From the NCBI GenBank assembly GCA_009838735.1, contig VXQZ01000039.1, positions 1-34,530 on the forward strand: 34,530 bases of DNA, in the 5' to 3' direction. The translations under genes were made by a program, and so were the position numbers. A model generated the notes under the pieces. That model did no database searches. It had not been told where the DNA came from and saw nothing but the letters and a program-made list of their open reading frames with translations. The stretch is from Chloroflexota bacterium. GTDB taxonomy: Bacteria > Chloroflexota > Dehalococcoidia > Bin125. Positions 1 through 34,530 of this stretch are shown here, one piece after another. How positions within the stretch are numbered: the stretch's first letter is position 1; each line of letters begins with the position of its first letter.

Positions 1-586
1 TGCGCCGTAGTCACTTGACCTGCGCTACGCCACGCGCATGCACTGCTGAACGAAAGCCAGTCCCCGAAGTAGTTGCGCACCTCGAGGCTCCCGTTCGTGC
101 CGCGCGCCGCGCTGTTCCAGCCCCCGATCGAGTCGAGGGCCAAGCGCAGTCATCTCTGCATGTTGTCAGAACCACACACGTACCTCCCGCGCCCGTCCGG
201 CTGCGCAAGCAACCAGTCGTCGCGAGAGTTTCCCGCAGCCCCCCTGATGTCGATGGAATTCGGCGCCATCGCCGATTTCCGGGGGGATGCTGTGGACGCA
301 TCTCAATCACTATGTCCCTTGTAAAGGCGCATCCCGAGGTCGGTCGCCCCGCGTCTGAGCGGGGACTGCTGAACAAGGGGTGCAAGAAGCAATCTTACCC
401 GTGCGCAGAATCGCCTGTCAACAAGCGGTTTACAGTCTCGAACGGCCGTTGGGGGACGACGGTGGGTGTATTCCGTCATCCTGCAACCGCCGCTCGGCCG
501 CCATTCACGGAGCGGATCGGCGCGACGGGGAGGGATCTTCGGCTGGCCGGGCGTAATCGCCCGTCCTGGACTGAAGATCGTGCGTT
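1..586. other. No confident gene; possible decayed coding trace on minus strand
   Basis: Several open frames cross this stretch on both strands, but none gives a convincing protein; most are rich in Arg, Ala, Pro and Thr, as expected for shadow frames in GC-rich DNA. One minus-strand frame reads plausibly like protein from about 260 down to 1, with the segments SIDIRGAAGNSRDDWLLAQP and GGWNSAARGTNGSLEVRNYF, but a TGA near 148-150 interrupts it. This may be the end of a degraded gene that continues off the left edge. I do not recognise the family. A minus-strand promoter-like sequence lies upstream at 392-421. Confidence that anything is translated here is low. Confidence 0.3.
392..421 (-). 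promoter_or_regulatory. Sigma-70-like promoter candidate pointing left
   Basis: On the minus strand a perfect -35 hexamer TTGACA (416-421) is followed after 18 bp by TAAGAT (392-397), a good -10. Transcription would start near 385 and run toward position 1, into the interrupted coding trace. This is a sequence match only. Confidence 0.35.
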
Positions 587-590
587 GGGA

Positions 591-670
591 GGTCTCGATT
601 TGTCCAGATTTGTCCAGATCTGTCTGGATTCGTCCAGACGTGTGTCAGTTTGTTCAGATTTCGTCCAGGC
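591..670. repeat. Array of 10-bp-period direct repeats (locus A)
   Basis: Successive 10-mers starting at 601 read TGTCCAGATT, TGTCCAGATC, TGTCTGGATT, CGTCCAGACG, TGTGTCAGTT, TGTTCAGATT; the 10-mer at 591 and the bases just after 660 are weaker matches. The period is exactly 10 bp over six to seven units. Locus B (17251-17310), upstream of murE, carries nearly identical units, and loci C and D carry related ones. On the minus strand the unit reads TCTGGACAAA. If orientation follows the other loci, the gene served would lie to the left on the minus strand, where only a decayed coding trace is visible. Confidence 0.85.
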
Positions 671-774
671 AAATCCACTTAATCGCGGAATTCCGAAGCT
701 CCGGGCAGGACGCTGAGCGACCGCGACGGTGGAGACCGGGACCCTGAGCGTCCGTCCGTGCTGATCGTATCCGG

Positions 775-802
775 GTTCCGCCGTCAGCACAGACGGCGGA
801 AC
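775..802 (-). terminator. Perfect 11-bp hairpin after the aldo/keto reductase gene
   Basis: GTTCCGCCGTC (775-785) and GACGGCGGAAC (792-802) pair perfectly around a 6-nt loop, 27 nt beyond the stop codon of the minus-strand gene ending at 830. No clear T-run follows on the minus strand, so it may be an atypical terminator or a transcript-stabilising hairpin. Confidence 0.5.
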
Positions 803-829
803 GGGCCGCGATTGCGGTCACGCCGGGCC

Positions 830-1834
830 CTAGAGAATCCGGTGCTCGTGCGGGCGCCGGAAGAGCTCGTAGTACGGAGTGACGGTCCAGCCGGGAGGAT
901 TGACCGCGTCGATCCGCTCGCGGTCTTCGTCGGTGACTACGACGTCGGCGGCACCCAGATTGTCTTCCAGCTGCTCCATCGTGCGTGGTCCGATGATCGG
1001 ACTGGTAACCCCGGGCTGCTGCTCGCACCAGGCCACAGCGAGCTGCGAGAGGGTGCAGCCCTTGTCCTGAGCGATTGGCGTCAAGCCTTCGATGACGTCG
1101 AAGACGCCGTCTGTAACTCGCTGCTGCTGTTGCGGATTGAGCGCGTAGCGACCGTCGGCCGGCAGCGGCTCGCCTCGCTGGTAACGACCGCTGAGCAGGC
1201 CGCCGCCAAGCGGTCCCCAGGGAATCACGGCGATGCCGAAGGTGCGGGCTGTGGGCAGCAGTTCGCTTTCGACCCGGCGGTCGAGCAGGTTGTAAGCGGG
1301 CTGCTCGCAGACGACGCGGTTCAGTCCCAGTTCCTTCGCCACCCAGAGCGACTCGACCAGTTCCCAGCCGGCGAAGTTGCTGGTCCCGATGTAGCGCACC
1401 TTGCCGTCGCGGATCAGGTCGTCGAGCGCGCGCAGGGTCTCGTCGATTGGGATGTCGGCCTGCGGCCGGTGGAGCTGGTAGAGGTCGATGTAGTCGGTCT
1501 GCAGCCGACGCAGGCTGGCCTCGCACTGCTCGATGATGTGTCGCCGGCTGTTGCCTCGGGCGTTGGGATCCTCGGCGTCCATCTGGCCGTGGACCTTGGT
1601 CGCCAGGACGACGTTGTGCCGCTGCCCGTTGCGCTTGAGCGCCTCGCCGGTAATCTCTTCGCTGCGGCCCAGCGCGTAGACGTTGGCGGTGTCGAGGAAG
1701 TTGATCCCGGCGTCAAGCGCGCGGTCGATGATCGCATAGGACTCTTCCGGTTCGGTGCGCCGACCAAACATCATGCAGCCCAGACACAGGCTGGAGACCT
1801 GCACGCCGGTCCGTCCGAGTGGTCTGATTTCCAT
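830..1834 (-). CDS. Aldo/keto reductase
   Basis: This 334-residue protein is a cytosolic NAD(P)H-dependent oxidoreductase of the aldo/keto reductase superfamily, TIM-barrel fold. The opening RPLGRTGVQVSSLCLGCMMF is typical. The catalytic tetrad is visible as Asp48 (INFLDTANVY), Tyr53, Lys80 (VVLATKVHG) and His122 (DLYQLHRP). The late motif GPRTMEQLEDNLGA fits the cofactor-binding end of the yeast-beta-subunit/YajO-like group. The ATG at 1834 is preceded by AAGGAG at good spacing. It lies 15 bp after the MetE-family gene and ends the three-gene minus-strand cluster. The physiological substrate cannot be told from sequence. Confidence 0.93.
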   Translation of the reverse strand: MEIRPLGRTGVQVSSLCLGCMMFGRRTEPEESYAIIDRALDAGINFLDTANVYALGRSEEITGEALKRNGQRHNVVLATKVHGQMDAEDPNARGNSRRHIIEQCEASLRRLQTDYIDLYQLHRPQADIPIDETLRALDDLIRDGKVRYIGTSNFAGWELVESLWVAKELGLNRVVCEQPAYNLLDRRVESELLPTARTFGIAVIPWGPLGGGLLSGRYQRGEPLPADGRYALNPQQQQRVTDGVFDVIEGLTPIAQDKGCTLSQLAVAWCEQQPGVTSPIIGPRTMEQLEDNLGAADVVVTDEDRERIDAVNPPGWTVTPYYELFRRPHEHRIL

Positions 1835-1849
1835 GTACGACTCCTTGAG

Positions 1850-2860
1850 CTACGCCACGAGCGCGGCGGCCTTGACCAGGTTGCGCATCAGCCGGATCGC
1901 TTCGTCGTGCGGGACCCGGCCGACGCCGCAGCTGGTCGACACCAGCAGTCGCTCCGGCGGAATCACGTCCGCGAGTTGTTCGATCTTCTCGCGCAGTTCG
2001 GTCACCGGGGCGGGCCTCGACTTGACGTCGGCGATGCCGGCGATGATCTGCATGCTCTCGGGAAGCTCGGCCAGCAGCCCGTGTTCCTCCCATTGTCCGG
2101 AGTAGGAACACTCGACGTGGACGCGGTCGACGACGCCGTCGAGTTGCTGGATGAAGGGGATCAACGCGCGCAGGTTTTGCACCTCGATCGACGGTTTGCG
2201 GGCGATGTCCCCGAGGCAGAAGTGGATCGTCCTGGTGATGCCAGAGGCGGGCTCGAGCGGCTCTCTGACCAGCGAGAGCAGTGCGTCGGCGGCTTCGCGC
2301 CCGGAGACCAGGTTGATCGCCTCACCAGGCGCGTCCAGCTGGACTTCCTGCAGTCCGTTGCCGACCATGTCGGCGATCTCGTCCTGGACAACCTCGATCA
2401 GATCGTTCATGTGCCCGGACTCGCTCGCCTCGTCGTCAACGACGAATCCGCCGCCGATGGTCAAGGGAGAGGGCACGGAGGCCTTGTCCAGCCGAGGCTC
2501 GATTTCGCGCTCGCGTCGCCAGGCTTTGGCGTGTCCGGTGCCGCGAGGCGCGGACACCTTGCCGACCACCCGGTACCGTCCGACACCTTGCTGTCCCTTC
2601 GAGGTAACCCGCGGCGCGAGTGTCTCCAGCCCACCGAGCCGCGGCGGAATGTGATGGAGGAAATCGGGGGCGAAGACTTCGCCGCCCATGATCTGGTCGA
2701 GGCCGCAGGCAATCTGCTCGTCCATGGCGATTCGGGCGGCGGTCTGCAGGACGCCATCGGCCTGCTCGTCGGAGAGTTCGCCGGCGTAGTAGCGCTTGAG
2801 CTCCAGTCGCTGGCCAAACGGAATCGGCCAGGAGCCGACGACGGTCGTGCGGATCGGCAT
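1850..2860 (-). CDS. Cobalamin-independent methionine synthase family (MetE C-terminal-type) methyltransferase
   Basis: This 336-residue single-domain protein belongs to the MetE C-terminal family, which transfers methyl or related groups to or from a zinc-bound thiol. The start TTVVGSWPIP is characteristic. The four zinc ligands of the family appear to be present: His213 and Cys215 in TIHFCLG, Glu250 in VHVECSY and Cys311 in VSTSCGVGR. It lacks the N-terminal folate-binding half of full MetE (about 750 residues), so it may be a core-type methionine synthase or a different thiol alkyltransferase. The ATG at 2860 is chosen because GAGGAGG sits 5 nt before it; an upstream in-frame ATG at 2878 has that ribosome-binding site inside its own reading frame. 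The SUMF1 gene ends just upstream at 2879, so the two are probably translationally coupled. Confidence 0.85.
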   Translation of the reverse strand: MPIRTTVVGSWPIPFGQRLELKRYYAGELSDEQADGVLQTAARIAMDEQIACGLDQIMGGEVFAPDFLHHIPPRLGGLETLAPRVTSKGQQGVGRYRVVGKVSAPRGTGHAKAWRREREIEPRLDKASVPSPLTIGGGFVVDDEASESGHMNDLIEVVQDEIADMVGNGLQEVQLDAPGEAINLVSGREAADALLSLVREPLEPASGITRTIHFCLGDIARKPSIEVQNLRALIPFIQQLDGVVDRVHVECSYSGQWEEHGLLAELPESMQIIAGIADVKSRPAPVTELREKIEQLADVIPPERLLVSTSCGVGRVPHDEAIRLMRNLVKAAALVA

Positions 2861-2878
2861 GACAGCCTCCTCAGCCAT

Positions 2879-3592
2879 TCACACCGCGTCCGCATAGATG
2901 CGGAAGCCGTAGTCGTTGTAGCGGTAGCTGGGCGACAGGCTGGAGCGGGCGCTGACCCGTGTGAACTTGATTCGGTGCCGCCAGGAGCCGCCGCGGCTGG
3001 CGCGCCGCATGCCGCTGACCGGTCCGGCAGGTTCGGCCCGTGGCGAGACGTCGTAGTAGCTGCGGTCGTACCAGTCGGAGCACCACTCATGCACGTTGTC
3101 GGCCATGCAGTACAGACCGAAGCGGTTGCGGCAGGCGTCCAGCGGCACGTGCGGATGCTCAGCTGTCGCGACCGACGCCCGAGCCGCCACCTTCGGCCAA
3201 TGCGGGTCGGGCTCGGGCCAGTCTGCCTCCGCCAGCCCGCCCCGAGCCGCGTATTCGCGTTCGGCCTCGGTTGGCAGTCGAAGGCGTGTGTCGGTCTGTG
3301 TTGAGAGCCACTCGCAATAGGCCACGGCGTCGTGCCAGGAGATGCCCACGACGGGCGCATCAGGGATGCGGAAACCGTCCTGCGTCCAGAACGGCGGCGG
3401 CGGGGCTTCGGTGTGTTCGACGAACGCCGCATACTCGTTGTTACTCACAGGTCGCTCCGCGGCCCGAAAGGCCGTCACCGCCACGGCATGCGCCGGTCGC
3501 TCGTCGCTGCGGCGGTCATCGGCGCCCATGATGAACGTGCCGCCTGGGAGGTGGATCAGACGCAACGAAGAGACGGCGGCTGGACTGCTCAT
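2879..3592 (-). CDS. SUMF1 / FGE-sulfatase-domain protein lacking the catalytic cysteines
   Basis: This 237-residue protein is a single SUMF1-type domain. Hallmarks in order are LPGGTFIMGADD, the RPVSNNEYAAF segment, ISWHDAVAYCEWLS, RLPTEAEREYAARGG, DNVHEWCSDWYD and the closing SRGGSW with SYRYNDYGFRIY. True formylglycine-generating enzymes have two active-site cysteines a few residues after the GGSW motif; here that stretch is RHRIKFTRVSARSSLSP, with none. It is therefore probably not a formylglycine-generating enzyme. Related SUMF1 proteins include EgtB-like sulfoxide synthases, binding domains and proteins of unknown role. No ribosome-binding site is obvious. The gene is transcribed away from the palindrome array at 3623-3706, which fills the divergent promoter region. 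Confidence 0.88.
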   Translation of the reverse strand: MSSPAAVSSLRLIHLPGGTFIMGADDRRSDERPAHAVAVTAFRAAERPVSNNEYAAFVEHTEAPPPPFWTQDGFRIPDAPVVGISWHDAVAYCEWLSTQTDTRLRLPTEAEREYAARGGLAEADWPEPDPHWPKVAARASVATAEHPHVPLDACRNRFGLYCMADNVHEWCSDWYDRSYYDVSPRAEPAGPVSGMRRASRGGSWRHRIKFTRVSARSSLSPSYRYNDYGFRIYADAV

Positions 3593-3622
3593 TCAGGCAG
3601 TGTAGGACTTGAAGCCTCGGTG

Positions 3623-3706
3623 TGAATGATAATCATTCACCATCCGCATGATTATCATTCACATCAAGAATGATTGTCATTCAGAATCTGCATGATTATC
3701 ATTCAC
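3623..3706. promoter_or_regulatory. Four palindromic operator-like sites phased at 22 bp
   Basis: Four copies of a palindrome built on ATGATnATCAT are centred at 3631, 3653, 3675 and 3697, exactly 22 bp apart. The first is the fully symmetric 17-mer TGAATGATAATCATTCA; copies 2 and 4 read ATGATTATCATTCAC and copy 3 reads ATGATTGTCATTCA. The core ATGATAATCAT is also the core of the classical Fur box. The array is AT-rich in GC-rich surroundings and lies between divergent genes, with the last copy ending a few bases before the ATPase start codon. It looks like a cooperative repressor site, possibly for a Fur-superfamily protein. Confidence 0.8.
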
Positions 3707-3709
3707 AGC

Positions 3710-4933
3710 ATGACGCAAGATGCGCTTCCCCGGCTCGTGGCGGACAGTCTCGCCGAGCACCTGCGGCTAATGCCGAGCGTCGTCGTGACCGGTGCGCGGC
3801 AGACCGGCAAGAGCACGCTCGTACGCGAGCTCCAGGGCGCTGAGCGTCGCTACATCACCCTCGACGACGCGGAAGCGCTCGGAGCCGCGCGCACCGAGCC
3901 GGAGCAGATTCTCGCTGGTCCGCGGCCCGTCACGATCGACGAGGTACAGCGCGAACCACAACTGATGCTCGCCATCAAACGAGAGATCGATGAGCGCCGA
4001 GCGGCAGGCCGATTTCTGCTCACCGGCTCCGCCAATCTGCTGCTCATGAAGAGCGTCTCGGAAACCCTGGCCGGCCGCGCGAGCTACCTGACGCTCTGGC
4101 CGATGACCCGCACGGAACAGCTGGGACTCGCCCGCTGCGGCGTCTGGGACCAGTTCTTCGAAGCCCCGCCGCAAGACTGGCTGGAGATGCTCGGCGCGCA
4201 AAACTTGCCCAAGGAGGATTGGCGCGCCCTGGCCCGCCGCGGCGGCTTCCCTCCAGCGGCGATCCAGATGCGCACCGACCGGGAACGTGCGATCTGGTTC
4301 GACGGTTACGTGCGTACCTATCTCGAACGCGACCTGCAGAGCCTGTCGAACATCTCCGCGTTGCCCGACTTTCGCAGACTGATGCAGGCCGTCTCGCTGC
4401 GCGTGGGACAACTGGTGAACCAAACCGCCCTGGGGCGCGACATCGGGATGGCGCAGCCCACGGTGCACCGTTACCTCAACCTTCTGGAGACCTCGTACTT
4501 GCTGGTTCGGCTGCCCGCCTATGCGGTCAACCGCAACAAACGACTGATCAAGTCGCCCAAGATCTACTGGAGCGACAGCGGCATCGCCTGGCATCTGAGT
4601 CAACAGCCGGAGCCGCAGGGCGCTCTCCTGGAGAACCTGGTGCTGCAGGATCTCCTGGCATGGCGCGACAGCGGATCAAGCTCCGGCGAGCTCTTCTTCT
4701 GGAGATCGACGCTCGGTGAAGAGGTCGACTTCGTGATCGAGTCGGGCGGCCGACTGCTGCCGATTGAAGTCAAGTCCAGCAGACGGACCCGGCTGTCCGA
4801 CACGAAGCATCTCCGCACGTTCATCGGCGAGTATCCGGAGCGCAGTCTGCCGGGGCTGCTGCTCTACGACGGCGAACGGGCCGAGTGGATCGGGCCCGAT
4901 GTCCTGGCTGTTCCGTGGTGGATGGCGTTTTGA
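3710..4933 (+). CDS. AAA_14 ATPase with DUF4143 C-terminal domain
   Basis: This 407-residue protein has the usual architecture of the ATP-binding DUF4143 family. The N-terminal P-loop domain shows Walker A GARQTGKST (28-36), Walker B PVTIDEVQ (73-80) and a sensor-like RFLLTGSANLL. A middle winged-helix-like part carries YVRTYLERDLQSLSNI and MAQPTVHRYLNLLETSYLL. The C-terminus has a PD-(D/E)XK nuclease-like signature with Asp340 (EEVDFVIES) and Glu353/Lys355 (LPIEVKSS). The biological role of the family is poorly defined. The ATG at 3710 is chosen as the first ATG in frame giving the canonical N-terminus; an upstream in-frame TTG at 3674 lies inside the operator array. There is no Shine-Dalgarno sequence, since the last palindrome occupies that place, so the mRNA may be leaderless. 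Genes of this family move between genomes often. Confidence 0.92.
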   Translation: MTQDALPRLVADSLAEHLRLMPSVVVTGARQTGKSTLVRELQGAERRYITLDDAEALGAARTEPEQILAGPRPVTIDEVQREPQLMLAIKREIDERRAAGRFLLTGSANLLLMKSVSETLAGRASYLTLWPMTRTEQLGLARCGVWDQFFEAPPQDWLEMLGAQNLPKEDWRALARRGGFPPAAIQMRTDRERAIWFDGYVRTYLERDLQSLSNISALPDFRRLMQAVSLRVGQLVNQTALGRDIGMAQPTVHRYLNLLETSYLLVRLPAYAVNRNKRLIKSPKIYWSDSGIAWHLSQQPEPQGALLENLVLQDLLAWRDSGSSSGELFFWRSTLGEEVDFVIESGGRLLPIEVKSSRRTRLSDTKHLRTFIGEYPERSLPGLLLYDGERAEWIGPDVLAVPWWMAF

Positions 4934-5050
4934 TTGGGCCGAACTGTGCCCCTGCCCCGGCCCTGCCGCGACGGTCCGCATGATGACGAACCATCAGTCG
5001 AGCCTCGTGCTAGTCTGCGCTCGCTGCCTGCGAGCGAAGGGAGGGACGAG

Positions 5051-5836
5051 ATGGGTCTGCTGGATGGTCGAAAGGCGCTCGTCACCGGTTCCAGCCGCGG
5101 GATCGGGGCCGACATCGCACGGAGGCTCGCTGCGCACGGCGCGGCCGTGGCGGTTGCCGCCCGCTCGGACGAAGCTTCTCCCGATCCGCGCCTGCCCGGC
5201 ACGATCCGGACCGTCGCCGAGGAGATCCGCGAGGCCGGCGGGCACGCGGTGCCGGTGCGGCTCGACGTGCGCGACCCCGACTCAATCGTCCGAGCCATCG
5301 ACACGACCGCCTCGGAACTGGGCGGAGTCGACATTCTGATCAACAACGCGGCCGTCCTGGTGCCGGGCACCCTGGAGTCGGTCCAGGACCGGCACATCGA
5401 CCTGATTTGGCAGCTCGACCTGCGCGGTCCGGTGCTGCTGGCCAAGTACGCGGTCGAGCACATGAAGCAGTCGGGCGGCGACATCATCAACATTTCGTCG
5501 GGAGCGGCCGACTTCCCCGGACCAGGCCCGTACGATGACGTGCGCGAAGGCGGACAGTTCTACGGCATGGTCAAGGCCGGATTGGAGCGGATCACGCAGG
5601 GCTGGGCGATGGAGCTGCAGCAATACAACATCGCCTGCAACGTGTTGACACTTCGCTACCTGATCAAAACGCCGGGCCACTGGTACGCGCTGACCAGTCC
5701 CGATAACCCGCAGACCGAGTTCGAGTCGGCCGACTGGATGGCGGCGGCCAGCGTCTGGATCGCCAGCCAGCCCTCGTCTTACACCGGGAACATCGTCGAC
5801 GACCGCGAAATGCGCGACATCCTCGCCGACCTGTAG
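5051..5836 (+). CDS. Short-chain dehydrogenase/reductase (SDR)
   Basis: This 261-residue Rossmann-fold oxidoreductase carries the classical SDR marks: the cofactor loop TGSSRGIG (12-19), NNAA (98-101), a catalytic Ser at 149/150 (IINISSG), and Tyr171 and Lys175 (YGMVK). The ATG at 5051 is preceded by a GGGAGG-type ribosome-binding site; the reading frame is open further upstream, but without family similarity. The crotonase gene starts 10 bp after the stop, suggesting an operon acting on acyl-CoA or hydroxy/keto substrates. The exact substrate is not deducible. The C-terminus (NIVDDREMRDIL) replaces the usual GxxxxVDGG-type ending. Positions 4934-5050 between the ATPase and this gene hold nothing recognisable beyond the ribosome-binding site. 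Confidence 0.93.
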   Translation: MGLLDGRKALVTGSSRGIGADIARRLAAHGAAVAVAARSDEASPDPRLPGTIRTVAEEIREAGGHAVPVRLDVRDPDSIVRAIDTTASELGGVDILINNAAVLVPGTLESVQDRHIDLIWQLDLRGPVLLAKYAVEHMKQSGGDIINISSGAADFPGPGPYDDVREGGQFYGMVKAGLERITQGWAMELQQYNIACNVLTLRYLIKTPGHWYALTSPDNPQTEFESADWMAAASVWIASQPSSYTGNIVDDREMRDILADL

Positions 5837-5846
5837 GACACCAACG

Positions 5847-6644
5847 ATGGCAGAGACCGCAAGCGACGGTCCGGACCTGATCTACGAGAAGTTCGACCAC
5901 TACGCCGTCCTGACCATGAACCGGCCGCACCGGCTGAACGCGCTGGGCGGCGATCTGCGGCGGTTGACGCGCGAAGCCGTGGCGGATCTCGAGGCCGATC
6001 CCAACATGCGCGTGGGCATCCTGACCGGTGCCGGCCGCGCCTTCTCGGCCGGGGCCGACCTCAAAGAGATGAACGAACAGAACCAGGCTCGCGAGGGCGA
6101 GCGCAACACGATGGGCTACGACTACAAGGAGTCGATGCCCTTCTCACGGGCGCGCAAGCCGTTCATCGCTGCGATCAATGGTCTCTGCATCGCCGGCGGA
6201 CTCGAGCGAGCGCTCGATTGCGATATCCGCATCGCCTCCTCCGAGGCGTTCTTCGGCCTGTTCGAGGTGCAGCGTGGGATTATGCCCGGCTACGCCATCC
6301 ACCACCTCGCACGCATGCTGCCTATCGGCGACGCGCTCTACATCATGCTGACCGCCGACCGCGTCTCACCCGACGACGCACTGCGCATGGGGCTGATTCG
6401 CGAAATCCTGGAGCCCGACGCACTGATGCCGCGGGCAATCCAGATCGCCGACATGATCGCCGCCAATGCGCCGCTCGCCGTCGAGGGCACAAAGTTCATG
6501 GCCCAACAGTGGCGGCAATTGCAAATCGACGAGTCCTACCGCGTCGGCCAGTGGGTCAGCCGCACAGTGCTCAACTCCGACGACGCAAAAGAGGGCCCGC
6601 GCGCATTCGTGGAAAAGCGTCCGCCGAACTGGACCGGCCGTTGA
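5847..6644 (+). CDS. Enoyl-CoA hydratase/isomerase (crotonase) family protein
   Basis: This 265-residue protein has the crotonase fold, which stabilises acyl-CoA thioester enolates. The oxyanion-hole segments are FSAGADLKEM (66-75) and NGLCIAGGLE (111-120). Both catalytic glutamates of true hydratases are present: Glu120 in GGLERALDCD and Glu140 in FGLFEVQRGIMPG. This makes hydratase activity plausible, rather than a hydrolase or decarboxylase role. A weak AGGA-type ribosome-binding site precedes the ATG. It follows the SDR gene by 10 bp and probably shares its transcript; together they could carry out hydration and oxidation of an enoyl-CoA. The substrate range is unknown. Confidence 0.92.
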   Translation: MAETASDGPDLIYEKFDHYAVLTMNRPHRLNALGGDLRRLTREAVADLEADPNMRVGILTGAGRAFSAGADLKEMNEQNQAREGERNTMGYDYKESMPFSRARKPFIAAINGLCIAGGLERALDCDIRIASSEAFFGLFEVQRGIMPGYAIHHLARMLPIGDALYIMLTADRVSPDDALRMGLIREILEPDALMPRAIQIADMIAANAPLAVEGTKFMAQQWRQLQIDESYRVGQWVSRTVLNSDDAKEGPRAFVEKRPPNWTGR

Positions 6645-6673
6645 CCCCGCTGGCGCGAGCGCATTGCGAGTGA

Positions 6674-9600
6674 ATGACCGTCTGCGGTCTCAGTGTCTGG
6701 CTGCCTCGAGCAGCCGGATTGACGCTGTGCGCCTGTTCGGTTCTCGTTTCCATACATGTCGGGTTAGCACAGGGCGCACCCGTCATTGATTCGAGCAGCG
6801 TCGACGGATCAACGCTGACCATCACCTTCTCAGAATCCCTGACCGCCTCCAGCAGCGCAGTGGCGTCGGAGTTCGCCGTCAAGCACGGCGAGGAATCCGT
6901 CTCCGTGTCTTCCGCCGAAGTCGGCGGCGCCGTCGTCACGCTGACCCTGACGGAAGCGGTCCCGGATGTCGATTGCAGCGACGAGAGCGTCAGCGTTGGC
7001 TTCTCGCCAGTGAGTTCCTCCCTCATCGGCGTCGGTGGGGGAACGATCGAGCAGTTCTCGGACCAGAGCGTCGCCAACCGTACCGACGCAGCGCCCCGGA
7101 TCGACTCGATCGAATCAGACGCCACTGGTCGATACATCTACGTCACCTTCTGCGAAGCGATCGCCGATCTCAGCTATCAGTGGTCCGACTTCTCCGCCTT
7201 CAAGGTCTCGGTGGATGGCGTCACGCGACCGGTCAATGATCTGTTGCGGCGCTCGGACTCGCCCAACCGGCTCGACATCCAGTTGAGCCGCAGTCAGGCG
7301 ATCAGCGAAGGCGACTCCGTGACGCTCGCCTACGATCAGCGCCGCGCCAACGCCGACTATCCGCTTGCCGACCTCGATCAGGGGAACCAACTGGTCGAGA
7401 GCTGGGCCGCGCGCTCGGTGACCAACAACGTTGACGGTCCGCCCACGCTGCAAACGGTCTCCGCGCTATACGAGGTCGTCACGTTGACCTTCAGCGAGCA
7501 ACTCGATGAGGACAGCGTCCCTGACGCGAGCGCCTTCACGATCGGCGGCGTTCAGAATGTTCCGGCCGTGGACGACGTGACCGTCTCGGGGCAGACCGTC
7601 ACCCTGACACTCGACGGCATCCTCCACAGCCGTGACTCGCCCACGTACACGCTGAGATATCTCGAGCCGAACCAGGCGCCGCTCAGGCAACTGGACGGCG
7701 CGCACAACGTCGCTGACGTCTTCTCGTTCCAGTTCAAGAGCAGCACGCCCGACCGGAAGCCGGCGGTCAGCGAAGCGGCGGTAGACGGTTCGGTCCTCAC
7801 AATCACGTTCGATCTGCCGCTCAAGGCGGTCGCCCCGGCCTCGGCGTTCACTGTCGCCGGCGAAGTCGAAATCACGGTGACAGCGGCGGCGTTCGAGGGC
7901 TCTGTGGTCACGCTGACGCTCTCGCCCGCGGTGACCGTCGATTCCTCGATCACGGTGTCCTACTCGGTGCCCGACTCACCGCCCAGGATTGAGGCGCGCA
8001 ACAACCGCGACGTGGACGCGTTTCGCAGTCAGCCCGTGACCAACAGGACGTCGGCGCCAGTTCCCGAGTTCAGCCGGGCCGAGACCTCGGCCGACGGGAC
8101 CAGACTCACCATCAACTTCACGCTCCCGCTCGACGCGACAGCCGAGGGAACGCCTGCAGCGTCTTCATTCTCGTTGTCGGGCACAACTGCCTCGGTCTCG
8201 TCGGTCACGGTCTCAGGCAGCGGCGTGACTCTTAGCCTGGCGCCCCTGGCTGATCTGGGCCAGGTGATTGTGGTGAGCTACACGCCGCCCGAAGAGGAAT
8301 CCGAACCAAGACTGCAGTCGCTCGCCCACCAGAAAATGGTCGGGGCATTCAGTGGGCAGCCGGTCACCAACTCCACCGACGGCAAGCCCCGTCCGCTCTC
8401 GGCGACGGTCGCTGCCGACCAGATCGAGATCACGTTTGATCGGTACTTGGACAGCCAGTCGGAGCCCGCGGCTTCCACGTTCGCGCTCGGCGGAGTCGCG
8501 GCGACGGTTTCCGATATCTCTATCGAGGGCAAGATCCTGACCCTCACTGTCGATCCAGAAGTTACGCATCGTGATTCGATCACGGTTGGCTACACACAAC
8601 CGGCCGAGACGCCGCTCAAGCGGGCAGGCAGTTCACTGCTGGTCGACTCGTTTGTGGAACTCGGAGCGACGAACAACACCGAAGATCCGACGCCGACATT
8701 TCGCTCGGCTTCGGTGGACGCCGCCGGGCGGACCTTGACGATTGTCATGTCCCATGCCTTGCTGGCAACCTCGGTCGGCACTCCCGCCGCATCGACATTC
8801 ACTCTCATCGGCAGCACCTCGGCCGTGGTTGAATCGGTCAAGATCAACGGATCCAGCATCGAGCTGACCCTGAGTCCACTAGCAGACCTCAATGAGACGG
8901 TCAGCGTCAGTTACCAACCGCCGAGCGACGCCACGGCCTCCGCCCTGCAGAGTCTCGATGGCGAGTGGAAGACGGCTGCCTGGTCGGTTCAGCCAGTGAC
9001 CAACCATGCCGACGGCGTGCCAAGACCGGTGAGCGGGAGAGCAAATGGACACACGGTCGTTCTGACGTTTGATCGCGACCTGGATGAGACCTCCGTCCCA
9101 CCCAAGGCAGATTTCAGCATCGCTCCAGGCGAGATCGTCGTGAGCGGAGTCGATATCGACGACGACACGGTGAACCTCACGCTGTCAACTGCGCTCCAGC
9201 ACGACGACGACGTCTCCGTGACGTACTCCGCGGCGGACGACGTCAAGTTGAAGCGCGACGGTCACGAGCTGGCGGTGTCAGCATTTGACGAAGTCGAAGT
9301 CACGAATGAGACGCCGGAGCCCCTGTTGCGCAGGATCGTCGGTAACCGGCAAGCGATCGTCGTGTCCTTCTCGAAGTCGTTAGACGTCAACTCCACGCCC
9401 GCAACCTCTGCCTTCTCTCTGGGGGCGGATCAGCCCGTCGTCAGCGAGGTGACCGTCAACGCCATGACGGTCGACCTCACCCTCGACCGAGCGCTGAGCG
9501 AAGGCGCGGCGTACACGTTGACCTACACGGCGCCCTCGGATTCTCCTTTGACAGCGTCCGACGCTTCGGAGATACCAGGCTTCTCAAAATCCGTGACCAA

Positions 9601-12600
9601 CCAGACTGATGTCGCTCCGCGGGCGATCTCTGCAACAGGTGACGGATCCACAGTGACGATCGGGTTCGATCAGTCGCTGGACGATGGCTCGAGCCTGACG
9701 GGGAGCGCATTGAGCATCTCGGCAGATCCGGGGGCAACTGCGACCGCCGTGTCGTACGTAGACGCCTCGATTGAGTTGACCCTGTCGCGGCCGCTGGCCG
9801 AGGACGAGTCAGCCTCAATTTCTTACATGCAGCCATCAACCGGGGGAATCGCCGACCCGTCCGGTAACCGGACGGAGTCCTTCGCGATCACCGTCGACAA
9901 TCGGACCGACACGGCGCCAGTACCAGTGTCGGGAACCGTCGAGGGCGACACGATCACGATCACGCTGGACCAGGCCCTGGCCGCCGCTTCCCTCTTCGAC
10001 CTGGATCTGGAGGACAACAGTGTCGTGCTCGACCACTTCACACTGACGGGATCCGACGCGGAAGACACCGACGTGATTCGAGTTGTGGTGTCCAACGGCG
10101 GACCGAACAACGTCGGCAAGATCGTGCTCACCTTATCCAGAGCGACTCGGGAAGGTGAAGCGCTGACGATCAGCTACTTCCCCAACTCCGGAAGCATCCG
10201 GATTCGGGATGACGATGCCGGAAAGAACCGGGCAGAGATCAACAGATATGCGCTAACCAATCTGAACGATGAACCACCGGTCGTCGAGTCGGCGAAGGTC
10301 GACGGAACGACCCTGGTTGTCACGTTCGATCAGGAACTCGATGCAGATTCAACACCTGACGTCTCGGCCTTTTCGCTGTCTGCCGACGGTCCGGCAATCT
10401 CCACGGCTTCGATCGCAGGAGCGGTACTGACGCTCACGCTGGCGACGACCGCTATTGAAGACGCCGAATACCAGTTGACGTACACACCGCCCGTGACCGA
10501 CCGGATCCGCGATCCAACGGGAAATGACGCTGTCGGCTTCTCCAGGGATGTCGACAATGCCACCGACTACGCGCCAACCCCAGTCTCGATCAAGACGAAT
10601 CAGGCAGGCACAGAGGTAACAGTCAGATTCGACCAGGCAGTGTTGATACCCGATACGTTCGAAAAGACGTCCTTCAGCTTCGACACAGACGAGCAGATTC
10701 ACTCCGTCATCGTGGATCCGAATGTTCGCGGGAGCGTGCAGCTGATTCTCATTCTCGAGAGCAATTCCGCCATTCGCGAAGGCGCCGTCATCAACCTGGA
10801 GTACGAGCCGCCAACATCTGGGGGTCTGCGGGACGACGACGCTGGAAACCTGCTGGAGTCGTTCACAGAGCCGGTCGATAACACCGTTGACGTGGCCCCG
10901 CTCCTGACGGAAGCGACGGTCAATCGCGACTCCGTATCGCTCAGGTTCGATCAACCGTTGGACACCGATCATGTCCCACCGGCGAATTGTGATCAACTGC
11001 CAATCCAGTCGGAACGGGCAGCATGCCATGAGGTTCCGGACATCGCGTGGTTTCGCATAACTCGAGACGCCACCGAGGAACTGGAAGTCGAGGAAGTGAA
11101 GGTGAGCGGCTCCGTCGTCGAGCTCGTGTTGCGCAACACAGTCTCCAGGAACGCCGTGATCACGCTGGCGTACGCTCGTGAGTCACTCGCGGATGGCACG
11201 TACAACCTGCGCGACACATCAATGCCGCACCATCCCGTCGCCTCATTCGGCCCGATTCAAGTCACCAATCTGACCGCGGCCGCTGCCCTCGAGGTGGCAT
11301 TTGATCGGCTCCGACCGGACAGGATCGAAGTGAGCTTCGACGGTCCGCTGTCGAAGACGGCAACAGACGGTCGGTCGCTGGTCACGGTCTCCGTCGACGA
11401 GACTCCCGTCGATGTCGAGTCGGTGAACACCGACGGTTCCAATCTGACGCTGAAGTTGAAACAGCCAGTGACCGAATGTGCCCCCGTTTCGCTGACATAC
11501 GTTCCCGGAGACGCGCCGCTGCTCGACATTGATGGACGTGAGGTAGTCGCGTTTGCATTCCAGGTCGCCAATCTGCTCAACCCGCAATGGGGTCTCAGCT
11601 GTCTGCAGTCCGATGTCGGGGCGCTGCAACTGACCTTCACCGATCTGTCGTTGCTGCAGAGACAAGGATTCGCGTGGCAACTCACGGTCAACGAGCAAGA
11701 CCGGGCATTTCGCACGGAGGAATCCGAGCGCGCGCTGCTCTTGAGGCCTGCGAAGTCGATCTGCGAAGGCGATATCACGATCGTCAGGTACTCCTCCGAT
11801 CTGTCGCCCGATCGACTTCAACTGGAGCGAACCATTCGCGTCGCGGCCCCGTGCGCGTTATCCGCCTCGGCAGACGGCGAGCGCTTGAGCATCACCTTCG
11901 ACGGTCAGTTGGACGGATCACCGGCCGATCTGTCGGGGTTCTCCATCAGCGGCCGGGCCTCCCTGGAGGCGGTCGAGGGCGTCGAGGAACAGGTACTGAA
12001 ACTCAGATTGACCCCGCCCGGCTTGCCCGAGGGCGACAAGGCCGAGATCTCATACGAGGGAGACAGTCTGATCAGAGGCGAGTTGACCGTCGGCCCGTTT
12101 GTGCTGCCGGTCCTCGACAGGACTGCCCCTCCCCAGCTCGAGTCGGCCTTCGCCCTGAACACCTCAGTGTTTCTGACGTTCGACCAGCCCTTGATTGAAC
12201 GGTCAGTGCCCGCCTCGCGCTTCATCCTCAGCGGGCCCGGCATCGACGCTCACGTGTCGGCCGTCAGCCTGACCGGCTCATCCGTCTACCTGGAACTGTC
12301 CGACCAACTGCCGGACGACCCCGACCTGTTCGGTCTCGTCTACCTGGCCGCGACGCGCGGCGGACTGGCCGGACTGACCGGATCCCGGGTCCCCGACTCC
12401 GTCTTCCTGGTCCGTAACTACACCGAAACGCCGCCAACCGTACTTTCCGCTGAGGCGAATTCCTCAGAAATCGAATTGACCTTCGACCAGGAGATTGAGC
12501 CGGATGGTGCACTGCCTGCCGATTTCACAGTTGTCGCAGGACACAGATCGATCTCGGTGGCATCCCTGAGTTGGTCGCCGGTGAGCGTGACGCTAACCCT

Positions 12601-13270
12601 GGATGAGCAAGTCACGTCACTCGATGCTGTCGTGTTGCGCTATGCGCCGGGTGAAGGCCGGAACATCCGGGATCGATCGCACCAGGAGCTGGAAGCGTTT
12701 GAGCTCCGCGCCCAGAATCTGACTTCCGCGCCGATCTCGATCGCCGAGCGAGTCGCCGAAGCCGAGCTCCGTGCTAGCAGCGGGACCACCACCTTCGCGC
12801 ATGAGCTGGTCCGCGGATTCGCCTCTCTTGAGGGAATACGGGTCAGCCTCGCCAGCGGAAACGGGTGGACCAGGGTCGCCCGAGCGGATCTGCAAGTCTC
12901 TGTCGATGCCTCGCGCATCGGAGCCGCATCGACGCGAATCGAAGTGGCCCCGATTGACCACCTCGAGACGATGCTGGAACAGCTCGAAACCGGTGCGTCA
13001 TCCTGCTGGAATCCTGATGCATCGGATCGATTCACAGCCTGGTGGATCGGCGCCAGCGATATTCATGGCGTGCCCGCTGAGGACCGAATCAGAGTCATGC
13101 TCACCGGAGTCTTCGACCCCTTTCATACCGCCAGAATCTGCGTCATGAACCTCGCTACCGGCGATTGGCGTGTGCATAGACCCGGCCGGCCAATGGTCGC
13201 GCCGGCGTTGGTATTGATACACGAGATTCCCGTGACGATTAGCCGCGATCAGCTGTCTCTCGCAGGGTGA
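6674..13270 (+). CDS. Giant secreted protein with about 19 SwmB-like Ig/beta-sandwich repeats
   Basis: This 2198-residue protein begins with a signal peptide (hydrophobic AAGLTLCACSVLVSI, likely cleavage near residues 33-36, around GLAQGAP). It continues as about 19 diverged repeats of 90-130 residues. Each repeat follows the plan xPxxxSAxVDGxxLTITFDxxLD, then SAFSL, then VxLTLxxAL, then VTYTPP, and ends in a linker such as VTNxTD. This matches the SwmB-type repeats seen in large surface and adhesion proteins. Repeats 14 to 17 are the most diverged. The last 180 or so residues form a different, non-repeated domain containing TAWWIGASDIHG and a possible disulfide pair. No LPxTG motif, S-layer anchor or terminal membrane helix is visible, so the mode of attachment is unclear. 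It is probably exported by Sec, with roles in adhesion or the cell envelope. Its 3' end overlaps birA by 32 bp, convergently. Confidence 0.88.
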   Translation: MTVCGLSVWLPRAAGLTLCACSVLVSIHVGLAQGAPVIDSSSVDGSTLTITFSESLTASSSAVASEFAVKHGEESVSVSSAEVGGAVVTLTLTEAVPDVDCSDESVSVGFSPVSSSLIGVGGGTIEQFSDQSVANRTDAAPRIDSIESDATGRYIYVTFCEAIADLSYQWSDFSAFKVSVDGVTRPVNDLLRRSDSPNRLDIQLSRSQAISEGDSVTLAYDQRRANADYPLADLDQGNQLVESWAARSVTNNVDGPPTLQTVSALYEVVTLTFSEQLDEDSVPDASAFTIGGVQNVPAVDDVTVSGQTVTLTLDGILHSRDSPTYTLRYLEPNQAPLRQLDGAHNVADVFSFQFKSSTPDRKPAVSEAAVDGSVLTITFDLPLKAVAPASAFTVAGEVEITVTAAAFEGSVVTLTLSPAVTVDSSITVSYSVPDSPPRIEARNNRDVDAFRSQPVTNRTSAPVPEFSRAETSADGTRLTINFTLPLDATAEGTPAASSFSLSGTTASVSSVTVSGSGVTLSLAPLADLGQVIVVSYTPPEEESEPRLQSLAHQKMVGAFSGQPVTNSTDGKPRPLSATVAADQIEITFDRYLDSQSEPAASTFALGGVAATVSDISIEGKILTLTVDPEVTHRDSITVGYTQPAETPLKRAGSSLLVDSFVELGATNNTEDPTPTFRSASVDAAGRTLTIVMSHALLATSVGTPAASTFTLIGSTSAVVESVKINGSSIELTLSPLADLNETVSVSYQPPSDATASALQSLDGEWKTAAWSVQPVTNHADGVPRPVSGRANGHTVVLTFDRDLDETSVPPKADFSIAPGEIVVSGVDIDDDTVNLTLSTALQHDDDVSVTYSAADDVKLKRDGHELAVSAFDEVEVTNETPEPLLRRIVGNRQAIVVSFSKSLDVNSTPATSAFSLGADQPVVSEVTVNAMTVDLTLDRALSEGAAYTLTYTAPSDSPLTASDASEIPGFSKSVTNQTDVAPRAISATGDGSTVTIGFDQSLDDGSSLTGSALSISADPGATATAVSYVDASIELTLSRPLAEDESASISYMQPSTGGIADPSGNRTESFAITVDNRTDTAPVPVSGTVEGDTITITLDQALAAASLFDLDLEDNSVVLDHFTLTGSDAEDTDVIRVVVSNGGPNNVGKIVLTLSRATREGEALTISYFPNSGSIRIRDDDAGKNRAEINRYALTNLNDEPPVVESAKVDGTTLVVTFDQELDADSTPDVSAFSLSADGPAISTASIAGAVLTLTLATTAIEDAEYQLTYTPPVTDRIRDPTGNDAVGFSRDVDNATDYAPTPVSIKTNQAGTEVTVRFDQAVLIPDTFEKTSFSFDTDEQIHSVIVDPNVRGSVQLILILESNSAIREGAVINLEYEPPTSGGLRDDDAGNLLESFTEPVDNTVDVAPLLTEATVNRDSVSLRFDQPLDTDHVPPANCDQLPIQSERAACHEVPDIAWFRITRDATEELEVEEVKVSGSVVELVLRNTVSRNAVITLAYARESLADGTYNLRDTSMPHHPVASFGPIQVTNLTAAAALEVAFDRLRPDRIEVSFDGPLSKTATDGRSLVTVSVDETPVDVESVNTDGSNLTLKLKQPVTECAPVSLTYVPGDAPLLDIDGREVVAFAFQVANLLNPQWGLSCLQSDVGALQLTFTDLSLLQRQGFAWQLTVNEQDRAFRTEESERALLLRPAKSICEGDITIVRYSSDLSPDRLQLERTIRVAAPCALSASADGERLSITFDGQLDGSPADLSGFSISGRASLEAVEGVEEQVLKLRLTPPGLPEGDKAEISYEGDSLIRGELTVGPFVLPVLDRTAPPQLESAFALNTSVFLTFDQPLIERSVPASRFILSGPGIDAHVSAVSLTGSSVYLELSDQLPDDPDLFGLVYLAATRGGLAGLTGSRVPDSVFLVRNYTETPPTVLSAEANSSEIELTFDQEIEPDGALPADFTVVAGHRSISVASLSWSPVSVTLTLDEQVTSLDAVVLRYAPGEGRNIRDRSHQELEAFELRAQNLTSAPISIAERVAEAELRASSGTTTFAHELVRGFASLEGIRVSLASGNGWTRVARADLQVSVDASRIGAASTRIEVAPIDHLETMLEQLETGASSCWNPDASDRFTAWWIGASDIHGVPAEDRIRVMLTGVFDPFHTARICVMNLATGDWRVHRPGRPMVAPALVLIHEIPVTISRDQLSLAG

Positions 13271-14060
13271 CCTCGCCGGCGATGAACGTTCGCTGCTCTC
13301 CATCGCCGGTCTCGACAATCAATGCGCCCGCATCATCAACGCCGACGGCGCGACCATCGATCGCTTCGCCGCCGGCCAGCGTGACGGTCACATCCCTGTT
13401 CAGCGTGTTGAGGCGCGAAATCCAGGTCTCGTGCAGCTCTGCGGCACCGGCTTGGCGATAACGCTGCTCGAACGCATTGAGTAGAGCGGCGAACACCGGT
13501 TCGCGCTGTTGCCGTTCGCCGAGCTCGATCATCAGACTGGTCGCGGGCCGATCGATCTGCGTCGCCCACGGTGCCGGATCAAAATTGACATTGAGCCCGA
13601 TCCCAATCAGCGCGTAGCTCGGCTGGCCTTCGCTCCAGTCGGCCTCGATCAAGATGCCGCCCATCTTGCGATGCTCCATCTGGATGTCGTTAGGCCATTT
13701 GATCGTCGGTTGCAGCGGCGACGTTTCGCGCACGGCGTCGGTCGTGGCGACCGGACTGATAATGCTCAGGCGTTTCAGTTCCTCAATCGAGGGGCGGACA
13801 ATCAACGTCGTATGGATGCTCTGTCCAGGCGGCGAAACCCAGATCCGGCCCTTAGTGCCGCGGCCTGCCGTCTGCTCGTCGGCGACGACCACCGCGCCGT
13901 GCGGTGCGCCGGCCTCGGCGAGACGGCGCGCGTCGTCCATGGTCGAGCTGGTCTGAACGAGGTAGTGGAGTTCCCGACCGAACTCCTGGGTGGTCAGCAG
14001 GGATCGGACCAGATCAATATCAAGTCGTTGATCTGGCGGCAACAAGTCATGGTTGGACAT
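13239..14060 (-). CDS. birA: Biotin--[acetyl-CoA-carboxylase] ligase, group I (no HTH)
   Basis: This 273-residue cytosolic enzyme activates biotin with ATP and attaches it to the carrier lysine of biotin-dependent carboxylases. The catalytic core shows SSTMDDARRLAEAG, the adenylate-binding loop GRGTKGRIW (66-74), KWPNDI (121-126) and KMGGILIEA. The C-terminal SH3-like domain includes LNTLNRDVTVTL. The N-terminal repressor helix-turn-helix of E. coli BirA is absent, so it is a ligase only. The gene converges on the giant SwmB-like gene and their 3' ends overlap by 32 bp. A hairpin at 14087-14116 isolates it from upstream transcription. No strong ribosome-binding site precedes the ATG at 14060. 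Confidence 0.95.
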   Translation of the reverse strand: MSNHDLLPPDQRLDIDLVRSLLTTQEFGRELHYLVQTSSTMDDARRLAEAGAPHGAVVVADEQTAGRGTKGRIWVSPPGQSIHTTLIVRPSIEELKRLSIISPVATTDAVRETSPLQPTIKWPNDIQMEHRKMGGILIEADWSEGQPSYALIGIGLNVNFDPAPWATQIDRPATSLMIELGERQQREPVFAALLNAFEQRYRQAGAAELHETWISRLNTLNRDVTVTLAGGEAIDGRAVGVDDAGALIVETGDGEQRTFIAGEVTLRETADRG

Positions 14061-14086
14061 GGCCGAAGGCTAGCGAGTTAAACGGT

Positions 14087-14116
14087 ACGACCCCGAGCTG
14101 GGCGGCCCGGGGTCGT
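14087..14116 (-). terminator. Hairpin between the small upstream ORF and birA
   Basis: ACGACCCCG (14087-14095) pairs with CGGGGTCGT (14108-14116), a perfect 9-bp GC-rich stem with a 12-nt loop. On the minus strand it is followed by TACCGTTTAAC, only a short T-run. It fits a weak intrinsic terminator for transcripts coming from the aminotransferase side. Confidence 0.5.
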
Positions 14117-14155
14117 CGTGTTCGCCCAGGAATCGGGCGACGGTTCAGAAAGCGC

Positions 14156-14221
14156 TTAGGAGGCGCCCACCTCCACTACGCTGCGTCGTCGATACCTGGG
14201 CGAAAGTTGACTATGTCCCAA
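14156..14221 (-). CDS. Candidate 21-residue peptide with a very strong ribosome-binding site
   Basis: On the minus strand AGGAGGTGAT (14227-14236), a perfect complement of the 16S rRNA 3' end, is followed at suitable spacing by a TTG codon at 14221. That frame encodes a 21-residue basic peptide with the stretch QLSPRYRRRSVVEVGAS, then TAA, then the hairpin at 14087-14116. An alternative reading uses the ATG inside the ribosome-binding site and gives only five residues. The order of strong ribosome-binding site, short ORF and hairpin resembles a tiny gene, a leader peptide or a peptide precursor. I recognise no family and the start codon is uncertain. Confidence 0.3.
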   Translation of the reverse strand: MGHSQLSPRYRRRSVVEVGAS

Positions 14222-14284
14222 GTTGCATCACCTCCTTTCCTGCCACGCAGAGTAGCACGGAAGTGAGTGCCTCCTCAATCCCGA

Positions 14285-15628
14285 TCAGAGGACCGAGGTC
14301 ACCTCGCGGACCGAATCCTCGACGATCGTGAGGATCTCGTCGACCTGCTCTTCAGTCGCGACAAGCGGCGGGGCGAGCAGGTAGCCGTCGTTCCGCACAC
14401 GGCTGATCAGCCCGCGGCGTTGGCAGGCCTTGAGCAGTTTGGCGCCCATGGCGTCCTCGACGGGGAAGGCTTCGTCGGTCTCGGGATCCTTGAGGATGTC
14501 GAAGCCGCACATGAAGCCCAGGCCTCGCACGTTGCCGATGTGCGGATTCTCGGTCAGCCGCTGAAGCCCCGAGAGCAGCTGGTCGCCCCGCGCTGCGGCG
14601 TTCTCGACCAGGCGCTCGTCCTCAAAGATCTGCAGGTTGCGCAGACCGACGGCGGCGCCGGTGGCGTGCCCGGAATTCGTGTACGCATGCATGAACTTGC
14701 CCGGACCGTCGGTGATCGTCTCATGCACTTCCTTCGACCAGACGGCCGCGCCCATGGGCACATATCCGGACGTGATCGCCTTCGCGATCGACATCATGTC
14801 GGGCTGGACGTCGAAGTGTTCCAGCGCGAACCACTTGCCGGTGCGACCGAACCCGGTGATCACTTCGTCCACCACGAGCAGCACCTCGTAGCGGTCGCAG
14901 ACTTCGCGCAGCCGGGGGAAATAGTCGTCCGGCGGCGGGTAGACGCCGCCGGCGCCCTGGACCGGCTCGGCAATCACCGCCGCAACCGAGTCCGGACCTT
15001 CCTGCTCGATCGTGGCGACGATGTTGTCGATCATCAGGTTGCCGCTGTCGATCCGGCCGCCGCCTGTTGGAACGGCGTCGGGCGTGGTCGCGTTGATGAT
15101 GTCCGGCACGGGTCGGCCGAACTGCGGCTTGAAGACCTGCATCCCCGTGGCGGCGGTCATTGCGACCGTGTTGCCGTGATAGGCCTCGACTCGGGTAATG
15201 ATCTTCTGCTTCTCCGGGCGGCCCTTCTGAATCCAGTAGAAGCGGGCCGCCTTGACGTTGGTCTCGTTTGACTCCGATCCGGAGTTGGTGAAGTAGACCG
15301 CCTGCATGTTGTCGTAGGCGAGCTCGATCACCTTCTTCGCCAGGCGAATGGCGGGTTCGTTGGTGTATCCCTCGTAGGAGTTGGAGAATCCCAGCTTGGA
15401 CATCTGCTCCTTGGCCGCTTCGCCCAGCTCTTCGCGGCCGTGGCCGACGGCCACATTCCAGAGCGCGGCCAAACCGTCGATGTAGCGCCTGCCGTCCGCG
15501 CCGTAGATGTAGACACCCTCTCCCCGCTCGAACATGACCGGTTCCTGGTGGAAGTCCGGGTGGAAGAGCGGATGCACCCAGTGATTGAGGTCGTCCGCAA
15601 CGAGCGCGCGGTATTCGGCGTTGTCCAT
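14285..15628 (-). CDS. Class III (omega) aminotransferase, aspartate aminotransferase superfamily
   Basis: This 447-residue PLP enzyme moves amino groups between an omega-amino donor and a keto acid such as pyruvate. Seen motifs are the phosphate-binding NSGSESNETN (near 116-125), VEAYHGNTVAMTAATG, the PLP-ring Asp254 in LLVVDEVITGFGRTG and the Schiff-base Lys283 in SIAKAITSGYVPMGA. The length and the start (HPLFHPDFHQEPVMFERGEGVYIYGADG) fit the putrescine/beta-alanine:pyruvate group, but the donor is not certain. GGAG lies 7 nt before the ATG at 15628. It is downstream of the MurE-like gene with a gap of 55 bp. Confidence 0.93.
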   Translation of the reverse strand: MDNAEYRALVADDLNHWVHPLFHPDFHQEPVMFERGEGVYIYGADGRRYIDGLAALWNVAVGHGREELGEAAKEQMSKLGFSNSYEGYTNEPAIRLAKKVIELAYDNMQAVYFTNSGSESNETNVKAARFYWIQKGRPEKQKIITRVEAYHGNTVAMTAATGMQVFKPQFGRPVPDIINATTPDAVPTGGGRIDSGNLMIDNIVATIEQEGPDSVAAVIAEPVQGAGGVYPPPDDYFPRLREVCDRYEVLLVVDEVITGFGRTGKWFALEHFDVQPDMMSIAKAITSGYVPMGAAVWSKEVHETITDGPGKFMHAYTNSGHATGAAVGLRNLQIFEDERLVENAAARGDQLLSGLQRLTENPHIGNVRGLGFMCGFDILKDPETDEAFPVEDAMGAKLLKACQRRGLISRVRNDGYLLAPPLVATEEQVDEILTIVEDSVREVTSVL

Positions 15629-15683
15629 TGCTTGGCTCCGTCGGATTCGGGACGTCTATGGCGGAAGGGTATGCGCTGGTTGG

Positions 15684-17246
15684 TTACTGAGATAGGCGCG
15701 TAGTGGGCAGACTGTTCAAGAGTTCTCGCGCCACTTCGCGATCATCCCAGGGCTCGACCCTGTCGGCATAGATCAGCGTTGGCTCGGCGCCTTTGCCGGC
15801 GACCAGGACAAGGTCGTCGGGCTGCGCCATGGAGACCGCACGGCGGATCGCCTCGCGGCGGTCGGGCTGCACGTCAAACGACTCACCGCCGGCCTCGACG
15901 AGGTGACCGGCGATCTCGTCAACCATCTCGACGGGATCCTCCGAGCGCGGATTCTCGTTGGTAATCACGGTGTGGTCGGCGTACTGCGCTGCGGCCGCAG
16001 CCATGCTTGACTTGCGGATCGGATCGCGCTCGCCGGCGACGCCGAAGACGAGGATCAGACGGCCTGCGACGTGAGGCTTGAGTGTCTGCAAAGCGAGATC
16101 GAGTGCGGGTCCGGTGGCGGCCGCATCGACGATCACGGTGAACGCCTGACCTTCCTCGATTGATTCCATTCGTCCGGGGACCGGTCGCAGTTCGTTCAGG
16201 GCAGCCTGCATCGGCACGGGACCGACGCCGAGGCTCCAGGCGGCGCCGGCGGCCAGAGCCGCGTTGCCAAGGTTGTAGTCGCCCGGCATCGGCAGTCGTG
16301 CCCCCAGCGCTCCGGCGGGCGTGACGACTCGGACATCGGATCCTCGGGCGTCCCGCGCGCTGGCGATGACGCTGACGTCGGCGACGGTGTCGGGCGTTGC
16401 GGCGACGATGGTCGTCGGGCCATTGTGAGCGCCGGTGATGGTCGGGTGATGCTCGTCCTCGGCACCGACGACCGCCCGGCTTCCGGGATGGTCATCGAGC
16501 GACTCGAAGAGCTTGAGTTTGGCGGCGAGGTATCGATCTCGGGTCTGGTGGAAGTCGAGGTGATCGTCGGAGAGTCCGGTGAAGACGGCGACCCGGGTGT
16601 TGATCTGGTCGGCTCGGTGGAGCTCGAGGGCGTGGGAACTGACCTCGAGGATCGCGTGGGTGTCGCCGGCCGCGACCATCTCGGCGAGCTTGGCCTGAAT
16701 CACGTCGGCTTCCGGTGTGGTCTCTCCAGTCTCATTGCGGCTCCTCTGGCCTCCGGCATGGAACTCCACGCCATTGAGTAGGCCGGTCGGGAGGCCCGCA
16801 GCCGTGAGTATGGCATGAATCAGGTAGGAGGTCGTGGTCTTGCCGTCGGTTCCGGTGACTCCGACAACGCTGAGCTTGCGAGCCGGGTAGTCGTGGTAGG
16901 CGGCGGCGATCTCCGGCAGCGCCGCGCGAGTGTCGTCGACGCTGACAACGGTGAGCTGCGGATGAGCGTCGGCGATTGGCTGCCAGAATTGACGGCGATC
17001 GTCCTGAACAACAAGCGCCGCCGCCCCATTCGCAATGGCAGATTCGAGGTAACGATGGCCGTCGACGGTGAATCCCGGAATGGCGACAAACAGGTCGCCA
17101 GGGTTGAGCTGGCGGGAATCCTGACGGACTCCGCTGACCGTGCCCGAGGGATCACCCTGGACCAACTGGTGCGGAATGGTCGAGAGAATCTGCGTGATCT
17201 GGACAGAATTGGCAGGTTTTGGCGTGTATTGCGGTGTTTGAGGCAT
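15684..17246 (-). CDS. murE: MurE-like UDP-MurNAc-tripeptide ligase with divergent active-site motifs
   Basis: This 520-residue Mur ligase family member would add the third amino acid (m-DAP, Lys or Orn) to UDP-MurNAc-L-Ala-D-Glu. Conserved parts are the N-terminal UDP-binding domain (SGVRQDSRQLNPGDLFVAIP), the ATP loop GTDGKTTT (132-139), TTPEADVIQ, EVSSHALELHR, DDHLDFH, the AK pair for lysine carbamylation (AAKLKLF), PGDYNLGN and PGRMESI. Three signature sites differ from the usual MurE: VDYAHTPDAL is VDAAATGPAL (373-382), DNPR is ENPR (431-434) and GKGHE is GKGAE (484-488). The start at 17246 gives a normal N-terminus; the frame is open upstream only because it runs into rnpB. No ribosome-binding site is present, because a decamer array abuts the start. 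Function as MurE is likely but not assured. Confidence 0.82.
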   Translation of the reverse strand: MPQTPQYTPKPANSVQITQILSTIPHQLVQGDPSGTVSGVRQDSRQLNPGDLFVAIPGFTVDGHRYLESAIANGAAALVVQDDRRQFWQPIADAHPQLTVVSVDDTRAALPEIAAAYHDYPARKLSVVGVTGTDGKTTTSYLIHAILTAAGLPTGLLNGVEFHAGGQRSRNETGETTPEADVIQAKLAEMVAAGDTHAILEVSSHALELHRADQINTRVAVFTGLSDDHLDFHQTRDRYLAAKLKLFESLDDHPGSRAVVGAEDEHHPTITGAHNGPTTIVAATPDTVADVSVIASARDARGSDVRVVTPAGALGARLPMPGDYNLGNAALAAGAAWSLGVGPVPMQAALNELRPVPGRMESIEEGQAFTVIVDAAATGPALDLALQTLKPHVAGRLILVFGVAGERDPIRKSSMAAAAAQYADHTVITNENPRSEDPVEMVDEIAGHLVEAGGESFDVQPDRREAIRRAVSMAQPDDLVLVAGKGAEPTLIYADRVEPWDDREVARELLNSLPTTRLSQ

Positions 17247-17250
17247 TCTG

Positions 17251-17310
17251 GATGTCAGATTTGTCCAGATTTGTCCAGATTCGTCCAGACTGGTCTCGAT
17301 TTCGTCATGA
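17251..17310. repeat. Array of 10-bp-period direct repeats upstream of murE (locus B)
   Basis: Consecutive 10-mers from 17251 read GATGTCAGAT, TTGTCCAGAT, TTGTCCAGAT, TCGTCCAGAC, TGGTCTCGAT, with a weaker sixth. On the murE coding strand the unit is TCTGGACAAA. The array fills the gap between the rnpB 3' end and the murE start codon, stopping 4 nt from it. It matches locus A (591-670) almost unit for unit. Confidence 0.85.
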
Positions 17311-17356
17311 TTCTTCTCACAATTTCCTGCGTTTGTCCAACAGATTCTGGTTGAAT

Positions 17357-17762
17357 GCCAGGCCGCCTGTAAGCCGGGTTCTGTACCCGATGCCACGAGT
17401 TGTGTCGCGCATCGGGTGGCGGCCATCCATCTGGGACGACGGTTACCCGCCGCCTCGTGCGACCTACCCGGAGGCGGCCCGGGACAGGCCATCGCCTCTC
17501 TATTTGGTCTTGCTCCAGGCGGGGCTTGCTCAGCCGGCCGGTCACCCGACCGCTGGTGCGCTCTTACCGCACCATCTCACCCTTGCCGCCGTCCTCGGCC
17601 GCGACAAGCACGGCCGGAACGGGTAGGCGGTATGTTTCTGTGCGCTTTCCGTCAGCTCGCGCTGCCTGGGAGTTACCCAGCGCCCTGTCCCGCGGAGCCC
17701 GGACTTTCCTCGATGCCGCCCGGCAGTTGTCGAGCAACACCGCGACCGCCCGGCGGCCTGGC
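17357..17762 (-). ncRNA. rnpB: RNase P RNA, bacterial type A
   Basis: This is the catalytic RNA of RNase P, which matures tRNA 5' ends. Read on the minus strand, the universally conserved pieces appear in order: GAGGAAAGTCCGGGCTCC near the 5' side (P3/P4, CR-I), GGGTGAGATGGTGCGGTAAG with AGAGCGCACC, the GGAGCAAGACCAAATAG block, GGGTAGGTCGC, and ACAGAACCCGGCTTACAG at the 3' end. The ends are set by the P1 helix: GGCGGCCTGGC at 17752-17762 and GCCAGGCCGCC at 17357-17367 are perfect 11-nt complements. The length is about 406 nt. It sits 28 bp after the RNase HI gene, on the same strand, and 110 bp before murE. Exact ends may differ by a few nucleotides. Confidence 0.97.
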
Positions 17763-17790
17763 GAGATCCACTGTATCGCGGTCGTAGGAG

Positions 17791-18186
17791 TTAACGATCC
17801 AGCGCCTCGTTCGCCATCGCGTCGGCGCGTTGGTTGAGATTCCGCCGTACATGAGTGGGCTGGAAGCTGTCCAGCCGTTCGATCAGGGCGCTGAGCTGCG
17901 CGAACAGGGGCTTCAGCTGCTGGTTCTTCACCCGGTAGCGCCCCTCGAGTTGGCGGACGATCAGTTCCGAGTCGAGCCGAAGCTCCAGGTCCGTCGCGCC
18001 GCGCTCGAGCGCCGCCTCGACCGCCGCAATCGCGCCGTGATACTCGGCGACGTTGTTTGTGGCCGGACCGATCGGATTGCCCCAGGCGTCAAGCTCGACC
18101 CCGTCGGCGTCGCAGAGGACAGCCCCGTAAGCGGCGGGACCGGGATTGCCACGCGATGCCCCGTCGGCGTAAGCGATGAGGTGCAT
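17791..18186 (-). CDS. rnhA: Ribonuclease HI
   Basis: This 131-residue enzyme cuts RNA in RNA/DNA hybrids. The four metal-binding acidic residues of the RNase H fold are visible: Asp8 (YADGASRGNPG), Glu48 (NNVAEYHGA), Asp72 (LRLDSELIV) and Asp122 (NQRADAMANEA). It is shorter than E. coli RNase HI (155) and lacks the basic protrusion, like archaeal and other short RNase HI types. The ATG at 18186 is chosen because the conserved fold starts immediately (MHLIAYADG); the frame is open upstream without similarity. No clear ribosome-binding site is seen. rnpB follows 28 bp downstream on the same strand. Confidence 0.92.
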   Translation of the reverse strand: MHLIAYADGASRGNPGPAAYGAVLCDADGVELDAWGNPIGPATNNVAEYHGAIAAVEAALERGATDLELRLDSELIVRQLEGRYRVKNQQLKPLFAQLSALIERLDSFQPTHVRRNLNQRADAMANEALDR

Positions 18187-18263
18187 GTGGGAGAGCGTAG
18201 CGGGGCCCCCTACACCTCGGACACCACGCGCTCCGGCGACCCGCCGATGACCCAGCTGTTCGT

Positions 18264-18602
18264 TCACGGCACGACCGGCGAGCAGAGCTCGTCAGCCTCG
18301 TACGGCCATTCCGGCTCCCTCAGCTCCCGCTGCTCGGGATGCTCGATGCCCTGATACGCCTCCCGGCGTCGGCGGATTCGTCGAACCAAGATCTGACGGC
18401 CCGGCAACACCTCGAAGATCACGCGCCAACGCCGGCCCGCCTTTGCTCGCCACAGGTTGACGTCCGTGAGGTGCAAATCGAGGTCGCGATCCGCGCCCGA
18501 CCGCAAGCGCTCTATCACTTCGTTGACATCCCGCCTCGGGTTGGGACTCAGGCGGGCCATTTCGGCCTGTGCGTCGTCGCTCAGTCGGACGCGGAATTCC
18601 AC
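18264..18602 (-). CDS. RelE/ParE-superfamily toxin-like protein
   Basis: This 112-residue basic protein has the small RelE/ParE-type fold pattern. An N-terminal strand (EFRVRLSDDAQAEMARL) is followed by a helix (RDVNEVIERLRSG), then DVNLWRAKAGRRWRVIFEV and ILVRRIRRRREAYQG, where the conserved basic residues near the C-terminus sit. The GTG at 18602 fits the family's usual start and lies 22 bp inside the end of the upstream antitoxin-like gene, the compact overlap typical of type II toxin-antitoxin pairs. The frame is open further upstream, but that part belongs to the antitoxin region. The last 25 or so residues (HPEQRELREPEWPYEADEL) extend beyond the usual domain. Toxicity is inferred. Confidence 0.75.
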   Translation of the reverse strand: MEFRVRLSDDAQAEMARLSPNPRRDVNEVIERLRSGADRDLDLHLTDVNLWRAKAGRRWRVIFEVLPGRQILVRRIRRRREAYQGIEHPEQRELREPEWPYEADELCSPVVP

Positions 18603-18874
18603 GAATCCGGCAGGGTGTACTCGGCATCGTCGGGGAACGTCTCGGCCTGCCATTGGAAGAACTCGTCTATAGAGATCGTCGGCTTGTTCCGGCGCTCTCT
18701 GGCGATGCGGATGTCCTCCTCATCCTCCTCCGGCGTCGAGTCGTAATCGAACTTGGCTGTGCGGATGATCTCCAGCATCTCCGGATCGTCCTTGAACGGC
18801 TTCATCCGCTCCTCGCGCCAATACTGCTCGAGCTCTTCCCGGGTCAGACCCTCAGGTTCATCTGCCATCGCCAC
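18581..18874 (-). CDS. Putative antitoxin paired with the RelE/ParE-like toxin
   Basis: This acidic protein of about 97 residues lies directly upstream of the toxin-like gene and overlaps it by 22 bp. It contains an acidic, probably helical middle (TPEEDEEDIRIARERR) and a C-terminus DEFFQWQAETFPDDAEYTL. I recognise no named antitoxin DNA-binding domain; the call rests on position, overlap, size and charge. The start could be GTG at 18874, with GAGG 7 nt upstream, or ATG at 18868. Confidence 0.6.
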   Translation of the reverse strand: MAMADEPEGLTREELEQYWREERMKPFKDDPEMLEIIRTAKFDYDSTPEEDEEDIRIARERRNKPTISIDEFFQWQAETFPDDAEYTLPDSWNSASD

Positions 18875-18941
18875 AATGCGACCTCGCTTCCCGGTACCAG
18901 TGTATCTAACTCCATCGACCCAGGCCCCGGTAGGCCTCCGG

Positions 18942-18961
18942 CCGAGCAGGTCCCTGCTCGG
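18942..18961. promoter_or_regulatory. Perfect inverted repeat upstream of the toxin-antitoxin genes
   Basis: CCGAGCAGG (18942-18950) and CCTGCTCGG (18953-18961) form a perfect 9-bp inverted repeat with a 2-bp centre, 68 bp upstream of the antitoxin start and 25 bp past the recombinase-like stop. No T-run follows on the minus strand, so an operator for toxin-antitoxin autoregulation is as likely as a terminator. Confidence 0.45.
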
Positions 18962-18985
18962 GGGCGGGGACGGTGTAGGAACGTG

Positions 18986-20455
18986 CTAGGCCTTGAGCTG
19001 GGTGGTGACGGAGTTGTCGAAGACGATGACCCGGTCGACGAGATGTTCAATCAGGTCTCTCTGCTGGGGGAAGTTGAGGGATTCCCAATCTTCTCGGACG
19101 CGTTGCAGTCGCTGGTCGCGGCGGCGGCGGCGATCGGCTTCTCTGTCCTGCGCCTGCGCCCGGCCCTTGATCGAGGCGAGGTCGGCGCTGGCCGATTCCC
19201 ATTCGGCGATGATCTCGGCGCCCGCCTCATGCAGCATCGACGGCGGTGGATCGCCGGCGGCGGCATCTTCAAGCAGCTGTGCGAGCTTGCGGTCGATCGC
19301 TCGCAGGCGAGCTTCCCCGGAGGCGAGCGCGACCGCCGTCTCGGCGGCGAGCGCCGTGTCGTCCTTGCCGATGTTGAGCACGGCGATCTCACCGCCCTGG
19401 CGTTCGCCGCGGATGTGCGCGAGTACCTCCGCTTCCAGTTCGTCGGCGCGCCGCGTGTGATAGCCGCCGACCGACTGGTTGGTTCGCGCCTCGGACTGGT
19501 AATAGCGGTAGGTCGCCGCGGCGGTCTCGCCGCTGGCCTTGCGCCAATTCTGGCGCCGGGTGACGCCGATCATGCGGGTCTGATCCTCGCCGCACCAGAC
19601 CAGACCGGCCAGCAAGAAGTCGGACGGGTGACTGACGCCGGTCGCGGTGCGACGCTCGGCCATCTGCCTGGCGACCGTTTCGAAGTCTGGTTCGGAGACG
19701 ATCGCTTCGTGGTTGTGGGGCACGCTGACACCGAGCTTGTCGTAGCGACCGACGTAGACCGGGTTGCGCAACAAGTCGCGGATCGAGACCATGCTCCAGT
19801 TGCGGCCGCGGCGGGTCTGGTAGCCATCCTGGTTGAGTCGCTGCGCGATCCGCCTGATGCCGAGACCATCATGCAGGCAGAGGCCGAAAATCCGCCGCAC
19901 GACGGCAGCTTCCTCCTCATCGACTTCATAGCGTCCGTCGCCGCCGACCCTGTAGCCGTACGGGGGACGACCGATCGCCTGACCCAGCCGGGCTCGCTCC
20001 TGGAGCCGGGCGCGGCGGCGTTCGCTGTCGGTGTCCGGGTCGCTATGCAGTCGCCACAGGTCGATCAGCGAGGCCTCGTCGATCGGACCGTCCGTGAGCG
20101 AGATCAGTTGGACGCCCCGCGCTCGCAGTTGCAGCACCGTCCGGACCGCCTGCGTGGCGTCGTGCCCGAGGTTGGCAAAGCTCTGAATGACCACGAAGGT
20201 GAAGCCGCGCGCCTCCTCGCTGAGGTGCCGCAACAACTGGATCAGGCCGGAGCGTTCGCGACCGGGAGACGTGTCCGCATCGAGAAACGTCGCGGTCGGC
20301 TCGTAGCCATGACGTTGGCAGTACTTGAGGAATTCCGCGTTCTGCTCGACCAACGAGGGAAGCGAATCCAGCCTGCCCACCGCCGTCGACTCGCCGTCCT
20401 GGTCGTATCTGGTCAGGCGGTCATGAGGTTGACTGAGATAGCCGATGGCGCGCAC
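18986..20455 (-). CDS. Large serine recombinase homologue with a degenerate catalytic site
   Basis: This 489-residue protein has the layout of large serine recombinases: an N-terminal resolvase-like domain (1-140), the Recombinase domain (GRPPYGYRV at 162-170, YEVDEEEAAVVRRIF, IAQRLNQDG, WSMVSIRDLLRNPVYVGR at 220-237), a zinc-ribbon-like region (DFLLAGLVWCG, YRYYQSEART), then a coiled coil (about 350-470). The catalytic parts are missing: the YxRxS start is YLSQP (6-10), which puts Pro in place of the nucleophilic Ser, and DRLxR has become SFANLGHD (92-99). The ribbon keeps one Cys of the usual four. It is probably unable to cut DNA and may be domesticated as a DNA-binding protein. The start is GTG at 20455. 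Downstream on the same strand are the antitoxin and toxin genes. Confidence 0.85.
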   Translation of the reverse strand: MRAIGYLSQPHDRLTRYDQDGESTAVGRLDSLPSLVEQNAEFLKYCQRHGYEPTATFLDADTSPGRERSGLIQLLRHLSEEARGFTFVVIQSFANLGHDATQAVRTVLQLRARGVQLISLTDGPIDEASLIDLWRLHSDPDTDSERRRARLQERARLGQAIGRPPYGYRVGGDGRYEVDEEEAAVVRRIFGLCLHDGLGIRRIAQRLNQDGYQTRRGRNWSMVSIRDLLRNPVYVGRYDKLGVSVPHNHEAIVSEPDFETVARQMAERRTATGVSHPSDFLLAGLVWCGEDQTRMIGVTRRQNWRKASGETAAATYRYYQSEARTNQSVGGYHTRRADELEAEVLAHIRGERQGGEIAVLNIGKDDTALAAETAVALASGEARLRAIDRKLAQLLEDAAAGDPPPSMLHEAGAEIIAEWESASADLASIKGRAQAQDREADRRRRRDQRLQRVREDWESLNFPQQRDLIEHLVDRVIVFDNSVTTQLKA

Positions 20456-20487
20456 AACGTGATGCTATGGCGTTCGCCCGAGGAGTA

Positions 20488-21183
20488 CTAGACGACGCGC
20501 AGCAAGCATCCACATGATGGACATTCGACGGCGCGGGATCCCCGTCGGGCTCGGGTCACGACAATCGTCGGCAGGCTCAGCCGGCAGCCGTCGCAGACGC
20601 CGCCGGCGACGCTGGCAACGACGCGCGGCCGGCGGCGGCGGTATTGGTCGTAGGCGGTCAGGTCTTCGTCGCTGAGCTTGTCTCGCAGTATCTCGACCTG
20701 TCGCGAGAACTCATCCACGCGCTCCTGCGCATCTCCGCGCTGCGTTTCCAACTCGCTCTGGCGCTCGTTCCAGGCGTCGACCGCACTGGTTCGGAGTTGA
20801 GTCAGCCAGGCACCCGCTTCGTGCGCCATCTGCGCGTCATAGGATGCGCGCGTCTCCGCCTCGGCCAGCGGCGGAAGCTGCTGGCGTTGCGAGTACAGGT
20901 CGCGCTGCAGCTCCTCGAGTGTGCGATGGTCGGTGATTGAACCCGAGTACAGCCGGTTGTCGGTGACTTCAATCCGCCGTTGTGCGGTTTGCACGACGGC
21001 ATGCGCCTCGCGAGTGGCGTTGTCGGCGCGGCGCGCTTCCTCTGCCTGCGCTTCGATTTCGGCATCGAGCTGCGGCACGAACGGTGGATCGGCGATCTGA
21101 TCGAGGATGGTCTGCAGCTCGCGCTTGGCCTCGTCGCGCTGGATATCGATCTCCTGGAGTTGCTGCAGCCCTTCGAGGTCCAT
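20488..21183 (-). CDS. Coiled-coil protein with C-terminal C4 zinc ribbon (zf-RING_7 type)
   Basis: This 231-residue protein has a long antiparallel coiled coil (about residues 3-185, rich in Glu, Arg, Gln and Ala). It ends in a zinc ribbon with two CxxC pairs, GGVCDGCRLSLP and VECPSCGCLL. This matches the CT398-like/zf-RING_7 proteins, which are widespread but poorly understood and suggested to act with nucleic acids or secretion partners. The ATG at 21183 is chosen because the coiled coil begins at once (MDLEGLQQLQEIDIQRDE); an upstream in-frame start at 21237 adds an unconserved leader. It is 32 bp upstream of the recombinase-like gene, probably cotranscribed, and diverges from the yceD-rpmF block. 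Confidence 0.85.
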   Translation of the reverse strand: MDLEGLQQLQEIDIQRDEAKRELQTILDQIADPPFVPQLDAEIEAQAEEARRADNATREAHAVVQTAQRRIEVTDNRLYSGSITDHRTLEELQRDLYSQRQQLPPLAEAETRASYDAQMAHEAGAWLTQLRTSAVDAWNERQSELETQRGDAQERVDEFSRQVEILRDKLSDEDLTAYDQYRRRRPRVVASVAGGVCDGCRLSLPTIVVTRARRGSRAVECPSCGCLLRVV

Positions 21184-21366
21184 GGTGACGGCTCGTCTTC
21201 CTTGTCTGAAGCGCGGCGGCAGAGCGGCGAGAGCCAAGAGCGGGTCGAACAGGTCGAACGACGCTCACGGCTCACCAACCGAGTGTATGCCCGACCACTG
21301 CCAATGCCAATCTCAGGAGACATCGTCGCGGAGGCTGCCGAGGTCCGTTGATAGGCTGGTCGAACC

Positions 21367-21903
21367 ATGACTGCCGAAGGCGGGACCGCCGGCACGCCGG
21401 TCCGACGCACGACCTCTCTGCTGTTCAACGTCTCGACACTCCTGCAGGAGCCGATCGGGGCGTCGCGCCGCTTCCACGTCGATCGCGCTGCCGAGCGATC
21501 GCTCGACACGGAGGTCAGCGGGACGCTGAGACTGTTGCGCACCGATCAATCGGTGCTCGCGACGGCGGCGCTGAGCACGACCGTCCACGACGTCTGCGGC
21601 GGCTGCCTGATCGAGATCGATGTGGGCCTGGAACTGTCCTTTGACGAGGAGTTCTGGCCTTCGATGGATCCCGTCTCGGGACTCTCGATCGAGCCACCGC
21701 CGGAGCGCGTCGGCTTCGCCGTGATTGACAGTCAGATCGACCTCAGCGAAGCCGTGCGACAATATGTAGAGATGCAACGTCCCATGAGCCCGCGCTGCGG
21801 CGCGGAATGTCCGGGACTGGAAACGAACACATCGACCGAAGCGCCTGTCGACGACCGCTGGTCGGCGCTGTCGGCGTTGAAGTTGGAACTCAAGGGAGAC
21901 TGA
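21367..21903 (+). CDS. YceD/DUF177 family protein
   Basis: This 178-residue protein belongs to the DUF177/YceD family, whose gene usually sits directly before rpmF and is linked to rRNA accumulation in bacteria and plastids. It shows the family plan: an N-terminal RRFHVD segment, a beta-rich middle and a central cysteine pair in VHDVCGGCLIEIDVGLELSFDEEF. A late segment, ISLSEAVRQYVEMQRPMSPRC-like (here DLSEAVRQYVEMQRPMSPRC), is followed by GAECPGL, the counterpart of the usual CxGLC. rpmF starts 3 bp after its stop, confirming the operon. The intergenic gap to the divergent zinc-ribbon gene (21184-21366) must hold both promoters. Confidence 0.88.
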   Translation: MTAEGGTAGTPVRRTTSLLFNVSTLLQEPIGASRRFHVDRAAERSLDTEVSGTLRLLRTDQSVLATAALSTTVHDVCGGCLIEIDVGLELSFDEEFWPSMDPVSGLSIEPPPERVGFAVIDSQIDLSEAVRQYVEMQRPMSPRCGAECPGLETNTSTEAPVDDRWSALSALKLELKGD

Positions 21904-21906
21904 ATC

Positions 21907-22089
21907 ATGCCACCGCTTCCCAAGCGCAAGTATGCAAAGACACGACAGCGGCTGCGACGGCAGCACCACGCCGTGCGCCGACCCAAGCTCGTCGTCTGCG
22001 CCGAGTGCAACGAGACCCACCAGGCGCACCGGATCTGCTGGGCCTGCGGCATGTATCGCGGGCGCACCGTGATCGAGCTGGAGGACTAG
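21907..22089 (+). CDS. rpmF: 50S ribosomal protein L32
   Basis: This 60-residue protein is part of the large ribosomal subunit. The start PPLPKRKYAKTRQRLRRQHH is the standard basic L32 N-terminus. Cys31/Cys34 (CAEC) and Cys44/Cys47 (CWAC) make it a zinc-binding C+ form, and MYRGRTVIEL is the usual end. A GGGAG ribosome-binding site overlaps the end of the yceD gene. fabD follows after 2 bp. Confidence 0.98.
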   Translation: MPPLPKRKYAKTRQRLRRQHHAVRRPKLVVCAECNETHQAHRICWACGMYRGRTVIELED

Positions 22090-22091
22090 GG

Positions 22092-23060
22092 GTGGCCGAC
22101 GCCTCCTCGACGGCCCCATCGACCGCCCCATCAACTGCCTGGCTGTTCCCCGGACAGGGCGCGCAGGAAGTCGGCATGGGACGCGACCTCTACGAGGCGT
22201 ATCCCGAGGCCCGCGAGATCTTCGAAGAGGCGGACGAAGCGCTGGGGCGCTCGCTCTCGAGCGTGATCTTCGAGGGCCCGGACGAGGTCCTGCGCCAGAC
22301 GGTCAATACGCAGCCGGGGATCCTGGTCACGTCGCTGGCGGCCTGGCGAGCGGCGACGGCCGCAGGTCATGAGGCATTGAACTCCGACCCGGTCTGCACG
22401 GCGGGACACAGCATGGGCGAGTACTCGGCACTGGTCGCTGCCGGATCGCTGAGCGTGTCTGAGGCGGTCCGCCTGGTCGCGAAGCGTGGCGAGCTGATGC
22501 AGGCAGCGGGCGAACAGAATCCCGGCACCCTGGCCGCGGTGCTGGGCATGGATGAGGCGGATGTACAGTCGGTCTGCGACGAAGCCGGGGCCGAGGTCTG
22601 CAATCTGAATGCGACGGGACAGATCGTAATCGGCGGCGCCGTACCGGCCGTCGAGCGGGCCGCCGCGCTGGCCGAAGAGCGCGGCGCGCGACGAGTGGTC
22701 ATGCTCAACGTCGGCGGCGCGTTTCACACCTCGCTGATGTCGCCCGCCTCCGACGCCATGGCGCCGATCATCGCCGAGGCCGACGTGTCCGACCCGGCCA
22801 CGCCGGTAATCGGAAACGTTGAGGCCGCCCCGCTCACCACTGCCGACGCCGTCCGCACCGATCTGACCGCGCAGATCCGGCGCCCGGTGCGCTGGGAAGA
22901 CACCGTCAAGCGCATGCACGAGATGGGCGTCCAGCGTTATGTCGAAATGGGACCGGGCAAAGTGCTGACCGGTCTGGTCCGCACGACGCTGCGGCCGCTC
23001 AAGCTGCCGGAGATGCCGACGCTGGTCAACATCAACGATCGGGAGAGCCTTGGCGGCTAG
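22092..23060 (+). CDS. fabD: Malonyl-CoA:ACP transacylase
   Basis: This 322-residue enzyme loads malonyl units from CoA onto acyl carrier protein for fatty acid synthesis. Seen are LFPGQGAQEVGMG (18-30), the nucleophile Ser107 in GHSMGEYSAL and the catalytic His212 in GGAFHTSLM. The GTG at 22092 is chosen because GGAGG sits 7 nt upstream, at the end of rpmF; the frame is open further back inside yceD without similarity. Residues 2-15 are a low-complexity Ala/Ser/Thr/Pro tail. Its stop overlaps the nusB start, so translation is coupled. The carrier it loads, acpP, is encoded just downstream. Confidence 0.97.
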   Translation: MADASSTAPSTAPSTAWLFPGQGAQEVGMGRDLYEAYPEAREIFEEADEALGRSLSSVIFEGPDEVLRQTVNTQPGILVTSLAAWRAATAAGHEALNSDPVCTAGHSMGEYSALVAAGSLSVSEAVRLVAKRGELMQAAGEQNPGTLAAVLGMDEADVQSVCDEAGAEVCNLNATGQIVIGGAVPAVERAAALAEERGARRVVMLNVGGAFHTSLMSPASDAMAPIIAEADVSDPATPVIGNVEAAPLTTADAVRTDLTAQIRRPVRWEDTVKRMHEMGVQRYVEMGPGKVLTGLVRTTLRPLKLPEMPTLVNINDRESLGG

Positions 23061-23508
23061 CCCGAGACCCGCACCGATCCGTCCCGACGCCGAAGACAAC
23101 GCACGCGTCCGTGCCTTCTGCGCGCTGTTCGAGGCGGAGTTCGGCAAGATGCCCGCCACCACCTCGCTGCGACGGTCGCACGCCGACATTCCCATGTCGG
23201 GCGACAAGGCCCAACGCGCCGCGGCGATCGTCTCGGGCGTGATTGAGCACCGCGAGGCATTGGACACGATGATCGGCGAGCTGGCCGACCGTCTGCCGCT
23301 CGATCAGATCGCGCTGGTCGACCAGACCGTCCTGCGCATTGCGCTCTTTGAAATGCTCTTCGATAATGGCGCGGTACGCCCGAACACCGCGGTTCGACAC
23401 GCGGTGACGCTGGCCAAGCGATTCGGCGACGATGGCAGTCGGCGATTCGTCAGCGGTGTGCTGGGCACGGTCACACGGAACCGTCTGCAGGCTGGGACTG
23501 CGGAGTAG
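23050..23508 (+). CDS. nusB: Transcription antitermination factor NusB
   Basis: This all-helical protein of about 152 residues binds boxA RNA with S10 in rRNA antitermination. Family marks are [16 protein letters not shown] at the start, the [21 protein letters not shown] helix and the [24 protein letters not shown] ending. The TTG at 23050 overlaps the fabD stop and has a GGGAGA-like site before it; a later start would cut the first helix. Its place between fabD and acpP is unusual. Confidence 0.92.
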
Positions 23509-23522
23509 CCGGAGGAAGCAGT

Positions 23523-23780
23523 ATGGCCCTGTTTGATCGAATCAAAGACATCATCGTCGATCAGTTGTCGGCGGACCCCGACGATGTCAGCCCCGAAGCG
23601 TCGTTTGTCGACGACCTCGGCGCCGACTCGCTCGACCTGGTTGAGCTGATCATGTCGTTTGAGGATGAGTTCCGTGACGAGGTGCCCGACCTCGAGATCT
23701 CCGACGAGGACGCCGAGGGAATTGGCACGGTCCAGGACGCCATCGACTTCCTCGTCTCGAAGGGCGTCTCGGACGAGTAG
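23523..23780 (+). CDS. acpP: Acyl carrier protein
   Basis: This 85-residue acidic carrier holds growing fatty acyl chains on a phosphopantetheine arm. The attachment serine is Ser36 in the DSL motif ([18 protein letters not shown]). The ATG is preceded by a clear GGAGG ribosome-binding site. It follows nusB by 14 bp and the malonyl transacylase gene before that. Confidence 0.98.
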
Positions 23781-23862
23781 CGTTATCGGGGGATTATGGG
23801 AGCGGCCGGAATCCGCCTCGGCCTGACGGCGGATGGTCGGCAATCGGGTACGCTGACTGCCG

Positions 23863-24438
23863 ATGAACATCTTCGGCGTCGGTATTCCGGAAATCCTCGT
23901 CGTGCTGCTGCTGGCAGCCCTGATCTTCGGGCCCGGCAAGCTGCCCGAGATCGCCGGTCAGTTCGGCCGCGCCATTCGCGAGTTGCGCGAGTACGCGCGC
24001 GACTTCCGCGACGAGTACCTGACCGACTTCGAGGAAGTCCGCGAAGAATTCATTGAGCAACGGTTCGAGCTGCAACAGATAGACGCCGACATTCGTGCCG
24101 ACCTCGAGCAGGCCGAGCAGGACGTCCGCAGCGCGGTCCGCGACGCCGAAGTGATGACCGAAGAAGCGATCGAAGCGGCACGCGACGGCGGTTCGGCTGA
24201 ATCCCAGGACGGATCGACGGCGACCGCTACGGCCGGACAAACCGATGAGCAAGGGCAGGAAACTCGACAGGTTCGTCGCGTGCGGCGACGTCGTCCGGTG
24301 GTCAGGCCGCGCCGGGTCGCGGCCGCCGCTGCGGCTGGCAGCGACGGCGAGGACGCCGAGACAACGGAACCGGCGCGACCGTCGAACGTGATCTCGCTGA
24401 ATCGGCGACGTCGCGATCTCGAACGTGACGCCCAGTAG
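23863..24438 (+). CDS. Sec-independent translocase protein TatA/TatB family
   Basis: This 191-residue protein starts with one membrane helix (about residues 8-22, IPEILVVLLLAALIF). The hinge FGPGKLPEIAGQFGRA and an amphipathic helix (IRELREYARDFRDEY) follow: the TatA/B plan. The rest is a long charged tail ending in Arg-rich and Ala-rich segments. The length is closer to TatB than TatA, but no second TatA-type gene is nearby, so it could serve as TatB or as a combined component. tatC follows 51 bp later. It would form the pore and receptor complex that exports folded proteins carrying twin-arginine signals. Confidence 0.9.
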   Translation: MNIFGVGIPEILVVLLLAALIFGPGKLPEIAGQFGRAIRELREYARDFRDEYLTDFEEVREEFIEQRFELQQIDADIRADLEQAEQDVRSAVRDAEVMTEEAIEAARDGGSAESQDGSTATATAGQTDEQGQETRQVRRVRRRRPVVRPRRVAAAAAAGSDGEDAETTEPARPSNVISLNRRRRDLERDAQ

Positions 24439-24489
24439 CGCTCGCTCATGCCGATCCGCGCCCAACCCGAACCGACTGGCTGACTGCTG

Positions 24490-25428
24490 ATGGCGACACA
24501 ACCCGTCCCCCCAGAGTCAGAGGTATCAGCACCGTCCGAATTGCCGGATCCGCCGGACCTGTCGGAACTCGATGTCGTGCTCGACGGATCGGACGATCTG
24601 CCTCCGGGGATGCCACCGGGTGAGCCGCCCGACGATCAAGAGGGTGCCGAACTCACGCTGGGCGAACACCTCAACGAGATCCGCCAGCGCCTGACCGTCG
24701 CCGTGCTCACCCTGGTGCTGACGACCGTCATCACCTTGATCTTTGCCTCGACTATCCTCGACTACCTGCTCGAGCCCGGACGTCAGGCGCTGCCCGAGTT
24801 CCGCCCGATCTACACCGAGCTGCTCGGCTTCATCGGCGCCTACATCAAGATATCGCTGATGCTCGGTCTGGCCGGGGCGATGCCGGTGATCGTCTATCAG
24901 ATCTACGCCTTCATCCATCCCGGCCTGACCCGCGCGGAACGCAAATGGATCATGCCGATCGTCGGTCTGGCGACGGTGGCGTTCGCCTGCGGCGGCGCCT
25001 TTGCCTTCTTCATCGGCTGGCCGCCGGCGCTCACCTTCCTGCTCAATTTCGGCCAGGACATCGCCGATCCGCAGGTACGGATCAACAACTACATCGACAT
25101 GCTCACCCGCTTCGTGATCTGGACGGGCATCATCTTCGAGCTGCCGCTCTTCCTCATGGGCCTGGGCGCGATCGGACTGGTGACGTCGAGGAAACTGCTC
25201 GGCATGTGGCGCTGGGCGATCATCGGCTCCTTCCTCCTCGCCGCGCTGGTCACGCCATCAATCGATCCGGTCACACAAACATTCGTCGCCGTGCCCACGA
25301 TGGGCCTGTTCGTCCTCGGCGTCGCCCTGGTCCGCCTCGTCGAGAATCGCACCGTCATTCCGGTGATCGAGTCAGACCTCGACGAAGAAGACGACGACGA
25401 CAACGATCCCGAACCGCAGCCGGCGTAG
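24490..25428 (+). CDS. tatC: Sec-independent translocase protein TatC
   Basis: This 312-residue membrane protein is the twin-arginine signal receptor. After an unusual acidic and Pro-rich N-terminal extension (about residues 1-55) comes the family segment TLGEHLNEIRQRL, where LxEHLxELRxRL is the hallmark. Six membrane helices follow, with the loop motif QIYAFIHPGLTRAERKW and a conserved glutamate in WTGIIFELPLFL. The C-terminus is a run of acidic residues. It is paired with the TatA/B gene upstream, ends the yceD-to-tatC block, and is followed by a GC-rich hairpin. Confidence 0.96.
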   Translation: MATQPVPPESEVSAPSELPDPPDLSELDVVLDGSDDLPPGMPPGEPPDDQEGAELTLGEHLNEIRQRLTVAVLTLVLTTVITLIFASTILDYLLEPGRQALPEFRPIYTELLGFIGAYIKISLMLGLAGAMPVIVYQIYAFIHPGLTRAERKWIMPIVGLATVAFACGGAFAFFIGWPPALTFLLNFGQDIADPQVRINNYIDMLTRFVIWTGIIFELPLFLMGLGAIGLVTSRKLLGMWRWAIIGSFLLAALVTPSIDPVTQTFVAVPTMGLFVLGVALVRLVENRTVIPVIESDLDEEDDDDNDPEPQPA

Positions 25429-25512
25429 GCCACCCATCCCGTAGTCCGGGAGCGAGTCTGCTGTTTCGCTCCCCCCTTGCCTATCGAAGTCTGCGCGCAA
25501 AGAACCAAAGTC

Positions 25513-25532
25513 GGCCCCGCGTAGGCGGGGCC
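25513..25532 (+). terminator. GC-rich hairpin after tatC
   Basis: GGCCCCGC (25513-25520) and GCGGGGCC (25525-25532) pair perfectly around a GTAG tetraloop, 85 bp past the tatC stop. There is no T-run on the plus strand, while the minus strand continues with CTTTGGTTCTTT. It is a plausible end of the tat transcript. Confidence 0.45.
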
Positions 25533-25817
25533 CCGCAGCGCTGAGGCGGTCGCAACACCCCCGCCTTCGCTGAGGCGACCTCCTCGAGGGACTACGCGCA
25601 GGTTGCCATCTGCGGAATGCGGCACAGCCACTCGGTTGACCAGCCGCACCCATCACAGTACGTTTGTTCTCAATGGGCATTCAAAGCAAACCGAGACGCA
25701 TACCGCTCCGACCGGTCCCCGGCCCGCGCAACTCAGTCGCGTGGCACAGGCCTCGACTCCACTGCCCAGGAGCGACAAAACCAGTACGAAACCTGACAAA
25801 GCCATCACGAGATTGTG

Positions 25818-25899
25818 CAAAATTGAACCACCCCAATCTCACGATCTCCCGCAAAACACTGGGAATCCGTCCCTGTGGGCCAGCTGGAAAAAAATTCCC
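25818..25899 (+). repeat. 80-bp conserved block shared with the uvrB upstream region (copy 1)
   Basis: Starting with CAAAATTGA and ending with AAAAAAATTCC, this block aligns without gaps to the reverse complement of 34269-34348. The longest shared stretch is CACGATCTCC, one variable base, then GCAAAACACTGG. Both copies point toward the following gene (udg here, uvrB there). The aligned frames also read alike (HPNLTISRKTL versus [11 protein letters not shown]), so a translated origin cannot be fully excluded. Confidence 0.75.
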
Positions 25900-25950
25900 T
25901 CGTCTGGCGCGATCAGTCGTTCACCGCGCCGCACTCAGGCCCCACGCCAC

Positions 25951-26050
25951 CCGAACACCACCGAACGGATCCGAACAAGATCGAACGTTTCTGCCGAATC
26001 GGCGTCCCAATCCAACCGAACAGAGCCGAACACCGCCGAACGCTGCGAAC
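25951..26050. repeat. GAAC decamer array upstream of udg (locus C)
   Basis: GAAC recurs exactly every 10 bp at 25953, 25963, 25973 and 25983. A second group follows with a shifted phase (CCGAA at 26016, 26026 and 26036, then GCGAA at 26045). On the minus strand the unit is GTTCGG plus four variable bases, matching the GTTCGGATTT units of locus D. The array ends 75 bp before the udg start codon. Confidence 0.8.
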
Positions 26051-26125
26051 GCCCTTCCCACCGCGCTGCAAGGACGAGCCAGGCGCTCGACCTGTCTCCG
26101 TGGATCGTGGTCGTAGACTGACCCC

Positions 26126-26764
26126 GTGGACCCTCAGCGACTCGAACTGCTCAACGCGAAAATCGCCGGCTGCACCGCCTGCCGCTTGCACGAGGGCCGG
26201 ACTCAGACGGTTCCCGGTAATGGCGACCCCAACGCCGAGCTGATGTTCATCGGCGAAGCGCCCGGACAGAACGAGGACCAACAAGGACTGCCCTTCGTCG
26301 GGCGCGCCGGTCAATTGTTGGATGAGCTGCTGGGCGAGATCGGATTTACCCGCTCGGATGTGTTCGTCGCCAACGTGCTCAAGTGCCGCCCACCCGGCAA
26401 CCGTGATCCACAGCCCGACGAGATTGGCTGCTGCGAGGTCTACCTGCGTGAGCAGATCGAGGGCATCCGGCCCAAGCTGATCGTCCTCCTGGGCCTGTTC
26501 GCAACGCAGTATTTCCTGCCCGATGCGAAGATGGGCGAGACGCGCGGTCAGCCGCATCAGGCCGGTCCTTGGCTCATCCTGCCCGTCTATCACCCGGCCG
26601 CCGCGCTGAGGAACTCAAACCTGATGTCGACGATACGGGAAGACTTCGCCATTATTCCCCCCCTGCTCGCAAAGGCAGAGCGCCCGGAAGTGCAGCGGCT
26701 GCAGATTGGCCACCAACACGCGCACGCCGCCGAGGACGATGATTCGCAGCGTTCGCTGCTCTAG
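26126..26764 (+). CDS. udg: Uracil-DNA glycosylase, family 4 (iron-sulfur)
   Basis: This 212-residue enzyme removes uracil from DNA to start base excision repair. Family-4 marks are the active-site loop GEAPGQNE (43-50), four cysteines for the 4Fe-4S cluster (Cys16, Cys19, Cys87 and Cys102 or 103) and the HPAAAL motif (His156). The opening [25 protein letters not shown] is typical. The C-terminal 35 or so residues are a His/Glu/Asp-rich tail of no known function. The start is GTG at 26126 without a visible ribosome-binding site. The gene lies downstream of decamer array C, and RNase J follows 26 bp later. Confidence 0.96.
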
Positions 26765-26790
26765 CAACCTGGCGTCAGAGTGAGGAACCA

Positions 26791-28476
26791 GTGAACGACG
26801 TGTCCGACATCCCCAGCGACGCCGTGCGGGTGGTGCCGCTGGGCGGCCTGGGCGAAATCGGCCGCAACATGATGGTCTACGAAACGGCCGATGACATGGT
26901 CATCGTCGACGCCGGCTTGCTCTTTCCCTCGGAAGACATGCACGGCGTCGACTACATCATTCCCGACGCCACGTATGCACTGGAGCGTCGCGACAAGCTG
27001 CGCGGTTACCTGATCACGCACGGGCACGAGGACCACATCGGCGCGCTGCGCTTTCTGATCCCTCAGCTCCAGGCGCCGATCTACGGTCCTCCACTGGCGC
27101 TGGGCCTGATCGGTTGGCGGCTCGAAGAGTCGGGAATCCTCGACGCCGACATGATCAAAGCCGGAACCGGCTCCGTCTTCGACTTCGGCAGCATCTCAGC
27201 CGAGTTTTTCCCGGTCGCCCACTCGATTCCCGACGCCTTTGGCATCGCCCTGCGAACTCCGGCCGGGCTGATCGTGCACACCGGCGACTTCAAGATTGAT
27301 CACACGCCCGTGATGTCGGAGCCGACTGATCTGCAACGTCTTGCGGCCTACGGGCAGGAAGGCGTCCGCTTGCTCTGCTCCGACTCGACCTATGCCGACA
27401 AAACGGGTGTGACGCCGTCGGAGACGCTCGTCGGAGACGCATTGGAACAGATCTTGCTGACCGCGCCCGGCCGCGTGATCATCGCGACCTTCGCCTCGCA
27501 GATCGCCAGGATTCAGCAGATCATCGACGCGGCCGAGGAATCGGGACGGGTCGTATTCGCCACCGGCCGATCGATGGAGAAGAACATCGACATGTCGCGC
27601 GACCTGGGCTACGTGCGAACCGACGATCGTCGCCTGCGGCCGATTACCGACCTGGGTTCGGCGCACGACGAGAACACGGTGGTGATCTGCACCGGCGCCC
27701 AGGGCGAGCCGATGGCGGCGCTCTCGCGCATGGCGACCGGCTCGCATCGCGACGTCGACCTGAAACCGGGCGACACAGTGGTGCTCTCGTCGTCGCCGAT
27801 CCCGGGCAACGAATCGGCGGTCAACAACACGATCAACAACCTCTACCGACGCGGGGTTGAGGTGTTCTCGGTCGGTTCGGGCCACAAGCACGTCCACGTG
27901 CGCGGTCACGCCGCACAGGAGGAGCTGAAGACGGTGCTCTCGCTGACCGAGCCGCAGGCCTTCGTCCCGATCCACGGCGAGTACCGCCACCTGGTGCTGC
28001 ATTCGAAGCTGGCCGAGTCGATGGAGATCGCCGAAGGGGAGCGGCACATCCTGCTCGACGGAGATGTACTGGAGTTGACTGCCGAACGGTCCGCAGTGGT
28101 CGAACAGGTCGAGGCGAGCTACGTCTATGTGGATGGCATGAACGTGGGCGGCGTCGACCGCTCGATCATTCGCGACCGGCAAAAACTGGCCGGCGACGGA
28201 TTCCTGCTGGTCGCCGTGCCGCTCGACGAGCAGAGCGGGGAACTGTCCGGCGAGATTGAGGTCGCGGCCCGCGGATTCGCCGAGATGCACGCAGCGAACA
28301 ACCTCAAGGCCGGTGCGTCCCAGGTGGCTCGCGATGTGCTCAAGTCAAGAGCGAATTCGAACAGGCCGGTTCCCTGGGACAAGCGCGAACGACAGGTGCA
28401 GCAGGAAGTTTCGGCCTACCTGCGACGCGAAACCCGGCAACGTCCTATGGTGGTAGTGGTGGCGGTACAGGTCTGA
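26791..28476 (+). CDS. rnj: Ribonuclease J
   Basis: This 561-residue metallo-beta-lactamase/beta-CASP nuclease degrades and matures RNA with 5'-exo and endo activity. Seen are PLGGLGEIGRNMMVYE, the metal motif HGHEDH (77-82), HTGDFKIDHTP, the beta-CASP part (ATFASQIARIQQIIDAA and GRSMEKNI), GAQGEPMAAL and the late VHVRGHAAQEEL with FVPIHGEYRHL. The C-terminal domain is complete. The GTG at 26791 has GAGGAA just upstream. The neighbours are udg before and the ftsK homologue after; RNase J next to FtsK/SpoIIIE is a familiar arrangement in Gram-positive-like lineages. Confidence 0.97.
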   Translation: MNDVSDIPSDAVRVVPLGGLGEIGRNMMVYETADDMVIVDAGLLFPSEDMHGVDYIIPDATYALERRDKLRGYLITHGHEDHIGALRFLIPQLQAPIYGPPLALGLIGWRLEESGILDADMIKAGTGSVFDFGSISAEFFPVAHSIPDAFGIALRTPAGLIVHTGDFKIDHTPVMSEPTDLQRLAAYGQEGVRLLCSDSTYADKTGVTPSETLVGDALEQILLTAPGRVIIATFASQIARIQQIIDAAEESGRVVFATGRSMEKNIDMSRDLGYVRTDDRRLRPITDLGSAHDENTVVICTGAQGEPMAALSRMATGSHRDVDLKPGDTVVLSSSPIPGNESAVNNTINNLYRRGVEVFSVGSGHKHVHVRGHAAQEELKTVLSLTEPQAFVPIHGEYRHLVLHSKLAESMEIAEGERHILLDGDVLELTAERSAVVEQVEASYVYVDGMNVGGVDRSIIRDRQKLAGDGFLLVAVPLDEQSGELSGEIEVAARGFAEMHAANNLKAGASQVARDVLKSRANSNRPVPWDKRERQVQQEVSAYLRRETRQRPMVVVVAVQV

Positions 28477-28517
28477 TTGGCAGCATCGGGCTTGTCCACG
28501 CGCGGCTGAACTGATGT

Positions 28518-31079
<2,562 letters not shown>

Positions 31080-31088
31080 GCTGATCGT

Positions 31089-31919
31089 CTAGCTCTCGAC
31101 CGTGGCGGTTTCCGCTTCGATCAGGGACGGATCGAAGGGGTCGTCGAGGCTGTCCGGCAGCGACGCCAACGGGTCGGGGCTGGGCTGACTTCGGGCTGTC
31201 TCGTGGCCCAGGTACTCGGGCCACTTGAACATGTACATGCGCTCTCGCCGGTCGAGGCCGCGCACGCGGCGTGCGCCCATATCGACCCAGAACTCAGGCC
31301 GGACCTGGCGCCTGACGTCCTCGCGCAGCGCCTGTGACACGACGATGGATCCGCCCCGGCCCTTGGCCATGATCCTGGCGGCCATGTTGACGGTTCGTCC
31401 GAGAATGTCACCGCCCGGTCTGAGGATGACGTCGCCTCGGTGGATGCCCATTCTCAGCCTCACCGGCCAAGCGGCGCCTCTTTGATCGGCGACCTCGGTC
31501 ACCTGCTGTTGCACGTGGGCAGCACAGCGCAGCGCTTGCATCCCGTCTGCGAAGACAATCAAGAAGCCGTCGCCGGTCAGCTTGACCTCGAATCCCGCGT
31601 GCTGATGCAACTCTCCCCGGACGATCTCGTTGTGTTCGTCGATGATCGTTTCCCATTGGAGGTCGCCGAGGCGCTCAGTCAGGTGGGTGGAATCTTCGAT
31701 GTCGGTGAAGAGGACAGTTGCGGCCTTGCCCTGCTGAGGGAGGAGCGATGCAGTCACGGCACGGCCGCAATTGGGACAGAAGGATGATGCGGGCGGCGGG
31801 ACTTCGCCGCAGAAGGCGCAGGCGCGCGCTTCTTCCTGCTCGGGACCACCGCCCAGCCATGACGGCGGCGCGTCGGCATTGGCGCGTCGCCAGCGTTCAG
31901 GTTCGGGTTCGTCAGCCAC
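31089..31919 (-). CDS. Class III adenylate/guanylate cyclase with N-terminal zinc ribbon
   Basis: This 276-residue soluble protein has a zinc ribbon (Cys34, Cys37, Cys48, Cys51: CAFCGEV and CPNCGRA) followed by one class III cyclase homology domain. The metal-binding aspartates Asp73 (FTDIEDST) and Asp117 (KLTGDGF) are present. So are the purine-selecting Lys113 and Asp171 (GGDILG) and the transition-state Asn178 and Arg182 (VNMAARI). This pattern predicts an active adenylate cyclase working as a homodimer. The ribbon may sense or tether. A Ser/Asp/Pro-rich tail ends the protein. The start is GTG at 31919 with no clear ribosome-binding site. The region 31920-32050 before uvrB holds nothing recognisable. 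Confidence 0.9.
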   Translation of the reverse strand: MADEPEPERWRRANADAPPSWLGGGPEQEEARACAFCGEVPPPASSFCPNCGRAVTASLLPQQGKAATVLFTDIEDSTHLTERLGDLQWETIIDEHNEIVRGELHQHAGFEVKLTGDGFLIVFADGMQALRCAAHVQQQVTEVADQRGAAWPVRLRMGIHRGDVILRPGGDILGRTVNMAARIMAKGRGGSIVVSQALREDVRRQVRPEFWVDMGARRVRGLDRRERMYMFKWPEYLGHETARSQPSPDPLASLPDSLDDPFDPSLIEAETATVES

Positions 31920-32050
31920 CGGATGTTGCTCTCATCGCACTCGCCACGTCAGGCGCGCCAGATGATAGCAGCGCGGACGCGTGCGCGTCGATCCGACGGT
32001 ATCAAGTCCGAAGTCAGGTGACAGAACGGGCTGCCGACCAGATAGACGAG

Positions 32051-34192
<2,142 letters not shown>

Positions 34193-34268
34193 GAGAGAGA
34201 GCTTAGCGAGATTGGCTGAGTTGACGGAGCAGGCTGGTCCGACTTGAGCCGAGTGACAGGTTTCTGGT

Positions 34269-34348
34269 GGAAATTTTTTCTGGAAAGCCTTTCGGCGACA
34301 TTCTCCAGTGTTTTGCAGGAGATCGTGGCGGGAGGGTGATCAATTTTG
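34269..34348 (-). repeat. 80-bp conserved block upstream of uvrB (copy 2)
   Basis: Read on the minus strand, it begins CAAAATTGA and ends AAAAAATTTCC. It matches 25818-25899 upstream of udg without gaps, best in CACGATCTCC and GCAAAACACTGG. It lies about 77 bp before the uvrB start, in the same orientation relative to the gene as copy 1. Confidence 0.75.
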
Positions 34349-34390
34349 ATCAATTCTGAGCGGGTTTTGTGGGTCGAATTCATGGTGTTG

Positions 34391-34490
34391 GCGTGCGGTC
34401 TTGTTCGGATTTGTTCGATTCTGGACGGATTTGGACGGCTGGGTGCGGGCGTGGACGGCTGTGGAGGGGTGGGTTCGGGGGCGTCAGATC
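34391..34490. repeat. 10-bp-period repeat array upstream of uvrB (locus D)
   Basis: From 34401 successive 10-mers read TTGTTCGGAT, TTGTTCGATT, CTGGACGGAT, TTGGACGGCT, GGGTGCGGGC, GTGGACGGCT, GTGGAGGGGT, GGGTTCGGGG, keeping register over eight to nine units. It contains both the GTTC-type unit of locus C and a GGAC-type variant, so it links loci A/B with locus C. It lies 200 bp upstream of uvrB, beyond the 80-bp block. Confidence 0.8.
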
Positions 34491-34530
34491 GGGGCACGGC
34501 TTGTCTCTCAGAAGGTCATCTGGATACGTC

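Follow-up and report, generated by a model that had tools for sequence, protein, structure and literature searches.

A phased operator array upstream of a PDC-S01-family ATPase-nuclease gene, probably read by the ATPase itself

The PDC-S01 proteins, in which an ATPase and a PD-(D/E)XK domain are fused, rank fourth among defence systems across prokaryotes; validation is pending for most such candidates (PMC12988326). PDC-S01 is a PADLOC defence candidate (Payne et al. 2024, a preprint cited through PMC12988326). The literature searched for DUF4143, PF13635 and PDC-S01 together with operators or iterons contained no description of an array like the one reported here, nor did it describe a PDC-S01 operator, the architecture of its promoter or any self-regulation; the author of an earlier note on this DNA likewise did not recognize phased operators in front of this ATPase family as something described. 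Defence genes can be controlled by DNA-binding regulators, as they are by the C proteins of restriction-modification systems. BrxR-type WYL regulators (PMC9122601) and RptR (PMC12255303) are reported to be DNA-binding repressors of defence loci. The locus described here would resemble all three in that a DNA-binding repressor regulates defence expression, but they are the products of dedicated regulator genes, whereas at this locus the sites are probably read by the effector.

The window (the whole stretch of 34,530 nucleotides analyzed, from a Chloroflexota bacterium) carries an ATPase gene (bp 3710–4933, + strand) whose 407 amino acid product was assigned by Pfam to AAA_14/DUF4143 and by PADLOC to the PDC-S01 candidate defence proteins. 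It matches the PADLOC PDC-S01 profile PDLC04790 over residues 1–404, essentially its full length (E = 5.5e-115), and all of the 82 aligned homologues match PDC-S01 models as well. The protein has the expected fusion of an AAA_14 ATPase and a DUF4143 region, with a PD-(D/E)XK nuclease-like end at amino acids 327–402 (bp 4688–4915, + strand) in which E338, D340, E353 and K355 are conserved. Its AlphaFold2 model, run without plasmid-derived alignment rows (mean pLDDT 94.5), is a STAND-type NTPase with a winged helix-turn-helix at amino acids 237–270 (bp 4418–4519, + strand), whose predicted recognition helix comprises amino acids 249–261 (bp 4454–4492, + strand). The best solved relatives in a structure comparison are the archaeal Walker-type/STAND ATPases PAB2304 (2qen; Z 16.2, rmsd 5.0, 254 aligned) and SSO1545 (2fna; Z 14.3); next come modules of NLRs and CED-4, with Avs5 further down (Z 11–14 for these); the combined NTPase and winged-helix fold is common to the ATPase model and to all of these. 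A PDB sequence search with the ATPase gave nothing beyond a weak match to 2fna, and PHROGs and NCBIfam searches gave nothing useful for it.

The winged-helix domain of NLRs, CED-4 and Apaf-1 is an autoinhibitory part of these proteins, and we know of no case in which it acts as a sequence-specific DNA reader; the winged helix of the window ATPase differs from them in that it apparently reads an operator, as judged from the covariation described below. Orc1/Cdc6, at rank 2 in a Foldseek search with the model, is an AAA+ ATPase whose winged helix binds repeated ORB sites, often beside its own gene. The two systems share an AAA+ ATPase, a winged helix and repeated sites, but the window sites overlap a promoter, the window ATPase has a PD-(D/E)XK end, and nothing about the locus suggests an origin.

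Four unstranded 17 bp palindromic sites lie between the ATPase gene and a divergent FGE-sulfatase-domain gene (bp 2879–3592, − strand, starting at 3592) that is a neighbor only and stands outside the array-ATPase unit. Site 1 (bp 3623–3639, TGAATGATAATCATTCA) is centered at 3631 and is a perfect palindrome except for its center base; site 2 (bp 3645–3661, CGCATGATTATCATTCA), site 3 (bp 3667–3683, AGAATGATTGTCATTCA) and site 4 (bp 3689–3705, TGCATGATTATCATTCA) are centered at 3653, 3675 and 3697, respectively. The successive spacings are thus 22, 22 and 22 bp, just as the earlier note had it, and a repeat search recovers the array as a 22 bp family. The same note placed the sites in AT-rich DNA between divergent genes, and the array indeed lies in a dip to 38% GC inside ~68% GC DNA. 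It also had the last site abutting the ATPase ATG at bp 3710; site 4, with its center 13 bp 5′ of the ATG, in fact stops 4 bp short of it. A scan of the 3.15-Mb genome allowing up to three mismatches found the four array sites and three weak sites with three mismatches each, and the reversed control pattern gave three matches, as many as the weak sites. The further genomic sites for which the note had suggested a scan are therefore absent above background, and since only the array stands out, the four sites are far beyond chance. Farther along the window, a 2198 amino acid ORF (bp 6674–13,270, + strand) contains many similar beta-rich repeats that look SwmB/Ig-like by eye.

A promoter can be read from the sequence of the array itself. 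The predicted −35 hexamer TTGTCA (bp 3674–3679, + strand) lies in site 3 and the predicted −10 hexamer TATCAT (bp 3697–3702, + strand) in site 4, with a 17 bp spacer between them; the −10 is 7 nt before the ATG, and the predicted transcript is leaderless. The same geometry is present in two relatives (L006 and L008) and in a Thermus homologue (L161, discussed below). Among relatives with palindromes like those of the window (class A, of the type TGAATG-n5-CATTCA), the most common position of a site center is −13 from the start codon (28 of 52), and 21 of 52 have a TAnnnT hexamer whose first base is at −13; in the other homologues TAnnnT starts at −12 or −13 in 48 of 129. Shine-Dalgarno-like cores are found in only 4% of class A relatives and 15% of the others. 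This rarity, together with the fixed distance of TAnnnT, indicates that the ATPase transcript is probably leaderless and its promoter inside the array. The register even extends into the coding region: at the 44 sites with a start codon exactly 13 bp after the center, the TG of that codon opens a further in-phase half-site, which matches the variant of its own gene at 4.14 of 6 positions (control words, 1.28). In most close relatives the start codon itself begins such a half-site, and the window's version is weak (TGACGCAA). The earlier suggestion of a phased operator dedicated to the ATPase, from which a bound protein would obstruct promoter and start alike, fits this arrangement well, as the predicted −10 is within the last site.

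The same sites were to be sought upstream of homologous ATPases, and they are present there. Three orthologues from the same genus (in G009, G005 and G011, with 85, 67 and 63% protein identity) have four to five copies, some degenerate, in the same 22 bp register and ending at the start codon. Seven members of the genus lack the ATPase; in these the genes on either side of it are directly adjacent and there is no array. Another genome, G002, has a decayed ATPase fragment (L009, L109; G002:C41) from which the array, the start codon and the first codons are deleted, and this is, on the sequence, a natural loss of the whole array-ATPase unit. Array-forming matches within the genus occur at the ATPase only. 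A simple local repeat tract was considered and rejected, since the sites are kept in orthologues with 63–85% identity while the DNA between them has diverged.

A wider set of 251 homologues (195 nonredundant) covers many phyla and takes in plasmids as well as viral contigs, the last of these contributing 11 relatives; most loci of the set are from metagenome assemblies. Each upstream region was compared with itself at lags of 12 to 39, and scores of at least 8 were counted. Repeats at lag 22 are present upstream of 84 of 194 nonredundant homologues (43%) and at lag 23 upstream of 34 of 194 (17.5%); the corresponding values are 1.0 and 1.4% for other windows in the same loci and 2.3 and 0.5% for the upstream regions of 396 other ORFs. 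The remaining lags between 12 and 39 were not raised in the homologue upstream regions. The class A palindrome is found upstream of 59 of 195 homologues (4 of 585 in-gene windows), stands before related ATPase genes of Chloroflexota, Pseudomonadota, Gemmatimonadota, Planctomycetota, Bacteroidota, Actinomycetota, Myxococcota and Thermus, and its successive copies are 22 bp apart in 27 of 29 cases; by a strict cut, 38 of 55 class A relatives have a single strong site rather than an array. A second class, B, has 22–23 bp direct repeats, the division into A and B being a rough one, such as CAATTGGACG. Distant PDC-S01 homologues (L092, L083, L100, L075, L292 and others) have such class B repeats or other direct repeats upstream, and in a minority of them (class C; L093, L104, L105 and L072) one long AT-rich inverted repeat could be seen by eye over the promoter.

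On the protein tree, the scatter of host phyla is close to that obtained by shuffling. When 24 genomes were scanned for the palindrome, 21 had matches, all at the ATPase gene except for one orphan copy in G343; the scan gave no match in the other three, whose sites are more diverged. Apart from that one orphan, array and gene thus occur together. The orphan is an array of two to three sites (L125 bp 3511–3556; G343:C2 at about 5251) that follows an intact ATPase gene at a distance of 0.8 kb, past a VapBC-like pair, and has no ATPase gene after it; it is possibly a remnant of a second copy.

The half-site arms vary between lineages (CATTC, CACCC, CGCTC, CGTCC and CCACC), and this variation follows the ATPase. 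The half-site bases of 59 homologues were compared with about 359 protein columns, the other columns serving as a control for relatedness because all share one phylogeny. For half-site position +4 the top column is Q249 (rank 1 of 359; 0.55, the next being 0.37), for +5 the first two are Q249 and H253, and for +6 they are P250 and Q249. In the AlphaFold2 model, residues 249, 250 and 253 are located where the recognition helix begins. In a stricter set of 52 sequences Q249, H253 and P250 rank 1, 2 and 4, and E392, which is outside the recognition helix, ranks third. On a tree built without the helix-turn-helix columns, H253 becomes Q at every one of the three T to C changes at +5, and Q249 becomes R at both of the A to G changes at +4; the changes at +6 agree wherever the residue changes, and none is in the wrong direction. 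Independent changes of specificity are few, so sign tests on the pairs are unable to reach 0.05. Covariation with the helix was also sought in class B (29 sequences), and none was detected there; in the palindrome class the sites do covary with the predicted DNA-reading residues. Paralogues within one genome follow the same rule, L047 having R249/Q253 and a CGCT operator and L194 having Q249/H253 and a CATT operator. The pairs L046/L193 and L032/L195 similarly have different operators that fit their own helices.

On these observations the array very probably serves the ATPase as an operator of its own, on which the ATPase-nuclease would bind as phased dimers and repress its own transcription. 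An ATPase dimer would read each palindrome through residues 249, 250 and 253, with one winged helix per half-site, and successive dimers would line up along one DNA face at intervals of 22 bp, or two helical turns. Together they would mask both hexamers of the leaderless promoter, −35 and −10, as well as the start codon, and the ATPase would thereby repress its own synthesis. Operator and reader could move together between phyla and change specificity together because both are in one gene unit, and such joint change would insulate every copy against paralogues that share its cell. Relief of this repression may come with infection or the entry of foreign DNA. A 49% identical homologue on pTT27 of Thermus thermophilus HB27, TT_RS11170, has a single class A site in the same promoter geometry; it lies between IS elements and a VapC gene, near CRISPR-cas. 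Its map position and annotation suggest that it is probably TT_P0211, a DUF4143 gene whose expression is raised 6.6-fold by plasmid when the Argonaute TtAgo is present (PMC4406477), and this rise is one pointer to how repression might be relieved. A more tentative possibility, which we regard as doubtful, is that the STAND-like ATPase-nuclease, when at rest, forms a phased filament docked on the promoter of its own gene, and that sensing of an invader releases it, arms the nuclease and derepresses the gene, with a private operator code for each lineage. The winged helix used for docking would then also be the one that controls activation in STAND proteins, and nuclease arming and derepression would occur in one step.

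Binding by the ATPase itself is inferred here from sequence, and an alternative is that a separate, unlinked PDC-S01-specific regulator binds the sites, or that the ATPase activates rather than represses, as the distal sites could act positively. Both are unlikely: the annotated loci examined have no regulator gene alongside the unit, the top covarying positions lie within the ATPase's own helix, and sites that overlap the −10 and the start codon are typical of repression. A quite improbable alternative is that the array serves to replicate or transpose the gene, as an iteron-like or end-like element with the ATPase-nuclease as initiator or recombinase. The scattered distribution across phyla, the presence or absence of the unit between two conserved genes within one genus, and the resemblance to Orc1/Cdc6 and to 22 bp plasmid iterons would fit this, but the sites are 5′ of the gene only, with essentially no second copy at its 3′ end, and the array incorporates a promoter and the start codon. 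It is even harder to credit that the repeats act in RNA as hairpins controlling ATPase translation; palindromic arms with variable centers could form hairpins, and compensatory arm changes suit RNA as well as DNA, but the conserved −10 in the last site puts most of the array upstream of the predicted transcription start, exact 22 bp phasing is a property of the DNA helix, the arm changes covary with a DNA-reading helix, and many relatives have direct repeats instead.

The earlier note equated the core of the sites with the Fur-box core and pointed to Fur, Zur or Mur as regulators to look for. The 13 bp core of site 1, AATGATAATCATT, does match the Fur-box core, and of the regulators to be looked for, one Fur-family protein is encoded in the genome, but no other copy of the site accompanies it. 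In the same-genus orthologues the five central bases vary (GATTT, AATAT, TATTT) while the TGAATG/CATTCA arms and the 22 bp spacing, both unlike those of Fur, are kept; the Fur-like core is thus not the conserved part, and a conserved GATAAT-type box was sought in these orthologues and not found. Binding by a host metal regulator or other global regulator is the least credible alternative and is already largely refuted, since Fur/Zur/Mur regulon sites were sought in the window genome, the genus and genomes of several phyla with none above background, the sites there being essentially only at the ATPase gene, and since such a shared regulator would explain neither arms that change together with the ATPase recognition helix across many phyla nor paralogues in one genome with different operators matching their own helices.

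Self-repression by the ATPase through its own operator, the reading preferred here, would bear on a very common but uncharacterized candidate anti-phage gene, with which the array travels in many phyla. A family-wide, self-specific operator would be a concrete ligand for the PDC-S01 winged helix, and it offers a specificity code that residue swaps could test as well as a natural reporter promoter. It also gives a hypothesis for how PDC-S01 is kept silent and switched on, and points to an effector that is at the same time the repressor of its own gene and whose operator and reader are exchanged jointly between phyla.

Follow-up and report, generated by a model that had tools for sequence, protein, structure and literature searches.

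According to the available part of the published account (PMC5859096), BldC of Streptomyces binds head to tail to a variable number of direct repeats, spaced by about one DNA turn, in promoter regions. RdfS, an oligomeric helix-turn-helix (HTH) protein, is described in the accessible portion of its report as covering about 10 bp of DNA per molecule with low sequence specificity (PMC11963761), and in these partial texts the two proteins provide precedents for one HTH protein per approximately one DNA turn on direct repeats. The small terminase of SPP1/SF6 has HTH motifs about one DNA turn apart, for which nucleosome-like wrapping of DNA was proposed in the available excerpt (PMC4737164).

The elements described here resemble each of these systems in part. 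They are head-to-tail repeats with a period of 10 bp, putatively bound by the HTH proteins described below. As in the BldC account (PMC5859096, available part), a small HTH-containing protein would be paired with direct repeats of about one DNA turn. BldC is described there as a MerR-like winged HTH protein with 9-bp sites, whereas the present family is homeodomain-like (Pfam models HTH_23 in 18 of 19 proteins and HTH_38 in 16 of 19), and no MerR model was among the best 25 of the 51 Pfam families matched by the 19 proteins. Unlike BldC as it appears in that text, the family is present in multiple copies and has the array within its coding sequence. The proposed stoichiometry of about 10 bp per HTH molecule would match that of RdfS (PMC11963761, accessible portion), although RdfS is there a winged HTH protein associated with an integrase and an integrative element, neither of which was seen with the family here. 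In the SPP1/SF6 pac region, as far as the available excerpt goes (PMC4737164), the recognition region of an HTH protein likewise holds direct repeats and overlaps the protein's own gene, but no phage context was found here by two scans of viral contigs, and the strict 10-bp period and the scattered solo copies are further differences.

A literature search, whose coverage excluded most subscription journals, returned no description of these elements. REP/RAYT systems and MITEs are characterised by numerous short copies in intergenic DNA that are related to a longer, gene-bearing copy. The solo elements here, meaning the intergenic copies, are likewise short, numerous and related to a gene-bearing copy. 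In contrast to REP/RAYT systems and MITEs, the gene here encodes an HTH protein and the orientation preference is strong. No transposase, terminal inverted repeat or target duplication was found for the elements, with one filled and empty pair of sites, diverged in its flanks, read by eye.

The window, by which we mean the entire 34,530-nt stretch analysed, is contig 54 of the source genome (G000; 3.15 Mb, 56 contigs). Genes were called with our own hexamer script, which recovered the Pfam-supported genes of the window. The closest named relatives of its UvrB come from Dehalococcoidia MAGs (65-67% identity), so that the genome probably belongs to this class, and rnpB was the sole Rfam match. 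The window also holds an open reading frame of 2198 aa (6674-13270), a large serine recombinase gene close to rnpB (18986-20455) and, between divergent genes, a tandem 22/44-bp repeat with ATGATAATCATTCA cores (3624-3707), which we take to resemble iron-regulator boxes.

The best 60-base lag-10 identity at each locus was compared with 1000 dinucleotide shuffles of the same locus. It reached 36/60 at 592 for locus A (null maximum 33), 37/60 at 17256 for locus B (null maximum 29) and 38/60 at 34396 for locus D (null maximum 33), each with p<=0.001; locus C, before udg, was weak (30/60 at 26014; null maximum 33, p<=0.01). Locus D was also the top lag-10 site of the entire window (null maximum 34 in 100 whole-window shuffles). 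The four 10-bp arrays reported in an earlier note on this DNA are thus confirmed, all above dinucleotide shuffles. The "perfect register" it described at locus D holds for the spacing of the nine decamers only, because their letters differ. The common orientation relative to murE, udg and uvrB was borne out, the GTCC/GTTC strand being antisense to all three genes. Locus A lies downstream of an aldo/keto reductase gene, and its other neighbour is off the contig. The features of the window are collected in Table 1.

Table 1 Array elements of the 34,530-nt window, their modules and the genes downstream of them
Feature	Position	Strand	Remark
Locus A, A-type array	592..661	-	units GTCCAGATTT on +, AAATCTGGAC in element sense on -
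A-type element extent at locus A	518..701	-	from the 41-copy position profile
5' promoter-like motif of the locus A element	753..769	-	3 mismatches to TAYNATCAGAACATANG
Locus B, A-type array, rnpB-murE gap	17253..17302	-	predicted murE start codon inside the element's downstream wing
A-type element extent at locus B	17179..17353	-	cut at rnpB end
Hairpin module, locus C	25843..25867	+	4 mismatches to GATCTCCAGTAAAACACTGGAGATC; here 5' of the array
Locus C, weak G-type array, GAAC each 10 bp	25951..26041	+	upstream of udg; missed by the array caller
Locus D, G-type array, nine decamers	34393..34482	-	upstream of uvrB; units GTTCGGATTT / GGACGGATTT on +
Second 10-bp repeat, other unit TGATCAATTC	34337..34359	-	between array D and hairpin
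Hairpin module, locus D	34300..34324	-	between array and uvrB; 4 mismatches to consensus
murE, downstream of locus B	15684..17246	-	
udg (UDG superfamily), downstream of locus C	26126..26764	+	
uvrB, downstream of locus D	32051..34192	-	

The four arrays belong to a genome-wide family. In the source genome GTCCAGATTTGTCCAGATT (up to 3 mismatches) had 103 matches against 2 for the reversed pattern, and GTTCGGATTTGTTCGGATT had 32 against 0. Around those of these matches that were listed, 55 stretches were fetched and arrays were called in them with our own script. Nine of the 69 called sites with an A- or G-type unit were left out (five as antisense readings and four inadvertently, namely L165, L181, one array of L187, and L191), which gave at least 60 arrays, 41 of A-type and 19 of G-type; a looser G-type pattern yields further sites. 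Among 33 arrays in co-directional gaps, 29 were in sense to the downstream gene (A-type 19/23, G-type 10/10), a proportion that became 28/32 when independent gaps were counted and 31/35 when the left-out sites and locus C were restored. The remaining arrays lay in divergent gaps (12), in convergent gaps (5), in predicted genes (5) and at contig edges (5). Promoter control is unlikely for the five arrays between convergent genes. Lag-10 windows of at least 30/60 made up 4.75% of intergenic but 0.013% of coding windows in the source genome; in syntenic blocks of 11 genomes they exceeded 1% of intergenic windows in 8, the percentage of the sister species G011 being inflated by a poly-C stretch, and reached at most 0.3% of coding windows, with none in three genomes. 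These results support an authentic repeat family, located mainly in intergenic DNA, whose period is fixed and whose orientation is biased. A simple tandem repeat produced by slippage only, which would have no preference for place or orientation, was rejected on the same figures.

The arrays are the cores of larger conserved elements. In an ungapped alignment on the first good unit, conservation of the 41 A-type copies extended from about -80 to +97, where it dropped sharply, and their wings kept a 10- to 11-bp phase. The G-type elements additionally carry a hairpin and a second repeat of a different unit, which is CCTGAAAAAA in several sister genomes at the position occupied by TGATCAATTC in the window. 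Sequences near the hairpin consensus, GATCTCCAGTAAAACACTGGAGATC, occurred 16 times at up to 5 mismatches in the fetched stretches of the source genome, and 13 of these were in sense to the next gene. The idealised hairpin folds better than shuffles (z -9.5), unlike the copy found in the window (z -0.66); arrays B and D, as DNA, also fold no better than shuffles (z 1.17 and -0.46). A terminator or RNA structure was rejected, the hairpin having no T-run 3' of it on either strand. Another dispersed palindromic repeat (CCCTCTCCC...GGGAGAGGG...) was noticed in intergenic gaps of sister genomes (L234, L239, L246 and others).

In many elements the 5' end bears a promoter-like motif, TAYNATCAGAACATANG or AGAACnCATGTnCgnnTAYRATc. 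TAYNATCAGAACATANG had 45 matches genome-wide against 15 for its reverse. Among its 18 matches at up to 2 mismatches, 15 were 5' of an array, two of these before HTH genes, and the remaining three preceded another small ORF family. Besides the HTH genes, a second multi-copy family, of small ORFs (MPNPYHFRAxIDRLWR...), shares the motif (loci L356, L360, L365 and L371 of the source genome); it had 2-20 matches in 11 of 41 genomes, namely the 10 genomes of the genus with HTH genes and G004, and neither Pfam nor PHROGs gave a match for it.

Matches to the promoter-like motif led to ORFs that encode HTH proteins. A search of 41 genomes returned 50 matches in 11 genomes, comprising 10 of the 15 genomes of the genus and G017, from another genus of the same taxonomic family; 30 loci were retrieved, of which 29 were readable. 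In 27 of 29 HTH genes, compared with 2 of 366 control genes, a lag-10 array of at least 28/50 followed the HTH domain by no more than 500 bp, and one of at least 27/50 lay within 500 bp of the domain at 28 of the 29 loci. The array was inside the open frame in 27 of the 29 genes. When 294 genomes of the class were searched with a profile (with up to 13 candidates scored in each), long matches appeared in the genus and G017 only; G018 had one partial match and six others matched in the HTH alone. The Pfam matches of the proteins are to generic HTH models only, and the best match to a solved structure (1.6e-5) is confined to the HTH stretch. The HTH domains evolve as coding sequence, with 8/4/20 substitutions by codon position in the pair L379-L380, and no transposase was seen in the HTH ORFs. 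The class-C protein of L396 (G014) ends in a cysteine motif, CPCNSGKKRKHC, which is SEC-C-like. We conclude that the HTH proteins represent an undescribed, lineage-specific, multi-copy gene family that is the likely source of the arrays.

A profile built from 38 A-type intergenic copies, with the three HTH-linked copies excluded, matched 11 of 12 distinct class-A HTH genes over hmm positions of about 10-174 (E 1e-28 to 4e-11). Its value for the twelfth gene (L382) was 0.044 and for class-B genes 0.0012 at best, and its strong matches elsewhere in control DNA were known solos. With such matches in HTH genes and at least 60 arrays in the source genome, the solos have the makeup of a MITE-like set of gene-less multi-copy elements. 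A point against this derivation is that the element wings without the array gave weak matches to class-A genes (best E 0.014 and 0.034). Protein classes A, B and C paired with GGAC, GAAC and CTGAA units, respectively, in 24 of 25 scorable genes (permutation p 5e-5; 34 genes, 9 of them not scorable, with genes below 60 bits, including those of G017, excluded), the sole mismatch being the class-B gene L386 with GGAC. This agreement may reflect common descent rather than recognition, since array and HTH domain share one ORF, and the excluded G017 genes run counter to it, being closest to the class-C query yet carrying GAAC-type arrays. The class-C loci L452 and L396 carry a hairpin that departs little from the consensus, by 6 and 4 mismatches respectively, and the uvrB element therefore seems to combine modules of classes B and C.

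The occurrence of arrays across genomes largely followed that of the HTH genes. The 10 genomes of the genus with HTH genes had 149, 30, 114, 86, 80, 8, 6, 119, 31 and 59 matches to the A- and G-type patterns together, and the five without had 0, 0, 6, 1 and 0 (Mann-Whitney p 0.003, a test that ignores relatedness). G017 combined HTH genes bearing in-gene arrays with 9 G-pattern matches, and the other four genomes of the family had none. Exceptions were G007, which has the uvrB element and 6 G-pattern matches yet no HTH gene, and G009 and G010, in which HTH genes go with as few as 8 and 6 pattern matches. Genomes of other families had 0-2 matches, and the 1-2 A-pattern matches in six HTH-less ones among them are likewise against the association.

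On balance, we consider it somewhat probable that the arrays are head-to-tail platforms for the HTH proteins and that the intergenic copies are gene-less derivatives of the HTH gene family. The second part, the origin of the intergenic elements, is well supported by sequence comparison: the solos are homologous, over nearly their full length, to the 3' module of class-A genes; the 5' promoter-like motif is common to many solos and some HTH genes; and solos have been gained or lost at fixed intergenic sites while period and orientation were maintained. The first part is suggested by the same comparisons, in that the HTH proteins may line up on copies before unrelated genes. Cooperative protein binding, which the earlier note had raised for these arrays, gains plausibility from the occurrence of the same arrays in an HTH gene family. 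The four arrays in reversed orientation in co-directional gaps stand against this reading, as does conservation between sister species, where the arrays (identity 0.85) are barely better conserved than the downstream genes (0.83).

Gain and loss were apparent among sister genomes. The element before uvrB was present in 8 of the 15 genomes of the genus; four others had a very short gap, two had other DNA and in one the site was not located. The tatC-udg gap held a G-type element in G000, G011 and G014 and an A-type element in G006, measured 25 bp in G001, G002 and G005, and had no array in G004, G009, G010 and G013. At 10 element sites compared between G000 and G011, two were clear cases of presence and absence, one was shared and seven gave no decision. 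The two clear pairs measured 394 versus 28 bp and 1922 versus 116 bp, the latter with extra genes; inspection of the first by eye (L153 and L444) revealed no clear duplication, in flanks that had diverged. Of 37 G011 stretches, 29 matched an array locus of G000. In 27 aligned pairs one G011 site (L154) had no array, seven arrays differed by 10 or 20 bp with no other length change inside an array, and one 31-bp change lay just outside an array. Such whole-unit changes are as expected from unit-wise slippage or unequal exchange, and the earlier argument that conserved spacing speaks against slippage was therefore too strong.

These observations bear on the possibility that the solos are neutral relics of a mobile HTH gene, gene-less copies in decay whose period was only inherited and renewed by slippage and whose orientation records tolerated insertion and not use. 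Length changes in exact multiples of 10 bp and the gain and loss of elements are in keeping with it. In addition, the units within an array are alike and drift jointly between species (at uvrB, GTTCGG in G000 and GATCGG in G006), and substitutions in solo ORFs have no codon-position bias (66/58/68, p=0.65; 12 loci, G000 versus G011). The strong orientation bias argues against neutrality, as does the greater identity of arrays than of their upstream flanks (0.73) between G000 and G011. The rnpB-murE element of G000 agrees with that of G002 in 176 of 176 aligned columns, with differences in columns nearby in murE and rnpB; this may reflect strong constraint, although recent transfer could account for it as well. 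We regard neutral relics as unlikely, while granting them real weight.

Alternatively, the arrays may serve as sites at which a general protein, for example gyrase or a nucleoid protein, wraps DNA, with the HTH genes containing one by chance. The element length of about 175 bp, the sharp 3' edge, the presence in these elements of another repeat with a different unit (CCTGAAAAAA) and a period of 10 to 11 bp, and the alternation of AT and GC runs along one helical face would suit such a protein. A housekeeping binder leaves unexplained, however, why arrays track the HTH family across genomes and why nearly all HTH genes read contain one, and we give this explanation little credence. Packaging or partition sites, with an HTH protein resembling a terminase small subunit or a centromere-binding protein and the in-gene array as pac or centromere, are very doubtful. 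The pac region of the SPP1 type has direct repeats that overlap the start of the small-terminase gene, according to the available excerpt (PMC4737164), and Terminase_5 was among the weak Pfam matches of 6 of 19 members; those weak matches span the HTH only, the HTH genes of nine loci stand alone among predicted, unannotated host genes, and neither of two single-protein scans found a relative in viral contigs.

A reading of the solos as genes for small proteins, in which the array is only a coding repeat (SGQIWTNLDK-like peptides), was rejected on codon positions and is barely credible. Stop-free frames traverse the arrays, and 12 solos have an ATG, at about -64 to -95, that is kept in both G000 and G011, but these same 12 are the loci that lack codon-position bias, unlike the HTH domains, the 10-bp length changes break the frame, and the strand is T-poor (0.153), which makes open frames common. 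Control by LexA was also rejected, since a repair theme was absent among the downstream genes: when 30 further genes downstream of arrays were scanned with Pfam, two had no match and one matched the DinB_2 superfamily, which is not the polymerase, so that udg and uvrB remain the exceptions and the SOS link raised earlier found no support. Operators of this type, with the GAAC-N4-GTNC motif and the GAAC repeats as LexA sites, are hardly tenable, even with uvrB and udg downstream of arrays and a GAACnCATGTnCnnnTAyRAT motif that several elements carry at the 5' end, as GAAC is absent from A-type arrays.

If the arrays are platforms derived from the HTH gene family, the following picture can be proposed. 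Genes of the multi-copy family encode a small HTH protein and have, 3' of the HTH domain, a 10-bp direct-repeat array within the coding sequence, and the dispersed solos would descend from this 3' array module. HTH monomers would bind head to tail, one per 10-bp unit and on one face of the helix, and would then polymerise along the DNA or wrap it. With less certainty, the in-gene array may serve autocontrol, and the solos may bring downstream host genes under control of the HTH proteins or of a promoter supplied by the element itself. That the arrays regulate the downstream genes is a guess from their place and orientation. We tentatively entertain a new class of regulatory element, in which an HTH gene with its own in-gene multimeric platform has seeded gene-less copies of promoter and platform before dozens of host genes, giving a young genus-level network of HTH paralogues with their own unit types, wired by mobile DNA.

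If the HTH proteins do bind the arrays, they would provide a natural example of a transcription network whose spread relied on copying a binding site from within a gene. Its three classes of paralogous proteins and its three unit codes could then be tested against one another, and the arrays would offer sequence-coded, helix-phased platforms of many lengths for studying the polymerisation of HTH proteins on DNA. Such a case would sit in a bacterial lineage whose regulation is little known.
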